Shown here: in pieces, positions 1-64,000 of the stretch
How the letters are laid out: every line of letters begins with the position of its first letter
How positions within the stretch are numbered: position 1 is the stretch's first letter
From: Salinibacterium sp. NG253
Lineage (GTDB): Bacteria; Actinomycetota; Actinomycetes; Actinomycetales; Microbacteriaceae
Length of the DNA stretch: 64,000 nucleotides
NCBI RefSeq assembly: GCF_015864945.1
Contig: NZ_JADYWF010000002.1
Location: forward strand, 310,001 to 374,000
Direction: 5' to 3'
Position numbers and translations under genes: made by a program
The notes under the pieces: generated by a model
Seen by the model: only the letters and a program-made list of their open reading frames with translations
The model's database searches: none
Told to the model about the DNA's origin: nothing

Positions 1-826
1 GATCTCCCTCGACGAGCTGGCGGAACGGGCCTCTCTTCTGACGCGTGTTGACCGCAAGTATCTGGTTCCGGCATCCGATCTGGCCGCCCTGCTCGCCGAG
101 CTTGAAGACCAGGCTCGCGTGCTGGAGATCGACGGTCATCAGCACTTCGACTACGAATCCGTGTACTTTGACACTCCGGAGGCCGACAGTTACCTGCTGG
201 CGGCCCACCCGCGTCGTCGCCGCTTCAAGGCCCGCACTCGCAGCTACATGGACACCGGCGACTGCTACCTCGAGGTCAAGACCAAGGGGTCACGCGGAAC
301 GACCGCGAAGCAGCGACTGCCGTACAGCTTCGACGAGCGCGACCACCTCACTGAGGCTGGTCGTGGCTACATCGACGAACTGCTGCACGACGCTTCGGTC
401 GAAGGAATCGACACGGAGGCGATGGAGCCGGTGCTCACCACCCGCTACACCCGCACTACCCTGTTCTTGCCGGCCAGTGGTAGCCGCTGCACGATCGACA
501 GTTCACTCGCCTGGCAGCGCACCGCCGCCGACGAGCACGCTGCCGACGAGCACGCCAGCTCCGAGTTCGACGATGCTGAGTTCGGCACTTCCGAACTGTC
601 GTTTGCCGACACCGTGATTGTGGAAACGAAGTCGTCAGGCCAGGCCAGCGAGGTTGACCGCATCCTGTGGCGGATGGGGCACCGTCCCGACCGCATCTCC
701 AAGTTTGCGACAGGGCTCGCTGCGTTGCGACCAGAACTTCCCAACAACCGGTGGGCGCGCGTATTGCGCCGCCACTTCGCTCCCGCGCTTGAAGCGCAAG
801 ACGCGGCCTCGGTTCTCGCGGCCTAA
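1..826 (+). CDS. VTC domain-containing protein (5' partial)
   Basis: The reading frame is open from base 2, so the N-terminus lies outside the window; 274 residues are visible. Near the start is LLTRVDRKYLVP, typical of VTC domains, followed by FDYESVYFDTPE and basic strands such as RRRRFKARTRSY and YLEVKTKG. These fit the basic beta-strand tunnel that in eukaryotic VTC4 makes polyphosphate from ATP. Whether bacterial homologues polymerise polyphosphate or only bind nucleotides or phosphate is less certain. An acidic, Ala/Glu-rich insertion (around bases 525-595) interrupts the domain. The next gene starts 21 nt downstream on the same strand, so the two are probably co-transcribed. In many bacteria such VTC proteins sit beside DUF4956, CotH and carbohydrate-binding proteins, which fits the neighbour here. 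Confidence 0.85.
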   Translation, partial: ISLDELAERASLLTRVDRKYLVPASDLAALLAELEDQARVLEIDGHQHFDYESVYFDTPEADSYLLAAHPRRRRFKARTRSYMDTGDCYLEVKTKGSRGTTAKQRLPYSFDERDHLTEAGRGYIDELLHDASVEGIDTEAMEPVLTTRYTRTTLFLPASGSRCTIDSSLAWQRTAADEHAADEHASSEFDDAEFGTSELSFADTVIVETKSSGQASEVDRILWRMGHRPDRISKFATGLAALRPELPNNRWARVLRRHFAPALEAQDAASVLAA

Positions 827-847
827 CTGCCCCACCCTAAGGATGCC

Positions 848-2731
848 GTGAGAAAGTCGAAGCTCGTCGCCGCCAGCCTGTCCACGATTGTGTTAACAGT
901 GGTACTGGCCGGATGCTCCGCTACGGCCTTCAGCGACACCGCTGCTGAGACGGCCGCGGTGGGGGCGCTGGGTTTTGACGCGACGCAAAATGCCGAACAG
1001 ATCATGGCAGCGAACGACACGGAGCCCACGGCATCCACCGACTTTGACTACAACGTGGCGCAGGCGGTGTCGATCGCTTTGCAGGGGTCGACGGCGATCG
1101 CCAGCGGTGCCGGTGCCCTGATTGAGGGCAGCACCATCACCATTACAACGGCGGGTACGTACGTGCTTGGTGGAACTCTCGACGATGGCCAGATCGTCGT
1201 CGATACTGCCGACGAGGGCATTGTGCGTCTTGTGCTCGATGGTGCCGATATCTCCAGCTCCACGACGGCCGCGATCCATTTCGCGGCGGCGGATGAGGCA
1301 CAGATTGCTCTAGCGAGTGGCAGCGCCAACTCCCTCAGCGACACGAGCGCTTACGCGGATGACGCTGAGGCAGGCGCGGCTCTGTCTAGCAGCACTGACC
1401 TCCTCATCTGGGGCGATGGCTCGCTGACCGTCACGGGCAACGCGAACGATGCGATCGCGAGCTCCGATGGGCTCACGATCGACTCCGGAAGCATCACTGT
1501 CGACGCCGTTGATGACGGCATCCGTGGCAAGGATTACCTTGTCATTCAGGGCGGCGACGTCACGGTCACGGCGGGCGGCGACGGACTCAAAGCTGACAAC
1601 GAAGACGAAGAAACCCGCGGTTTCATTGCGATCACGGCAGGCATTGTGGTCGTGGATGCCGCGGGCGATGGTGTGCAGGCAGAAACTGATCTGGTGGTGT
1701 CTGGTGGTTCTCTCGCTGTCGTGTCCGGTGGTGGAGCGGCTGTTCTCGCCGATCCTGATGTGTCGTCGAAGGGACTCAAATCGGGTGACTTCACCGTGCT
1801 CGAGGGCGCTAGCATGACCGTCGATTCTTCGGATGACGCGGTGCACTCCGACGGCGCCATTCACCTCGCTTCGGGCGACATTACGCTCGCGACCGGTGAC
1901 GACGGCTTCCACGCTGAGGGCACCGCTTACATCAGCGACGGAACGTTACTCATTACGCAGAGTGCTGAGGGCATTGAAGGTCAGGCCGTCACGATTTCGG
2001 GCGGTTTCATTGACGTCACGGCGAGTGACGATGGCATTAATGTGTCGTCGGCGGATGCTCCAGTTGATGAGGAGGCTGACCGTGCTGCGGCAGAGGCCGA
2101 GCAAGCCGTCGCCAGCACGAATAAGTTGCTGATCACCGGCGGTGAGATCCTGATCGATTCTGGCAGCGACGGTATTGACGTGAACGGTGTGGCTCGCATT
2201 GAGGGGGGAACAATTGTGGTGACGGGAACCACTGATAGCCGTAATGGCGCACTCGATACCGACAGCACGTTCACTATCTCGGGCGGAACACTTCTTGCGG
2301 CAGGGAGCTCGGCAATGGCCGAAGCTCCGGATGCCGAATCCGAACAGGCCACTGTCTCGTTCACATTCGATACAGACCTCCCCGCGGACACCGTGGTAAC
2401 TCTCGTCGATAGCGCTGGCAATGCGGTGGCGGCCTTCACCACCCTGAAGACCACGCAGTCGATCGTCTTTAGCTCTGACGTCGTTGTGGCTGGGGCAAGC
2501 TACGACGCTTACACCGACGGCACCGTGGGCGACATCATCCTTGGCGGCTTTGCACACGCGGGGGACTACTCAGTGGCTACCCTCGTCTCGACGGCGATCG
2601 GCGGCGAAGATCCTGCGGGCAGCGTTTCGGGAGACAGGTCAGGCGCCAGGTCAGGCACAAGCTCAGGCACCGATGCTGATGATCGTCCCGAGCGCCGCGC
2701 ACCCGGCGGAGACGAGCCGACCGACCGCTAG
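848..2731 (+). CDS. Carbohydrate-binding beta-helix lipoprotein (Cthe_2159-like)
   Basis: 627 residues from a GTG start, with TAAGGA a few bases upstream. The N-terminus is a lipoprotein signal with lipobox LAGC (Cys23), so the protein should be anchored on the outer face of the membrane. The body consists of many short repeats ending in motifs such as VDDGIRG, GGDGLKA, GDDGFHA, SDDGIN and GSDGIDV. This is the pattern of right-handed parallel beta-helix proteins of the Cthe_2159 carbohydrate-binding family, whose founding member binds calcium, cellulose and pectic acid. The C-terminus is a Ser/Gly/Arg/Asp-rich disordered tail. The gene directly follows the VTC-domain gene. Family assignment is good; the polysaccharide bound is unknown, and no catalytic residues can be named. 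Confidence 0.8.
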   Translation: MRKSKLVAASLSTIVLTVVLAGCSATAFSDTAAETAAVGALGFDATQNAEQIMAANDTEPTASTDFDYNVAQAVSIALQGSTAIASGAGALIEGSTITITTAGTYVLGGTLDDGQIVVDTADEGIVRLVLDGADISSSTTAAIHFAAADEAQIALASGSANSLSDTSAYADDAEAGAALSSSTDLLIWGDGSLTVTGNANDAIASSDGLTIDSGSITVDAVDDGIRGKDYLVIQGGDVTVTAGGDGLKADNEDEETRGFIAITAGIVVVDAAGDGVQAETDLVVSGGSLAVVSGGGAAVLADPDVSSKGLKSGDFTVLEGASMTVDSSDDAVHSDGAIHLASGDITLATGDDGFHAEGTAYISDGTLLITQSAEGIEGQAVTISGGFIDVTASDDGINVSSADAPVDEEADRAAAEAEQAVASTNKLLITGGEILIDSGSDGIDVNGVARIEGGTIVVTGTTDSRNGALDTDSTFTISGGTLLAAGSSAMAEAPDAESEQATVSFTFDTDLPADTVVTLVDSAGNAVAAFTTLKTTQSIVFSSDVVVAGASYDAYTDGTVGDIILGGFAHAGDYSVATLVSTAIGGEDPAGSVSGDRSGARSGTSSGTDADDRPERRAPGGDEPTDR

Positions 2732-2749
2732 AGGGCGTAGCGTTATCCC

Positions 2750-3748
2750 ATGGATATTCGCACTCTCGGCCGCACGGGCCGCTCTGTTTCCGCAATCGGT
2801 CTTGGCACGTGGCAACTTGGTGCTGACTGGGGTGACGTGAGCGAGGCGGATGCCCGCGGCGTCCTCGATGCCGCTGTCACTGGGGGAGTCACCTTCTTTG
2901 ACACCGCCGACGTCTACGGCGATGGCCGAAGCGAATCGCTCATTGGCGGCTATCTCGCCGATCGCCCAGAGCTCGACATTACGGTCGCCACCAAGATGGG
3001 CCGTCGCGAAGCCCAAGACCCGAGCAACTTCACACTCCCCAAGTTCCGCGAATGGACCGACCGCTCGCGCCGCAATCTCGGCACCGAGACCCTCGATCTC
3101 GTGCAATTGCACTGCCCACCCACCGCGGTCTTCAGCATGGATGCTGTCTTCGACGACCTCGACACTCTCGTCGCTGAGGGTGCCATCGCGGCCTACGGTG
3201 TGAGCGTTGAGACTGCGGATGAGGCGCTCGCCGCCATCGCCCGCCCCCATGTTGCAACCGTGCAAATTATCCTCAATGCGTTCCGCCTCAAGCCGCTGGA
3301 TGCCGTCGTACCTGCTGCGCTCGATGCTGGCGTCGGAATCATCGCGCGGGTGCCGCTGGCCTCCGGTTTGCTCAGTGGCAAGTACCGCGTCGACACGACG
3401 TTTGCGGAGAATGATCACCGCACCTATAACCGCAATGGTGAAGCGTTTGATGTGGGCGAGACCTTCTCGGGCGTCGACTTCGAGACCGGTGTTGCGGCCG
3501 CGGGGGAGTTCGCGGCGCTGCTCGCCGCCGAGCCTGCCGTTGCTGATTTCTCTACCCCGCAGGTTGCTCTCGCTTGGGTTGCTCAGCAGCCTGGCGTCAG
3601 CTCCGTTATTCCGGGCGCCCGGAATGTGGCGCAGGCCCAGTCCAATGCTGGTGCCGGCGAAGTGCCGGAGTTGAGCGAGGGTTTCATGGCCGGCGTGCGC
3701 GACATCTACGACCGCCACTTTCGCGCGGCCGTGCATCCGCGCTGGTAG
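2750..3748 (+). CDS. Aldo/keto reductase
   Basis: 332 residues, a full-length NAD(P)H-dependent aldo/keto reductase TIM barrel. The catalytic tetrad is visible: Asp51 and Tyr56 in FFDTADVYGDGRSE, Lys82 in ATKMGRR and His121 in LVQLHCPP. The C-terminal cofactor-phosphate region includes VIPGARNVAQAQSN. The sequence resembles the general oxidoreductase branch acting on aldehydes and ketones; the physiological substrate cannot be read from sequence. It starts 18 nt after the carbohydrate-binding gene and has no strong ribosome binding site beyond a distant GAGGG, so it may be expressed with that gene. A convergent MFS gene follows. Confidence 0.88.
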   Translation: MDIRTLGRTGRSVSAIGLGTWQLGADWGDVSEADARGVLDAAVTGGVTFFDTADVYGDGRSESLIGGYLADRPELDITVATKMGRREAQDPSNFTLPKFREWTDRSRRNLGTETLDLVQLHCPPTAVFSMDAVFDDLDTLVAEGAIAAYGVSVETADEALAAIARPHVATVQIILNAFRLKPLDAVVPAALDAGVGIIARVPLASGLLSGKYRVDTTFAENDHRTYNRNGEAFDVGETFSGVDFETGVAAAGEFAALLAAEPAVADFSTPQVALAWVAQQPGVSSVIPGARNVAQAQSNAGAGEVPELSEGFMAGVRDIYDRHFRAAVHPRW

Positions 3749-3796
3749 TACGAGCACAACAATTCGCCCGTTGCGCGCGTGCACGCCTGGTGATAT

Positions 3797-3821
3797 CGCC
3801 TAACGTGCGCGCCTAACGTGC
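3797..3821 (+). repeat. Two direct copies of CGCCTAACGTGC
   Basis: The 12-mer CGCCTAACGTGC occurs at 3797-3808 and again at 3810-3821, one base apart, in the short gap between the convergent aldo/keto reductase and MFS genes. No hairpin is formed. It may be only a small local duplication. Confidence 0.6.
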
Positions 3822-3824
3822 TGC

Positions 3825-5033
3825 TTATTGACGCAGGGTGCTGATGGGCTCAGTGTCGGGGATGGGGCTCGCGTCTTTGCCGCGCAGGTCGGGGTGCCAG
3901 CCGCGCAAGACGGTGGGAACAAGCACTCCGAGAGCGGCAATGACGGTGGCAGCCCAGAATCCACCGATGGGGCCATAGGCGTCGATGAGGAAGCCGGCGA
4001 CGGCGGAACCGAGGGCTGCCCCGATCAATTGGCCGGTGCCGACCCAGCCGTACGCTTCAGCGGTATCGCTGAATTTCACGCTGGCAGACACTATCGCAAA
4101 GATGACGGCGAAGGCGGGGGCGATGCCGATGCCCGCGATGAGCAGGGTGATGGAGAGCCACCAGAAGTTGAGGCTGAACATGGCGAGCGCCATGCCGACG
4201 AACACAATGAACATGCGGCGGGCGAGTGCCCAGGGGCCGATGGGCAAGTGCCCGAGGAAGAGGCCGCCGAAGAGTGAGCCAATCGCCCAGATGCCCAGCA
4301 CGAAACCTGCTTGCGGCCCGTCGTGACCAAACACTGACACTACGGATGCCTCGACTGCTGCTGCGGCGCCGACGAGCAGGAAGCCGGTGATGGTCGCCAA
4401 CATCACGGGGGGACGACGCAGCACGGTTCCGAAGGAGCGCTTGCTGCGCGGGATGCGCACCTGGCCGACTTCGGGGCTTGCGATGAACCACGCGCCTCCG
4501 CCGAGCAGGAACGCGCCAGCGACAACGATCGCTGTGGTCGTCGAAATCTGAATAGCGAGGAAGGTTGCCACTACTGGCCCGGCAACCCAAATGATCTCTT
4601 GCGCCGAGGCGTCAAGCGAGAAGAGGGGAGTGAGCTGCTTGGAGTTCACCATTTTGGGGTAGATCGTGCGCACGGCGGGTTGCACTGGCGGGTTGCTGAG
4701 GCCGGCAATGAGCCCCACGACCATGAACATGCCGACGCTGAGAGGAACCAGCGCGATGGTAAAGATGGCGGCGGCCGAGACAATGAGGGTGAGGATGAGC
4801 ACTTTGCGCATTCCCCAAATGCCCATCCAGCGGCTCGTGAGCGGGCCGGCAATACCCTGCCCGATACTCGTTGCGGCAAGCACGAGGCCGGCAGCGCCGT
4901 AAGAATTGTGGATCTGTTCGACGTGAAGAAGGATCGCCAACGAGAGCATTCCGCCAGGCAGTCGCGCGGTGAGCTGCGCTGCGATGATTCTGGCGATGCC
5001 CGGAGTTTTCAACAGGTCGATGTATGCGTTCAC
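3825..5033 (-). CDS. MFS transporter
   Basis: 402 residues with about twelve hydrophobic segments and an MFS-type loop (RWMGIWGMRKVLI) after the second helix. The N-terminus MNAYIDLLKTPGIARIIAAQL and overall organisation resemble small-molecule efflux permeases of actinobacteria. The C-terminus is a short cytosolic tail. It is a single-gene unit transcribed away from the nrd promoter region; their 5' ends are 248 bp apart. The substrate cannot be inferred. Confidence 0.85.
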   Translation of the reverse strand: MNAYIDLLKTPGIARIIAAQLTARLPGGMLSLAILLHVEQIHNSYGAAGLVLAATSIGQGIAGPLTSRWMGIWGMRKVLILTLIVSAAAIFTIALVPLSVGMFMVVGLIAGLSNPPVQPAVRTIYPKMVNSKQLTPLFSLDASAQEIIWVAGPVVATFLAIQISTTTAIVVAGAFLLGGGAWFIASPEVGQVRIPRSKRSFGTVLRRPPVMLATITGFLLVGAAAAVEASVVSVFGHDGPQAGFVLGIWAIGSLFGGLFLGHLPIGPWALARRMFIVFVGMALAMFSLNFWWLSITLLIAGIGIAPAFAVIFAIVSASVKFSDTAEAYGWVGTGQLIGAALGSAVAGFLIDAYGPIGGFWAATVIAALGVLVPTVLRGWHPDLRGKDASPIPDTEPISTLRQ

Positions 5034-5128
5034 AAGAACTCCAGCTTAGCCGTCGAATTGGGCCTCATCCGTGCCGCCGATTGCTGGTTTCATAAGGAAT
5101 TTTAGGGTGTCAGTGGTTATCCCTAGGC

Positions 5129-5156
5129 TGTGGAAAACCCCGCGAAGTTATCCACA
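5129..5156. promoter_or_regulatory. DnaA boxes upstream of nrdA
   Basis: A perfect high-affinity DnaA box TTATCCACA lies at 5148-5156. A second site, TGTGGAAAA at 5129-5137, is TTTTCCACA on the other strand and fits the consensus TTWTNCACA. A weaker TTATCCCTA lies at 5118-5126. They are 125-160 bp upstream of nrdA, beside the NrdR boxes. In E. coli, DnaA binds the nrdAB promoter and links dNTP supply to replication initiation; the same wiring is inferred here. No dnaA or dnaN gene is near, so this is not read as an origin. Confidence 0.7.
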
Positions 5157-5172
5157 CCTGTGGAGGACACGC

Positions 5173-5220
5173 CCACTACATCTAGGGTTGGCGAGAGGTG
5201 GCACCCACGATATATAGTGG
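5173..5220. promoter_or_regulatory. Paired NrdR boxes of the nrd operon
   Basis: Two 16-bp sites match the NrdR consensus acaCwAtATaTwGtgt. The distal box at 5173-5188 (CCACTACATCTAGGGT) matches about 12 of 16 positions. The proximal box at 5205-5220 (CCACGATATATAGTGG) is a near-perfect palindrome. Their centres are 32 bp apart, three helical turns, which is the spacing NrdR tetramers need. NrdR represses ribonucleotide reductase genes when ATP/dATP signals sufficiency. The nrdR gene itself is not in the window. Confidence 0.88.
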
Positions 5221-5281
5221 TGAGACCGCTTGGCCGGGGGTCGCGGTTTTCGAGGTTTTATGGGGATTTTAGGGAGTTTTT

Positions 5282-7720
5282 GTGGCAATCACAGTCGTCA
5301 AGCGCAACGGTACGCGAGAGCCGTATGACGCCAACAAGATCAACCTCGCAATCGAAGATGCCGCCACTGGCCTCGACGACAACATCACGTGGGTCACTCA
5401 GATCGCGTCCGAGCTTGAGTTGACGCTGTTTGACGGCATCACAACGCAGCAGCTCGACGAAGCGGTCATTCAGGTCGCCCTCCAAAACGTAAAAGACGAC
5501 CCGGCCTTCGACACTGTCGCTGCCCGTCTTCTTCTCAAGACCATCTACAAGCGCGTTCTCGGTGACTACTCCGACGCTGCTGACCTCAAGCGCCTGCACA
5601 AAGAGCACTTCGGCCCCAACGTCATCCGTGGCGTAGAAGAAGGCCTCCTCGACCCGCGCCTCACGAGCATGTTCGACTTGGATGCTCTCGCTGAGCACCT
5701 TGAGCCCGCTCACGATGAGCTGCTCAAGTACATCGGTGTTGTTACGCTCAACAATCGCTACGGCATCAAGGGTCGCAACGGCGACGCCCTTGAGGTGCCG
5801 CAGTACTTCTGGATGCGCATCGCGATGGGTCTCTCGCTCAACGAAGCGAACCCCAATGAGGCTGCCCTCAAGTTCTACGAAAAAATGTCCAGCCTCGAGT
5901 ACTTGGCTGCTGGCTCCACTCTCGTGAACGCGGGAACGATCTACCCGCAGCTCGCCAACTGCTTCGTCATGGAAATGCAAGACGACATGGAGCACATCGC
6001 CAAGACGACGCGCGATGTCATGTGGCTCACCAAGGGCACCGGCGGAATCGGCCTGTCGGTCACCAAGCTTCGCGCCCAGGGCTCGCCCATCCGCTCGAAC
6101 AACACGACCTCTACCGGTCCCATCCCGTTCATGCACACGATCGACTCGATCTTGCGTGCGGTCAGCCGCGGTGGCAAGAAGTTCGGCGCCCTCTGCTTCT
6201 ACATGGAGAACTGGCACATGGACTTCCCGGAGTTCCTCGAACTCCGCAGCAACTCCGGTGACCCTTACCGCCGCACCCGCACCGCCAACACGGCCGTCTG
6301 GATCAGCGACGAGTTCATGAAGCGCGTTCAAAACGACGACGCGTGGTACCTCTTCGACCCGCTCGAAGTTGCGGACCTCAACGAGCTGTACGGTAAGGCA
6401 TTCTCCGAGCGCTACAACGAATATGTTGCGATGGCTGAGGCCGGCGAAATGCACATGTTCAAGAAGATCGGTGCTCGCGAGCAGTTCAAGTCGATCCTCA
6501 TCTCCTTGCAGACCTCCAGCCACCCGTGGCTGACCTGGAAAGACACGATCAACAACCGTGCGCTCAACAACAACACGGGCACGATCCACCTCTCCAACCT
6601 TTGCACCGAAATCACGCTCCCGCAGGATGAAGACAACGTCTCCGTCTGCAACCTTGCGTCGATCAACCTGTCGCGTCACCTTCTCCCCGAAGGCGGAGTC
6701 GACTTTGCGAAGATCGCTGAGAGCGCCCGACTGGCCGTACGCCAGCTCGACAACCTCATCGACATCACGCGCTCCAGTGTGAAAGAAGCAGACTTCTCCA
6801 ACGAGCAGAACCGTGCTGTTGGTCTCGGAGTGATGGGCTTCACTGACATCATCGAGAAGCTCGGCTACAGCTACGAGAGCGAAGAGGCCTACGACCTCAT
6901 CGACGAAATCATGGAGCACGTTTCCTACGCCGCGATCGACGCCAGCACTGAGCTCGCGAAAGAGCGTGGCGCGTACACGAACTTCGAAGGCAGCGGATGG
7001 TCGAAGGGCCTCGTGCCACTCGACTCCATCGCGCTCACCGAAGAAGACCGTGGAATCGAGATCAAGGTCAACCGCAAGACTCGCCTCGACTGGGATGCCA
7101 TGCGCGAGAAGGTCAAGGGCGGAATGCGTAACGCAACGCTCATGGCGATCGCCCCCACCGCATCCATTGGTCTCGTTGCGGGCACCACGCCCGGCCTCGA
7201 CCCGCAGTTCTCGCAAATCTTCAGCCGCTCGACCTCGAACGGCAAGTTCCTCGAAGTGAACCGCAACCTCGTGGCGACTCTTCAAGAGCACGGACTGTGG
7301 GAAAAGAACCGCGAAGCCATCCTTCGTAGCCAGGGCGACATCCAGAACGTTGCCGGCATCCCGGACGACATCAAGGCTGTTTTCAAGACGAGCTTCCAGC
7401 TCTCGCCGTATGCCTTCCTTGAGGTTGCCGCTCGTGCCCAGAAATGGATCGACCAGTCCATCAGCCGCAACATGTATCTCGAGACGCGTGACCTCGGCGA
7501 CATGATGGACATCTACTTTGACGCGTGGTCGCGCGGCGTCAAGACCACCTACTACCTGCACATGAAGCCCCGCCACCAGGCAGAACAGTCCACGGTGAAG
7601 GTCAACAAGTCAGAAGAAATTTCGTCGAGCAAGGCTGCAACAGCCACGGCATCCACATCAACCGCGGGCGCAGCTCCCGCACGCCGAGGTTTCGGCGGAT
7701 TCGCAAAGAAGGCAGAGTAA
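5282..7720 (+). CDS. nrdA: Ribonucleoside-diphosphate reductase, alpha subunit
   Basis: 812 residues from GTG, with AGGGAG seven bases upstream. An N-terminal ATP-cone (residues about 3-95, starting VVKRNGTREPYD) gives allosteric activity control. The ten-stranded barrel carries the class I active site: Cys227 (LANCFV) and Cys456 (VCNLAS) as the redox pair, Cys441 as thiyl radical with Asn439 and Glu443 (NLCTE), and the Tyr757-Tyr758 radical-transfer pair (TTYYLHM). The chain then runs into an Ala/Ser/Thr-rich linker and stops at GGFAKKAE, with no cysteine after the YY pair. Class I alpha subunits normally end in a cysteine-pair swinging arm that re-reduces the active site; here a matching CxxCQ sequence is on the next ORF, two bases after the stop. 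NrdR and DnaA sites lie upstream. Confidence 0.97.
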   Translation: MAITVVKRNGTREPYDANKINLAIEDAATGLDDNITWVTQIASELELTLFDGITTQQLDEAVIQVALQNVKDDPAFDTVAARLLLKTIYKRVLGDYSDAADLKRLHKEHFGPNVIRGVEEGLLDPRLTSMFDLDALAEHLEPAHDELLKYIGVVTLNNRYGIKGRNGDALEVPQYFWMRIAMGLSLNEANPNEAALKFYEKMSSLEYLAAGSTLVNAGTIYPQLANCFVMEMQDDMEHIAKTTRDVMWLTKGTGGIGLSVTKLRAQGSPIRSNNTTSTGPIPFMHTIDSILRAVSRGGKKFGALCFYMENWHMDFPEFLELRSNSGDPYRRTRTANTAVWISDEFMKRVQNDDAWYLFDPLEVADLNELYGKAFSERYNEYVAMAEAGEMHMFKKIGAREQFKSILISLQTSSHPWLTWKDTINNRALNNNTGTIHLSNLCTEITLPQDEDNVSVCNLASINLSRHLLPEGGVDFAKIAESARLAVRQLDNLIDITRSSVKEADFSNEQNRAVGLGVMGFTDIIEKLGYSYESEEAYDLIDEIMEHVSYAAIDASTELAKERGAYTNFEGSGWSKGLVPLDSIALTEEDRGIEIKVNRKTRLDWDAMREKVKGGMRNATLMAIAPTASIGLVAGTTPGLDPQFSQIFSRSTSNGKFLEVNRNLVATLQEHGLWEKNREAILRSQGDIQNVAGIPDDIKAVFKTSFQLSPYAFLEVAARAQKWIDQSISRNMYLETRDLGDMMDIYFDAWSRGVKTTYYLHMKPRHQAEQSTVKVNKSEEISSSKAATATASTSTAGAAPARRGFGGFAKKAE

Positions 7721-7722
7721 TT

Positions 7723-7803
7723 ATGAACCGCGAAAATACCGTTGAGGACTACTTCGTACCGGTCGACCCTATGGACGACCTGCAGTGCGACAGCTGCCAG
7801 TAA
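7723..7803 (+). CDS. 26-residue ORF ending in CxxCQ, likely detached NrdA tail
   Basis: An ATG starts two bases after the nrdA stop (TAA TT ATG) with AAGAAGG about 10 nt upstream, so re-initiation is plausible. The acidic peptide starts MNRENTVEDYF and ends DDLQCDSCQ. The terminal CxxCQ resembles the redox-active tail of actinobacterial NrdA proteins, which this NrdA lacks. The ORF is in the -1 frame relative to nrdA, and that frame is open across the junction, so one extra base upstream would fuse the two into one normal-looking protein. It may be a separately made electron-shuttle peptide, the product of frameshifting, or the mark of a one-base deletion, real or in the assembly. Confidence 0.6.
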   Translation: MNRENTVEDYFVPVDPMDDLQCDSCQ

Positions 7804-7828
7804 GAGCGGCTACTCACTAACCTCCCCC

Positions 7829-7860
7829 GGGGAACACGACACCACACCGTCGTGTTCCCC
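7829..7860 (+). terminator. Strong stem-loop between nrdA tail ORF and nrdB
   Basis: Perfect 12-bp stem GGGGAACACGAC / GTCGTGTTCCCC with an 8-nt loop (ACCACACC), 25 bases after the small ORF and 44 bases before nrdB. No U-run follows, so it may act as a partial terminator, an RNA-processing stop or a stabiliser that sets the NrdA:NrdB ratio rather than a simple end of transcription. Confidence 0.7.
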
Positions 7861-7904
7861 ATCACCCACATCGAGCACCAATCGAGAAAGAAGAAGTCAC
7901 CGGA

Positions 7905-8903
7905 ATGGGAATTCTAGGTACAGGCCTGCAAGACGGCCTCCTGCTGAAGCCAATTAAGTACCAATGGGCTATGGACCTGTACGACCAGGCCGTCGCTAAC
8001 ACCTGGTTCCCTAACGAGATCCAGTTGGGCGAAGACATCGCCGACTTCAAGAAGATGACTGATGAAGAGCGTCACGCGGTGACGTTCCTCATGAGTTACT
8101 TCAACCCGAATGAGCTGCTCGTCAACAAGGCACTCGCCTTCGGTGTGTACCCCTACGTTTCTGCCGCAGAGTGCTCGCTGTACCTCGCGAAGCAGATGTG
8201 GGAAGAAGCTAACCACTGCATGAGCTTCGAGTACGTTCTCGAAACTTTCCCCATCGATCGTGAAGCGGCCTACAACTCTCACGTTGATGTGCCGTCCATG
8301 GCGCGCAAGGAAGAGTTCGAAATGAAGTACATCCGTCGCATGACGGAGCAAACTCTCGACATCAACACCATCGAGGGCAAGCAAGACTTCATCCGCAACC
8401 TCGTTGCCTACAACGTGGTGCTCGAAGGCATCTGGTTCTACTCGGGCTTCATGGTTGCCCTGTCGTTCCGCCAGCGCAACTTGCTGCGCAACTTCGGTTC
8501 GCTCATGGACTGGGTTGTTCGCGACGAAAGCCTGCACCTCAAGTTCGGTATCAACCTGATTCTCACGGTGCTCGAAGAGAACCCCGAGATTCAAACCGAA
8601 GAGTTTGCCGACGAAATTCGCCAGATGATTCTTGATGCTGTGGAAATGGAAGAGGCCTACAACCACGACCTTCTCCCCGGCGGCATCCTCGGGCTCAACG
8701 CCAACTACATCAACCAGTACGTCAAGTACTTGGCTGACCGTCGTTTGGAAGAACTCGGATTCGAGGCGCACTACAAGGTCTCGAACCCGGCCAAGTGGAT
8801 GGCGACAGCCAACGACACTCTTGAGCTCGTGAACTTCTTTGAGTCGACCAACACCTCGTACGAGGCCAACGCGTCGGCAACCACCAAAGCTAAAGTCGAG
8901 TGA
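7905..8903 (+). CDS. nrdB: Ribonucleoside-diphosphate reductase, beta subunit, class Ic type
   Basis: 332 residues, ferritin-like radical-generating subunit. Metal ligands by motif: Glu70 (NPNELL), Glu101 and His104 (EANHCMSF), Glu174 (VLEGIW), Glu208 and His211 (DESLH). The position of the radical tyrosine (E. coli Tyr122) is Phe108. The spacing Glu70-Glu101-His104-Phe108-Glu174-Glu208-His211 is the same, residue for residue, as the Chlamydia trachomatis class Ic set 89-120-123-127-193-227-230. Such enzymes store the oxidising equivalent on a Mn(IV)/Fe(III) cluster instead of a tyrosyl radical. The C-terminal tail keeps a Tyr (Tyr319) for radical transfer to NrdA. The start has AGAAAGAAGAAG upstream. 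The 3' end overlaps the GNAT gene by 4 nt. Confidence 0.96.
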   Translation: MGILGTGLQDGLLLKPIKYQWAMDLYDQAVANTWFPNEIQLGEDIADFKKMTDEERHAVTFLMSYFNPNELLVNKALAFGVYPYVSAAECSLYLAKQMWEEANHCMSFEYVLETFPIDREAAYNSHVDVPSMARKEEFEMKYIRRMTEQTLDINTIEGKQDFIRNLVAYNVVLEGIWFYSGFMVALSFRQRNLLRNFGSLMDWVVRDESLHLKFGINLILTVLEENPEIQTEEFADEIRQMILDAVEMEEAYNHDLLPGGILGLNANYINQYVKYLADRRLEELGFEAHYKVSNPAKWMATANDTLELVNFFESTNTSYEANASATTKAKVE

Positions 8904-9379
8904 GCCTGACCGTTGCGCGGGTCGGTTGGTTAGACCCGCGAGCGGTCGAGCAGCGAGCGGCGATGGATGAAGAGACGGGCGCGATTTATGCCGGTCGTCA
9001 GGCTGATCTTGACGATGTCGGGCGCGCTGCAGTGAGAGCTGCATTGACGGTTTCGCCCAACGACATCAGCCACACGCTGTTGGTACTCGACGGAGAAACG
9101 GTGATTGGTCATGCGGCCCTTCGACCCTTCGAGCAATCGTTTGAAGTGAAAAAGGTATTCGTCGACTCTCGTCACCGTGGCAAAGGCGCAGCGCGCCGGC
9201 TGATGCTCGAGCTAGAAGCAGTTGCTCGTGAAGCGAATGCCCACTCGCTGATACTGCAGACGGGAAACCTCCAAACGCCCGCAATGGCGCTCTACGAGAG
9301 CCTTGGCTACGAACGAATCGATGTTTTCGGCGTCTACGCAGCGATCCCTTTCAGCGTCTGTTATGAGAAGAATTTGTAG
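8900..9379 (+). CDS. GNAT family N-acetyltransferase
   Basis: 159 residues from a GTG start overlapping the nrdB stop (GTGA), so translation is coupled to nrdB. The GNAT fold is recognised by the acetyl-CoA pyrophosphate-binding motif RHRGKGAA (residues 91-98), the preceding strand FEVKKVFVD and the C-terminal ALYESLGYERI. It should acetylate an amine on a small molecule or protein; the substrate is unknown. Coupling to a ribonucleotide reductase subunit does not by itself show a role in nucleotide metabolism. Confidence 0.88.
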   Translation: MSLTVARVGWLDPRAVEQRAAMDEETGAIYAGRQADLDDVGRAAVRAALTVSPNDISHTLLVLDGETVIGHAALRPFEQSFEVKKVFVDSRHRGKGAARRLMLELEAVAREANAHSLILQTGNLQTPAMALYESLGYERIDVFGVYAAIPFSVCYEKNL

Positions 9380-9454
9380 TTCGTTCAGCTTCGCCATCTA
9401 AGCTGCACCGGATGGGGGATACCCCTCATCGACCTAACCCGGAACAATTGCACT

Positions 9455-9982
9455 GTGAGTATTTTTCGGCGGCGCCCGCGCCTTAACTTGGGCAAGTTTC
9501 AGGCGCCCGAGCCGGTAGAAGAAGCCCCCATCGAACGAGTCGTTGAAGAGGGCGTTCTCATCGCGCGTAATGCCGTGCGCATGGCCGTGAAAAACCGGAT
9601 TATTGTGGATGCCGCCCGCGATCACCTCGACTACGACGACGGTGCGCTTGCTGGTCTCGTGCACGTCGAATTCGACCACCTCGCCGAACAAGCCGAGCGC
9701 CTCCTTCGCGGCTCCCACACTGATCGCAACCGCGCCGTGCAGGCAGGACTCGCCGAGGGTCTGCGCCAAGCATCAATGGATGGCGAACTCATTTCGGCCA
9801 TTATCGATGAAGCACGCGAATTGGCGTGGAGCGAGATCGGCACCGCCATCATCGCCAAGCTGCGCGATTCGTATATTCCGACCGCTGATCCGCAGTACCT
9901 GAAAGACCGCGATACACGGCTTCGTGAGCTGCGCACCATTAACTTGGCCGAGCTCGAAGCTGCGGCGCACGGCGAGTACTAA
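9455..9982 (+). CDS. Conserved hypothetical protein
   Basis: 175 residues from GTG, not assigned to a named family. The N-terminus is basic (SIFRRRPRLNL), followed by a charged, mostly helical protein with no signal peptide or membrane segment. It has a helix around LVHVEFDHLAEQAERLL and ends AELEAAAHGEY. It is probably cytosolic. It lies 75 bp after the GNAT gene and 217 bp before an amino acid importer. Codon use matches its neighbours. Confidence 0.65.
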   Translation: MSIFRRRPRLNLGKFQAPEPVEEAPIERVVEEGVLIARNAVRMAVKNRIIVDAARDHLDYDDGALAGLVHVEFDHLAEQAERLLRGSHTDRNRAVQAGLAEGLRQASMDGELISAIIDEARELAWSEIGTAIIAKLRDSYIPTADPQYLKDRDTRLRELRTINLAELEAAAHGEY

Positions 9983-10199
9983 GTACTAGGTCCGTGCTCC
10001 GGCGTTGCCGCTGAGCCGTGCATCCGCTGAATATTCGTCACAGGATACTTGGTGCAGCAACTACACGGCGCAAGTGAGCGTAATATTGCGCGCACCCGGG
10101 GGTAGGCTTCCAGCGTCGATGATTCAGCGGCGCACCCGTCAGGGGCGACGCCTTATCACCGGCACTAGCTTTCATCGGGATAAAGAAAAAGGTTGCACC

Positions 10200-11096
10200 A
10201 TGAAAATCACCTACGCGCTGCCAGCATTGGCCGTCGTCACCGTCCTCGCACTGTCGGGATGTGTTGATAACAGCACCGACACCGACACCGGTACAGCCGG
10301 CGGCAGCACTGTTGAGGTCGGCGTCGACGAAGCAGCAGTTGCTCTCTTGCCCGACGACATCAAGGAAGCCGGCGTTCTCGTAATCGGTATTGACCCGACC
10401 TACGCCCCCAACGAATACAAGGATGACGCGGGCAACCCCATCGGGTGGGAAGTTGACCTTGGCAACGCCATGGCAGCCAAGCTCGGTCTCGACACCCAGT
10501 ACCAGCCCTCCAGCTTCGACAAGATCATCCCCAGCGTCACTGGCGGTAGCTACGACATCGGGCTTTCTTCCTTCACCGACAATGAAGAGCGCGAGAAGGT
10601 CGTCGACTTCGTCAACTACTACGAGGCTGGAATTCAGTGGGCCCAGCTCATTGGCGTCGACGTTGATCCCGCCGACGCGTGTGGCCTGACCGTTGCCGTG
10701 CAGACCGCAACCTACGAAGAGACGGATGAACTTCCCGCGAAGTCTCAGGAGTGCACGGATGCGGGCAACGAGCCCATCAACATCCTCAAGTTCGACACTC
10801 AAGACGAGGCGACCAACGCTCTCGCTCTGGGCCGTGCGGACGCCATGAGCGCTGACTCGCCCATCACCCAGTACGCGGTGAGCCAAGTCGGCGACAAGAT
10901 TGAACTCGCAGGCGACTCGTTCGACACCGCACCGTACGGCATCGCTGTAGAAAAGGATTCGGCTCTGTCGGATGCCCTCCAGGCGGCGCTGCAGTCGATG
11001 GTCGATGACGGAACCTACAAGTCGATCCTCGATGACTGGGGCGTCTTCAGTGGCGCCGTCTCGTCAATCACCATCAACGCGGCAACCTCTAGCTAA
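10200..11096 (+). CDS. Amino acid ABC transporter substrate-binding lipoprotein
   Basis: 298 residues. The ATG at 10200 is preferred because AGAAAAAGG precedes it and a lipoprotein signal follows at once (lipobox LSGC, Cys21); the frame is open further upstream but without plausible protein sequence. The mature part is a family 3 periplasmic-binding fold: VLVIGIDPTYAPNEY begins lobe 1, and the ligand region includes GWEVDLGNAMAAKLG and SSFDKIIPSVTGGSYDIG. Family 3 proteins bind polar amino acids or opines; which one is not determinable here. It is first in a three-gene importer operon, followed by a stem-loop. Confidence 0.92.
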   Translation: MKITYALPALAVVTVLALSGCVDNSTDTDTGTAGGSTVEVGVDEAAVALLPDDIKEAGVLVIGIDPTYAPNEYKDDAGNPIGWEVDLGNAMAAKLGLDTQYQPSSFDKIIPSVTGGSYDIGLSSFTDNEEREKVVDFVNYYEAGIQWAQLIGVDVDPADACGLTVAVQTATYEETDELPAKSQECTDAGNEPINILKFDTQDEATNALALGRADAMSADSPITQYAVSQVGDKIELAGDSFDTAPYGIAVEKDSALSDALQAALQSMVDDGTYKSILDDWGVFSGAVSSITINAATSS

Positions 11097-11100
11097 GTAG

Positions 11101-12114
11101 ATGGCTGCAGCACGCTCTGACCGTTCGGCGACACCTGCACAGGTGTCGCCGAACGGCGTTGATCAAGCAGAGGCGATCAAAGCGATTCGTCTCCGTCACC
11201 CCTGGCGCAATGTCATCGCGGTCATCCTCGTAGCGATGCTCGTGCTCTTTCTCGTCGACGCGTCTCAGCGTGAGGCTTACGGCTGGGCGAACTTCGGCAA
11301 ATACATCTTCGACCAGCGCATCTCGCAGGCCGCCGGCTACACCCTGCTGCTGACGGTGTACTCGATGGTCATTGCGATCATCCTCGGTGTCACCCTCGCC
11401 GTCATGCGCCTCTCCGATAACCCCGTGGTCAAGGGCATTGCCTGGCTGTACCTCTGGGTTTTCCGCGGCACTCCGGTGTATGTGCAACTCGTGTTCTGGG
11501 GACTGTTCGCCACGATCTATTCCACGATCGATGTCGGCATCCCGTTCACTGAGCCGTGGCTGTCGTTCGAGACAAGTGACCTCATCAGCGTGTTCTGGCT
11601 TGCCGTGATCGGCTTGGCTCTTAACGAATCTGCCTATATGGCCGAGATCGTGCGCGCCGGAATCCTCTCGGTTGACAAGGGGCAAGACGAGGCGGCAACC
11701 GCCCTCGGAATGTCGTGGATGCAAACCATGACGCGGGTCGTCATCCCGCAGGCCATGCGCATCATCATTCCTCCCACGGGCAACGAAGTCATTTCGATGC
11801 TCAAGACCACTTCGCTGGTCACCGCCATTCCGTTCAGCCTGGAACTCTACGGTCGCTCGCGCGACATCTCTGTCGTGATCTTCGACCCCATCCCGCTACT
11901 GCTCGTAGCCTCAGCGTGGTACCTGCTGTTCACCTCGATTCTGATGGTCGGCCAGTACTTCCTCGAGAAGCGCTTCTCGCGCGGTGTCGGCCAAGCACGC
12001 CCCGAAAAGGCGGGCACGGAGACGGGAGCGATCTCGGTGAAGACCGGAGTTATCACCACTCCGGGTGAGGCCTCCGATTCCAGTACGGATCCGTCAGGAA
12101 AGGAGCACCGATGA
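11101..12114 (+). CDS. Amino acid ABC transporter permease (HisM/GlnP type)
   Basis: 337 residues. After a polar N-terminus come about six membrane segments, with the EAA loop [27 protein letters not shown] that docks the ATPase split here across residues near 195-220. The ATG at 11101 is four bases after the binding-protein stop and has no Shine-Dalgarno. The first 19 codons overlap a perfect inverted repeat, so the true start may be further in, for example the GTG at 11143. The C-terminus is a long polar tail. It overlaps the ATPase gene by 4 nt (ATGA). Confidence 0.9.
11121..11156 (+). other. Perfect 17-bp inverted repeat at the start of the permease gene
   Basis: Arms CCGTTCGGCGACACCTG (11121-11137) and its exact complement (11140-11156) are separated by two bases. 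In RNA this gives a very stable hairpin 24 bases after the binding-protein stop. Such intercistronic hairpins often protect the upstream binding-protein mRNA or reduce read-through, which raises binding protein over permease. There is no U-run. Confidence 0.85.
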
Positions 12115-12893
12115 CGAACGCAACGACAAGCGGCGCACCGATGGTGCATGCCGACCGCGTCTCGAAGAGTTTCGGTTCTAACGAAGTCTTGAAGAGCATT
12201 TCGTTGTCGGTGCCGCAGGGCGAAGTGATGTGCCTTGTTGGCCCGAGTGGTTCCGGCAAATCGACGTTCCTGCGCTGCATCAATCATCTAGAAAATGTGG
12301 ATGCTGGCCGGCTCAGCGTCGACGGAGTTCTCGTCGGATATGAAGAACGCGGCGACAAACTCTACGAGCTGAAGCCACGCGAAGCCGCCCGCCAGCGCCG
12401 CGATATCGGCATGGTGTTCCAGCGCTTCAATCTCTTCCCGCACATGACAGCGCTGGAAAACATTATTGAGGCGCCCATCCGCGTCAACAGGGTGAAGAAA
12501 GACGCCGCGATGGCGAAGGGTCGCGAACTGCTGGCTCAGGTTGGACTAGCCGAGAAAGAGGACGCCTATCCCGCTCACCTTTCCGGTGGTCAGCAGCAGC
12601 GAGTGGCCATTGCGCGCGCTCTCGCCATGGAGCCCAAGCTCATGCTCTTCGACGAACCGACGTCGGCGCTCGACCCAGAACTTGTGGGTGAAGTGCTCGA
12701 CGTCATGAAGGGTCTCGCCGAATCCGGCATGACCATGATTGTGGTCACGCACGAGATGGGGTTCGCGCGCGAAGTCGCTGACCAGCTCGTGTTCATGGAT
12801 GGCGGTGTTGTCGTCGAGTCGGGCGATCCCGATGAGGTACTCGGCAACCCGCAGCACGAACGAACGCGGGCCTTCCTCTCGAAGGTGCTCTAA
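12111..12893 (+). CDS. Amino acid ABC transporter ATP-binding protein (GlnQ type)
   Basis: 260 residues, a single ABC ATPase domain: Walker [11 protein letters not shown]-loop [10 protein letters not shown], signature LSGGQQQR, Walker [14 protein letters not shown] and switch His in VVTHEMGFA. The Q-loop sequence [13 protein letters not shown] is typical of polar amino acid importers. It energises uptake with the binding protein and permease encoded just upstream, and its start overlaps the permease stop by 4 nt. The following 60 bp hold no gene before the convergent SDR gene. Confidence 0.95.
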
Positions 12894-12953
12894 GCGCGAC
12901 TCGCTCGGGTCCTTTGGCTCGCTTGCGGGCTTCGGTCGATCCGGGTGCTGCTG

Positions 12954-13709
12954 CTAGCGCGGCTGCATCCGGATCGCGCCGTCAAGGCGAATGACCTCGC
13001 CATTGAGCATGGGGTTCTCCACGATGTGTTGCACGAGCGCGGCATACTCGTCGGGCCGTCCGAGTCGTGACGGATGCGGGACTTGAGCACCGAGAGAATC
13101 CTGCGCCTCCTGCGGCAGCCCCGCCATCATCGGCGTCTCGAAGATGCCGGGGGCGATGGTCATGACGCGCACCAGGGCCGAAGCGAACTCGCGGGCCAAC
13201 GGCAGCGTCATGCCGGCCACGCCAGCCTTCGACGCCGCGTAGGCGGGCTGACCAATCTGCCCATCAAAGGCGGCGACGGATGCCGTATTCACGATCACGC
13301 CACGCTCGCCGTCGATCGGGTCGGTTTCGACCATCGCGGCTGCAGCGAGGCGGATGACGTTGAACGTTCCCGTGAGGTTGATGCCGATCACGGTTTCAAA
13401 GGTTTCGAGCGGCAGCACTCCCTTGCGACCGAGCGTCTTGCCCGGGGTCGCAACGCCGGCACAGTTCACGACGATGCGGAGTGGTCCGGTTGAGGAGGCG
13501 AGGGCAACGGCAGCCTGAACGTCCACTTCGGAGCGAACGTCGGTGGGCGCGAACTGGAAGCCATATTCGGCGGCGATCTCGATTCCACGGGAGCTGGGCA
13601 GGTCGGCGATGGTGACCTTCGCACCCTGCGCGGCGAGAGCGCGGGCGGTAGCCAGACCGAGTCCGCTTGCGCCACCGGTGATGAGTGCTGCGGCATCCTG
13701 AATCTTCAA
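12954..13709 (-). CDS. SDR oxidoreductase, 3-hydroxyacyl-CoA dehydrogenase type-2-like
   Basis: 251 residues, classical short-chain dehydrogenase. NAD-binding TGGASGLG is at residues 11-18, NCAG near 82-85, and the catalytic Ser144, Tyr157 and Lys161 lie in NTASVAAFDG and PAYAASKAG. The sequence GQIGQPAYAASKAGV and the C-terminal NGEVIRLDGAIRM fit the HSD10-like branch that oxidises 3-hydroxyacyl-CoA. It begins directly after the stop of the thiolase gene, consistent with the two consecutive last steps of beta-oxidation. The acyl-CoA substrate is unknown. Confidence 0.88.
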   Translation of the reverse strand: MKIQDAAALITGGASGLGLATARALAAQGAKVTIADLPSSRGIEIAAEYGFQFAPTDVRSEVDVQAAVALASSTGPLRIVVNCAGVATPGKTLGRKGVLPLETFETVIGINLTGTFNVIRLAAAAMVETDPIDGERGVIVNTASVAAFDGQIGQPAYAASKAGVAGMTLPLAREFASALVRVMTIAPGIFETPMMAGLPQEAQDSLGAQVPHPSRLGRPDEYAALVQHIVENPMLNGEVIRLDGAIRMQPR

Positions 13710-14864
13710 TTAGAGCCTTTCGATGAGGGTTGCGTTGGCCATGCCGCCGCCTTCGCACATGACCTGGAGGCCATAGCGACCGCCGGTGCTGTCGAGCTGG
13801 TTGACGAGGGTGGTGAGCAGGCGCGTACCCGAGGAACCGAGCGCGTGACCGAGGGCAATGGCACCGCCACGCGGGTTCACGATCGTGGGGTCGACGGGGA
13901 ACTCTTGCAGCCAAGCGAGAGCGACCGAGGCGAACGCTTCGTTGACTTCGATGCTGTCGAGCTGATCGAGACGGATGCCGCTGCGCTCCAACACGCGGTG
14001 GGTTGCGGGGATGATCCCGGTCAGCATTTCAATCGGGTCGGAGCCGACGACCGCAAAGGAGTGGAACCGTGCGAGTGGCCGGAGCCCCAAAGCGGCAGCG
14101 CGCTCTTCGCTCATGATGAGCACCGCCGAAGCGCCGTCGGTGAGGGGTGAAGAGTTGCCCGCGGTGACCCGCCACTGAATCTCGGGGAAACGGGCGGCAA
14201 TCTCGGCATCGTAGAAGGCCGGACCGAGGCCGGAGAGAGCTTCTGCCGTCGTGCCGGGTCGAATCGTTTCATCGTGGTTGAACTCGCCAATGGGCAGAAT
14301 TTCGTTGCTGAAATCGGCGGCGGAAGCACGCGCGTGGGAGAGCGCGGCGAAAACATCGAGGTCGTCGCGGTCGAGCCCCCAGCGTGCCGCAATGAGTTCG
14401 GCGGAGATGCCCTGATTCACGAGGCCCGCGGGGTAACGGTCATTGAGCAACGAACTCGTGGTGCCGTAGCCGAGAGTAGCTTGGCCAATGGGGTGGGAAC
14501 TCATCAGTTCGATTCCGCACGCGATGACGACGTCATTCACGCCAGCCATAATCGACTGCGCAGCGAAGTGAGCGGCCTGCTGGCTCGAGCCACACTGACG
14601 ATCGATTGTGGTGCCCGGTACCGTCTCGGGAAGCCCCGCTGCGAGCACTGCATTGCGGGCGATGTTGACCGCCTGCATACCGGATTGGGTGACACAGCCC
14701 GCCATCACATCATCGATGGTGGTGGGGTCGAGATCATGGCGGTCGACGAGGCTGCGCAACACAACAGCGAGAAGATCCACTGGATGCTCGCCAGAGAGCG
14801 CTCCGCCCGGTTTTCCCCGGCCCGAAGGCGTACGAATTGCGTCAACAATGACTGCCGTTGTCAT
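13710..14864 (-). CDS. Thiolase (acetyl-CoA C-acyltransferase)
   Basis: 384 residues, full-length thiolase. The acyl-accepting Cys91 is in TIDRQCGSSQQA; His340 is in GGAIALGHALGSSG and the second Cys370 in VMCEGGGMAN. The sequence resembles degradative 3-ketoacyl-CoA thiolases of actinobacterial steroid and fatty acid pathways. It lies between a CitE-like lyase gene 38 bp upstream and an SDR gene with no gap downstream, so all three are probably one transcript for breaking down a CoA-activated acid. Confidence 0.92.
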   Translation of the reverse strand: MTTAVIVDAIRTPSGRGKPGGALSGEHPVDLLAVVLRSLVDRHDLDPTTIDDVMAGCVTQSGMQAVNIARNAVLAAGLPETVPGTTIDRQCGSSQQAAHFAAQSIMAGVNDVVIACGIELMSSHPIGQATLGYGTTSSLLNDRYPAGLVNQGISAELIAARWGLDRDDLDVFAALSHARASAADFSNEILPIGEFNHDETIRPGTTAEALSGLGPAFYDAEIAARFPEIQWRVTAGNSSPLTDGASAVLIMSEERAAALGLRPLARFHSFAVVGSDPIEMLTGIIPATHRVLERSGIRLDQLDSIEVNEAFASVALAWLQEFPVDPTIVNPRGGAIALGHALGSSGTRLLTTLVNQLDSTGGRYGLQVMCEGGGMANATLIERL

Positions 14865-14902
14865 GGTTCAAGACTAACGGCGAGTGCGCTTGAGCACTAC
14901 GG

Positions 14903-15757
14903 TTAGGCCGGTTCGACACCGAACGCGCGAGCGAGCTTGTCGATCTTCTGTGCGCGGCCAAGGCGGGGCAGGTCACTGCCGTCGCGGATGACGCGGCCCC
15001 GAGCTTCGAAGTCTTCCAAGAATTCGCGAGCCCACGCGACATCCGAACGAGTAGGGCTGATGACTTCGTTGATGATCGGCAACTGCTCGATGTCGAGACA
15101 CAGCTTGCCTGTCATGCCGAGGGAGACGGCCATGCTGCCCTGTTCGCGAAGAACGGGGTGGCTCGTGCCGACGGTCGGGCCGTCGATGGGGCCGGGCAGG
15201 TTGCCGACGCGGCTGGCGATAACCAGGCGCGAGCGAGGGTAGGCCATGGCGAGGTCGTCGGCGCTGGCACCGGTGTCGCGACGGTAGTCGCCACTGCCAA
15301 AGGCAAGACGGTAGGCGCCGCGGGCGCGGGCGATCGAGACGGCTTCTTCGATGCCGAGGGCCGACTCGACGAGGGCAATCACGGGCGTGATTCCCTTGAG
15401 GCGGTCGAAGGTTTCAGAGACATGAGCCGCTGCTTCGGCCTTAGCCAGCATGACTCCGCGCAAGCCAGGAAGGCCGGCGAGGGCATCCACATCGTCCGAC
15501 CAGAAATCAGAAGTGCGGTCGTTGATGCGAACCCAGCCACTGCCACCGTTGCTCAACCATTCGACAACGGAATCGCGAGCGATGGACTTGAGGCGAGGGT
15601 CTACGGCATCCTCCACGTCGAGGATGATCTGGTCGGCGCGTGAACGCTCAGCGGCGTCGAAGTCTTCGGGACGAGTTGCTGCCACCAGAAGCCACGAACG
15701 CGCGATCTCGGCGGAAACATCGTGGGTGGTCGGGTGATCGGTGGTGCTTTCGGACAC
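14903..15757 (-). CDS. CoA ester lyase, HpcH/HpaI (CitE-like) family
   Basis: 284 residues from a GTG start. It has the barrel of citrate lyase beta-like enzymes: SWLLVAATRPEDF near the start, ILDVEDAV carrying metal-binding acids, a short VRIND strand, and ITPVIALVESALGIEEA with the conserved Glu. Such stand-alone proteins cleave malyl-CoA, citramalyl-CoA or similar hydroxyacyl-CoA esters, or modify CoA esters otherwise. No citrate lyase alpha or gamma genes are present, so it is not part of citrate lyase. It leads the thiolase/SDR set. Confidence 0.85.
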   Translation of the reverse strand: MSESTTDHPTTHDVSAEIARSWLLVAATRPEDFDAAERSRADQIILDVEDAVDPRLKSIARDSVVEWLSNGGSGWVRINDRTSDFWSDDVDALAGLPGLRGVMLAKAEAAAHVSETFDRLKGITPVIALVESALGIEEAVSIARARGAYRLAFGSGDYRRDTGASADDLAMAYPRSRLVIASRVGNLPGPIDGPTVGTSHPVLREQGSMAVSLGMTGKLCLDIEQLPIINEVISPTRSDVAWAREFLEDFEARGRVIRDGSDLPRLGRAQKIDKLARAFGVEPA

Positions 15758-15854
15758 GCGTGAACTGCTTTCTTTCAGAAGAGAGGCCGGTTATCGTGCT
15801 TCTCGCAGCCTCCAGAGTAACTTGTGGGGGTGACGGGCCGCTGAATAACAGGGT

Positions 15855-18800
15855 TTAGGAAGCGAGCACTTTGGCGATGCGCTGCAGGCTCACCGATTCG
15901 GCGGTTCCCAAGTGTTGCGCAAAGAGGCTCAACCGCAGTTCTTCGAGCATCCACCGGGCACGCACGATCTGTGGTTCGGGATGCTTTTCTAGCGGCAGAG
16001 TGCCGCCCGCGTCCTTGTAGCGACGGGTCGCTAATTCGACTTCGGACATCCAGCCACGGTCGCGACCGGGGTTCTCGGTGAGTTTCGCCACCCGATGCTC
16101 GATGCCCTTGAGGTAGACCGGGAGGCGTCGCAATTGAGTGAGCCCCGTCGCCGAAACGAAGCCGGGGAAGACGAGGGCATCGAGCTGTTCGCGCGCATCC
16201 CCGAGCGGTGCAATCAGATGCATACTTGTCGCGGCACGTATTGCCTTATCGGCCAGTCGAACCCCCGACACAATGGATGCCACGAGCGAGACGGTCGTAA
16301 ACAGCGAGTCGACCAGCCCTGCCGAAATCTCGTTCCGCAGCGCCTCGAATTCGCTCTGCGAGAAGACATCGCGATCGCCCATCACGGAGTCAACGCACGC
16401 GCGCAAACAATCGTCGAAGAGAGCATTCGTGGAGCGGTACGGGCTCTGGGCGAGCACCAGTTTTTCGGTGCCGGTGAGATGTTCGTTGATGTAGCCGAGC
16501 GGCGAGGGAATCGCCAACAGCAGCAGGCGACGAACACCGCCCGGGTGCGCGATGGCCTGATCGTAGGGCGTCGACATGAGGCGGATGGAGACCGAGTCGC
16601 CGTCATCCACGAGCGCGGGGTAAGCGCGGATGGTGTTACCGCCGTGCTTGGTGTCGCGGGAGCGATCGAGCTCTCCGAAGTCCCACGTTGTGATTCCGGA
16701 GCGTTCGAGGGTGTCTGCCGGGCGTTCCGGGGACCGCTGAGCGGCGCCTTCAACGGCCCGGGCAACACTCTCCCGGGCGACCGGCTTGAGGCTCGCTTGC
16801 AGGCTGCGCAGCGACTTGTTGGCACCGACTTTTTTGCCACGCTCGTTGATCACCGCGAAGGTGACCTTCAAGTGGGCGGGCACGCGGTCGAGTTCGAAGT
16901 CGGATGCTGCGACCTTCACATAGGTCAGTCGAGTGATTTCTTTGGCCAGATATTCGGTCACGCCTGGGCCCTCGTCGAGGGCGGCGGCTGCCGGATCGTC
17001 GGGAGCATTTTCGAGCAAGCGGCGAGCCCAGTCAGCTGCGGGAACCACGTTGCGGCGGATCGGCTTCGGCAGGGCCTTGATCAACGCGGTTACGAGCTCT
17101 TCGCGCAGGCCGGGCACTTGCCAATCGAAGCCTTCTGGCCGAAGTCCGGCGAGCAAGGGCAGCGGCACGGCGACGGTTACTCCGTCATCGTCGGTGCCGG
17201 GCTCGAAGCGATAGCTCAGGCTGAGCGTTTGATCGCCGCGCACCCATGTGGTCGGGAAGGCAGTCTCGTCAACTTCGGCGTCATCCGCGTTCTCAAGGAG
17301 ATCGTCGGTGGAGAGGGTGAGCAGATCGGGGGAGTCGTGACGAGCTTTCTTCCACCAGCCTTCGAAGTCGCGCACGGAGGCCACGGTGGCGGGCACTCGC
17401 TTGTCGTAGAACTCGAAAATGGTTTCGTCGTCGTGCAAGATATCGCGGCGACGGCTGCGCTCTTCGAGTTGCTCAAGGTCACGCCGCAGGGCACGGTTGG
17501 AGGCGTCGAAGCCCCACACGCGTTTGTCGCGCTTCGTGAGATCATCTTCGCCCTCTACCAAGGCATGGCGAATGAAGAGCTCGCGGGCGGCAGGCAAATC
17601 GACGCGCGAGAACTGGATGCGGCGGCGAGCGGCCAGCGTGACGCCATAGAGCGTCACGCGCTCGAACGCGACGGCGGCGCCCTGCTTCTTCTCCCAGTGC
17701 GGTTCCGAATAGCTGCGCTTCACGAGATCGCCGGCAAGTTTTTCAGCCCACACCGGATCGATTGACGCATTCATGCGCGCGAAGAGCCTGCTCGTTTCCA
17801 CGAGCTCAGCGCTCATGATCGCATTGGGCTGTTTCTTAGCCAGTGCTGAGCCGGGGAAGATGACAAACCGAGTCTGACGGGCGCCGATGTAGTCGCGCTT
17901 GGCGACATCCTTGAGACCAATGTGGCTGAGCAAGCCGGCCAGCAGTGAGCGATGGATGCCGTCGGGGTTCGAGTGTGCGTCACCGATCACGAGACCGAGC
18001 GGTTTGGCCATGCGGCTCAACTGGCGGTAAACATCGTGCCATTCGCGCACGCGCAAATAATTGAGATATTCGTTTTTGCACATACGTCGAAACTGGTTGC
18101 CCGAGAGCTCTTTCTGTTTCTCTTCGAGGTAGTTCCAGAGGTTGAGCATCGTGAGAAAGTCACTGGTGGGATCGATAAAGCGCGCGTGCTGCTGGTCGGC
18201 TTGCGGGCGCTTATCGAGGGGGCGTTCTCGGGGATCTTGGATGCTGAGCCCGGCAACAATCGCCATAACCTCGCGCGTGGTGCTGTGCTGCTTCGATTCG
18301 AGCACCATGCGCGCGAGCCGGGGGTCAATCGGCAGTTGGCTGAGCTGCTTGCCGATGCGAGTAATGCGCGGGGCGGCATCTTTCGGGCCGGTGGCCTTGT
18401 GCCCGGCTTTTGTCTGCCCGACCATCGCATTTTCGACAGCACCGAGTTCGGTCAGCAGCTCAAGGCCGTCTTTGATGCCGCGAGAATCTGGCGGCTGCAA
18501 GAACGGGAACTCGGCGATATTCCCGAGCCCAAGCGAGATCATCTGCAGAATGACTGCCGCGAGGTTGGTGCGCAGAATCTCGGGTTCCATGAACTCGGGG
18601 CGCGAGTTGAAGTCCTCTTCGGAGTAGAGGCGAATCGCGATTCCGTCACTCGTTCGTCCGGAACGGCCCGAGCGCTGGTTGGCGCTGGCCTGGCTGATGG
18701 CCTCGATCGGCAGACGCTGAATCTTCGCGCGCGTGCTGTACCGGCTGATACGCGCGGTTCCGGCATCGATGACGTAGCGGATGCCGGGCACCGTCAGGCT

Positions 18801-19775
18801 GGTTTCGGCAACGTTCGTGGCGAGCACAATGCGGCGTCGCGTGCCGGGCGTGCGGCGCGACTCGAACACGCGGTGCTGCTCGGCGGAGCTCAGCCGCCCA
18901 TAGAGGGGGAGTACTTCGGTGCCCTCGGAGAGCTTGCCGGCGCTGATGCGTCCGCGGATGGATTCTTCGGCATCCCGAATCTCGGTTTCGCCGGAGAGGA
19001 AGACGAGCACGTCGCCGTCGCTCTCGCGAGAGAGCTCGTCGAGGGCGTCGTTGATGCCTTCGAGATAATCGCGGTCGGTGCGGTTCGCGGCAGCTTCTTC
19101 GGCATCCTCCGCTTCGAGATCGTCGCCAGTGCTTTCTTCGGCGACGAGCGGGCGGTACCGAATCTCGACGGGAAAGGTGCGGCCAGAGACTTCAATGATG
19201 GGCGCGCCATCGAAGTGCTTCGAGAAGCTCTCGGGGTCGATCGTGGCGCTCGTGATGATGATGCTGAGATCGGGGCGGCGGGCCCGCAGCTGCTTGAGAT
19301 AGCCGAGCAAGAAGTCGACGGTGAGGCTGCGTTCGTGGGCCTCGTCGATGATGATCGCGTCGTACTTCTTGAGGTCGCGGTCGCGGTGGATCTCATTGAG
19401 CAAGATGCCGTCGGTCATGAGCTTCACCCGCGTGTTTTTTCCCACACGATCGGTGAACCGCACTTGGTAACCCACGAGGTCGCCGAGTTCGCTGCCCAAT
19501 TCTTCGGCGATGCGCTCCGCAACGGTGCGCGCGGCAATTCGTCGCGGCTGCGTGTGCCCAATGGATGTCTTGCCCAGTTCCAGCAAAATCTTGGGCAGCT
19601 GGGTGGTTTTTCCGCTACCGGTTGCTCCCGCAATGATCACGACTTGGTTCTCGCGAATCGCCTTGGCGATGTCGTCTTTGCGCTGGCTGACGGGCAGCTC
19701 GGGTGGGAAGGTCACCACAATGTCAGCGCTCGCGGCAGATGCGGTGCTGGCGGAGTGAACTTCGGAGGCAGACAT
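15855..19775 (-). CDS. hrpA: ATP-dependent RNA helicase HrpA
   Basis: 1306 residues, the usual length of bacterial HrpA. DEAH-box motifs: Walker A GATGSGKT (residues 50-57), DEAH (144-147) in IIIDEAHERS, SAT in ITSATID, and motif VI QRSGRSGRTSDG. A helicase-associated region, an OB-like fold and the long DUF3418 C-terminal region follow. HrpA is a 3'-5' RNA helicase involved in mRNA processing and, in E. coli, rescue of stalled ribosomes. An acidic insertion (around ESTGDDLEAEDAEEAAAN) lies between the two RecA folds. Large open frames on the opposite strand are composition artefacts. Confidence 0.95.
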   Translation of the reverse strand: MSASEVHSASTASAASADIVVTFPPELPVSQRKDDIAKAIRENQVVIIAGATGSGKTTQLPKILLELGKTSIGHTQPRRIAARTVAERIAEELGSELGDLVGYQVRFTDRVGKNTRVKLMTDGILLNEIHRDRDLKKYDAIIIDEAHERSLTVDFLLGYLKQLRARRPDLSIIITSATIDPESFSKHFDGAPIIEVSGRTFPVEIRYRPLVAEESTGDDLEAEDAEEAAANRTDRDYLEGINDALDELSRESDGDVLVFLSGETEIRDAEESIRGRISAGKLSEGTEVLPLYGRLSSAEQHRVFESRRTPGTRRRIVLATNVAETSLTVPGIRYVIDAGTARISRYSTRAKIQRLPIEAISQASANQRSGRSGRTSDGIAIRLYSEEDFNSRPEFMEPEILRTNLAAVILQMISLGLGNIAEFPFLQPPDSRGIKDGLELLTELGAVENAMVGQTKAGHKATGPKDAAPRITRIGKQLSQLPIDPRLARMVLESKQHSTTREVMAIVAGLSIQDPRERPLDKRPQADQQHARFIDPTSDFLTMLNLWNYLEEKQKELSGNQFRRMCKNEYLNYLRVREWHDVYRQLSRMAKPLGLVIGDAHSNPDGIHRSLLAGLLSHIGLKDVAKRDYIGARQTRFVIFPGSALAKKQPNAIMSAELVETSRLFARMNASIDPVWAEKLAGDLVKRSYSEPHWEKKQGAAVAFERVTLYGVTLAARRRIQFSRVDLPAARELFIRHALVEGEDDLTKRDKRVWGFDASNRALRRDLEQLEERSRRRDILHDDETIFEFYDKRVPATVASVRDFEGWWKKARHDSPDLLTLSTDDLLENADDAEVDETAFPTTWVRGDQTLSLSYRFEPGTDDDGVTVAVPLPLLAGLRPEGFDWQVPGLREELVTALIKALPKPIRRNVVPAADWARRLLENAPDDPAAAALDEGPGVTEYLAKEITRLTYVKVAASDFELDRVPAHLKVTFAVINERGKKVGANKSLRSLQASLKPVARESVARAVEGAAQRSPERPADTLERSGITTWDFGELDRSRDTKHGGNTIRAYPALVDDGDSVSIRLMSTPYDQAIAHPGGVRRLLLLAIPSPLGYINEHLTGTEKLVLAQSPYRSTNALFDDCLRACVDSVMGDRDVFSQSEFEALRNEISAGLVDSLFTTVSLVASIVSGVRLADKAIRAATSMHLIAPLGDAREQLDALVFPGFVSATGLTQLRRLPVYLKGIEHRVAKLTENPGRDRGWMSEVELATRRYKDAGGTLPLEKHPEPQIVRARWMLEELRLSLFAQHLGTAESVSLQRIAKVLAS

Positions 19776-19806
19776 AGCCCTTCAGCTTACGCGCTGCAGC
19801 GCGCGA

Positions 19807-20394
19807 TCACTTCGTCGGCGACAGCCAGCGCCGCAGCATCCGCGTCACGCCTGGCAACAAGACATAGGTCATGATCGGGGTGAGGCACAGGGTCATGAGC
19901 AGCACGCGTAGCGCAAGCGGCACGGTATCCCAGCCTGGAATGAGCACGGTTGCGAGGTAGGTGAACAGGAGGTTGAGCGGGAAGAAGCCCAACCAGATAG
20001 TGACCGCTTGCTTCCAGCGCGGTGGTGCGGCAGGGGCCGCCGCAGCGAGACCCGCATGCTCAACAGTGACCTCGGTTGGCTCATCGAACCAGCCCTCGAT
20101 TCCGGTGCGGCGCTCGCTGCGGTGCTGGCTCATGAACGCGCTGCCGCTCTGCAGCCACCACGCACGTTCGGGGGATTGTTCCCAGTGCAAGAGTGCTGCG
20201 TCATCCGCGAATCGGTAGAGCATGTGCCACGTGGTGCTGTCGGTGCCGGCGCGTACCCAGCCGGAGCCGAGAAAGCCGGGGTAGGTCGTGGCGAGGTTGA
20301 TGCCGGTTTGCATCCAGGCTGTGGCTTGCGCGATACGGGCGGGGTCAACGGTGCGTTCGATCGAGATGGTGATCGGGGCGTTTTCTGCAGGCAT
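19807..20394 (-). CDS. Antibiotic biosynthesis monooxygenase-fold membrane protein
   Basis: 195 residues. The N-terminal half (to about residue 115) is a dimeric alpha/beta barrel of the ABM type: ITISIERTVDPARIAQATAWMQ, split here, then GFLGSGWVR and WHMLYRFADDAALLHWEQS. The C-terminal half has two hydrophobic helices (AVTIWLGFFPLNLLFTYLA region and ALRVLLMTLCLTPIMTYVL). This ABM-plus-two-TM layout is known in proteins of unknown function. It lies 31 bp upstream of hrpA on the same strand and may share its transcript. Confidence 0.75.
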   Translation of the reverse strand: MPAENAPITISIERTVDPARIAQATAWMQTGINLATTYPGFLGSGWVRAGTDSTTWHMLYRFADDAALLHWEQSPERAWWLQSGSAFMSQHRSERRTGIEGWFDEPTEVTVEHAGLAAAAPAAPPRWKQAVTIWLGFFPLNLLFTYLATVLIPGWDTVPLALRVLLMTLCLTPIMTYVLLPGVTRMLRRWLSPTK

Positions 20395-20800
20395 CAGCGC
20401 ACTCCTTTCTGTTGTCCAGCGGCAACAGTGACAGCCGGTGTGGGCTTAGCTGGGTTCAAGTCTAGGTTGGATGCCGGGTGCTCTTGCTGTGTGGTTATGT
20501 AAATTTCTCGTGTCACACCATTTGTTCGCGCGGTAGGCCAATTTTCGAGCTCGTGCGTTTGACGGGCTTTCGGGAGCACCCCGTGGAGGCCACAAATGCT
20601 GTGCCCTCTCACCCTCCGCTCATCCGCGCATCACCCCCACTGTGGGGTAGACACAGGAATCCGCGCAGGATTGTGTCGTTCTTGTTGCGAATTGTGCGAA
20701 TCGTCAGTTTCTATTGCCCTGACGTTCAGCAATACGGTGTAATGGCGGCCATGGGATTGGTCTACACCGTCCCTTCGACCACCTTTCTACTGGAGGAAAG
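20395..20800. other. 406-bp divergent intergenic region
   Basis: No convincing gene is seen. The region must carry promoters for the ABM-fold gene (leftward) and the peptide-binding lipoprotein gene (rightward). It holds an 8-bp inverted repeat ACGGTGTA (20734-20741) / TACACCGT (20763-20770), centres 29 bp apart, just upstream of the lipoprotein gene, which may be an operator. A strong ribosome binding site GGAGGAAAG (20792-20800) touches the start codon region. An open frame across the region has no protein-like composition. Confidence 0.5.
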
Positions 20801-22570
20801 ATGAAGAAGAAGCGCGTCTCAGCTGCCATAGCTGTGCTCGCGGCCGGAGCCCTCGCCCTAACAGGGTGTACTCCGCCGTATGAGTCAGAAGTAATTGCCG
20901 ACACCGAGATCACGGTGGCGTGGAATGACCTGATTGACAACTTCAACGGAAGCAGCGCAGCGGGCAACAACACCGCTAACGCCGTTGTGTTGTACATGAT
21001 GAACTCGTCGTTCCTGTACTACAACAGCGAACCGGCACTCGTCCGTAACACCGATTTCGGTACGTTCGAGAAGACGAGCGACGACCCACTGACGGTCAAG
21101 TACACGATCAATGACAACGTCACTTGGTCTGATGGAACCCCCATTGACTCCGCCGACCTGTTGCTCGCGTGGACCACCATCTTCGCTGGGGTAACGGATG
21201 CTGACGACGCTCCGCTCTTCACACACGCGAACCCGCGTGGTGACCTCGCTTCGGCGCTGCCCGAGATCGACGACAAGAGCATCACGATTGTGTACGACAA
21301 GGCTTACGTTGACTGGGAGATCCAGTTCGACCTCGGTGTTGCCGCTCACGGTGTCGTTGAACTTGCTTACCCCGAGATCACTGATCCCGAAGAAGCAAAG
21401 GCGATGTTCGTTGAAGCAGTACAAAACGACGACGTTGACTGGCTCACCCCGGTAGCTAAGGCATGGAACGACGAGTACCAGGCGCCGAGCACCCCCGACA
21501 GCGACCTTGTTGCCCTCTCGAGTGGTGCCTACGTTCTCGACGAACTCGTAGAAAACGAGTACGTTGCGCTCAAGGCCAACCCGCTCTACACATGGGGCCC
21601 GTCGCCCAAGTACGAGCGCATCATCGTTCGTCAGATCGAGGACTCGACCGCTCAGGTACAGGCCATCGAGAACGGTGACGTTCAGATCGCAGCCGGCCAG
21701 CCGACTCCTGACGTGCTTGAGCTCGTCAAGGGACTCGACAACGCTGACTACGTAACCGCGGATGAAGCGACTTACGAGCACGTTGACCTCACGTTCAACA
21801 ACGGTGGTCCGTTCGACCCCGCCACCTACGGCGGAGACGAAGACACCGCGAAGGCTGTTCGTCAGGCATTCCTGAAGGTCATTCCTCGTCAGGAAATCCT
21901 CGACAAGCTGATCCTCCCGCTGAACGAAAACGCCACTCTGCGCGACTCGGTCCTCCAGATTCCTGGTGCTCCCGGCTACGACGATATCGCTTCGACCAAC
22001 GGTTCGGCTGACTACGCCGAGGTTGACATCGAAGGCGCCAAGGCGCTGCTTGCTGACGCCGGAGTAACGACTCCTGTTGAGGTCAAGTTCTGGTACCCCG
22101 AGGGCAACGTTCGTCGTGCATCCGAGTTCGAATTCATCCAGCAGTCGGCTGCTCTTGCCGGCTTCACGGTTGTTGACGACTCAGAGCCCACGTGGGCATT
22201 CACCGACAAGGAAGCACTGCCGATCAACCCGCACGACGCGGTTATCTTCGCATGGCAGTCGACGAGCCTCGCGCTCACCGGTTCTGACCAGTACCTCGGT
22301 AGTGGCCAGCCCAGCAACTTCGGTGGATACTCCAACACCGAGGTAGACGGTCTCCTCAAGGACCTCGAAACCGAGCTGGACCCCGCGGTCCAGACCGAGA
22401 TTCAGGTTGAGGTCGAGAAGCTGGTATGGGAAGACGCGTACGGCGTCACCATCTTCCAGTTCCCCGGAATCACCGTCTGGAACAACTCAGTAACGAACGT
22501 GGACCCGAGTCCGCTGTCGCCGACCTACTTCTGGAACTTCTGGGAGTGGGCACCGGCAGACTCCGAGTAA
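20801..22570 (+). CDS. Peptide ABC transporter substrate-binding lipoprotein (family 5)
   Basis: 589 residues. A basic N-terminus and lipobox LTGC (Cys23) mark it as an exported lipoprotein. The mature chain is a family 5 oligopeptide-binding fold: VKYTINDNVTWSDGTP is the family hallmark, with AVRQAFLKVIPRQEIL and the late GGYSNTEVDGLL segments. It should capture oligopeptides or similar solutes outside the cell. It is the first gene of an importer with two permeases and a double ATPase. A GC-rich hairpin follows its stop, which favours higher expression of this gene than of the permeases. Confidence 0.92.
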   Translation: MKKKRVSAAIAVLAAGALALTGCTPPYESEVIADTEITVAWNDLIDNFNGSSAAGNNTANAVVLYMMNSSFLYYNSEPALVRNTDFGTFEKTSDDPLTVKYTINDNVTWSDGTPIDSADLLLAWTTIFAGVTDADDAPLFTHANPRGDLASALPEIDDKSITIVYDKAYVDWEIQFDLGVAAHGVVELAYPEITDPEEAKAMFVEAVQNDDVDWLTPVAKAWNDEYQAPSTPDSDLVALSSGAYVLDELVENEYVALKANPLYTWGPSPKYERIIVRQIEDSTAQVQAIENGDVQIAAGQPTPDVLELVKGLDNADYVTADEATYEHVDLTFNNGGPFDPATYGGDEDTAKAVRQAFLKVIPRQEILDKLILPLNENATLRDSVLQIPGAPGYDDIASTNGSADYAEVDIEGAKALLADAGVTTPVEVKFWYPEGNVRRASEFEFIQQSAALAGFTVVDDSEPTWAFTDKEALPINPHDAVIFAWQSTSLALTGSDQYLGSGQPSNFGGYSNTEVDGLLKDLETELDPAVQTEIQVEVEKLVWEDAYGVTIFQFPGITVWNNSVTNVDPSPLSPTYFWNFWEWAPADSE

Positions 22571-22587
22571 TTTCTCGGTAGCGCTCG

Positions 22588-22620
22588 CGAGTGGGCCGGG
22601 CCTAGTGCCCGGCCCACTTG
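22588..22620 (+). terminator. GC-rich stem-loop after the peptide-binding protein gene
   Basis: Perfect 11-bp stem GTGGGCCGGGC / GCCCGGCCCAC (22591-22601 and 22607-22617) with loop CTAGT, extended by A-T, a G-T wobble and C-G. It lies 17 bases after the stop and 73 before the permease. It has no U-run and sits inside the operon, so partial termination or mRNA stabilisation is more likely than full termination. Confidence 0.75.
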
Positions 22621-22693
22621 CGCGAACGTCGTTATGCCGCTCAGCGGCACTGTTTTTGTTCCGTTATGCATGCCCCCGAAATGAGGATCTCCG

Positions 22694-24238
22694 GTGCTGA
22701 CCTTTGTCGCCAGGCGCCTTGTAGCCACTCTTTTAGTTCTCCTAGTGGCTTCATTTATCGTCTATGTACTTACCGCCAATTCCGGTGATCCGCTTCGAGA
22801 ACTTCGGGGCAGCCGAGATCCCAGCGCTCAAGATCAAATTGCGTACTTGAGCGGTCTTCTCAATCTCGACCAGCCACCCGTGCTTCGCTACTTCAGCTGG
22901 CTAGGAGGAGTGGGGGCCTGTTTCATCGGCCAGTGTGACCTTGGCATTTCGGTCGCGCGAGGCGAACAGCCTGTGATCGAAGCCATCGGTGGAGCGCTTG
23001 GTTCCACTCTCCAACTGGTTCTTGCCGCAACCATCCTCGCGATCGTCATCGGCGTCGCGATCGGAATGACGACCGCATTGCGTCAGTACAGCGGTTACGA
23101 CTACGTCGTCACTTTCCTCACCTTCGTCTTCTACTCACTCCCCATCTTCTGGGTTGCGGTGCTCCTCAAAGAGTTCGGCGCTATTCAGTTCAACTCTTTC
23201 TTGGGTAACCCGGTCATTCCGTGGTGGTCGATTCTTGTCATAGGGATCGTGATGGGCTTCATTGCCTCGTCTGTGGTCGGCGGTGAGCTTCGAACCCGCG
23301 TCATTTCATTTGTGAGCGTCGGTGGCGGTGTTGCCGCGTTGCTCATTCTTCTCGATGTCACTCGCTGGTTCGAAAGCCCGTCAATCGGCTACGTCGGCAT
23401 CGCCTTGATGTCCGTCGCGACTGGTGCGGTCGTGCTCTTCACGTCGACCGGATTCCATAACCGTCGTGCCCTGCTCGCGGTAGGAATTGTCGTCGTGCTG
23501 ACGATTGCATTGAGCTGGCCCTTCCAGTTCCTCTTCTACTACGTCAATAACCCATGGACCGTCGTGCTCGTGCTCGCGATCATGGTGGGTCTGGGCCTCC
23601 TTGTGGGCTTCTTCGTCGGAGGCGATGGCAAAGCCGTCGTCGCCAGAACCGCAGCTATTGTCGGCGGTTTGGGCGTCATCCCGCTTGTACTCGACCAGAT
23701 GTTTATCCGCTGGGACGAGTACGTTGCCCGCATCCCGCTCAGCAACGGTGTGATCGCCACGATCGGTGCATCGACGCCGGCTATCCGCCGAGTGGATGAC
23801 ACCTGGCTCAACATGCTCGACTCGCTCACCCATATGCTCCTGCCCACCATCGCGCTCATGATCATCTCGCTGGCGGCCTACACGCGCTACGCTCGCGCCA
23901 GCCTGTTGGACGTCATGAATCAGGACTACGTGCGCACCGCTCGAGCCAAGGGTCTTGGCGAACGCACCGTTGTCATGCGTCACGCGTTCCGCAACGCCAT
24001 GATCCCGATCGCTACCATCATTGCGCTCGACTTCGGGGCGGTGATCGGTGGTGCCGTGATTACCGAAAGAGTCTTCGCCTGGCAGGCCATGGGCTCCCTC
24101 TTCAATGAGGGGCTGCACCGCATCGACGTGAACCTGGTGATGGGATTCTTCCTTGTCACCGGCATTCTCGCGGTTATCTTCAACGTTATTGCCGACCTCT
24201 TGTATTCGGCCCTTGACCCCAGAATTCGGGTGAGCTGA
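22694..24238 (+). CDS. Peptide ABC transporter permease, DppB-like with a membrane insertion
   Basis: 514 residues from GTG, far longer than ordinary DppB/OppB (about 310-340). The N-terminus FVARRLVATLLVLLVASF and the C-terminal EAA loop (ARTAKGL-type, here YVRTARAKGLGERTVV) with DLLYSALDPRIRVS are standard. Between about residues 175 and 360 there is an added stretch with several hydrophobic segments (IVMGFIASSVVGG, ALLILLDVTRW, AVVLFTSTGF, VVLTIALSWPFQFLFYYV, IMVGLGLLVGFFVGG), so the protein has roughly twelve membrane helices rather than six. It forms the channel with the next gene product; the start of that gene is two bases after this stop. Confidence 0.9.
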   Translation: MLTFVARRLVATLLVLLVASFIVYVLTANSGDPLRELRGSRDPSAQDQIAYLSGLLNLDQPPVLRYFSWLGGVGACFIGQCDLGISVARGEQPVIEAIGGALGSTLQLVLAATILAIVIGVAIGMTTALRQYSGYDYVVTFLTFVFYSLPIFWVAVLLKEFGAIQFNSFLGNPVIPWWSILVIGIVMGFIASSVVGGELRTRVISFVSVGGGVAALLILLDVTRWFESPSIGYVGIALMSVATGAVVLFTSTGFHNRRALLAVGIVVVLTIALSWPFQFLFYYVNNPWTVVLVLAIMVGLGLLVGFFVGGDGKAVVARTAAIVGGLGVIPLVLDQMFIRWDEYVARIPLSNGVIATIGASTPAIRRVDDTWLNMLDSLTHMLLPTIALMIISLAAYTRYARASLLDVMNQDYVRTARAKGLGERTVVMRHAFRNAMIPIATIIALDFGAVIGGAVITERVFAWQAMGSLFNEGLHRIDVNLVMGFFLVTGILAVIFNVIADLLYSALDPRIRVS

Positions 24239-24240
24239 TC

Positions 24241-25359
24241 ATGACCGACAAGAACCCCGTAGCCGACGAGCAGTCGGTTGGCCAAGAACTCAGCATCGAA
24301 CAGCGCGCAACGGTAGGTCTCAGCCAGGGTGCGATTGTGCGTCGTCGCTTCCTGCACCATCGTGGCGCCGTGATCTCGGTGTTCGTGTTGCTCTTCCTCG
24401 TACTCCTCGCGTTTACTTCGGTGGGTACCGTTCTTGGTGGCACCGGAAAACTCACCCCGGACCCCACCGGCACACGCCTCATCGTCGATGGGTTCCGCAT
24501 CCCCGGCTGGTGGGGTGCCACGTGGTGGGAACGCTACGACATCGTGCTCCCCGGCGGCGCTCCTACCTTCACGTGGTGGCCGTTCAGCTTTGGCGAGCAT
24601 CCCTTTGGTCAAGACAACACGGGTAAGGATGTGTTCGCGCGCGTCATGCGCGGAATGCAGCAATCGCTCAACGTCGTCTTCATCGTCGGCATCATCTCGA
24701 CCGTTATCGGCGTCGTTCTCGGTGCTCTCGCTGGGTACTACCGCGGTTGGGTTGACCAGCTCATCATGCGACTCACCGACGTCATCATCATCGTTCCGCT
24801 GCTCATCCTGGGTGCCGTTCTTGGCCAGACGATCGGTGGCGACGCGTTCTTGTTGGCTGTCATGATCGGGCTCATCGCCTGGACCGGTATGGCGCGACTC
24901 GTGCGTGCGGAGTTCCTGAGCTTGCGCGAACGGGAGTTTGTTGATGCAGCGCGAGTGGCGGGTGCCAGCGACTTCCGCATCATTTTCCGTCACATCCTGC
25001 CCAACACCGTCGGCGTGATCGTCGTCAGCGCAACGCTGCTCATGAGTGCCGTGATTCTGCTCGAGACCTCACTGAGCTTCCTCGGGTTCGGCATCACTGA
25101 TCCTGATATTTCGCTCGGTCAGATCATCAGCCAATACAACGAAGCGTTCAAGACGCGGCCGTGGCTGTTCTGGTGGCCAGGTCTCTTCATCGTGGTGATT
25201 GCGCTGTGCATCAACTTCATCGGCGATGGTCTGCGCGATGCGTTCGACCCTCGCCAGAAGCGCGTGCCTCGTCAACGCGGGCTCGGTTCCGAGATCGGCA
25301 ACTTCTTCAAGGCCTACATTCCCGGCACACGTCCCGGCGACGGAACCGTAAACAAGTGA
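24241..25359 (+). CDS. Peptide ABC transporter permease (DppC-like)
   Basis: 372 residues. An N-terminal cytoplasmic segment of about 40 residues precedes the first helix (GAVISVFVLLFLVLLAF). An extracytoplasmic loop ends in HPFGQDNTGKDVFARV, the usual DppC hallmark, and the EAA loop reads REFVDAARVAGASDFRI. The C-terminus includes INFIGDGLRDAFDPRQKR. It is the second half of the membrane channel. The next importer gene, the double ATPase, is separated from it by an antisense PH-domain gene. Confidence 0.93.
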   Translation: MTDKNPVADEQSVGQELSIEQRATVGLSQGAIVRRRFLHHRGAVISVFVLLFLVLLAFTSVGTVLGGTGKLTPDPTGTRLIVDGFRIPGWWGATWWERYDIVLPGGAPTFTWWPFSFGEHPFGQDNTGKDVFARVMRGMQQSLNVVFIVGIISTVIGVVLGALAGYYRGWVDQLIMRLTDVIIIVPLLILGAVLGQTIGGDAFLLAVMIGLIAWTGMARLVRAEFLSLREREFVDAARVAGASDFRIIFRHILPNTVGVIVVSATLLMSAVILLETSLSFLGFGITDPDISLGQIISQYNEAFKTRPWLFWWPGLFIVVIALCINFIGDGLRDAFDPRQKRVPRQRGLGSEIGNFFKAYIPGTRPGDGTVNK

Positions 25360-25370
25360 GAACGAGTGAG

Positions 25371-25979
25371 CTAGCCGAGCGTCGAGACGAAGACCAAAGC
25401 CGTCAGCGCAACGAGAGCCGCGATAGTGCGCCAGTGCCACGTGACTCGCAGCTTCGTGAACTCGCTCGTGGCGGCATCCAGATGCCCATCGTCGCGCAGT
25501 TGCTCCCAATGGGTGCGGATGACATGGGCCGCTTGACCGGAATCAGACGTGATCAGGTCGCCGGGTCGCACAGTGCCGGCCAGATAACTCGACTCGGGCA
25601 GGTTCGCGCCGTCTTGACGCACGGCCGAGAAAACCGAATGGCGACCGGGTGCGGGCGCAGCCCACGCTGTAACGGTGCCGTGCGGAGTCTCGAGAGTGAG
25701 CGCATATTTGGTGTCGATGCGACGGATTTCTGGCCACGCGACCTCGATAGTGCGCAAAACGTTGCGCACGCTGACGCCGGCGGCAGTCACGTAAACGTTG
25801 GGGCGCCAGAACATCGCCCACGTGAGCAGCGAGAGGAGCCCAAAGATGGGCGCGACTTGCAGGGCATCCAGCCAGCGACCTTGAATAGCCGTGATGACAA
25901 GGCCCGCCGCGAAGGCAGCAATGACGATGATCGAAAGTACGCGCCCGAATCGCGAGTGCAGGGTGAAGTTTGGCGACAC
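25371..25979 (-). CDS. PH domain-containing membrane protein
   Basis: 202 residues when started at GTG 25979 (VSPNFTLHSRFG). An ATG at 26027 would add 16 residues that do not look protein-like. Two hydrophobic helices near the start (VLSIIVIAAFAAGLVITAI and VAPIFGLLSLLTWAMF) are followed by a bacterial PH-like beta domain (NVYVTAAGVSVRNVLRTIEV, VAWPEIRRIDTK) and a C-terminal helix (TIAALVALTALVFVS). Actinobacteria have many such proteins of unknown role. It is encoded against the peptide importer operon, between the second permease and the ATPase. Confidence 0.8.
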   Translation of the reverse strand: MSPNFTLHSRFGRVLSIIVIAAFAAGLVITAIQGRWLDALQVAPIFGLLSLLTWAMFWRPNVYVTAAGVSVRNVLRTIEVAWPEIRRIDTKYALTLETPHGTVTAWAAPAPGRHSVFSAVRQDGANLPESSYLAGTVRPGDLITSDSGQAAHVIRTHWEQLRDDGHLDAATSEFTKLRVTWHWRTIAALVALTALVFVSTLG

Positions 25980-26032
25980 GGAACTATGTTCCCACGAGCA
26001 CACCGCATCCAGGGCGAAAGGCGACACTCCTG

Positions 26033-27706
26033 ATGACTGAGACGGCTATGACTGAGACAACAACGAAGACTCCCGCAATTGAGGTCACGAACCTCGGCGT
26101 CGACTTCTGGGTTGAAGGCGAGTGGGTTACCGCTGCCAAGAACGTGAGTTACTCGCTGCAGGGTGGCGAAGTTCTTGCCATCGTGGGCGAATCCGGATCG
26201 GGCAAGAGCACGAGCGCCATGGGGCTGCTCGGGCTGCTGCCCGAGAACGGGCGTATTTCGGGCAGCGTGAAGTTGGCTGGCGAAGAGTTGGTCGGCGCAT
26301 CGCTGCACCGCCTGCGCCAGTTGCGCGGTGCCGGCATCGCGGTGATCTTCCAAGAGCCCATGACAGCGCTCAACCCGGTGTACACGATCGGGTTCCAGAT
26401 CGTTGAGGCGCTTCAAGTGCACAACGCCGGCATGCTGCGGGTGGATGCTAAGAAGCGTGCCCTCGAACTGCTCGCGATGGTCGAACTGCCCGACCCGCAA
26501 AAAGCGTTCGACTCCTACCCACACCAGTTGTCTGGCGGCCAACGCCAGCGGGCGATGATCGCCCAGTCCATCTCGTGCGACCCGCGCGTGCTCATAGCCG
26601 ACGAGCCAACCACGGCGCTCGATGTGACCGTGCAGGCCGAAATTCTGGAGCTGTTGCACCACTTGCGCTCCAAGCTCGACAGCGCGATCATCCTCATCAC
26701 TCACGACATGGGCGTTGTCGCTGACCTCGCCGACCGCGTGATGGTGATGAAAGATGGCGAAGTCGTGGAGACGGGAACCGCAGAAGCGCTGTTCGAGAAG
26801 GCGACGCATCCGTACACCCAGGCGTTGCTCGCCGCGGTTCCTCACCTCGGCGAAGCGGGGGAGGCGTCTGCTTCGAAGGATGACCGCGAGGTTGTACTCA
26901 CCATGTCAGGTGTCGCGATTGAGTATCCGAAGCGTGGGCGTGTGCCTGCCTTCCGTGCCGCCGACGACATCAACCTCACCATTCGTCAGGGCGAAGTTCT
27001 CGGCCTCGTGGGCGAATCCGGTTCGGGCAAGACCACGATCGGTCGTGCCGTTGTCGGTCTACTTCCCGCGGTCGAAGGTACCCTCGACATTGTTGGCACG
27101 AACATGGTCGGCATTAACAAGAACGACCTGCGCGCGGTTCGCCGCGACATCGGCATTGTGTTTCAAGACCCCGGTTCGTCGCTGAACCCGCGGATGCCGA
27201 TCGGCGAAAGCATCGGAGAGCCGCTTCGCCTCGGTGGCGGTTTCAGCCGCAAAGACGAAGAAGCTCGCGTGAGTCTGCTTCTCGACCGGGTGCAACTCTC
27301 GTCTCACATGCGTAACCGCTACCCGCACGAACTGTCGGGTGGACAACGCCAACGCGTTGGAATCGCTCGCGCTTTGGCGCTGAGCCCCAAGCTGCTCGTG
27401 GCCGATGAGCCAACGTCGGCGCTCGACGTGTCGGTGCAAGCGAAAGTGCTCGAGCTCTTCCAAGAACTGCAGAAGGAGCTCGGCTTTGCGTGCCTGTTTG
27501 TAACGCACGACCTCGCTGTGATCGACATCCTCGCTGACCGCATCGCCGTCATGCATCGCGGCAAGATTGTGGAGCAGGGCACGCGTGACCAAGTGTTGCG
27601 AAGCCCGAAGGATCCCTACACGCAGCGACTTATTGCCGCCGTGCCGTTGCCTGATCCTGAAGAACAGCGTCGCCGTCGCACCGAACGCGAAGGTCTTGCC
27701 TCCTAG
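26033..27706 (+). CDS. Peptide ABC transporter ATP-binding protein, two fused ATPase domains
   Basis: 557 residues equal to DppD plus DppF in one chain. Domain 1: Walker [10 protein letters not shown], signature LSGGQRQR, Walker [12 protein letters not shown]. Domain 2: Walker [10 protein letters not shown], signature LSGGQRQR, Walker [12 protein letters not shown]. Each ends with the peptide-importer motif [10 protein letters not shown] or [12 protein letters not shown]. Two in-frame ATGs (26033 and 26048) both begin the repeated MTET; the first is closer to GAAAGG. The fusion replaces the usual heterodimer and drives the permeases encoded upstream. A terminator hairpin follows. Confidence 0.93.
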
Positions 27707-27722
27707 CTAAACGGCTACTCAG

Positions 27723-27753
27723 CAGACGGCGGGAACCCGATTCCCGCCGCCTG
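27723..27753. terminator. Terminator hairpin between convergent genes
   Basis: Stem of 13 pairs with one mismatch: CAGACGGCGGGAA (27723-27735) and TTCCCGCCGCCTG (27741-27753), loop CCCGA. It lies 16 bases after the double ATPase stop and 34 bases from the end of the convergent GH18 gene, so it may serve both strands. Confidence 0.75.
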
Positions 27754-27787
27754 CCTCCCGTGACCAACCGGGCATAGAACGGGAAAT

Positions 27788-29383
27788 CTAACGTTCTGTG
27801 CTGGCTGGAGCTAGTGTCGCCGACTCGTCAGTAATGCTGCTGTCGGCGATTGCTTTGACTTCGTCAGAGCTGAGCGGAATCCATGGCGAGCCATCCGGAT
27901 CTGACGAGAATGCGGCAGGGCTGTCGCCCTGGGTCCACCATTTGGCTTCGTAGGGAACACCGTCGAAGAGAACGCGATCGCTTTCTTCGTACACTGACGT
28001 GCCATCCCAGTCCGGGTAGGTGCCGTCGGGCACTGTCGGAACCTCGACGGGGGTTTCACCTTCAAGAACCGGGCCGACGAGCGTCCATGGTGTCTCCCAC
28101 GAGTTGAGTACTGGGTTATCGGGAACATCTCCGCGAGTCCACCACTTGGCTTGATACACGTTGCGGTGCAGCACAACTTTGGTGCCCGCGAGGTAGCTGG
28201 CGTCTTCTTGCCAAATCGGGTAGGGGCTGGTCGCTGGGTCGTCGACGAAGTCGGCAGGATCAGACGGCTCTTCGGTCGTGATGGTTTTGGCTGAGCTTGC
28301 GATGTGACCGTCGAAGTTCTCCGCTAGCAGATCAGCGAACAAGAAGTCGCCCTGATCCACGCCACTGCACGCGTCGGAAACACGAGTGACATCGGCATAG
28401 TTGGGGCCGCAGGTCGTGTCGCGGTTGAGCGACCACATCGACATGCGCCCAAGTCCCTGCTCGGTTGCGAACTCGTTGAGGGTCGTGGCGTCGTCCATCG
28501 TGAAGATTTCGTCTTCGTTGTCGTTCTGGCCGATCATCGGGGTCGCGCCGAGCTTCGTCCAGAGGGTGGCATCCGTCAGTTCGATTCCCGCTTGGTCATA
28601 GAGGATGCCGAGCTGGCGGTGGGTCTCCTCAAGGGCGCGAATGGAGGCGTCCCCGCTGGTTTCGTCGTCGGTCAAGCTCTGACCGAAGTTCATCGTCATG
28701 ATGTTGACGCCAGAGACGTCTACGCCGGCATCCAACATTTGAGTGATCGCTGTGGTGCCATCTTCGGTGAGGCCGAAGGTGGCCGCGGGCAACGTGAGCC
28801 ACACGGCGAGGTCGTCGCCAGCAGCGCGGCGCGACTGCTGCAAGTCAGCAATGGCAGCGGCGCGACGTTCACCGGCAGCGGTATCGCTAAGGTTCTCTCC
28901 CTCGATGTCGAGGTCGATCGTGGTGGAGGCGTAGCGGTCAATCACCGAGCTGTAGGCCTCGACGAGACTGTCATGATCGGTGCAGGATGTCGCGAGCTCG
29001 TCGTTCAGTAGTCCGCCGAACGATACCCCGACATCCCCACCCTGCTGTTGCAAGCGTGCGATGCGGCGGTCGAGGTCGAGCGAGACTGCTGCCTCATCCA
29101 TTGTGTAGGCGGTGCCCCAGGTGGGAGTACAGCCGTCGTCGGTTGCGGCGACGATGAACGACAGCATGACCTCTTTGCCACTGTCTGAGGTCGCCGATTC
29201 GAACTCGTAGCTTGGCGTTGCCGTGACATCCACGTAGGCGGCGAACCACGGGTCGGGGGCTGGTGCCGCTTGGGTCGATGCCCACGCTTGGTAGGCGAAC
29301 AGGCCGCCAGCAGCAACGGCGACAGCCACAATCGCTGCAATAACGAGCCGCCAGAAGGAAAGACGACGGGTAGCTGAACTCAT
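27788..29383 (-). CDS. Membrane-anchored GH18 chitinase-like protein with two chitin-binding modules
   Basis: 531 residues. A signal anchor (residues about 11-33) is followed by a GH18 barrel with the catalytic strand TIDLDIEG: Asp157, Asp159 and the acid Glu161 fit DxDxE, although the first Asp of DGxDxDxE is replaced. Two C-terminal carbohydrate-binding modules of the ChiC/CBM5-12 type lie at about 388-434 and 456-502, each with YxAKWWTxGD (YQAKWWTRGD, YEAKWWTQGD). It should bind and cleave chitin or another beta-1,4-GlcNAc polymer at the outer membrane surface. Its start overlaps the stop of a glycosyltransferase gene by 4 nt, so it may act on that enzyme's product. Confidence 0.85.
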   Translation of the reverse strand: MSSATRRLSFWRLVIAAIVAVAVAAGGLFAYQAWASTQAAPAPDPWFAAYVDVTATPSYEFESATSDSGKEVMLSFIVAATDDGCTPTWGTAYTMDEAAVSLDLDRRIARLQQQGGDVGVSFGGLLNDELATSCTDHDSLVEAYSSVIDRYASTTIDLDIEGENLSDTAAGERRAAAIADLQQSRRAAGDDLAVWLTLPAATFGLTEDGTTAITQMLDAGVDVSGVNIMTMNFGQSLTDDETSGDASIRALEETHRQLGILYDQAGIELTDATLWTKLGATPMIGQNDNEDEIFTMDDATTLNEFATEQGLGRMSMWSLNRDTTCGPNYADVTRVSDACSGVDQGDFLFADLLAENFDGHIASSAKTITTEEPSDPADFVDDPATSPYPIWQEDASYLAGTKVVLHRNVYQAKWWTRGDVPDNPVLNSWETPWTLVGPVLEGETPVEVPTVPDGTYPDWDGTSVYEESDRVLFDGVPYEAKWWTQGDSPAAFSSDPDGSPWIPLSSDEVKAIADSSITDESATLAPASTER

Positions 29384-31692
29384 GATCGAACCTCTCTGGT
29401 TTCGTCAATGGGTGGGAGCATTTCGGCGAAGACAATCGAGTCGCGCACCTTGTGGTGCGATCCGCTGTCATCCCCGTAGTAGAGGATCGCGCGCCAGTCG
29501 AGCGTGGTCGATTCCGGCTCGGTTTCCGCCTTTTGTTTCTTGGGTTTGCGCTCGACGAACAGGGGACTGGTGACCCCAATCCAGATGTCGACGATCGCAT
29601 TCCAGATGCCGATGTAGGAGACGACAGCGAGGCCAGCGAGAATCATGTTGAACGCGGCGAAAGCGGCGTTGCCCCAGTTGCCGGCATTGAGGTCTCGCCA
29701 GAAGGTGAAGGCAGAGAACCCAATGATGATCAGCGGTGCAATCACATACAGCAGCGGGGTTGCCGTGCGGTTGCGCACCTTGGGGGTACGGGCGAACGGA
29801 ATCTTCTTGCTCGTGATGGCCTGCTCGAGCGACTTCAGCACGCCGGCCAAGTTCACCGGAAGAAGGATCAGGTTGAAGCCGTAGATGCGGAAAATATCGC
29901 TGAACTTGTAACCGCTGTAGCGCAGGTCACTTCCCATTGCCAAGAAGTACGGAACCGCCGCAAGCAGAACCACCGGGCTCAGCAGTCGGCTGTCGTAGGG
30001 GTAGGCGAGGAGGAAGACGAGGCCGAAGCTGGCCCACGTGATCGACGTCATGTAGTTCACGCGCAGGAAGAACTCGGTCCACGGCACCGTTTCGCCGCGG
30101 GCCCGGCGCTCACGCATCTGGCGCATGAGCTTCGGCATGATCAACAGGCCACCGTTGGCCCAACGACGACGCTGAACAACCAGCGATCCGAAGTCGGGCG
30201 GGGTGGCGCTGTAGCTCAAACGCTCAGGGTAATTGACGAGCGTCCAACCATGGGTGCCGAGGTCGATGCTCGACTCGGTGTCTTCGATAACAGTGCGGTC
30301 TTGAACATACCGTTTGACGGTAAAGCCGCCCTCGGTTTCGGTCTCGACAATGTCATCCAGAGCAGCCTTGCGGATGACGGCGTTAGCGCCAACCCAGAAG
30401 GTGGCGCCGTAGTACGACTTGCCCTGGTGCAGGATGTGCTGCAGGTCGGTCGTCGCCCCAGCGAGGCGTTCGATGCGCGTGCTAGCACCGCGGAACGAGG
30501 AGTACGGAGTCTGCGTCACCGCAACGCGCGCGTTGTCTTTTTGCTCGAGAAGGTAGACGAGACGCAGGCAATAGTCGCGCAGCAGCAGCGAGTCGGCGTC
30601 GAGCGTGAGGAGGTATTCCGAATCAGGAATAGAGAGGTCACCGGCTCCGGCCTGGGTTACGGGCCGCAGCACCGTGCCGTCGGGAGTTTCTTCGGGGCGG
30701 TAGTTGCCACCCATCAGGCCGATGTAGGCGTTGAGGTTCATTGCCTTGTTTGCTTCGTGAGAAACAGACGCGTAGAGCTTGCGCTCGAAGGTGGAGAGCT
30801 CAGCATCGAAGGTGCGCGCGAGGCGACGGTAGAGCTCATGCAAGCGTGTTGCTGGCGGAACCATATTCTCGTCGAGAGCGGCGCCCAACGCATCGGCTGT
30901 CAGCTGAAGCTCTCCCGCTAAGCCCTGAAGAACCTGTGTGACGAAGAACTCGTCAACGTGGTCAATGCGCTGTTCCTTGTCGGCTTTGTTCTCCAGCCAC
31001 GCGGCTGCCCACTGGTAATGACCGGCGAGATCCGCGAGCTCGGTGATGCCCATCGGGCGTTGTTGGCGCAGTCGTGATTCGAAGACCGACAGAGCATCAG
31101 CGAATCGCGCGCGGGGCGCTGCGAGCTCGCGCTGGATCTCTTCGGTGAGTTGGCGTGACTTCGACAGCTGGGCTGCGGCATCCGGGTCGTCGGGAAAGGG
31201 CGGGTCATCAAGCAGAAGCACGACGCGAAGGCTCGGGTACTCCTGGAGGCATGCCGACCAGAGGGTGGCACGAACAACGTCGGGCTCTTCGCTGTAGCTC
31301 GGCACGAGCACGGTGATGGAACCCTGATTGTCGGCAAAGTGACGGTCGAGTTCAGCTCGTGGCACACGAGCGTGTGCACGAAAGCGTTGGAAGGCGCCAT
31401 GACGGGCGATCAAGTACATGAGCGCCGAGAAGGTCAGGAAGGTCACCACAATGACGTAGGAGACGGCCTCCATTGTGAAGCGGAAACTCTCGGTGCCGTT
31501 GTTGATGAACTGACGAGCGATTGTGTAGATGACATAGGTCAGCCAAAACACGACGGTGGCGACAATAGCGAGGCGGGCGAGCGCGATTTTGCGGTCGCTC
31601 GGCGCGGGATGGACAGTGGGCAGCGGTTCGAGGCGCGACTCAGCGCCCCACTGGCGACGCCGGGAAGGCGCCACCGTAGGATTTTTGGGCAT
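29380..31692 (-). CDS. Processive family 2 glycosyltransferase (cellulose/chitin synthase-like)
   Basis: 770 residues from the ATG at 31692, preferred over an upstream TTG because AAGGGATC precedes it. Two N-terminal membrane helices (about 40-100) lead to a GT-A domain: nucleotide-binding DD in VVLLLDDPPFPDD, the metal-binding Asp in LLTLDADS, the acceptor-site ED in TVIEDTES and VQRRRW (Q/RxxRW). These are the D,D,D,QxxRW residues of processive synthases. Several further helices form the export channel. A roughly 150-residue helical insertion separates the first Asp motif from DADS. No PilZ domain is seen. It is coupled to the GH18 gene, suggesting an exopolysaccharide synthesis and trimming pair. 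Confidence 0.9.
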   Translation of the reverse strand: MPKNPTVAPSRRRQWGAESRLEPLPTVHPAPSDRKIALARLAIVATVVFWLTYVIYTIARQFINNGTESFRFTMEAVSYVIVVTFLTFSALMYLIARHGAFQRFRAHARVPRAELDRHFADNQGSITVLVPSYSEEPDVVRATLWSACLQEYPSLRVVLLLDDPPFPDDPDAAAQLSKSRQLTEEIQRELAAPRARFADALSVFESRLRQQRPMGITELADLAGHYQWAAAWLENKADKEQRIDHVDEFFVTQVLQGLAGELQLTADALGAALDENMVPPATRLHELYRRLARTFDAELSTFERKLYASVSHEANKAMNLNAYIGLMGGNYRPEETPDGTVLRPVTQAGAGDLSIPDSEYLLTLDADSLLLRDYCLRLVYLLEQKDNARVAVTQTPYSSFRGASTRIERLAGATTDLQHILHQGKSYYGATFWVGANAVIRKAALDDIVETETEGGFTVKRYVQDRTVIEDTESSIDLGTHGWTLVNYPERLSYSATPPDFGSLVVQRRRWANGGLLIMPKLMRQMRERRARGETVPWTEFFLRVNYMTSITWASFGLVFLLAYPYDSRLLSPVVLLAAVPYFLAMGSDLRYSGYKFSDIFRIYGFNLILLPVNLAGVLKSLEQAITSKKIPFARTPKVRNRTATPLLYVIAPLIIIGFSAFTFWRDLNAGNWGNAAFAAFNMILAGLAVVSYIGIWNAIVDIWIGVTSPLFVERKPKKQKAETEPESTTLDWRAILYYGDDSGSHHKVRDSIVFAEMLPPIDETREVRS

Positions 31693-31710
31693 AGTGGTTA
31701 GATCCCTTGT

Positions 31711-31776
31711 GTGCAAGATCGGTATCTTTCGGGTAGACGCCGGCGGGTATCTTGCACGCCCAGTATTCGCACTGGG
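31711..31776. promoter_or_regulatory. Inverted repeats between the GT2 and flavin monooxygenase genes
   Basis: A 9-bp inverted repeat GTGCAAGAT (31711-31719) / ATCTTGCAC (31749-31757), centres 38 bp apart, lies just upstream of the GT2 start. Next to it is CCCAGT ATTCGC ACTGGG (31759-31776) followed by TTTTGTCTTT, which could be a weak rightward terminator or attenuator. No regulator gene is adjacent, so the function is open. Confidence 0.4.
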
Positions 31777-31888
31777 TTTTGTCTTTGCAAGGAAACGTTA
31801 CGCTCCGACAAATTGGTCTACCCGCCAAAAGCGGTCTAGTAAGCTGCGGAAACGCCTTGAATATCGTTGTTCATCCCGGGAGGAACGA

Positions 31889-33193
31889 ATGCCTCGCACC
31901 ATCGCCATCATCGGCGCTGGTCCTTCGGGACTCGCCGCTGCCCGGGCTCTCGATAAGGCGGGCATCCACTACGTCGGTTTTGAGTCGGCAGACGACGTCG
32001 GTGGTCTCTGGAATATCGACAATCCGCGCAGCACGATGTACGAGTCTGCGCACCTCATTTCCTCGCGCACGACGACCGAGTTTCACGAACTACCCATGCA
32101 GACCACGGCCGATTATCCGAGCCATCGCGAACTCAAAAAGTACTTTCGGGCCTACAGCGATCGCTTCGATCTGGGCGAGAAGTTCCTGTTCAACACCACC
32201 GTGGAACGCCTTGAACCGGCCGATGATGGTGGCTGGAACGTCACGAGCACCACCACGGGGCACGAGCCGCGAACGGAACGCTTCGACGGTGTTGTGCTTG
32301 CTAACGGCACGCTAGCCCACCCCAGCATCCCGCAGTTTGAAGGTAAATTTGCTGGTGAGATCATTCATTCGAGCCAGTACAAAAAGGCCACGATGTTTGC
32401 CGGCAAACGCGTGCTCGTAGTGGGCGCTGGCAATAGCGGGTGTGACATCGCCGTGGACGCGGTGCACCATGCCGACAGCATCGACCTGAGTGTGCGCCGG
32501 GGCTACTACTTTGTTCCGCGCTACCTGTTTGGCAAACCAGCGGACACCCTCAATCAGGGTCGCCCGCTGCCAGCCCGCCTCAAGCAATTCATCGACAAGC
32601 GAGTGTTGCGCGCGTTCACGGGTGACCCGGTGAAGTTCGGCTTTCCTCAGCCCGACTACCGCATCTACGAATCACACCCCATCGTGAACACTCTCGTGCT
32701 CGGCCATCTCGGCCAGGGCGACCTGCGCGTCGTGCCCGCACCCGAGCGCTTTAACGGGAATACGGTGCACTTTACGGATGGCTCCGAGGCCGACTACGAC
32801 CTCATCGTGTTGGCTACCGGGTACACGCTTGCGTACCCCTTTGTGGGGGCTGAGCACCTCAATTGGTCTTCCGACGCGCCCGAGCTGTATGTGAATATTT
32901 TTCCGCCTAGTTTCAATGGTCTCTACGTCATGGGAATGATTGAAGCGAGCGGCATCGGCTGGCAGGGGCGATACGAACAAGCCAAGCTTCTTGCGGCCTA
33001 TCTGGCGGCTCAAGACACGGCGCCCCGCGCCGCCGCCCACTTTCGCGAAACAGCCGAAGAACCGTGGCCCGACCTCACCGGCGGCTACAAATATTTGGCG
33101 CTCGAGCGCATGTCGTACTACGTCAATAAGGATGCCTACCGACGCACCATTCGACGCTTGCTTGAGACGCTCACCCGAAAGGCCAGCTCATGA
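31889..33193 (+). CDS. Class B flavin-containing monooxygenase
   Basis: 434 residues from the ATG at 31889, which has GGGAGGAA directly upstream; the open frame before it is not protein-like. FAD-binding GAGPSG is at residues 9-14, the FMO fingerprint FxGxxxHxxxY is Phe154-Tyr164 (FAGEIIHSSQY), and a second NADPH-binding Rossmann motif GAGNSG follows. ATGY of VLATGYTLAYPF links the domains. Such enzymes hydroxylate soft N or S centres or carry out Baeyer-Villiger oxidations. Its stop overlaps the start of a bile-acid symporter-family gene (ATGA), so oxidation and transport of a terpenoid-like or organic anion substrate is a fair guess. Confidence 0.9.
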   Translation: MPRTIAIIGAGPSGLAAARALDKAGIHYVGFESADDVGGLWNIDNPRSTMYESAHLISSRTTTEFHELPMQTTADYPSHRELKKYFRAYSDRFDLGEKFLFNTTVERLEPADDGGWNVTSTTTGHEPRTERFDGVVLANGTLAHPSIPQFEGKFAGEIIHSSQYKKATMFAGKRVLVVGAGNSGCDIAVDAVHHADSIDLSVRRGYYFVPRYLFGKPADTLNQGRPLPARLKQFIDKRVLRAFTGDPVKFGFPQPDYRIYESHPIVNTLVLGHLGQGDLRVVPAPERFNGNTVHFTDGSEADYDLIVLATGYTLAYPFVGAEHLNWSSDAPELYVNIFPPSFNGLYVMGMIEASGIGWQGRYEQAKLLAAYLAAQDTAPRAAAHFRETAEEPWPDLTGGYKYLALERMSYYVNKDAYRRTIRRLLETLTRKASS

Positions 33194-34149
33194 CGATCGA
33201 TGATGCGCAACTCAACTTCAGCCCTGGCTCGCTCATCGCGCTCAGCATCGTGCTTGGCCTCATCATGTTCGGAATCGCCCTCGATACGAGCCTCGAAGAC
33301 TTTCGGGCAGTTGTGAAAGCACCCCGCGCGTTCGCCATCTCGCTCGTTGCCCAACTCGTGCTTTTGCCCGCGGTCACCTTCGGCCTCACCCTGCTGTTGC
33401 AGGTCGGCCCGTCGATTGCCCTCGGGATGATTCTGGTCGCGTGTTGTCCGCCGGGAAACATTTCACAAGTGCTCACCTATCGGGCGCGGGGCAACGTCGC
33501 TCTCTCGGTCTCGATGACGGCAGTCACCAATGTGATCTACATCGTCATGCTGCCCGTGAACCTGTCCCTGTGGGGCGGCTGGCACCCCACCGCGTCCAGC
33601 ATTCTAGAAACTGTGAGCCTCAACGCCGGGCAGATGTTGCTCGAAATTGTGCTCATCATCGGGCTGCCGTTTGCTGTGGGCTTCGCCATCAAAAACCGCT
33701 GGCCTGCCTTCGCTAAGAAGGTGCAACCCACCGTGAAATGGATCAGTCTGCTCGCGCTCCTCGGCTTCATCATTGCGGCGCTCGCCGGCAATTTCCAGTT
33801 CTTCATTGCCTATGTGGGGATCGTGCTGCTCGCCGTGTTTCTGCACGATGCGATCGCGCTCGGTCTCGGCTACGCGAGTGCGCGACTCGGCGGACTCGCG
33901 CTCTACGAAGCCAAAGCAGTCACGTTCGAAGTTGGCATCCGCAACGCGGGACTCGGGCTCGGTTTAGTCTTCACCTTCTTTGGGGGACTAGGCGGAATGG
34001 CCGTTGTTGCGGGATGGTGGGGTATCTGGGACATCATCGCGGGCCTCGCGCTGGCGACCTGGTGGGGACGCCGAAAGGCTCGGGGCGTCAATGACGGCTC
34101 GGGGCCGATCTCCGGCAGCCCCGCAAACGAAGCGGAGGCACACGCATGA
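33190..34149 (+). CDS. Bile acid:sodium symporter family (BASS) transporter
   Basis: 319 residues with nine or ten hydrophobic helices. The substrate and Na+-site region CCPPGNISQVLTYRARGNVAL matches BASS proteins and is split here into CCPPGNISQV and LTYRARGNVAL. The later EVGIRNAGLGLGL matches the second conserved core. BASS members move organic anions such as bile acids, pantoate or pyruvate with Na+. It overlaps the monooxygenase upstream and the epimerase downstream by 4 nt each, so the three genes are one tightly coupled unit. Confidence 0.9.
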   Translation: MTIDDAQLNFSPGSLIALSIVLGLIMFGIALDTSLEDFRAVVKAPRAFAISLVAQLVLLPAVTFGLTLLLQVGPSIALGMILVACCPPGNISQVLTYRARGNVALSVSMTAVTNVIYIVMLPVNLSLWGGWHPTASSILETVSLNAGQMLLEIVLIIGLPFAVGFAIKNRWPAFAKKVQPTVKWISLLALLGFIIAALAGNFQFFIAYVGIVLLAVFLHDAIALGLGYASARLGGLALYEAKAVTFEVGIRNAGLGLGLVFTFFGGLGGMAVVAGWWGIWDIIAGLALATWWGRRKARGVNDGSGPISGSPANEAEAHA

Positions 34150-35102
34150 GTCGAGTTCTTGTGACGGGTGGCACCGGGTTCTTGGGCACCTCGGTAGTGG
34201 CCGGGTTGGCTGCATCCGACGCCATCGAGTGTGTGGTGAGCGCCGATATTCGCACTCCCAGTCCCGGGGTGCGGCTGCCGGGTGTGCTCTACGAACGCCT
34301 CGATGTGACGGATGCTGCGGGCCTTCCTGCCCTGTTGCGTCGCCACCACATCGACACGGTGGTGCATCTCGCTTCTATCGTGAACCCTGGCAAGAGCACG
34401 ACGGTGAGCCAAGAATTCGCGGTTGATGTGGAGGGCTCCCGCGCCGTCTTTGACGCCTGTGTCGAAGCGGGGGTCTCGCGCATCGTCGTGTCGTCGAGCG
34501 GTGCCACCTATGGCTATCACGCCGATAACCCGGAGTGGATCACCGAGACCGCTCCTCTTCGTGGCAATGACGACTTTCCTTATAGTCGCCACAAGCGCAT
34601 GGTCGAAGAGATGCTCGCTGAGTTGCGCGAGACGACCCCGCAGCTGACCCAGACCATTTTTCGGATCGGCACCATTGTGGGCCCGTCTGTTGAGAACCAG
34701 ATCACCGCGCTGTGGGACAGCCCGCGCGTGCTGAAACTCACCGGCGCAGACAGCCCTTTCGTGTTTGTGTGGGTGGATGACGTTGTTGAGGTCATGGTGC
34801 GCGCCGCGAGCGGTGGGCCGGCAGGCATCTTCAACGTGGCTGGCGATGGAAAGATGACTGTTCGCGAGATCGCAGCAGCGCTCGGCAAACGATTGATAAT
34901 CATCCCGCCGTGGCTCTTTAGTGTCGTCTTGACGGTCGGGCATGCTCTGAAGCTCACGCCGCATAAACGAGCACAGGTGAAGTTCTTGCTCTATCGCCCG
35001 GTGCTCGATAACGGCGCTCTCAAGTCAACGTTCGGGTTCACGCCCCGCAAGTCGAGCCGTGAGGCCTTTAGCGCGTATCTTGAGGCGAAGGCGCTGCGCT
35101 AG
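34146..35102 (+). CDS. NAD-dependent epimerase/dehydratase (extended SDR)
   Basis: 318 residues. The N-terminal NAD-binding motif is TGGTGFLG (residues 7-14). VVHLASIV and VVSSSGATYG (catalytic Ser region) follow, with the catalytic Tyr146 and Lys150 in YSRHK. The C-terminal half is typical of atypical or 3-beta-hydroxysteroid dehydrogenase-like extended SDRs rather than sugar-nucleotide epimerases, but the substrate cannot be settled. It is the last gene of the monooxygenase/BASS operon. The prp regulator follows after 176 bp. Confidence 0.87.
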   Translation: MSRVLVTGGTGFLGTSVVAGLAASDAIECVVSADIRTPSPGVRLPGVLYERLDVTDAAGLPALLRRHHIDTVVHLASIVNPGKSTTVSQEFAVDVEGSRAVFDACVEAGVSRIVVSSSGATYGYHADNPEWITETAPLRGNDDFPYSRHKRMVEEMLAELRETTPQLTQTIFRIGTIVGPSVENQITALWDSPRVLKLTGADSPFVFVWVDDVVEVMVRAASGGPAGIFNVAGDGKMTVREIAAALGKRLIIIPPWLFSVVLTVGHALKLTPHKRAQVKFLLYRPVLDNGALKSTFGFTPRKSSREAFSAYLEAKALR

Positions 35103-35150
35103 CGGGCTGCTCGCGGTTGGCCGGTGCCCACGGAGAGGCCCACCTCAATT

Positions 35151-35222
35151 CTGTATACAGTTCATCCAAAATTTGGCTTGATTTCTCTCCGAACATGCTT
35201 AGACTGGAGTTCTTGTATACAA
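35151..35222. promoter_or_regulatory. Two palindromic GntR operators upstream of the prp operon
   Basis: Two perfect 10-bp palindromes share the core TGTATACA: CTGTATACAG (35151-35160) and TTGTATACAA (35213-35222). Their centres are 62 bp apart, close to six helical turns, so two dimers could sit on the same DNA face. The second ends 56 bp before the GntR start codon. The TGTATACA half-site style suits FCD-type GntR regulators. Autoregulation of the regulator and prpDBC is inferred. Confidence 0.75.
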
Positions 35223-35278
35223 AACTGCGTTTGCGGGCTTTTGTCCCTACGTCGGTTTGACGGTCTCAGGAGGCGCGC

Positions 35279-35950
35279 ATGGCAACACCCATCCGTGCCA
35301 GTGACCGCGCCTATCAAGCCCTGCGCGACGACATCGTCGAGTGGCGTCTGGCCCCCGGAACGATTCTGGGCGAGGTTGAGCAGGCTGCGCGGCTTGGGGT
35401 GTCCCGCACCCCGCTGCGAGAAGCACTGTCTCGACTGATGACGGATGGGCTGGTGTCGAGCCAGTCCGGTCGCGGGCTTGTCGTTACCGATGTATCGGTC
35501 GACAACATCCGCGAACTCTTTGATGTGCGCAAAGCGCTTGAAGTGAAAGCGGTGCGTTTGGCAGCACAACACCACACGGGAAGCACGTTTGCTGACCTCG
35601 AGCGGGAGTTCGAAACCGTGCCCGAGTTGCTTGCACGTGACGACAGTGACCGCAGCGCCTATTTCGATCTTGTGCGCCGTTTCGACGCGGCCGTCGATGA
35701 TGCTGTCGAGAATGACTACCTCACCGGTGCGCTCAATTCGTTGCGCACGCATCTGGTGCGGGTGCGGCGTCTCGCCAAAGATAACCCCGAGCGCTTGGCG
35801 GCGGCGGCCAAAGAGCACCTTCTTATTGTGCAGGCCATCGTTGCCGGCGATCCGGAGCTAGCCGCCCACGCCACCCATGTTCATCTCCATCACGCGCTCA
35901 CGAGCGCACTAGCCATGGCCGCAGAATCCCCCCTGCGCGCCGCCAATTGA
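35279..35950 (+). CDS. GntR family regulator (FCD type)
   Basis: 223 residues. A winged helix-turn-helix occupies residues 1-72 ([35 protein letters not shown] with the recognition helix, GRGLVVTDV wing). The C-terminal all-helical FCD domain has metal or ligand-binding Asp/His residues in [15 protein letters not shown] and a late HVHLHHAL. It is transcribed with the following prpD gene, whose start lies 12 bases after its stop. It probably controls the 2-methylcitrate genes in response to a pathway intermediate. Confidence 0.92.
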
Positions 35951-35961
35951 AAGGCTCCACT

Positions 35962-37455
35962 GTGAAAAACCATGCCCTCCGCGTCTACCGCAGCGATGAA
36001 AACCTCGCTCGCGAAGACCAACTCGCCCACAAGATTGCCGAAATCGCTGCCGAGCAGCTTGAACCAACGGATGCCGTGACCGACATGGTCATCAACCGTG
36101 TGATTGACAACGCCGCTGTTGCCACCGCATCCCTCACCCGCGCGCCCGTCGTCTCGGCTCGGGCTCAAGCGGAGCGTCACCCCGCAGAGCCAGGCTCGAC
36201 GGTCTTCGGCTCCGACGAGCGTGTCAGCCCGGAGTGGGCAGCCTGGGCTAACGGTGTTGCTGTGCGCGAGCTCGACTACCACGACACGTTCTTGGCCGCC
36301 GACTACTCGCACCCCGGCGACAACATCCCGCCGATCTTGGCCGTTGCTCAGCACACGGGGCGCACCGGCGCTGACCTGTTGCGCGGAATCGTCACGGGCT
36401 ACGAGATTCAGATCGACCTCGTGAAGGCGATCTGCTTGCACAAGCACAAGATCGACCATGTTGCCCACCTCGGCCCGAGCGCGGCCGCCGGCATCGGAAC
36501 CCTTCTCGGCCTCGACACCGAAACCATCTTCCAGGCCGTCGGCCAAGCGCTGCACACGACGACCGCCACGCGCCAGTCGCGCAAGGGCGAGATCTCCACG
36601 TGGAAGGCATACGCTCCCGCGTTTGCCGGCAAGATGGCCGTCGAAGCTGTCGACCGTGCCATGCGCGGCCAGACCAGCCCCACCCCGATTTACGAAGGTG
36701 AAGACGGCGTGATTGCGTGGATGCTCGACGGTCCCGACGCGCACTATGAGGTTCCGCTGCCCGAGCTAGGGGAGGCGCGCACCGCGATCCTCGACTCGTA
36801 CACGAAGGAACACTCGGCCGAGTACCAGGCGCAGGCGTGGATCGACCTCGCCCGCAAACTGGGGCGCGAGCATCCAGAGCTGATTGAAGAGAACATCAAC
36901 CGCATCGTGCTGCACACGAGCCACCACACGCACTACGTGATCGGCTCGGGCGCTAACGACCCGCAAAAGTACGACCCCAACGCGAGCCGCGAAACGCTCG
37001 ACCACTCCATCCCGTACATCTTCACGGTTGCCCTGCAAGACAAGGAATGGCACCACGTCAACAGCTACGCGCCTGAGCGTGCCAACCGCGCGGACACGAT
37101 TGCACTGTGGAAGCGGGTCTCGACCGAAGAAGACCCCGAATGGACGCGTCGCTACCACTCGATCGACCCCGCCGAGAAAGCCTTCGGCGGTCGCGTCGAG
37201 ATCGAAATGACCGACGGCAGCCGCATCGTCGAAGAGATCGCTGTCGCTGACGCTCACCCGCTCGGCGCTCGACCCTTCGCCCGCGAGCAGTACATCACCA
37301 AGTTCCGCACCCTCGCGGATGGCGTGCTTGCGAGCGACGAAATCGAACGCTTCTTGGACGTCGCTCAGCGCCTGCCCGAGCTTTCGCCATCCGAACTGGG
37401 TGGGCTGACCGTGCGCGGCAACTTCCCCGCCATCACCGCCAAAGGAATCTTCTAA
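35962..37455 (+). CDS. prpD: 2-methylcitrate dehydratase
   Basis: 497 residues from GTG 35962, chosen because GAAAGG lies seven bases upstream; a TTG at 35947 would add five residues. It belongs to the MmgE/PrpD family, with landmarks [28 protein letters not shown] and [15 protein letters not shown]. It dehydrates 2-methylcitrate to 2-methyl-cis-aconitate in propionyl-CoA breakdown. Its stop shares one base with the prpB start. Length is normal for PrpD. Confidence 0.95.
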
Positions 37456-38360
37456 TGCTGTACGCCTCCACAGATCCAGCCACCAAGCGTGCCCAGTTTC
37501 GCGAGCGTCTTGCCAGCGGCGAACTGCTGCGCGTGCCCGGCGCCTTCAACCCGCTGAGCGCCCGCCTCATTCAAGACAAGGGCTTCGACGGCGTCTACAT
37601 TTCGGGTGCCGTCATCAGTGCCGATTTGGGTTTGCCCGACATCGGCCTGACGACTCTCACCGAGGTCGCCGGTCGTTCGCAACAGATTTCGCGGATGACC
37701 GACCTGCCGTCACTCGTTGACGCCGACACCGGCTTCGGCGAACCCATGAACGTCGCTCGCACCGTGCAGACTCTTGAAGATGCGGGTGTCTCCGGGCTTC
37801 ACATCGAAGATCAGGTCAACCCGAAGCGCTGCGGACACCTCGATGGCAAAGCGGTCGTCGACACTGACACCGCCCTCAAGCGCATCCGTGCCGCGGTCGA
37901 TGCCCGACGTGACCCCAACCTGCTCATTATGGCTCGCACCGACATCCGCGCCGTTGATGGCCTAGAGGTAGCGATGGACCGCGCGAAGCAGCTTGTTGAT
38001 GCCGGAGCTGACGCGATCTTCCCCGAGGCGATGAAAGATCTGAGCGAGTTCGAGGCGATGCGTAAGGCCGTGGATGTTCCGATCCTCGCAAACATGACAG
38101 AGTTTGGTAAGAGCGAACTTTTCACGACAACCCAATTGGGCAATATCGGCGTAAACATTGTTATTTACCCCGTAACCCTGTTGCGTAGTGCCATGGGTGC
38201 TGCGGAGCGCACTCTCGATGCAATCAACGCCGACGGCACCCAGCAGGCTGCTGTCGGAGAGATGCAGACGAGGGCTCGCCTGTATGAACTGCTCGACTAC
38301 GAAAGTTACAACACCTTCGATTCATCGGTGTTCAACTTCACGCTCGACAACCACCACTAA
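37455..38360 (+). CDS. prpB: 2-methylisocitrate lyase
   Basis: 301 residues, member of the isocitrate lyase/PEP mutase superfamily. The Mg-binding and catalytic regions are visible: LVDADTGFGEPMNVARTV and the active-site loop NPKRCGH with Cys126. PrpB cleaves 2-methylisocitrate to pyruvate and succinate, ending the cycle. The loop has KRCGH where many family members have KKCGH, a conservative change. It is coupled to prpD upstream (TAATG) and followed 48 bp later by prpC. Confidence 0.96.
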   Translation: MLYASTDPATKRAQFRERLASGELLRVPGAFNPLSARLIQDKGFDGVYISGAVISADLGLPDIGLTTLTEVAGRSQQISRMTDLPSLVDADTGFGEPMNVARTVQTLEDAGVSGLHIEDQVNPKRCGHLDGKAVVDTDTALKRIRAAVDARRDPNLLIMARTDIRAVDGLEVAMDRAKQLVDAGADAIFPEAMKDLSEFEAMRKAVDVPILANMTEFGKSELFTTTQLGNIGVNIVIYPVTLLRSAMGAAERTLDAINADGTQQAAVGEMQTRARLYELLDYESYNTFDSSVFNFTLDNHH

Positions 38361-38408
38361 ACGACGCACTCATTAACTTGAACTCGAAAGACACCACCGA
38401 GGAGCACC

Positions 38409-39551
38409 ATGACTGACCTAACAGGTACCCCCGCCACCGAGATTCGCAAGGGGCTTGCCGGCGTTGTTGCCGACACCACCGCGATCTCGAAGGTGAACCC
38501 GGAAACCAATTCCCTGCTTTACCGCGGTTATCCCGTGCAAGAACTGGCCGAGAAGTGCACCTTCGAAGAGGTGGCCTATCTGCTGTGGCACGGCGAACTG
38601 CCCACCGGCGAGCAGCTCGAAGAGTTCCAGCGCGTCGAGCGGGCGCAGCGTCACCTCGACGCTCACACCAAGCGTGTGATCGACGAGCTGCCGCTCACCG
38701 CGCATCCGATGGATGTCGTACGCACCGCCGTTAGCGTGATCGGCGCGATGGATGACACCCTCACCGACCCCGCCAGCATGATCGACGCAGACCTCAACTT
38801 TCAGCGCTCGCTGACTCTCTTTGCGAAGCTGCCCGCGATCATCGCGTACGACCAGCGTCGTCGTCGGGATCAGGAACTTGTTGAGCCGCGCGACGACCTC
38901 AGCTATTCGGCCAACTTCTTGCACATGACCTTCGGCGAGGTTCCTGACCTCGTTGTCGTGAACGCGTTCGACGTCTCGATGATTTTGTACGCCGAGCACT
39001 CCTTCAACGCCTCGACGTTCACCGCTCGTGTCGTTACGAGCACGCTCAGCGACCTCTACAGCGCCGTCACGGCCGCAATCGGCGCCCTCAAGGGTCAGTT
39101 GCACGGCGGAGCGAACGAAGCCGTCATGCACGTCTTCGACGAGATCGGCACTGCCGCAAACGCCGAAGAGTGGCTCGAGAAGGCGCTCGCCGACAAGCGC
39201 AAGATCATGGGTTTTGGCCACCGGGTCTACAAGAACGGTGACTCGCGGGTGCCCACCATGAAGGCGGCGCTCGAAACGCTCATCGCCGAATATCGCCGCC
39301 CCGACATGATGGAACTCTACGAGGCACTCGAAACGGCCATGACGAGCCGCAAGAACATCAAGCCGAACCTCGACTACCCGAGCGGCCCCGCCTACAACCT
39401 CATCGGCTTCGACACCGACATGTTCACGCCGCTGTTCGTCGCTGCGCGAATCACCGGCTGGACCGCTCACATCATGGAGCAGGCTGCTTCGAACGCCCTC
39501 ATCCGCCCCCTCGCGGCGTACTCGGGAGTTGACGAGCGCCACATCAGCTAG
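38409..39551 (+). CDS. prpC: 2-methylcitrate synthase (bifunctional with citrate synthase possible)
   Basis: 380 residues, short citrate synthase fold. Catalytic residues by motif are His232 (QLHGGANEAV), His271 (MGFGHRVYKNGD) and Asp322 (NLDYPSG). The GHRVYK and ALKGQLHGGANE motifs fit the small type II group that condenses propionyl-CoA with oxaloacetate; many also accept acetyl-CoA. GGAGC precedes the ATG. Placement after prpD and prpB with a terminator downstream completes the 2-methylcitrate operon. Confidence 0.95.
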   Translation: MTDLTGTPATEIRKGLAGVVADTTAISKVNPETNSLLYRGYPVQELAEKCTFEEVAYLLWHGELPTGEQLEEFQRVERAQRHLDAHTKRVIDELPLTAHPMDVVRTAVSVIGAMDDTLTDPASMIDADLNFQRSLTLFAKLPAIIAYDQRRRRDQELVEPRDDLSYSANFLHMTFGEVPDLVVVNAFDVSMILYAEHSFNASTFTARVVTSTLSDLYSAVTAAIGALKGQLHGGANEAVMHVFDEIGTAANAEEWLEKALADKRKIMGFGHRVYKNGDSRVPTMKAALETLIAEYRRPDMMELYEALETAMTSRKNIKPNLDYPSGPAYNLIGFDTDMFTPLFVAARITGWTAHIMEQAASNALIRPLAAYSGVDERHIS

Positions 39552-39581
39552 CCTTCGTGGTTTGCGTTGGGGCGTAGCGCC

Positions 39582-39625
39582 CAAGGTTCTCCTCCATGCT
39601 GCTGCACGATGGGGGAGAATCCTTG
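39582..39625 (+). terminator. Terminator of the prp operon
   Basis: An imperfect stem pairs CAAGGTTCTCCTCCAT (39582-39597) with ATGGGGGAGAATCCTTG (39609-39625), with one bulge and one wobble, loop of 11 nt. It begins 31 bases after the prpC stop. There is no clear U-run. Confidence 0.6.
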
Positions 39626-39708
39626 CCCTGAGTTCGTCTCAGGAGTACCTTGATGTGCAACATGGATCTCGTCCATTGTGAGACTCATGTCGAACTAGGG
39701 GGAGAGAC

Positions 39709-40860
39709 ATGACTTACATGGCAAACTTCGATCTCATCGATTTCGAGATCGAGCGTCCCGATGAATCGAGCGGCGATGAGCCATACCTCATCGCGATCTT
39801 TTGGGCTCTAGACGGCAACATTAGTGTCGCTCCTGACGGGTCTTTGACCGGCACTCCTCAAATGGTTTTTCGCGGAGGAAATCACGAAAACATCGTTCGG
39901 CGAAGCTTGTCCGCTGCCGATGGCCCGGTGGCCATTCCTGATTCAGTAGGCAGGGCATCCATCCGGATCTACGATTTCCCTCCCGCGATTCCGAGCTTTA
40001 TCACCCCCAGAGTCGGGATGACTGTTGTTGCGATGGAAGAGGACAACACGCCTGATTCCTGGATCAATGAGATCACTCGCGATATCGGTGTAGGAATTCC
40101 TAGTTTTGCGACATCGTTTATCGGCGGGCTAAACACGTCTTCGCTGGTCGACGAGGAGTCCCTTACCGCAACCATTCGCGATTTCGAAGTTCGTATGAAG
40201 CAGGAAATCGGCGTAATCTCCCGAAAGGTGGCTGCGCGGCGAATCGGGAGAAGTCTCGGTTTTGGACTCTTTGGTGCGGCCGATCGAGATGATGAGATCG
40301 GTCAGTCGAGCACGTGGGCGCAGGCGTCAAGGACGCAGGTCGTGACCTCGGACGCGAGACTCGTGCTTGAACAACCCCCGAGCGGCGGTGGGTTGTCTGG
40401 CGGAGGGTCCGGGGCAGATACCGCTGCGGCCCGCTACGTCGTTCGGAGCAGAATTACGATAACGCCGGAAGATGTGGCGCTTCCGCCGCTGTTCGTCGAC
40501 ATCGATTTCTTTGGCAGAGATGACGATAGAACAGATGAGATCCATGACCCGCCTCGTTCGTCGTTCCCCATAGAGCCCGGTAGGCAGGTTAGCCGTGCTT
40601 ATCGCTGGGGAGGCGAGCTTCGTGTGGAATATGACTTCACCGTTCAGTTCGACGTTGCAAGCGGCGATGCACACTTGACCGTGAACGGCCGGCTGTACGA
40701 AGGTACGCACGAGCTGACTCAAGATCTTGACGGTGTTGGCACTCTGAACCTTTCAGCCCGAGCCGGCACTCGGAATACTGCAGAATTGACGATCCGAAAC
40801 GGTGAATGGCGCTCTGACGATACGGGTCGCCTCGATGTCGTGCTTCGCAATGGAGTCTGA
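39709..40860 (+). CDS. Uncharacterised two-domain protein
   Basis: 383 residues, family not recognised. The ATG has GGGGGAGAG just upstream, so translation is well supported. There is no signal peptide or clear membrane helix. Residues about 1-125 are beta-rich (ANFDLIDFEIERP, EPYLIAIFWALDG, SVGRASIRIYDFPP). Residues 140-220 are helical and charged. A Gly/Ser-rich linker (SGGGLSGGGSGAD) leads to a second beta-rich domain (VRSRITITPEDVALPP, LRVEYDFTVQFDVASG, NTAELTIRNGEW). Codon choice is less G+C-biased than in neighbours, with more GAT, TTT and AGA, hinting at recent transfer. It stands alone between the prp terminator and an aldo/keto reductase. Confidence 0.75.
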   Translation: MTYMANFDLIDFEIERPDESSGDEPYLIAIFWALDGNISVAPDGSLTGTPQMVFRGGNHENIVRRSLSAADGPVAIPDSVGRASIRIYDFPPAIPSFITPRVGMTVVAMEEDNTPDSWINEITRDIGVGIPSFATSFIGGLNTSSLVDEESLTATIRDFEVRMKQEIGVISRKVAARRIGRSLGFGLFGAADRDDEIGQSSTWAQASRTQVVTSDARLVLEQPPSGGGLSGGGSGADTAAARYVVRSRITITPEDVALPPLFVDIDFFGRDDDRTDEIHDPPRSSFPIEPGRQVSRAYRWGGELRVEYDFTVQFDVASGDAHLTVNGRLYEGTHELTQDLDGVGTLNLSARAGTRNTAELTIRNGEWRSDDTGRLDVVLRNGV

Positions 40861-40964
40861 GGGCGGCCTTCTGCGCTGACCGGGGATCCGCTTGCGCCTG
40901 CCCGTCGCCTACTCGGGCCTCGACGATTGCGGGATCACTCGAGAGCTACACGAACGTTGATTGA

Positions 40965-41825
<861 letters not shown>

Positions 41826-41846
41826 GGAAGATTCGCGCTTCGTATC

Positions 41847-41890
41847 GAGGCCGGCATCCGCACTCCTTTCGGTGAGCGGGTGCCGGCCTC
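41847..41890 (+). terminator. Terminator after the aldo/keto reductase
   Basis: A 15-bp stem with one G-U pair: GAGGCCGGCATCCGC (41847-41861) and GCGGGTGCCGGCCTC (41876-41890), 14-nt loop, 21 bases after the stop. It is followed by TGTCGT, without a long U-run. Confidence 0.8.
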
Positions 41891-41987
41891 TGTCGTGGAG
41901 CCGCTGGTACGCTTGAGCTTCACAGAGTGTTGCTCGGGCTGGTTTTCAGCGCGCAACACAACGAATTGAGCGGCGAGGACCAGAGTC

Positions 41988-42431
41988 ATGACAAACCCCG
42001 GTCTCTATCAGAGCCCCACCGAAGGCTGGGCGTTCATTCCGTTTCTGGGTGCCGTTGCCACTTTTGGAATTGCCGTAATCGCTGTCCTGTATTGGCTTGC
42101 GGGGCCTGGCCGCAAATTCCGGCTCCGAGCGCTTGCGCTAACCGTGCTGGCGATTGCCGCCGGAACGGCCAGCGCGCTTGGCTTGATCGCAACCGCAGCC
42201 AGTTTCGAGGAACGGGATATTGCTGCTTTCGCGGACTACACGACTGCCGTGCAGGAGTGGGCGGCAGAAGAATACGGTGTGACGCTCACGGCTGACGATG
42301 TCGTCGACATGTCCCAGGGCCGGCCGGCCGTGGTCGATCGATACGGCTCCGACTGGCGGGTACTGCTCGAAGTTTCGGGGCTCAACGGCGACGTGGAGTT
42401 TCACGAAACTCGTGAGATTCCGAGTCCCTAA
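41988..42431 (+). CDS. Small membrane protein of unknown function
   Basis: 147 residues. Two hydrophobic helices (about 15-38, FIPFLGAVATFGIAVIAVLY; about 47-70, ALALTVLAIAAGTASALGLI) are separated by a basic loop (GPGRKFRLR), so both ends probably face outward. The remaining 75 residues form a soluble acidic domain (AVQEWAAEEYGVTLTADDVV, DWRVLLEVSGLNG). No family is recognised. It converges with the metallo-hydrolase gene, with a 4-nt overlap of the 3' ends. Confidence 0.7.
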   Translation: MTNPGLYQSPTEGWAFIPFLGAVATFGIAVIAVLYWLAGPGRKFRLRALALTVLAIAAGTASALGLIATAASFEERDIAAFADYTTAVQEWAAEEYGVTLTADDVVDMSQGRPAVVDRYGSDWRVLLEVSGLNGDVEFHETREIPSP

Positions 42432-43183
42432 GCGTCGATACCCACCGCAACCCCGGGCGGCGTATCCACAAGTAACCCCGTCCCCGCGAACGCAGCTTCG
42501 AAGTCGGCGCGGGTTTCGGTGAAGTGTTCCCAGCCTTCGGTGTGGAGGCCGACCACGTGGCTGGCGCCCACAATGCGGGCGGCTTCAGCGGCATCCGCTG
42601 ACGTCAAGGTGAGGGGACCGTTGACCGCGGAGATGCGGGCAGCACCCGCGAAGAGCACGGCGATGCTGATGTCGGGGAAGCGGTCGGCGATTTGCTGCAC
42701 GAGCGGCAGGGAGGCGTTGTCGCCGCTGACGTAGATGGTTGGTTCGCCCTCGGCCTGCAGCACGAAACCGGTGACGGGGCCGAGCCGGGCCTCGGAACCG
42801 GGAGGGCCATGCAGGGCCGGCACTGCGGTGACGGTTACGGCGCCGACTTCGCGGGATTCCCACGAGTCGAGGCCGACAACACCGCCACCGAAGAGGTCAG
42901 AGCCCGCCTTCATGGTGCTGATCGTCAGCACGCCGGTGGCGAGGAGTTCGAGTCCCTCGTAGTCGAGGTTGTCTTGGTGTTCGTGATGCGACAGCAACAC
43001 CAGATCGACAGCGCCAACATCCGCTCGGCTCAGCGCCGGACCCGCTGTCTTGGTGAGCGGCACACCGCCCTCGTCGGGGTAGAGCTGTGGGGCATCGAAT
43101 GTGGGATCAGTCACGATGCGCAATCCCGCATATTCGAGCAACGCGGTGGGGCCGCCAATGTAGGTCACGGTCAACTTCGACAT
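42428..43183 (-). CDS. MBL-fold metallo-hydrolase (UlaG-like)
   Basis: 251 residues. The metal site reads SHHEHQDN (His67, His69, Asp71), with Asn72 where many MBL proteins have His; this variant is seen in UlaG-like proteins. Later strands include [12 protein letters not shown] and [12 protein letters not shown], which complete the metal site. Close relatives hydrolyse lactones or phosphoesters; the substrate is unknown. The gene is divergent from the DUF255 gene with only 11 bp between start codons. Confidence 0.85.
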
Positions 43184-43194
43184 ACTCTGAGACT

Positions 43195-45132
43195 ATGCCC
43201 AATCGTCTGGAAACTGCTGCGAGCCCGTACCTGAGATCACACGCCACCAATCCGGTGGACTGGTGGGAGTGGTCTGCCGAAGCTTTTGCCGAAGCGGAAC
43301 GCCGAGATGTGCCCGTGCTCGTCTCCATCGGCTACTCCACGTGCCACTGGTGCCACGTGATGGCGCGGGAATCCTTCAGCGACCCCGTGCTGGCCGCCTA
43401 CCTCAACGAAAACTTCGTGGCGATCAAAGTCGACCGCGAAGAGCACGCCGAAGTGGACTCCACCTATCTGGCCGCGGCATCCGCCTTCACGCCCAACCTG
43501 GGCTGGCCCCTCAACGTGTTCGTCACGCCAGCGGGGCGAGCCTTCTTTGCCGGCACCTACTGGCCGCCGACCGCGGTGGGGCAGCATCCGGCATTTCGGC
43601 AAGTGCTCGAATCGGTGTCGGATGCGTGGACTGCGCGGCGTGAGCAAGTCGAGACCAGCGGCAATGCGATTGCCCAAGCGCTCGCTCAGAGCCGCGGTGT
43701 CGAGAGCGAGCTCGTCGCCGACTTTGCGCCCGTGATCGATGCGCTCGCGGCCGCCGAAGATCTTTACCATGGCGGATTCGGCGACGCCCCCAAATTTCCG
43801 GTCACCCCGGTGCTGCGGTTCCTTCTCGATCGCGGCGCCCGCTCCGCCGAACACTCGCCCGAGGCAGCCGGTCTCGCCGACCGCACGCTGAAGGCGATGG
43901 CGGCATCCGCCCTGCGCGACCCGGTTGATGGCGGGTTCTTCCGCTACTCCACCCAGGCCGACTGGACCGACCCGCACTACGAACGCATGCTCTACGACAA
44001 CGCCCAACTGCTTGCCGCCTACGCGCTCGCCGACTCGGCTGAGATCGCGGCGGGCGTCGCCGAGTTCTTGCGCGACAAGCTGCTGCTGCCCTCAGGAGCA
44101 TTCGCTTCGGGCCTCGATTCCGAGAGCACCGTCGACGGCAAACGTGTCGAAGGCTTCTACTATTCGCTGGATGCCGCGAGCCGCGCCCGCGTCGAAGCCC
44201 CGCCCCGCGACGACAAGATCCTCACCGGCTGGAACGGTCTCGCCATCGAAGCCCTTGCCTTGGCCGGCGCCCGTCACGGCAACGCCGAGTGGATCGCGCT
44301 TGCTCGCGGTGCCGCCGACTTCTTGCTCGCGGAGCACGTGGGTGTTGGCGGTGCGGGGCATCGCCTCGTGCGCACCTCCATCGACGGCATCCTCTCCGAC
44401 GCGGCAGCAACCCTCGAAGACAGCGGGATGCTCGCTCAAGGCCTGCTCGAACTCTCGATCGCCACCGGTGAGGTCTGCTATGCGCTCGCCGCCCGCGACC
44501 TCATCGACGGTGCGCTCGCTGCCGGAGCCGCAGGCTCGGGAAGCTCACCCTTTGGCCTCCCCGGCGGCAGCGACTCCGTGCTCGCCGCGCAAGGACTCTC
44601 GACCGAAGCCGACATCAGTGACGGAGCCCACCCCAGCGGCCTCAGTGCGATGGCCGCCGCCGCCCACACCCTCTTCGCGCTCACCGGCGACGCCCAATAT
44701 CGGGATGCCGCCGAGGCTTCTATGAAGCTGGTCGGCCAACTCGCAGCCCAGCAACCCATCTCGTTCGGAACCGCCCTCACCCTCATGTCGGAGCTCGGTG
44801 CACCCCTGCGCCAGCTCGTCGTCGTAACCGGGGATGAGGCAGTCGCGGCTGCCTCCGGCGTGGCTGCCGATGCGGCTGGCGACGCCTCCGACGGAAGCGC
44901 CGCAACGAGCGGCGAGCTCACGAGTCTGGCGCGCACGCTGCACCGCGCTGGGGGCATTGGTGTTGCGGTCTCGCAGGCTCAGGCCGACGCTTTTGCGGCA
45001 TCGGGCTTTGAGCTGTTTGCTGCCCGCACCGCTACCGGCGGCGAACCGACGGCCTACCTCTGCGAAGAGTTTGTGTGCCGCTTGCCACTCACTGATGCGC
45101 CTGCGCTGGAGGCACTGCTGGGCGCGAACTAG
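43195..45132 (+). CDS. DUF255 thioredoxin-fold protein (YyaL/SPATA20 family)
   Basis: 645 residues from ATG 43195, where the family's usual N-terminus begins ([20 protein letters not shown]). The thioredoxin-like domain holds Cys50 and Cys53 in [10 protein letters not shown]. It is followed by an (alpha/alpha)6 barrel like N-acylglucosamine 2-epimerases ([38 protein letters not shown]). The function is not established in bacteria. The last 44 bases overlap the convergent HNH gene. An Ala/Asp/Ser-rich insertion interrupts the C-terminal part (around bases 44850-44930). Confidence 0.9.
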
Positions 45133-45502
45133 CGCCTGTAGCGGCCGTGCCGACCGGATACAGAATCCCGAGCGCCTGCCGCACGTGCACGTACTGCGTG
45201 AGGAAGGCGCGTTCGTCGAGGCGTTTGCGGCGCATCCATGAGGTCACTTCGCTGTTGCTTTTGCTCGCGTTGCAGGAGCCGCAGGCGGGAACGACGTTGC
45301 CGACGGTGTAGCTGCCGCCGCGGGAGATTGGCTGCACGCAATCTTTCTGCAGCGCAGCATCGGTGGCGGTGCAGTAGGCGCAGCCGCCCCATTCGCGCTT
45401 GAGCTCTTCCCACTGCTCGGCGGTGAGAGTGTTGTCGGCGGCATCGACCCGGCGTTTGCGGCGTCGGGCAGCACGCGCGCGTCGAGTCTGAGCTACAGCC
45501 AT
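45089..45502 (-). CDS. HNH-type protein with Cys in place of the first catalytic His
   Basis: 137 residues, a basic N-terminus ([12 protein letters not shown]) and a treble-clef HNH fold: CAYC (41-44), [21 protein letters not shown] with CxxC at 74-77. Canonical HNH enzymes have DH before xxPxSRGG; here the pair is Asp54-Cys55 ([11 protein letters not shown]), so the general-base His is missing. It may be a structural DNA-binding protein or use another residue. The 3' end overlaps the convergent DUF255 gene by 44 bp. No intron, toxin or phage genes are beside it. Confidence 0.82.
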
Positions 45503-45528
45503 AGGGCTAAGTTAGTGCACCGCAGCCC

Positions 45529-46770
45529 TCAACTGGCGGACGACGCAGCAGCCCGCGACATCCGCGAACCCCCACCCGGGTTCTCTAAGGTTCCCGGAGT
45601 CATCAGTAGCAGTGCGACGCCACCAACCACGGCAGAGGCGACGAGCAGCACGATGAGGGGCGCCGTCCAGTTGCCCGAGATGGCGTGAACGACACCGAGC
45701 GACAGCGGTCCGAGGGCTCCGAGCACGTAGCCGACTCCCTGCACGAAACCGCTGAGCGCGATCGAGCCTTCGAAGGTGAGGGTGCGTAGGTTGACCAGCA
45801 GCAGGCTCAGCGGAAAGATCAGCGTGCCGATTCCGAGGATGGAGACCCACAGCCACGTCATGACCGATGGCGCCAGAATGAGGCCGAGATACCCGACAAC
45901 GAAGGCGGCAACGCCCGGGTAGACGAGGTGCAGGGGTTCGCGCATCCGATTCGCAATTATGGGCACAAAGATGGCGGCGGGGATGCCGATGGTCGCGAAT
46001 AGCGAAAGAAGTTGCCCCGCTTCGGTTTCGGTACTTCCTGCGGTCGCTACCAGCAGGGGTGGCAGCCACGCGAACATGGCATAGCCGTTGAAGCTGGAGA
46101 TGGCGAAGATGAGCGAAACGCCCCACGCGATTCGCGATTTCCAGAGGCCACCGATGCGGGGCGTCGGAATGGTGGAGGCGGCATTGGCGGTGTCTCGACT
46201 GCGGCGCCCGACAACGAGTGCGATCCACGGGATGATCGCCAGCATGCCTATGAGTGCCCACGAGCCGAGCGACTCACGCCACCCCGTCGCCTGCGCGAGA
46301 GGCACTGCCAGCAACGGTGGCACGAGCGCGCCGACGGAGATGAGCGTCACATACAGCGAGGTGACGAGCCCGATGCGGCGCGGAAAGTACTTCTTGACGA
46401 GCGGCGGCAGGAGAACGTTCGCGACGCCCATGCCGAGAAAGGCAAAGATGCCGCCGACGAGTAGACCCGCGAATGAGAAGCTCGTGGCGCGCACAAGCTG
46501 ACCGCCCACAATCGCGACGAGCGCACCGAGCAAGATCCACTCAGCGTGAAAACGCCGACTGACCAGATGCATCGTGAGGCCAGCGAAAGCGAAACATGCC
46601 GGCGCAAGCATACCGAGGATGCCGAGAGCCACACTGTCGAGCGAAATGTCCCGCTGCACCGCCACAATGATCGGTGACAGTGAGGCAACGGCGGGGCGAA
46701 GGTTCAGGGCGACGAGCAGGATGCCGGCCAGGGCGATGGGGCCACCCCAGCGTCGATTCACAGTGGCCAA
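45529..46770 (-). CDS. MFS transporter (CynX/NimT type)
   Basis: 413 residues, twelve hydrophobic segments. The N-terminus ALAGILLVALNLRPAVASLSP, with LRP in helix 1 (split: ALAGILLVALNLRPAV), is typical of the CynX/NimT group of cyanate and 2-nitroimidazole transporters. Its start overlaps the amidase stop by 13 nt, making it the last gene of the seven-gene peptide/amide operon. It may export a hydrolysis product or import a related small molecule. Confidence 0.88.
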   Translation of the reverse strand: MATVNRRWGGPIALAGILLVALNLRPAVASLSPIIVAVQRDISLDSVALGILGMLAPACFAFAGLTMHLVSRRFHAEWILLGALVAIVGGQLVRATSFSFAGLLVGGIFAFLGMGVANVLLPPLVKKYFPRRIGLVTSLYVTLISVGALVPPLLAVPLAQATGWRESLGSWALIGMLAIIPWIALVVGRRSRDTANAASTIPTPRIGGLWKSRIAWGVSLIFAISSFNGYAMFAWLPPLLVATAGSTETEAGQLLSLFATIGIPAAIFVPIIANRMREPLHLVYPGVAAFVVGYLGLILAPSVMTWLWVSILGIGTLIFPLSLLLVNLRTLTFEGSIALSGFVQGVGYVLGALGPLSLGVVHAISGNWTAPLIVLLVASAVVGGVALLLMTPGTLENPGGGSRMSRAAASSAS

Positions 46771-48188
46771 GCCGGGTTCGCGCTGCTCGGCCGGGTCTGC
46801 TCGTACCAGTGGCTGGCGCGCATAACTTCGAGGTCGTCGTAGCGACGACCGGCGATTTGCAGACCGATCGGGCGACCGTCGGCGGTGAAACCACAGTTCA
46901 GAGTCGATGCTGGCTGTTCCGAGAAGTTGTAGGGAGCCGTGTAGGCAATGTGGTGCAGCGAGGTCGCGGCATCATTGCTGGGCATCGGCCACTCGGCAGG
47001 GAACGCTGCGACGGGCGATGCCGCCGACAACACGAGATCGTAGGGCGCGGTGGAGCGCACCGTGCTGTCACGCATCGACTGAATGGTTTGGTAATGACGC
47101 AGTGATTCAACGCCGGTAACGCCCTGACCGGCGAGCACCCAGTCTTGGATGAACGGCAGCACCATTGCTTGACGCTCCGGGCTCAGCGCCTCGAAGTCTC
47201 CGAGCGAACGCACGCGCAAGAACATGTCGAGGTCATCGAGATACTCCTCGGTCATGGGCGGAGCTATCTCGGTGATCTCGGCACCGGCGGCAGCAAAGTG
47301 GCTGACGGCATCCTGAATCGCAGCGGCAACCTCGGGGTCGGTCGGCAAGCCAGCGCCACCCTCCAAGTGGAAGGCAACCTTCTTGCCGCGCATCGCGGAG
47401 TCTAAGTCGGGATAGTGGATGTCGCTCCAGTCGAGATCTTGCTGGCCGAGGCTCGTGTAGTCACGAATGTCGGGTCGCGTCATCACGCTCATCATGAGAG
47501 CAGCGTCATCGACCGTGCGGGTGAGGGGGCCTGCGACGCGCCCCATGTAGGGCGGATCGACGGCGACGCGTCCCGAGCTGGGCTTGAGCGTAAAGAGCCC
47601 GAGCCACGTTGCGGGAAGGCGCAGTGATCCGCCGATGTCAGAACCGGAATGCAGTGGGCCAACGCCCGCCGCCGCTGCAGCACCGGCTCCACCGCTGGAA
47701 CCACCGACAGTCCACGCGGGGTTCCAGGGGCTGCGAGTGATGCCGTGCAGCGACGAGACACCCGAGGAGAGCATCCCGTAATCAGGCATCACCGTGATTC
47801 CAAAAATGACGCCACCCGATTCTTTGAGACGGGCCGCGAGAGGGCCGTCAGCGGTGGCCGGAGGTGCGTCGAACTTGGCTGCCGTGCCCGAAGGCTGGCT
47901 GAAACCGGCCAGCGCGACGTTCTCTTTGATCGTGGCCGGAACGCCGTCGATGGCGCCCAGCGGTTCGCCAGCAGCCCAGCGCTTCTCGCTCGCCTCAGCC
48001 GCAGCGGTAGCCCCCGCGGCGTCGATGGCGTAAAAACAATTCAATTCAGCCTGCTTGGCTTCCGCTCGCTCGAGCACAGCGCGGGTGACCTCCACGGGCG
48101 AGATCGCTCGGCTCGCGAAGAGAGAACCTAGTTCGGTCGCAGTCAGCGTTGCCAAGGATGCGGTGCTGCCGGTGGGGTTGATGGTCAT
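46758..48188 (-). CDS. Amidase-signature family hydrolase
   Basis: 476 residues. The Ser-cisSer-Lys triad is Lys88 (PATIKENVAL), Ser164 (VGGSSGGAG) and Ser188 (GSDIGGSLR), with the 24-residue Ser spacing of the family. C-terminal NCGFTADGRPIGLQIAGRRYDD is typical, shown split as GFTADGRPIGLQIAGRR. These enzymes hydrolyse amides, including cyclic amides and aryl-amides. No GatB or GatC partner is nearby, so this is not the tRNA amidotransferase. It overlaps the P1 peptidase gene by 4 nt and the MFS gene by 13, so it works in the same pathway. Confidence 0.92.
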   Translation of the reverse strand: MTINPTGSTASLATLTATELGSLFASRAISPVEVTRAVLERAEAKQAELNCFYAIDAAGATAAAEASEKRWAAGEPLGAIDGVPATIKENVALAGFSQPSGTAAKFDAPPATADGPLAARLKESGGVIFGITVMPDYGMLSSGVSSLHGITRSPWNPAWTVGGSSGGAGAAAAAGVGPLHSGSDIGGSLRLPATWLGLFTLKPSSGRVAVDPPYMGRVAGPLTRTVDDAALMMSVMTRPDIRDYTSLGQQDLDWSDIHYPDLDSAMRGKKVAFHLEGGAGLPTDPEVAAAIQDAVSHFAAAGAEITEIAPPMTEEYLDDLDMFLRVRSLGDFEALSPERQAMVLPFIQDWVLAGQGVTGVESLRHYQTIQSMRDSTVRSTAPYDLVLSAASPVAAFPAEWPMPSNDAATSLHHIAYTAPYNFSEQPASTLNCGFTADGRPIGLQIAGRRYDDLEVMRASHWYEQTRPSSANPAWPL

Positions 48189-49246
48189 GCGAGGACACTC
48201 CAGTCGAGGTCAGTGGGGAGAGGGAAACGTTCCAAAGTCACTACCGGGGTCGTCACGGTGCGAGCAGAATCGATGGCATCCAGAATGGCCAGACGCATCG
48301 CCTCGGCTGAGGCCGTCTGCAGAGCGAAGAGCGAGGCAACGCGGCCGCTGCGGTCATCGCCGGCCAGTTCCTTTTTGGACGTAGCGAGCACAAAGACGGT
48401 GTCGCCATCGGTGAGGGTATGCACCGGGTTCAGCACCCGAGCGAACCCGTCGTGAGCCGTCGTCGCGGTTCGAGAGGCCTCGGCCGGATCGAGAATCGCA
48501 TTCGTCGCAACTACAGCGATGGTCGTGTTGAGTCCCTGCGGCGGCGATGCCGAACGCACCGGCTCGAGGCCAGCCGCCGCGGCTGCAGCCTTACCGCCTG
48601 CTGTCGTCGACGCAGCCGTCTGAGGCAGCCACGGCATCCCGACCGCATTCACGACCACGATCGCCCCGACCACAATTCCGGCGTTGTCTCCCGTGAGGGT
48701 GACGGATGCTGTGCCCACGCCGCCCTTGTAGATACCGCCGAGCGCGCCGCCGGTACCCGCACCGACGTTGCCACGGTCGACCGGGCTAAAGGGTGGGCTG
48801 GCGGCAGCGGCTGCTGCGGCGTCGTAGCCCATCTGCTCGGTGGGGCGATTGGCGAATTCGCCACCGCGCCCGAGATCGAAAATTGCTGCTGCCGGAACGA
48901 TCGGCACGACCTCGTGGGGGAGAGTGCCGACCAGAATGCCGCGCTCATCCTCGGCACACCAGCGCTGAGCGCCCTGGGCTGTCGCTAGACCAAAAGCACT
49001 CCCGCCCGTAAGCACGACAGCATCGACCGTGGGCACCAGAGTGCGTGGATCGAGGGCATCGGTTTCGTGAGTGCCGGGCCCACCGCCGCGCACATCAACG
49101 CCACCAATCGTGTTGGTGTCGGGCAACACCACGGTCACGCCACTGAGCCAACCATCGCCCTGTTTGTTGACCTGTCCAACCCGGATGCCGTCGACATCGG
49201 TGATCGAACCAACGTCGCGACGGCCGGTCGCTGCTGCGCCGCTCAC
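48185..49246 (-). CDS. P1 family (DmpA/NylC-like) self-processing aminopeptidase/amidohydrolase
   Basis: 353 residues. Landmarks: SITDVDGIRVGQV at the start, GGVDVRGGGPGTHETD, LTGGSAFGLATAQG and NVGAGTGGALGG. The probable autocleavage site is Asn240-Thr241 in GLNTTIAVVATNA, which resembles the cleavage site GNTTISAIVTN of nylon-oligomer hydrolase NylC, where the new N-terminal Thr is the nucleophile; DmpA uses Ser. Such enzymes release N-terminal residues from D-, beta- or omega-amino peptides. It overlaps both the ABC ATPase and the amidase gene by 4 nt. Confidence 0.88.
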   Translation of the reverse strand: MSGAAATGRRDVGSITDVDGIRVGQVNKQGDGWLSGVTVVLPDTNTIGGVDVRGGGPGTHETDALDPRTLVPTVDAVVLTGGSAFGLATAQGAQRWCAEDERGILVGTLPHEVVPIVPAAAIFDLGRGGEFANRPTEQMGYDAAAAAAASPPFSPVDRGNVGAGTGGALGGIYKGGVGTASVTLTGDNAGIVVGAIVVVNAVGMPWLPQTAASTTAGGKAAAAAAGLEPVRSASPPQGLNTTIAVVATNAILDPAEASRTATTAHDGFARVLNPVHTLTDGDTVFVLATSKKELAGDDRSGRVASLFALQTASAEAMRLAILDAIDSARTVTTPVVTLERFPLPTDLDWSVLA

Positions 49247-51126
49247 GAGCGGGCCCGTCCGGCGAGCTCGGAGATCGACGGCGTCGCACTCACAAGCTTC
49301 TGGGTGTACGGGTGAAGTGGATTGTCGTAGACATCATCGGTCGGTCCGCATTCGACGATGCGACCATCCGACAACACTGCGACGGTGTCGCACGCGTGCC
49401 GGATAACCCCGAGATCATGCGAGACGAACAAGAGCGTGAGTGCGTACTCGTCGACCAAGTCCGAAAGCAGATTGAGCACCTGCGCACGCACCGACACATC
49501 CAAAGCGCTCACCGCCTCATCGGCCACCAACACGCGTGGACGAGTGATGAGGGCCCGCGCGATAGAAATTCGCTGGCGCTGACCACCCGAGAACTGGTGC
49601 GGATGACGGTGCATGACATCCGCATCAAGACCGACGGATTCCAACTGGGCAATCACTCGCTCGCGGGACTCCTCGCGGCTGACACCTCGTAGTGGCTCCG
49701 CCACGATCTGCTCAACCTTCATGCGCGGATCGAGCGACCCCATGGGATCTTGGAACACGATCTGCACTTGGCTGCGGAAGTCGCGCAACTCGCGCTCCTT
49801 CGCGCCCGCAAGCTCTTGCCCGGAGACCGTAATGCTGCCGCCGGTGGGCTCATCGAGAGCACACATCAGACGCATCAGCGTCGACTTTCCTGACCCTGAT
49901 TCGCCGACAATGCCAAAGCGTTGGCCTTTGGCCACATCGAAATCGAGCCCACGCAAACCATGCACGACGGGCGGCTTGCCAAAGAGTTTGCCACCACCGC
50001 GGCGCTTGTACTGGCGCGTGAGCTCGCGAACCCGAATCAGCGGTTCGCCCGGAATCTCGTTGAAGATGATTCGCTCGTCGGGATCGGTGCGGCGCTGGTG
50101 CGGGATCACGAAACCTGGCGTGCTGGCGATCGCGGGAGCCGCCACGGCAGGCTCAGCCGCTGCGGCATCCGCAGAAGCAACGTCAGCAACCGCACCAGCG
50201 GCGCCAGCAGCGGCAGCGGCAGGCGAGCCAACCGCAGGCTCCTCCAGCGCAGCGGCGAGCTCAGCAGCGGTGGGAAGAGTGATCGCACTCGTGGCAATCG
50301 TGTGCAGGCGACCCCGCTCATCCACGACAGAAAGGTTCGACGCGGCAATCAGTGCCTTGGTATACGGATGCTGCGGGTTGGTGATGACCTGCTCAACCGT
50401 GCCGTCTTCCACGATGTCGCCCTTGTACATCACGAGTACGCGCTCGCAGACCTCGGCGACCACACCAATGTCGTGGGTGATGAAGAGCAGCGAGGTGCCG
50501 CGTTCGGTGACGAGACCTTCGATCAGGCGCAGCACTTCTGCCTGCACCGTGACATCCAGAGCGGTGGTTGGTTCGTCGCACAGCAGCAGCTGGGGGTCGT
50601 TCGCCATCGCCATCGCGAGCATGACGCGCTGGCGCTGACCACCCGAGAGCTGGTGGGGGAACGCGAGCGCGGCCTCGGCGGGGTTCGGCAGCTTCACTTG
50701 CGCCAACAGCTCTACGGCGCGGGCGGCGGCAGTCTGGCCGGAAGGAACCGTGCGGTGCTGGGTCATGATCTCGGCAACCTGCGCGCCAACCTTCATGAGC
50801 GGGTTCAGTGCGGTCATGGGCTCTTGGAAGACCATGGCCATGGTGTTGCCGCGCAATTGGCTCAACGTGGATTCGGAGGCGTGCACGAGATCTCCGTGGC
50901 CGCCGGCAAGGTGAATCTCGCCATTGGCGGCGAGAGTCTCGGGTAGTAATCCCATGACGGATGTTGCCGTCAGCGACTTGCCAGAACCCGATTCTCCGAT
51001 TAGTCCGACGCGCTCGCCGGGAGCGATGTCGAAGCTGATGCCGTGGAGTAGCTCGGCGTAGGCGGAGTTGACGGTGAGGTTGCGAACGCTGAGCGTCGGT
51101 TCGATGGGGGCGTCTGTCGTGGTCAT
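49243..51126 (-). CDS. Peptide ABC transporter ATP-binding protein, two fused ATPase domains
   Basis: 627 residues from ATG 51126 (MTTTDAPIEP), which overlaps the upstream permease stop; the open frame continues upstream but is not protein-like. Domain 1: GESGSGKSL (Walker A), [19 protein letters not shown]. Domain 2: [28 protein letters not shown]; the second Walker B has Ala-Val in place of Pro-Thr. An Ala-rich linker (about residues 275-330) joins them. It powers the two DppBC-type permeases encoded upstream. Both domains carry HPYT(K/Q) peptide-importer motifs. Confidence 0.93.
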   Translation of the reverse strand: MTTTDAPIEPTLSVRNLTVNSAYAELLHGISFDIAPGERVGLIGESGSGKSLTATSVMGLLPETLAANGEIHLAGGHGDLVHASESTLSQLRGNTMAMVFQEPMTALNPLMKVGAQVAEIMTQHRTVPSGQTAAARAVELLAQVKLPNPAEAALAFPHQLSGGQRQRVMLAMAMANDPQLLLCDEPTTALDVTVQAEVLRLIEGLVTERGTSLLFITHDIGVVAEVCERVLVMYKGDIVEDGTVEQVITNPQHPYTKALIAASNLSVVDERGRLHTIATSAITLPTAAELAAALEEPAVGSPAAAAAGAAGAVADVASADAAAAEPAVAAPAIASTPGFVIPHQRRTDPDERIIFNEIPGEPLIRVRELTRQYKRRGGGKLFGKPPVVHGLRGLDFDVAKGQRFGIVGESGSGKSTLMRLMCALDEPTGGSITVSGQELAGAKERELRDFRSQVQIVFQDPMGSLDPRMKVEQIVAEPLRGVSREESRERVIAQLESVGLDADVMHRHPHQFSGGQRQRISIARALITRPRVLVADEAVSALDVSVRAQVLNLLSDLVDEYALTLLFVSHDLGVIRHACDTVAVLSDGRIVECGPTDDVYDNPLHPYTQKLVSATPSISELAGRARS

Positions 51127-52001
51127 CGTTTTACCTGCATTCTGGGGTCGAGCCGGTCGCGTAATCCGTCGCCGAGGAGGTTGAAGCCGAGCACCGCGAT
51201 CGCGATCGCGATTCCGGGCCAGACCACCAAGAGCGGTTGAACGTAGAGGTAGCCCTGGGCGTCCTGCAGCATGCGGCCCCACGAGGGGGTCGGCGGGGTG
51301 GTTCCAAGTCCGAGGTACGAGAGGGCTGCTTCGGCAAGTACGGCGATGCCGAAGGAGACGGATGCTTGCACGATAAGAATTCCGGAGATGTTAGGCAGCA
51401 CGTGCTTCACTCCCACGAACCAGCCGTTCTTTCCGGAGGCTTTGGACGCCTGCACGTACTCGCGACTCATCACCTGCTGGGTACCACTGCGGGCGATGGA
51501 GGCGAAGGACGGTGCTGAACCGATGCCGAGCGCGACCATCGCGGTGGTGGTGTTTGCTCCGAAGACGGCACCGAAGATGATGGCGAGCAGCAGGGCGGGG
51601 AAGGCGAGCAGGATGTCGTTGCCACGCATCATGAACTGGTCGAGCCGGCCGGGATTCATGCCCGCGACGATGCCGAAAGGCACACCGAGTATGGCTGCGA
51701 TACCGACGGCGACGATTCCGACGATCAACGAAATTTGAGCACCACGAAGGATCGAACTGAGTACGTCACGCCCGAAGTTGTCGGTGCCGAGGAGGTGCTC
51801 GGCGCCGGGGGGAAGCAGAAGCTCTCCAGGAAAGACACCTTCGGGGTCGAAGGGAGTCCAGAACGCGGAGAGCACTGCGGCGAAGACGACGAGGCCGATC
51901 AGGATGATGCCGACGACGAGGTTTCCGTTGCGGCGTTTGCCCGAAGGAATGGCGTTTTTACGCAGGCGCGGAGCTGCGGGAGCGGGAGTGGTTGTCGTCA
52001 T
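51123..52001 (-). CDS. Peptide ABC transporter permease (DppC-like)
   Basis: 292 residues. After a basic N-terminus and the first helix (LVVGIILIGLVVFAAVL), it has the DppC motif HLLGTDNFGRDVLSSIL, then an EAA loop REYVQASKASGKNGWF and the ending NLLGDGLRDRLDPRMQVKR. It pairs with the next permease to form the channel. Start and stop both overlap neighbours by 4 nt. Confidence 0.94.
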   Translation of the reverse strand: MTTTTPAPAAPRLRKNAIPSGKRRNGNLVVGIILIGLVVFAAVLSAFWTPFDPEGVFPGELLLPPGAEHLLGTDNFGRDVLSSILRGAQISLIVGIVAVGIAAILGVPFGIVAGMNPGRLDQFMMRGNDILLAFPALLLAIIFGAVFGANTTTAMVALGIGSAPSFASIARSGTQQVMSREYVQASKASGKNGWFVGVKHVLPNISGILIVQASVSFGIAVLAEAALSYLGLGTTPPTPSWGRMLQDAQGYLYVQPLLVVWPGIAIAIAVLGFNLLGDGLRDRLDPRMQVKR

Positions 52002-52945
52002 GATGCGCTCCGGAGTCGGGGGTCAACGATGGTGTATGCGATGTCGATGAGAAGGTTGAGCAGCAGTACCAAGGCCACGAGAACCATCACGATTCCTTGG
52101 ATGCTGGGCAGGTCGCGCAGGGCTACCTTGTCGAGCAGGAGGCTGCCGAGGCCGGGGATCGCGAAGACGCGTTCGATGACGACGGCGCCAATCAGCAGCG
52201 ATGCAATCTGAAGGCCGAGCACGGTCATCACGGGGATGGCGGCGTTGCGAAGGCCGTGTCGCATGAGCGCACGGTTGGGGGTGAGGCCCTTGGCGCGGGC
52301 GGTGCGGAGGAAATCTTCGCGCATGACTTCGAGTACCGATGATCGGACGTAGCGGCTGAGCACTGCGCCCTGCACCGAGCCGAGCGCGATGGCCGGAAGG
52401 ATGAGGTGCTCAAGGAACCCGACGAAGTCGTCTCCCGGGTCATCCCAGCCTCCAGCCGGCAGCCATTTGAGCTTCACGGCGAAGAGCGCCACAAGAAGGA
52501 TTCCGAAGAGAAAGCCGGGGATCGAGATTCCGATTTGGCTGATGCCGGAGATGATCACGCCGTCGGCTTTGTTCTGGCGAACGGCCGAGAGGATGCCCAT
52601 CGGGATGGCGAAGAGCAGCGCGAGAATCACGCTGGAGATCACGAGCACTCCCGTGATGGCGAGAGCGTCGCCGATCTGGGGCCCGATCTCTTGGCCCGAC
52701 ACTGTTGAGGTGCCGAAGTCGCCGATGAGGAGGTGTCCGAACCAGTCGAAGAACTGCACGTAGAGGGGGCGGTCGAGGCCCATCAGCTGCTCTTGAGCGG
52801 CGACTTGAGCTTCGGTTGCCTCGATGCCGAGGGCGACGCGCGCCGCATTGCCGGGGAGGATCGACAACATCAAGAAGGTGATGATGGATGCCGCCACCAG
52901 AGTCGCAGCAAAGATGCCGATTCGGCGGGCGATGGTCAACAGCAT
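51998..52945 (-). CDS. Peptide ABC transporter permease (DppB-like)
   Basis: 315 residues, normal DppB length. IARRIGIFAATLVAASIITF starts helix 1, EAQVAAQEQLMGLDRPLYVQ is the typical external segment, and the EAA loop reads EDFLRTARAKGLTPNRAL. AAAAGG lies seven bases before the ATG. It is separated from the substrate-binding gene by 113 bp containing a stem-loop. It has no membrane insertion like that of its counterpart at 22.7 kb. Confidence 0.94.
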   Translation of the reverse strand: MLLTIARRIGIFAATLVAASIITFLMLSILPGNAARVALGIEATEAQVAAQEQLMGLDRPLYVQFFDWFGHLLIGDFGTSTVSGQEIGPQIGDALAITGVLVISSVILALLFAIPMGILSAVRQNKADGVIISGISQIGISIPGFLFGILLVALFAVKLKWLPAGGWDDPGDDFVGFLEHLILPAIALGSVQGAVLSRYVRSSVLEVMREDFLRTARAKGLTPNRALMRHGLRNAAIPVMTVLGLQIASLLIGAVVIERVFAIPGLGSLLLDKVALRDLPSIQGIVMVLVALVLLLNLLIDIAYTIVDPRLRSAS

Positions 52946-52990
52946 GTTAGGGCCTTTTCGCAGTGATGGATCTGGGGCCTGGCGGGCGGA

Positions 52991-53021
52991 GCCGGAGCGT
53001 CAGGGATGGTGACGTACCGGC
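52991..53021 (-). other. Stem-loop between binding-protein and permease genes
   Basis: Two stacked 5-bp stems, GCCGG/CCGGC (52991-52995, 53017-53021) and CGTCA/TGACG (52998-53002, 53010-53014), are separated by a 2x2 internal loop and close a 7-nt loop. It lies 38 bases after the binding-protein stop in the transcribed direction. It is the third such element in the window at this position in an ABC operon. Confidence 0.6.
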
Positions 53022-53058
53022 CCCACCCGTCAGGGGAGTGGTGCTGGTGAGGCTAGTT

Positions 53059-54570
53059 CTAGCGTGCGATTGTTGTCAGGTCGAATGACAACGTCGGCGC
53101 GTTCAGCGGAACTCCGGTGAGGTCAGCGTCTGCCGCCGTCACGTTCGGGTTGAGGAAGAGCCAGTCGGCCGCGGCTTCTTCAGCCATGGTCGCGCTAGCT
53201 TCCTTCATCAACTCGACGAAGGTTGCTTCATCGCTTGCATCTGCTTCAGCGAACAGGGCCATTACTTCGGGGTTGTCGTAACCCGCGTAGTAGGTCGGCG
53301 CTGCAAACGCGCTGATGTCACGCGGTTCTGTGTGGGCGATGATCGAGATGTCGTAATCGTGGTTGGTGAAGACCTCGTCGAGCCAGACTGCGGGGAACTC
53401 CAGTGTGGTGACGTCGGCGGTGATGCCGACCTGAGAGAGCTGATCCTTGACGACCTGTCCGGCATCCACGGCGTAGGGCAGGTTGGGGAGCTTCATCGAG
53501 ACGGTGAGGTCGCTGACGCCTGCTTCAGCCAAAAGTGCTTCGGCCTTGGCGGGGTCGTAGGGGTAGAGGTCAACGAGTGAGTCATCGAACCAGGGGTCAG
53601 TGGGCGGAACCATCGAGCCGATGAGCGAACCGTAGCCGCTGTTCACGGTGTCGAGAACGGCCTGGCGGTCGACGGCGTACATGACAGCTTGACGAACGCG
53701 AACGTCGCTGAAGGCGTCACTCTGGTTGTTCAGCGTCATCGTGGTCTCGCCGGTTGAGGTTCCTTCGTAGACGGCAAAGTCGTCATCCGATTCGAACTGG
53801 CCGATGAGCTGGTACGCGGTGAGCGCGGAGATGAGGTCGATGTCTCCACCCAAAAGCGCGTTGGTCTGGGCGGTGGCGTCGGCGTAGTAGTTGAACGTGA
53901 CGTCGCTCATGAAGGGTGCTTCGCCCCAGTAGTCGTCACGTTCGGTCAGCTCGAGGCTGGTACCCGAGGTGAATTCGCTCACGTCGTAGGGGCCGGTGCC
54001 GACTGGGTCTGTGGCGAGGTCGTCGATGCCGTCGGGGCTGAACATCGTTCCGACCGGGCCAGCCATGTTGAAGAGCCAGCTGTTGCTCGGTGCGCTGAGC
54101 GTGATGGTGACCTCGGTGTCAGAAACGACGTCGACGGAGGAGATGGGATCGAGGTACGACGGGCCATTGGCGGTCCAGTTGTCGGCGACGCGTTCGAGGC
54201 TGAACTTGACGCTCTCGGCGGTGAAGGGTGAGCCGTTGGAGAAGGTCACGCCCTCGTGCAGGAGGAACGTGTAGACGAGTCCATCGTCACTGACCGTGTA
54301 GGACTCGGCGAGCAGGGGCTGGATGTCGCCGGCGTTGTCGATTTTGACGAGGCCTTCGTAGACGTTGTAAAGCAGCGCCTGCGGGATTGCGGCACCACCG
54401 GTGGTCGAGTAGTCGAGGCTTGCCGGGGAAGCGAGCAGGCCGACAACGAGTTCGGTGCTGGCGGCGGCATCGCTGGAATCGTCGGCGGCTGAACATCCGA
54501 CGAGGGCGAGAGAAGCAACCATTGCGGTTGCGGTGATGGCGAGGGATTTCCGCCGGGTAAAGGACCTCAT
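53059..54570 (-). CDS. Peptide ABC transporter substrate-binding lipoprotein (family 5)
   Basis: 503 residues from ATG 54570 with AAGGAGA upstream; an earlier in-frame start would place a non-coding leader in front of the signal peptide. Basic residues then the lipobox LVGC (Cys26) mark a lipoprotein. Family 5 hallmark: YTFLLHEGVTFSNGSPFTAE, then VKFSLERVADNW and VRVRQAVMYAVDRQAVLD. It leads an operon with two permeases, a dual ATPase, a P1 hydrolase, an amidase and an MFS transporter, so its ligand is probably a peptide or amide that those enzymes break down. Confidence 0.93.
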   Translation of the reverse strand: MRSFTRRKSLAITATAMVASLALVGCSAADDSSDAAASTELVVGLLASPASLDYSTTGGAAIPQALLYNVYEGLVKIDNAGDIQPLLAESYTVSDDGLVYTFLLHEGVTFSNGSPFTAESVKFSLERVADNWTANGPSYLDPISSVDVVSDTEVTITLSAPSNSWLFNMAGPVGTMFSPDGIDDLATDPVGTGPYDVSEFTSGTSLELTERDDYWGEAPFMSDVTFNYYADATAQTNALLGGDIDLISALTAYQLIGQFESDDDFAVYEGTSTGETTMTLNNQSDAFSDVRVRQAVMYAVDRQAVLDTVNSGYGSLIGSMVPPTDPWFDDSLVDLYPYDPAKAEALLAEAGVSDLTVSMKLPNLPYAVDAGQVVKDQLSQVGITADVTTLEFPAVWLDEVFTNHDYDISIIAHTEPRDISAFAAPTYYAGYDNPEVMALFAEADASDEATFVELMKEASATMAEEAAADWLFLNPNVTAADADLTGVPLNAPTLSFDLTTIAR

Positions 54571-54663
54571 GTCTAGACAATCTCCTTGGTTTGTTTCCGA
54601 ATTATTGCGGGAATGGAGCGGTGCGAAACGGGGGTGAAATGTGATGGATAACGGCCCGAAACA

Positions 54664-54678
54664 ACTGGTCTGACCAGT
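54664..54678. promoter_or_regulatory. FadR-type GntR operator
   Basis: ACTGGTCTGACCAGT is a perfect 7+1+7 palindrome with core TGGTCTGACCA, which matches the TGGTnnGACCA style of FadR/LldR-subfamily GntR regulators. It lies between the divergent binding-protein (start 54570) and GntR (start 54783) genes, nearly midway, so it can control both. Confidence 0.85.
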
Positions 54679-54782
54679 ACACTTGGGGCGTGTCCGATAG
54701 TGTGGCACGGTCGTCGAAGGTCGTCAACACGAGGCGCACAATGATCGAAAACCGGCAACAATGATGTGCAAAAGGAAAGTAG

Positions 54783-55547
54783 ATGACTGACAAAACTGGG
54801 TTCGTCGCCGTCAAGCCTGTGCGCGCGTATGAAGCGATCGTGGAACAAATCGAGCAGGCGATCGCCACGCGTCAGCTTAATCCCGGAGATCGTTTGCCGA
54901 GCGAACGAGACCTCATGGGCACCTTCGCGGTCAGCCGCGCTACGGTGCGCGAAGCACTCCGCGTGCTCGAAAGCGGTGGGCTGGTGCGCTCACGCCCCGG
55001 TGATCCTCGCGGTCCTGAAATTCTTCAAGCGTCACCGGCGACGCTGCATAAAGCGATGAACCGTCTGGTGCGCAGCGGCACGATCAAACTCTCCGAACTG
55101 GTCGAGTTTCGCGTCATGCTCGAAGGGGCATCCTGCACGCTTGCTGCCGAACATCGCACCCCCGAGCAGCTCGAAGAGATGCGCGCTGCCGTCGAAGCAA
55201 TGGAATCAAGCATCGCCGGCGGGTCAGCAGTATTTAGCCAAGCGGATGTCGATTTTCACGCCACCGTGTGGGAAGCAAGCCACAACCAACTCATGCAGAT
55301 TTGCGGTGATGCGGCTCGCGGCGCACTCGTTGATCTGGTCAATGACCGCATCGACAGCGCTCCTGACTCCGGCGCGCAAATGAAGCTCTCGCTCGCCCAT
55401 GACTATGAGATCTTCAACGCCATCGAAGCCCAGGATGGTGCTCGGGCCGGGCAGCTGGCCCGCACCTTCGTCATCGAGTACTACGGCGAAATGATCGAGC
55501 ACGGCGATCGCAACGGCCTTGCCCTTCTGGGAGTGCCGAGCGAGTAA
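54783..55547 (+). CDS. GntR family regulator (FadR/FCD type)
   Basis: 254 residues. Winged helix-turn-helix at residues about 10-80: QIEQAIATRQLNPGDRLPSE, FAVSRATVREALRVLESGGL and GPEILQASP. An FCD ligand domain follows, with DVDFHATVWEASHN and LAHDYEIFNAI, which carry metal-binding His/Asp. It is divergent from the peptide/amide operon with a matching operator between them, so it most likely represses that operon until a substrate-derived inducer appears. A convergent CoA-binding gene follows after 12 bp. Confidence 0.93.
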   Translation: MTDKTGFVAVKPVRAYEAIVEQIEQAIATRQLNPGDRLPSERDLMGTFAVSRATVREALRVLESGGLVRSRPGDPRGPEILQASPATLHKAMNRLVRSGTIKLSELVEFRVMLEGASCTLAAEHRTPEQLEEMRAAVEAMESSIAGGSAVFSQADVDFHATVWEASHNQLMQICGDAARGALVDLVNDRIDSAPDSGAQMKLSLAHDYEIFNAIEAQDGARAGQLARTFVIEYYGEMIEHGDRNGLALLGVPSE

Positions 55548-55559
55548 TTCCCCTTGGGC

Positions 55560-56132
55560 CTAGCGCCCCGCGCGTCGTGACGAGATGACCCCGGTGTCGA
55601 AACCCATGAGGTTGAGTCCGCCGTTGAAGCGGGCGTGCTCCACCTTGAGGCAGCGGTCCATGACGATGGTGAGCCCCTGCGATTCGGCGTAGACGGCGGC
55701 TTCTTCATTCCAGATTCCGAGCTGCACCCACACAGTCGTTGCGCCGATCGCGAGCACATCCTCGATCACGGCGGGAATGTCGCTGGCTTTGCGAAACACG
55801 TCAACAATGTCGGGCACTTCGGGCAGCGACGCAAGGTCGGGGTAAGCCTTCTGGCCCAGAATCGTGTCGGCGTTGGGGTTCACGAAATACACCCGGTAGT
55901 CGGTGGACTGCAGCAGGTACGTGCCCACGAAGTAACTCGACCGCGAAGGATTGGGGGAGGCCCCGACAATCGCGATCGACTTCGCACCGCGCAGGATCGT
56001 GGCACGCTTTTTGGCATCCGGTCCCACCCAGGTGCGCTGCGATTTCAGCAGCTTGGCGAGCGGGGAGCTGGCGGGCAGGTCGCAGGTGAGCCCATTGCTG
56101 AGCTGGGTGGTCTGCACTTCTTCTGTCGACAT
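55560..56132 (-). CDS. CoA-binding (Rossmann-fold) protein
   Basis: 190 residues, YccU-like CoA-binding domain. The N-terminal nucleotide motif is SIAIVGASPNPSRSSYFVG, then YRVYFVNPNADTILGQKAYP and TTVWVQLGIWNEEAAVYAE. These single-domain proteins resemble the CoA-binding part of succinyl-CoA synthetase; their function is unclear. It begins two bases after the stop of the sulfhydrylase gene, an arrangement common near metY in actinobacteria. Confidence 0.88.
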   Translation of the reverse strand: MSTEEVQTTQLSNGLTCDLPASSPLAKLLKSQRTWVGPDAKKRATILRGAKSIAIVGASPNPSRSSYFVGTYLLQSTDYRVYFVNPNADTILGQKAYPDLASLPEVPDIVDVFRKASDIPAVIEDVLAIGATTVWVQLGIWNEEAAVYAESQGLTIVMDRCLKVEHARFNGGLNLMGFDTGVISSRRAGR

Positions 56133-56134
56133 CC

Positions 56135-57439
56135 TTAGCCCTTCACTGCGGTGGTCAATGCCTGATCGAGATCGGCGATGATGTCTTCGGGGTCTTCGAT
56201 TCCGACGCTGATGCGCACAACGCCGGGCAATACGCCGCCGTCGATGAGTTGCTGCTCGGTGAGCTGCGCGTGCGTTGTTGACGCGGGATGAATCACGAGC
56301 GTTTTTGCATCACCAATGTTGGCAAGGTGGCTGGCCAGCTCGACGCTCTCGATGAACTTCTGGCCGACGGCTCGACTGTTCTGCGTTCCCGTGCCGCGAA
56401 CCTCGAAGGAGAACACCGAACCGGCACCCTTGGGCAGATATTTCTGCGCACGCTCGAAGTGTGGATGCCCCGGCAGACCTGCCCAGTACACGGTTTCGAT
56501 GCGCGGGTCAGCTTCGAGCCACTCGGCAACGATGCGGGCGTTGTCGACGTGGGCTTGCATCCGGAAAGGGAGGGTCTCTACGCCGGTCGCGAGCAACCAG
56601 GCCGAGTGCGGGGCAAGGGCGGGCCCGATGTCGCGCAACTGCTCAGCGCGCAGCCGGGTGAGGAAGGCGTATTCGCCAAAGTTGCCGCTCCAGTTGAGGC
56701 CGCCATAGCTGGGAACAGGTTCATCGAAGAGGGGGAAGTGCTCATTGGCCCAGTCGAAGCGGCCGCTCTCTACGACGACACCGCCGAGAGTGGTGCCCGC
56801 GCCGCCAAGAAACTTGGTGGCCGAGTGAGTGACAATATCGGCGCCCCACTCGATCGGGCGGCTCAAATACGGGGTCGCGACCGTCGAGTCAATGACGAGC
56901 GGAATGTTGTGGGCATGAGCTACCTCGGCAAGGCCCTCGATGTCGGCAATCTCGCCGGAGGGGTTCGCGATGGTCTCCGCAAAGATCAGCTTTGTCTTCG
57001 GGGTGATCGCCGCCGCATAGTCGGCAGGGTCGGAAGAGCGCACAAACGTGGTATCGACCCCAAAACGGCGCAGCGTGACATCCAACTGCGTAATCGAACC
57101 GCCATACAGGTTGGCACTCGAGACAATGTGATCGCCAGCACCCGCAAGCGCTGCGAACGTGATGAATTGTGCGCTCAGTCCGCTGCCGGTCGCTACAGCG
57201 CCGAGGCCGCCCTCGAGCGACGCGACCCGTTCCTCGAAGCTGGCGACCGTCGGGTTAGCAAGCCGGGAATAGATATTGCCGTACTTCTGCAGAGCGAAGC
57301 GGGCGGCAGCATCCGCGGTGTCATCAAAGACGTAGGCGCTCGTCTGATAGATCGGCAGAGCGCGAGCGCCCGTCGCCGCATCAGGGATGTTGCCCGCGTG
57401 AATTGCACGCGTGCGGAAACCATAGTCGCGATCAGCCAT
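56135..57439 (-). CDS. metY: O-acetylhomoserine sulfhydrylase (PLP-dependent)
   Basis: 434 residues, Cys/Met metabolism PLP family. The PLP lysine is Lys209 in THSATKFLGG, and Asp184 (LVIDSTVATP) contacts the pyridine nitrogen. The length and the extended SATKFLGGAGTTLGG and PSYGGLNWSGNFGEY region favour O-acetylhomoserine aminocarboxypropyltransferase over cystathionine gamma-synthase. It makes homocysteine from O-acetylhomoserine and sulfide. No metX is present in the window. It is co-transcribed with the CoA-binding gene. Confidence 0.9.
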   Translation of the reverse strand: MADRDYGFRTRAIHAGNIPDAATGARALPIYQTSAYVFDDTADAAARFALQKYGNIYSRLANPTVASFEERVASLEGGLGAVATGSGLSAQFITFAALAGAGDHIVSSANLYGGSITQLDVTLRRFGVDTTFVRSSDPADYAAAITPKTKLIFAETIANPSGEIADIEGLAEVAHAHNIPLVIDSTVATPYLSRPIEWGADIVTHSATKFLGGAGTTLGGVVVESGRFDWANEHFPLFDEPVPSYGGLNWSGNFGEYAFLTRLRAEQLRDIGPALAPHSAWLLATGVETLPFRMQAHVDNARIVAEWLEADPRIETVYWAGLPGHPHFERAQKYLPKGAGSVFSFEVRGTGTQNSRAVGQKFIESVELASHLANIGDAKTLVIHPASTTHAQLTEQQLIDGGVLPGVVRISVGIEDPEDIIADLDQALTTAVKG

Positions 57440-57510
57440 GGCTTCAGGCTACAGAAACGGATGCCGCCGGCGGTCTTTCGACGTAACAGAACGCCACGAA
57501 AGTGGTCGGT

Positions 57511-59187
57511 CTAGATCCACGTCGGCAGCCACCAGCGCAGCCGCAGCAGGTCGTAGTCGATGGTTTGGCCGGTCCAGAGCGGCCAGAAGAACACGCTGAC
57601 CGCGATGGCGACGACGACAAAGACGGCCACGACGCCGAGTCCGCTCGTGCGTCGATAGCGATCGTCGTCGGATCTGCCGATGATCACCCCGAGGGCGGCC
57701 ACGAGCGCCAGGATCAGGTACGGCTCGAACACGATTGTGTAGAACTGGAACACGGTGCGGTTCAGGTAGAGCAACCACGGCAGGTAGCCGGCGGCGACGC
57801 CCATCAGAATGAAGCCGGTCTGCCACTGGCGGTAGCGCACCAGTCGGTACACGAGGTACAGCATGGCCGCGGTCGCAGCCCACCAGATGATGGGGTTGGC
57901 GATTCCAGAGATGGAGGCGCCGCAAGCATCCGCGAGACAGCCGTCGTCGCCGCGGGACAAGTTTTCGTAGAACATGCTCGTGGGCCGGATAAGCAGCAGC
58001 CAAGTGAGCGGGTTTGCCTGATACGGATGTGGTCGGCTTTCGCCCACGTGATAGCTGTAGACGCTCGATTGAAAGTGCCACAGGCTTTGCAGGTCGAGAG
58101 GCACCCAGCTGAGAGCGCCGGTCCAGGCGTTGCCGTCACTTTCGGCCCAGTTGCGGTCGTAGCCGTTGTCGCTGAGGAACCAGCCTGTCCACGTGCTGAG
58201 GTACACGAGCAGCGCAATCGGCACGGTCAGCAGGAAGCTGACCGGGGCTTGCTTGAAGAGGGTGCCGGAGCCCCAGAAGGTGATGCCGGCCTGGCGGCGA
58301 GCGAGGGCATCCACCACCAGGCTGTAGACGGCGAAGGCAGCCAAGAAGTAGAGGCCGTTCCATTTGACGGCGGCAGCGAGGCCGAAGGAAACGGCGGCGA
58401 GAATGAGCCAGGGCCGCCACCACAACGCAGGACCCCATTCGGTGCTCGCGCCGCGGAGCCCCCGGCGACTGATCCACAGTGCCAGCCGGGTGGCCGAATG
58501 CTCGCGATCCAGCAGCATCGCACCGACCCCGAGCAGGGCAAAGATCATCACAAAGTTGTCGAGCAGCGCGACCCGACTCATGACAATCGCGTTGCCATCG
58601 ATCGCCAGCAGAAGCCCGGCAAGAGTCGCCAATAGCGTGGAACCGAACAGTTTCTTGGCGATCAGCATGAGCACCACGACCGCGAGAATGCCGACAATGG
58701 CGGTCGCGATGCGCCAGCCAAAGGGATCCTCGCCTCCGCCCGGCAGCATGCCCAACCCGATCAGCCACTTGCCGAGCGGCGGATGCACCACAAACGACGG
58801 GTCATTCAAAAAGATGTTGACCTTGCCGCTGTTGAACAGGGCATCCGCTTCGGCTGGCCACTGTGCCTCGTAGCCGAGGTTCACGAGCGTCCACGAATCT
58901 TTCACATAGAAGGTCTCGTCAAACACCAGCGACGACGGATGCCCGAGGCTCACCAGTCGCGTGAATGCCGCGATCAGCACCACAATCGCCGGCCCAGCCC
59001 AGCCGAGCCAGCGGCGGGTTAGCGGACTTCTCGCCGCCCACCAGTGATCGAGCGCCGAGCCCTCGCCGGCGGCATAGTGGCGGCCCGAGGCCTCCGAAAC
59101 TGATGCAGCATCGGTATTTTCCAGAGCCCTCGCCGACGACTCGTTCGACAGGATGTCGTCGAAGTCGCGCGGGTTCGTCTGGCTCAC
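57511..59187 (-). CDS. pmt: Protein O-mannosyltransferase (PMT family)
   Basis: 558 residues from GTG 59187, whose start overlaps the stop of the tetR gene (GTGA). A polar N-terminus of about 60 residues precedes many membrane helices. The catalytic DE pair is Asp90-Glu91 in SLVFDETFYVKDSW, in the first external loop. C-terminal landmarks include HPYQANPLTWLLLIRP and NPIIWW. It transfers mannose from polyprenyl phosphate to exported proteins. In other actinobacteria pmt is next to rsmI; here about 4.3 kb separates them. Confidence 0.92.
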   Translation of the reverse strand: MSQTNPRDFDDILSNESSARALENTDAASVSEASGRHYAAGEGSALDHWWAARSPLTRRWLGWAGPAIVVLIAAFTRLVSLGHPSSLVFDETFYVKDSWTLVNLGYEAQWPAEADALFNSGKVNIFLNDPSFVVHPPLGKWLIGLGMLPGGGEDPFGWRIATAIVGILAVVVLMLIAKKLFGSTLLATLAGLLLAIDGNAIVMSRVALLDNFVMIFALLGVGAMLLDREHSATRLALWISRRGLRGASTEWGPALWWRPWLILAAVSFGLAAAVKWNGLYFLAAFAVYSLVVDALARRQAGITFWGSGTLFKQAPVSFLLTVPIALLVYLSTWTGWFLSDNGYDRNWAESDGNAWTGALSWVPLDLQSLWHFQSSVYSYHVGESRPHPYQANPLTWLLLIRPTSMFYENLSRGDDGCLADACGASISGIANPIIWWAATAAMLYLVYRLVRYRQWQTGFILMGVAAGYLPWLLYLNRTVFQFYTIVFEPYLILALVAALGVIIGRSDDDRYRRTSGLGVVAVFVVVAIAVSVFFWPLWTGQTIDYDLLRLRWWLPTWI

Positions 59188-59759
59188 TCGGCAATCGTAC
59201 TCAGCGCGGAGCGATCGTGGGGTGCAGTGAAGGTTTGCCAAATCCAGTCGGCGGCGGTGCTGGCGGAGGGGCGCGGAGTCATGGCGAGCCACACCTCGAT
59301 GATTCCGAAGGTGGCGCCGGTGACGCTGGCGCTCGCGATATCGAGGCCGAGTCCTTCCGGGGCTGCGGGGTCGTGGTCGATGATTCCTTGGCGCACAAAG
59401 AGGTTGAGGCGGGCGCGCAAGCGCGAGGCAACGAGGGCTGAACCGCGGGGACCGAGGGCGCTTGTGTACACGGCGGCGTTGGCGTCGACGTGAGAGAGAT
59501 AGCTGAGCAGCGCGGGCGGCGGAGTGGGGCTGAGGGGGTCGAGGTCGGCCAGCTGAACCCCGGCGTCATCGGCGGCAGCTTCGATCGCAAAGGCGAGCAG
59601 TGTCTCTTTATCGGAGTAGTGCTGGTAAAAGCTGCTGCGGTTAACGCCCGCACGTTCCACGATCTGGTTGACGGTCACTTCGTCGAAGGGGTGCTCTTGA
59701 GTGAGGGCAAAGAGGGCGTGTTGCAGGCTGTGCCGGGTTCGTTCTACGCGAGCATCCAT
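59184..59759 (-). CDS. TetR family regulator
   Basis: 191 residues from ATG 59759 (MDARVERTRHSL); a longer frame would run through the operator. The HTH is at residues about 5-50: ALFALTQEHPFDEVTVNQIV, then ERAGVNRSSFYQHYSDKETL. The ligand domain is all-helical. It is divergent from the MMPL gene with a 30-bp palindrome between them and almost certainly represses that gene and itself. Its stop overlaps the pmt start, which may bring pmt under its control. Confidence 0.92.
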   Translation of the reverse strand: MDARVERTRHSLQHALFALTQEHPFDEVTVNQIVERAGVNRSSFYQHYSDKETLLAFAIEAAADDAGVQLADLDPLSPTPPPALLSYLSHVDANAAVYTSALGPRGSALVASRLRARLNLFVRQGIIDHDPAAPEGLGLDIASASVTGATFGIIEVWLAMTPRPSASTAADWIWQTFTAPHDRSALSTIAE

Positions 59760-59793
59760 CCGTCGATCATTGCAGAGATACCCCGCAAAGGGG

Positions 59794-59823
59794 TGAGTTT
59801 TCCGACAAGTGTTGGAAAACTCA
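59794..59823. promoter_or_regulatory. 30-bp TetR operator between tetR and MMPL genes
   Basis: Arms TGAGTTTTCC (59794-59803) and GGAAAACTCA (59814-59823) are exact complements, with a 10-bp centre that pairs at three of five positions, so 13 of 15 pairs agree. It is 34 bp from the TetR start and 76 bp from the MMPL start. The size and divergent placement suit a TetR dimer or dimer pair. Confidence 0.9.
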
Positions 59824-59899
59824 GGCAAGGAGACTTAGGCTGGTATCTGGCCCGAAGACGTGCTCGTTTTTGTGTTCCCGACGAGAGGTTTTCTTCAGC

Positions 59900-62455
59900 A
59901 TGGCTGAACTCCTGTACCGCCTTGGCCGCCTATCGGCTCGCCGCGCTTGGCTCTTCATCATCAGCTGGCTCGCCGTGCTCGGTCTCGCTGGCGCTGCCTT
60001 CGCGGTTTTCGGCGGCACTCTGTCGTCGACCATGACTATTCCCGGCACGGAAACTGAACGTGTGGCCGACGAACTCACCGAGCAACTCGGTGACGTTGGT
60101 GGCATTTCCGCCACGGTCGTCTTTGGTTCAGAAGATGGCAGCGCCTTTTCCGCCGAACAACAGGGCGACATCACGGATGCCCTCGCCGAGCTCACCTCGC
60201 AGAACAACGTCAGCGACGTCATCGACCCCTTCGAGACCGACGCCCAGCGCAACGATCAAGCGCAAGAAATCGTGGACGGTCGCGAGCAGATCGACGCCGG
60301 CAAGCAGCAGCTAGTGGACGGCCAGGCTCAGTTGGATGCCGCCGCCACAGAACTCGAAGCCGGTCAAACTCAACTCGATGCTGCGATTGAGCAGGCTCAA
60401 GCCGCGGGCTTCTATGAGGCATCCGTCGATCAATTCGATGCCCAGCAAGCACAGATCGATGCCGGGCTGGCTGAGATCGACACCCAGCAGGCCACGATTG
60501 ACGAGAACACTGCGCTATTGGCCGAACAAGAGGCGCAACTCGGCTTCGGCGAGCGTCTCATGGATGCCGCATCCGAGATCAGCCTCGTCTCTACCGACGG
60601 TGCGACGGCTCTCGGCCTCATCACCTTCGACAGCGAACTCCTCGACATTCCCGGCGAGACGAAGACCGCGATTGCGGATGAGCTCGACGCGATCGACATT
60701 GACGGAGTGACGGTCGATTACTCGTCGTCCATCACTACGTCGACCGATGGTCTGTTGGGCGTCGGTGAGCTTATCGGTGTTCTGTTGGCCGGCATTGTCT
60801 TGCTCGTGTTGTTCCGTTCGTTCTTGCCCGCAACGCTGCCGATCGTCTCCTCGATCATCGGTGTCGGAGTGGGTGTCGCGGGTTCGCTTGCGTTCTCGGG
60901 AGTCGTCGATATGACCTCGGTTACGCCGATCCTGGGCGTCATGCTCGGCCTTGCGGTCGGCATCGACTACACCCTGTTCATTGTGCAGCGTCACCGTCGT
61001 CAACTCGCGGCAGGAATGGACCTGCACGAGTCGATCGGTCTCGCCAACGGCACCTCCGGCAACGCGGTGTTGTTTGCCGGGTCGACAGTTCTTGTCGCTC
61101 TGCTCGCGCTCAATGTGAGCGGTATCCCTTTCCTCGGCGTTATGGGCACCGTGGGCGCGGTCTGCGTTTTCATCTCTGTGCTGATCGCCGTGAGCCTCAC
61201 GCCAGCCCTGCTGGCATTGCTGGGCAAGCGAGTTCTTTCTCGCAAGGCCCGAGCCAATATTGGTCACGAGTCGCATACGCTCCCGCCCGCCCGCGCCATG
61301 CGCACGAGTCGCGCTGTGGTCATGCTGATCGTGGCGACGCTCGGTCTGTTGATCGTGGCCATCCCGGCGCTGTCGATGCGCCTCGGGCTCCCGGATGGTT
61401 CGTCAGAGCCCGCCGATTCGACGCAGTACCGCACCTACACGACGATCGCCGAAGAATTCGGAGCGGGCCAAAACGGTACCCTCCTGGTGACCGCCACTCT
61501 TCCCGCCCCCGTGGCGGAAGAGGATGAACTTGAGACTCAAGCCGACCTCGCCGACCAGTTGTTGGCGGTTGACGGTGTTGTGGCTGTCGCCCCGATCGGC
61601 GTCTCCGACGATTCGGACTACTTCGCGTTCCAGGTCATCCCGGTCGACGGTCCGTCGAGCGTCTCGACGGGGGAACTCGTTCACGAACTGCGCGACAGCT
61701 CGCCACTCGCGGGAAACATCGAGCTCGGTGTGGCCGGCTCGGCCAGCGGAAACATTGACATCTCCGAGAAGCTGGCTGATGTGCTGCCGCTGTACCTCGC
61801 GGTTGTTATTGGGCTGTCGCTGATCATCCTGATTCTGGTGTTCCGTTCGCTGCTCGTGCCGGTGATCGCGACCGCGGGTTACGTGCTGTCGTTGTTGGCG
61901 GCGTTCGGTGCAATGGTCGCCGTGTACCAGTGGGGTTGGCTGGGGGCGCTCTTCGGCGTGACCGACCCTGGCCCGCTGCTGAACTTTGCCCCGATCATCA
62001 TCATGGGTGTGCTGTTCGGCCTCGCCATGGACTACCAACTGTTCCTTGTCTCGGGAATGCGCGAAGCGTACATCCACGGTGTGCCGGCTAAGGCTGCCGT
62101 CATGAGCGGTCTCCGCAGTGGTCGTGCCGTCGTCACCGCCGCGGCGATCATCATGATTGCCGTCTTCGGAGGCTTCGTCTTCTCGCACCTCGCGATCGTT
62201 CGCCCGCTTGGCTTCGGTCTCGCCGTCGGCGTGCTCTTTGACGCCTTTGTCGTGCGGATGATGTTGGTTCCGGCCCTGATGCACCTGTTCGGCAAGTCGG
62301 TGTGGTGGTTGCCTCGCTGGCTTGACCGCATCCTGCCCAGTGTGGACGTCGAGGGCTCAGCCCTCGAGCGCAGCCATCCGATGCACGCTGCTGATCCGCA
62401 TGACGCCGGCGGTGCGGCGCCTGCTCCCGCAGCGCCCGAATCATCGGAGCGCTAA
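59900..62455 (+). CDS. MMPL family (RND-type) transporter
   Basis: 851 residues from ATG 59900 (MAELLYRLGRL). Two RND halves: each has an external domain and a helical bundle. MMPL motifs include GLAVGIDYTLFIVQRHRRQL (with GIDYxLF) and GLAMDYQLFLVSGMRE. The first external domain contains a long Gln/Ala/Asp/Leu-rich coiled coil (about residues 118-215; QIDAGKQQLVDGQAQLDAA), expected to project outward. Such transporters export lipids, siderophores or drugs by proton motive force. Regulation by the divergent TetR is strongly suggested by the operator. Confidence 0.93.
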   Translation: MAELLYRLGRLSARRAWLFIISWLAVLGLAGAAFAVFGGTLSSTMTIPGTETERVADELTEQLGDVGGISATVVFGSEDGSAFSAEQQGDITDALAELTSQNNVSDVIDPFETDAQRNDQAQEIVDGREQIDAGKQQLVDGQAQLDAAATELEAGQTQLDAAIEQAQAAGFYEASVDQFDAQQAQIDAGLAEIDTQQATIDENTALLAEQEAQLGFGERLMDAASEISLVSTDGATALGLITFDSELLDIPGETKTAIADELDAIDIDGVTVDYSSSITTSTDGLLGVGELIGVLLAGIVLLVLFRSFLPATLPIVSSIIGVGVGVAGSLAFSGVVDMTSVTPILGVMLGLAVGIDYTLFIVQRHRRQLAAGMDLHESIGLANGTSGNAVLFAGSTVLVALLALNVSGIPFLGVMGTVGAVCVFISVLIAVSLTPALLALLGKRVLSRKARANIGHESHTLPPARAMRTSRAVVMLIVATLGLLIVAIPALSMRLGLPDGSSEPADSTQYRTYTTIAEEFGAGQNGTLLVTATLPAPVAEEDELETQADLADQLLAVDGVVAVAPIGVSDDSDYFAFQVIPVDGPSSVSTGELVHELRDSSPLAGNIELGVAGSASGNIDISEKLADVLPLYLAVVIGLSLIILILVFRSLLVPVIATAGYVLSLLAAFGAMVAVYQWGWLGALFGVTDPGPLLNFAPIIIMGVLFGLAMDYQLFLVSGMREAYIHGVPAKAAVMSGLRSGRAVVTAAAIIMIAVFGGFVFSHLAIVRPLGFGLAVGVLFDAFVVRMMLVPALMHLFGKSVWWLPRWLDRILPSVDVEGSALERSHPMHAADPHDAGGAAPAPAAPESSER

Positions 62456-62493
62456 GAACTCACGATCGCTCCCGCTGCCCGGGGAGGCTTCCG

Positions 62494-63408
62494 CTACAGC
62501 GGGGTCTCTTCGGGCAGTAGTGCGTTCGGCCCAGCCCCGGGTTCTCCCGGCACGCGGGATGCCGCCCGCACTGCCCCGATGGAGGCCGCGATCACGAGGG
62601 CGATTCCCACTCCTTGCACGAGGGTGATGCTTTGGCCGAGCACGAAGAAGCCAGCCCCGGTGGCGATAGCGGGAGCCAGTGCCATGAGCACCGAGAACGC
62701 GGCGGCGGAGATGCGGCGCAGCGCAATAAGTTCGAGGGCGTACGGAATCGCCGAGGAACAAATAGCCACCGCGAGCCCGCGCATCAAAATTGACGGCTCG
62801 AGCAGAGTGCTACCCGCTTGCGAGATGCCGAAGGGGAGGCTGATGATCGCGCCGATTGCCATGGCGATGGCGAGGCCATCCAAGCCGGCAAAGACTTGAC
62901 CGGTTTTGCGGGACGCCAAAATGTAGCCCGCCCATGACACGGCGGCGGCAAGCGCGAAGGCAACACCGACGGGGTCGAGAGCGCCAACGCTGCCGAGGCT
63001 GAGCAGGGCGACCCCGGCGAAGGCGAGCACAGCCCACAGCCAGGCGCTGGCCCGACGGGCAACGATGACGGAGAGCACGAGGGGGCCGAGCACTTCAATC
63101 GTGACGGTCGCGCCGAGGTCAACGCGGGAGAGTGCTTCGTAGAACAGCAGGTTCATGCCGCCGAGCGAAATGCCGAAAATCAGGGCCATGAGCCAGGCCC
63201 GCTTCGAGATAGCGCGCAGGTTGGGGCGGGCAATCGCCAGCAGAATCGCGGCCGAGAAAACGAGGCGCAGCGACACCATTCCGGCGGGGCCGACTTCGGG
63301 GAACAGCAGCACCGCTACCGAAGCGCCGACATCCTGAAAGATCAGGCCCAACACCACGAGCATGACAGCACCCAGCGGGGTTCCCCTCAAGGGCGGACGA
63401 GTCGACAT
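62494..63408 (-). CDS. EamA family (DMT) transporter
   Basis: 304 residues with ten hydrophobic helices in two EamA repeats (GAVMLVVLGLIFQDVGASVAV start; AVSWAGYILASRKTGQVFAG start of repeat two). It resembles the RhtA/YdcZ-like threonine/homoserine exporter group, but substrate assignment is weak. It converges with the MMPL gene (38 bp gap) and is divergent from rsmI (88 bp between starts). Confidence 0.88.
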   Translation of the reverse strand: MSTRPPLRGTPLGAVMLVVLGLIFQDVGASVAVLLFPEVGPAGMVSLRLVFSAAILLAIARPNLRAISKRAWLMALIFGISLGGMNLLFYEALSRVDLGATVTIEVLGPLVLSVIVARRASAWLWAVLAFAGVALLSLGSVGALDPVGVAFALAAAVSWAGYILASRKTGQVFAGLDGLAIAMAIGAIISLPFGISQAGSTLLEPSILMRGLAVAICSSAIPYALELIALRRISAAAFSVLMALAPAIATGAGFFVLGQSITLVQGVGIALVIAASIGAVRAASRVPGEPGAGPNALLPEETPL

Positions 63409-63496
63409 AGTGCAACCCTACGACCTCAGAAGGGGTGATCTGCGCGCGAAAGAGAGCCGAATTCTGCGCTCGCAGTGCGGGTGGGAGAATGGCCGA

Positions 63497-64000
63497 GTGA
63501 TCATTCTTGCGGCGACTCCCATCGGCAACCTTGGCGACGCCTCTCAGCGCCTCATCGAGGCCCTCACGAACGCTGAGGTGATCGCGAGCGAAGACACCCG
63601 CACGACCATCCATCTCATGCGCGCTCTCGGCATCGACAACCGGCCGCGGCTCATCCCGCTGCACGAACACAACGAGTCAGAGAAGGCCGCCGAGATCGTC
63701 GAGTTGGCTCGCGATGCCGATGTTCTCGTTCTCAGTGATGCGGGGATGCCCGCCATTAGCGATCCCGGATTCCCTCTCGTTTCGGCAGCCGCAGCCGCCG
63801 GAGTCACCGTCACTGCTCTGCCCGGACCGAGCGCAGTCCTCACCGCCCTCGCTGTCTCAGGCCTGCCGACTGACCGCTTCAGCTTCGAAGGCTTCCTGCC
63901 GCGCAAGGGCCGCGTCGCCTACTTCCGTGGTCTCGCTCGCGAAGAGCGCACGATGGTGTTCTTCGAGAGCCCCAACCGTCTGCCCGCGGCGCTCGCCGAC
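63497..64000 (+). CDS. rsmI: 16S rRNA (cytidine-1402-2'-O)-methyltransferase (3' partial)
   Basis: 168 residues visible from GTG 63497; the frame is open to the window edge. The tetrapyrrole-methylase fold is recognised by IILAATPIGNLGDAS at the start, VIASEDTRTTIHLMRAL, ALPGPSAVLTALAVSGLP and MVFFESPNRLPAAL. RsmI methylates the ribose of C1402 in the decoding centre using SAM. About 100-110 C-terminal residues are missing. Confidence 0.95.
   Translation, partial: MIILAATPIGNLGDASQRLIEALTNAEVIASEDTRTTIHLMRALGIDNRPRLIPLHEHNESEKAAEIVELARDADVLVLSDAGMPAISDPGFPLVSAAAAAGVTVTALPGPSAVLTALAVSGLPTDRFSFEGFLPRKGRVAYFRGLAREERTMVFFESPNRLPAALAD

Follow-up and report, generated by a model that had tools for sequence, protein, structure and literature searches.

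How does a class I ribonucleotide reductase (RNR) re-reduce its active site if the alpha subunit ends before the cysteine pair of the swinging arm, which in E. coli NrdA is formed by C754 and C759? This question is raised by the nrdA gene in a 64,000-nucleotide stretch of DNA from Salinibacterium sp. NG253, here called the window (G000:C2:310001-374000), which was taken from a genome of 2.97 Mb that is 99.9% complete. The features of the window that bear on the question are listed below.

5173..5220, + strand: NrdR-box-like pair in the nrdA promoter (5173-5188 and 5205-5220, 16-bp spacer), with 4 and 3 mismatches to a 16-mer consensus
5282..7720, + strand: nrdA, tail-less class I RNR alpha subunit of 812 amino acids, with a GTG start and TAA at 7718-7720
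7706..7712, + strand: Shine-Dalgarno-like AAGAAGG within the nrdA 3' end, 10 nt upstream of the peptide ATG
7723..7803, + strand: ORF for a putative redox-tail peptide of 26 amino acids, with ATG at 7723 and TAA at 7801-7803, two bases past the nrdA stop
7829..7860, + strand: 12-bp RNA hairpin with no T-run after it (region MFE -30.3 kcal/mol, z -3.7)
7905..8903, + strand: nrdB, radical-generating beta subunit, apparently class Ic-like, with Phe at the radical-Tyr position

The NrdA protein contained the ATP-cone, Ribonuc_red_lgN and lgC domains of a class I alpha subunit, had NF005101 as its best NCBIfam match with 1610 bits (cut-off 988), and was encoded by the only gene in the genome that matched PF02867. 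It aligned to the NrdA protein of P. aeruginosa (5im3) across the active-site cysteines and the Tyr pair, and the three active-site cysteines (C227, C441 and C456) and the radical pair YY757-758 were all present; we take the role of each active-site cysteine to be that of its E. coli counterpart. The only other cysteine in the chain was C305. The protein ended in ...RRGFGGFAKKAE and kept an RGFG motif near its C-terminus, where cysteines were absent. No cysteine follows the Tyr-Tyr pair, as the initial annotation had claimed, and the chain thus lacks a C-terminal cysteine pair of its own. The coordinates likewise bear out the small ORF that it had placed two bases past nrdA, with AAGAAGG ahead of it, an ATG as its start and DDLQCDSCQ at its end. 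The encoded peptide is MNRENTVEDYFVPVDPMDDLQCDSCQ, its cysteine codons are located at 7786-7788 and 7795-7797, and it is read in frame +2 (equal to -1) relative to nrdA. No family was assigned to the peptide from Pfam, NCBIfam or PHROGs; in one search, one of five peptides gave a single match with an E-value of 0.23. The redox cysteine pair is thus located in a separate gene, as in split RNRs of the NrdJab kind.

To place this arrangement among its relatives, we compared the nrdA-nrdB junctions of loci L001-L138 (30 + 27 + 1 + 80), leaving out L019, L021 and L022, which are fused, 27-72% identical and outside the family, L023-L030, which represent other RNR types in which the NrdA core was unmatched, and L018 and L083, which are on truncated contigs. 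The remaining 125 loci contained 98 distinct nrdA 3' ends, the one in the window included. None of these 98 Microbacteriaceae 3' ends encoded a fused tail, while 95 were followed by a tail ORF ahead of nrdB, the exceptions being L090, L102 and L111. Among 59 further junctions from the family, which share genomes with the 98 distinct 3' ends, there were again none with a fused tail; the ORF was present in 52, and the 7 scored without it include G038, which does have an operon ORF (G038:C1:2514238), and G210, which is cut by the end of the contig. The comparison of relatives that had been proposed as a check showed the split throughout the family loci compared. A tail located just beyond the stop codon and in a different frame is what a recent one-base deletion or an assembly error in a fused gene would leave behind, the simple alternative in the initial annotation. 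However, a fused gene was found at none of the 98 distinct 3' ends and none of the 59 further junctions, across many assemblies, and because the relatives are never fused we rejected this explanation, to which we attach a negligible probability.

The C-terminal extension of NrdA, counted from three residues past the Tyr pair, was devoid of cysteines in all 98 distinct split proteins, and all of them contained an [RK]GF[GA] motif 4-16 residues from the C-terminus, which was also present in 19 of 26 fused NrdA proteins. With a motif that requires CxxC, an operon ORF was identified in 122 of the 125 untruncated loci. The operon peptides were 21-57 amino acids long, with starts as chosen, and variable in their N-terminal part, yet the start adjoining the nrdA stop was mostly retained: the start codon was located between -4 and +8 from the nrdA stop in 90 of the 95 cases (TGATG or TAATG type). 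For 82 distinct operon copies, a core of 16 codons had a pN/pS ratio of 0.25 when read in the frame of the ORF and of 1.55 and 2.21 in the two alternative frames, and the within-genus ratio for 18 distinct operon copies was 0.13, as compared to 3.0 and 2.2; these copies were chosen by a residue-fixing motif, which lowers pN somewhat and which is matched by 122 of the 125 loci. Since pN/pS is low in its own frame only, the peptide ORF is, as judged from its codons, a protein-coding gene and conserved beyond chance.

The frames of the tail ORFs bear on a second explanation, in which the tail is added to NrdA by programmed ribosomal frameshifting, a joining that the initial annotation had considered, or by stop-codon bypass, giving a one-chain enzyme. 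The ORF was in the same +2 frame in 79 of the 95 distinct loci and overlaps between stop and start codons were frequent, both of which would suit such joining, but 10 ORFs were in frame 0 behind the stop codon, 6 were in frame +1, and some began 60-61 nt past the nrdA stop. Furthermore, no common slippery heptamer was seen by eye in the approximately 30 nt ahead of the nrdA stops inspected.

It was also noted that the tail is encoded only at another site in some genomes, a further finding that speaks against such joining. In seven genomes, the junction contained no tail ORF and the ORF was located elsewhere: G166 (the genome of L090, the same as G605), G606, G607, G082, G151, G204 and G044. 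The case is less strict for G605 and G606, because each of them contained a second PF02867 gene; G607 contained a single PF02867 gene, and G044, G082, G151 and G204 each had a single match to the tail-less NrdA. In G044, which consists of one contig of 927,303 bases, nrdA was located at about 796 kb, and the tail profile matched just once (E <= 1), at 830,815. Programmed frameshifting calls for a fixed frame and a recoding signal, and we found three frames and remote copies; we rejected the joining of the tail by frameshifting because of the three frames, the gaps of 60-61 nt and the copies elsewhere, and regard it as very improbable.

Free-standing copies were also found in genomes that have an operon copy. 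A search with a profile of the tail peptide identified a second copy in the genome of the window (G000:C2:160983), 157 kb away, which encodes MDNENDTVGGYAIPVDPMDLLQCDSCQ and is associated with AAGGAGG. Of 199 Microbacteriaceae genomes sampled, 91 contained a tail-less NrdA of the window type (taken as a match at E below 1e-170), and all 91 contained a tail match (E <= 0.01). Among the 108 family genomes with no NrdA of this type, there were only 3 with a tail match, namely the incomplete MAGs G141 and G199, and G169, in which the match was weak (E 1.1e-3).

Two observations concern copies close to genes of other kinds. G070 contained six matches to the tail profile, of which four formed two pairs 4-5 kb apart (L304 and L305, on contigs C8 and C10); by eye, the pairs adjoin relaxase-like and UmuC-like genes, which suggests that they are located on mobile elements. 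In L308 (positions 2244-2822; G607:C5), a longer ORF near a relaxase-like gene ended in ...APVDPEDGLDCDSCQ, possibly a diverged tail domain or a chance resemblance.

The promoters of the free-standing copies resemble that of nrdA. The layout of two NrdR-like boxes seen upstream of nrdA in the window was present in 64 of 66 scored nrdA upstream regions (80 in total, with no start found in 14). For the free-standing genes, 35 loci gave 32 distinct upstream regions, including that of the window genome's own copy, and all 32 contained an NrdR-box-like pair, with 6-12 mismatches in total to the consensus. The boxes were 33 bp apart from start to start (17-bp spacer) in 30 of the 32, and none of 1029 control stretches taken from these loci contained a pair with <=12 mismatches. 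The pair was also present in four of five additional free-standing copies, the exception being L374 (contig C2 of G151). Two boxes about 15-17 bp apart is the layout of an NrdR regulon, and NrdR itself is encoded in the genome of the window. The spacers of 16-17 bp agree with the optimum of 15-17 bp given in passages of PMC12051234 for four NrdR proteins, one of which is from an actinomycete. The free-standing copy is thus a candidate for control by NrdR, as far as its promoter sequence indicates.

Two observations were made downstream of the peptide ORF. The hairpin at 7829-7860, which sits between the peptide stop and nrdB and was recognized by eye in L002 and absent from L003, may serve in RNA processing or in attenuation. 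The best alignment of NrdB was to the beta subunit 1syy, which we take to be that of Chlamydia trachomatis, and a Phe replaces the radical Tyr of most class I enzymes. Because of this Phe, the sequence suggests a class Ic-like Mn/Fe enzyme. In the passages of PMC4009431 that concern Tropheryma whipplei, class Ic is the only class given.

To what extent do the relationships outside the family indicate the origin of the split? Fused tails, such as ...ACPVDPQERLQCESCQ, were seen only outside Microbacteriaceae, where 26 of 29 loci (the window's own excluded) encoded a homologous fused tail; of the other 3, two were truncated and one, L148, was tail-less. The tail profile matched 22 of 394 genomes sampled across the class: the genome of the window, G169 (weakly), 18 genomes in which a fused NrdA frame ended in the match, and G433 and G254, for which such a position was not shown. 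In a quick tree of 50 NrdA proteins, the 28 split rows formed one clade with SH-aLRT support of 100 under midpoint rooting, with the tail-less L148 included in the group labelled as fused. The split in NrdA looks to be derived and to have arisen once, because fused tails are found outside the family and the split sequences form a single clade in the tree. L148 (from G476) is an outside-family NrdA without any CxxC and with a long branch in the tree; there was no nrdB in the fetched stretch and no match to the tail peptide in the genome.

The peptide was also encoded on phages and plasmids. By tblastn, weak matches (E 0.02-2) were obtained to Clavibacter phages CMP1 and CN1A, Pontimonas phage phiPsal1 and phage Pan2, of which only Pan2 has an annotated feature, a hypothetical one, at the position of the peptide. 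A scan of viral contigs gave 267 pattern matches, 256 of which were confirmed. All of the best 80 of these 256, which were kept, ended in C-[DE]-x-C-Q-stop, residues that were not included in the seed pattern. The fetched stretch contained nrdA or nrdB in 3 of 84 loci (80 viral loci and 4 isolates). When 35 viral records, which may be fragments, were searched as a whole, nrdA was clear in one (L283), marginal in one (E 9e-4) and not found in 33, and these 33 peptide-bearing records provide no NrdA to which a frameshift could join the tail. The nrdA gene in L283 is tail-less with the peptide gene located upstream; a separate observation is that it contains an in-frame insertion of about 0.9 kb near the active-site cysteine region (4167-7505, an open frame of 1136 amino acids), possibly an intein. 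Among plasmid records, 19 contained the peptide (E 5e-5 to 0.09), of which 15 were from Clavibacter, 3 from Leifsonia and 1 from Gryllotalpicola. The name given to a 33-residue plasmid copy (L380, 3483-3584; WP_223361114.1), ribonucleotide-diphosphate reductase subunit beta, is apparently an annotation error.

The upstream neighbours of ten viral copies, hand-picked from 75 and hence not a frequency, were assigned by PHROGs to holins (3), an endolysin (1), a minor tail protein (1), a terminase (1), a phage membrane protein (1) and unknown functions (3). That several phage copies are located behind lysis genes is odd for a metabolic gene, and would sit more easily with a peptide that acts as a regulator, such as an inhibitor or decoy of NrdA or of NrdB assembly, or as a general thiol peptide, with another donor reducing NrdA. 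Such a role is also favoured by the ability of non-physiological reductants to reduce the active-site disulfides of RNR directly, which passages of PMC4520616 describe for the NrdA of E. coli and the NrdJ of L. leichmannii. However, the peptide is homologous to fused catalytic tails, CxxC is present in 80 of 80 viral and 122 of 125 family loci (the latter by a motif that requires it), and the peptide accompanies the tail-less enzyme in 91 of 91 genomes, with a single PF02867 gene in the genome of the window. We therefore consider a regulatory or general thiol function unlikely.

The split, its conservation, the selection on codons, the co-occurrence, the remote copies and the shared promoter elements can all be read in the sequences, and with these in view we consider it very probable that the ORF at 7723-7803 is a separate gene for the C-terminal redox arm of NrdA, the product of which acts in trans. 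The proposal in the initial annotation of a separate peptide supplied in trans by coupled translation thereby gains support from the comparison of relatives. Translation, binding, electron transfer, the donor and NrdR control may be envisaged as follows. An ancestral fused protein (...CPVDPxExLQCESCQ) would have lost its last approximately 20 residues to a separate ORF at about the time when the lineage of Microbacteriaceae that retains the window-type NrdA arose. The operon peptide would be produced mostly by coupled translation, in which ribosomes terminate on nrdA and re-initiate at the adjoining start codon, with an additional supply from the putatively NrdR-controlled free-standing gene. 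The free peptide would dock non-covalently on NrdA via the conserved YxVPxDPMDxLQ, which may be a docking segment because the stretch is longer than CxxC needs, perhaps at the RGFG end, where [RK]GF[GA] is a candidate partner site. Its Cys-x-x-Cys would re-reduce the active-site disulfide at each turnover, after which the spent peptide would leave NrdA and be reduced again by a donor of the thioredoxin type. Copies on phages and plasmids would work with the enzyme of the host. This model requires that a short free peptide is stable and abundant in the cell. Counting against it are the tail-less NrdA of L148, whose genome gave no peptide match, the free-standing copy L374 with no NrdR-box pair, the second PF02867 gene in G605 and G606, the three family genomes with a tail match but no NrdA of this type, and the position of phage copies next to lysis genes.

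With somewhat more confidence than doubt, we also favour a broader reading for the Microbacteriaceae genera that keep a tail-less NrdA. In this reading, their class I RNR cannot work without a third component, a mobile and diffusible redox peptide; RNR turnover would be tuned by the supply of peptide from the operon copy and the NrdR-controlled copy; and the peptide, carried on its own by phages and plasmids, would be a minimal auxiliary gene for driving the enzyme of the host. An essential enzyme would then seem to depend on a very short and often unannotated peptide gene, located elsewhere in the genome or carried by a phage. With a separate peptide, the reductive step would be separable, which would allow peptide-dependent turnover, affinity and the specificity for reductants to be titrated directly. 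The peptide illustrates how very small genes can be overlooked in essential metabolism; as a candidate auxiliary metabolic gene of phages, its gene is one of the smallest.

Several known systems resemble parts of this arrangement. NrdH-redoxin and glutaredoxin are small, diffusible dithiol carriers dedicated to RNR, with a thioredoxin fold, which reduce the tail. The peptide described here would likewise be a small, diffusible dithiol carrier dedicated to RNR; unlike these folded reductants, it would be the tail itself. The tails of yeast Rnr1 reportedly act in trans. The peptides share the CxxC tail chemistry of the canonical class I swinging arm and are homologous to the fused tails of related actinobacterial NrdA proteins, but the canonical arm belongs to the alpha chain, which it terminates (PMC9531940, PMC9669993), whereas here it is encoded separately. 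Apart from the two-piece NrdA of Aeromonas phage Aeh1, the alpha chains of the class I RNRs described in the cited passages end in the reducing arm. The NrdA-a and NrdA-b proteins of Aeh1 are also a class I NrdA in two pieces, and make a functional enzyme, but that gene was split by the insertion of a homing endonuclease in one phage (PMC2988022, PMC3653736), whereas the proposed trans tail described here is family-wide. CXXC was present in 1737 of 2022 class I sequences according to a passage in PMC9531940, so class I sequences without CXXC existed in that set.

A close parallel in design is NrdJa/NrdJb of P. aeruginosa, in which a catalytic chain without redox cysteines is likewise combined with a separate chain for thiol-disulfide exchange, both chains being needed in vivo, as stated in passages of PMC4520616. 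That enzyme belongs to class II and uses AdoCbl, whereas here a class I NrdA is combined with NrdB, and NrdJb is a 229-residue subunit encoded in one operon (PMC4520616), whereas the operon peptides here have 21-57 residues and are joined by free-standing, phage and plasmid copies. The system in the window is thus not a class II enzyme with a folded NrdJb domain. The passages of PMC9669993 on splitting mention it for class II only, and none of the open-licence papers listed, as judged from titles and abstract starts, describes a tail peptide encoded apart from a class I NrdA. We rate the separate class I tail peptide as a new form of split RNR rather than as a new category.
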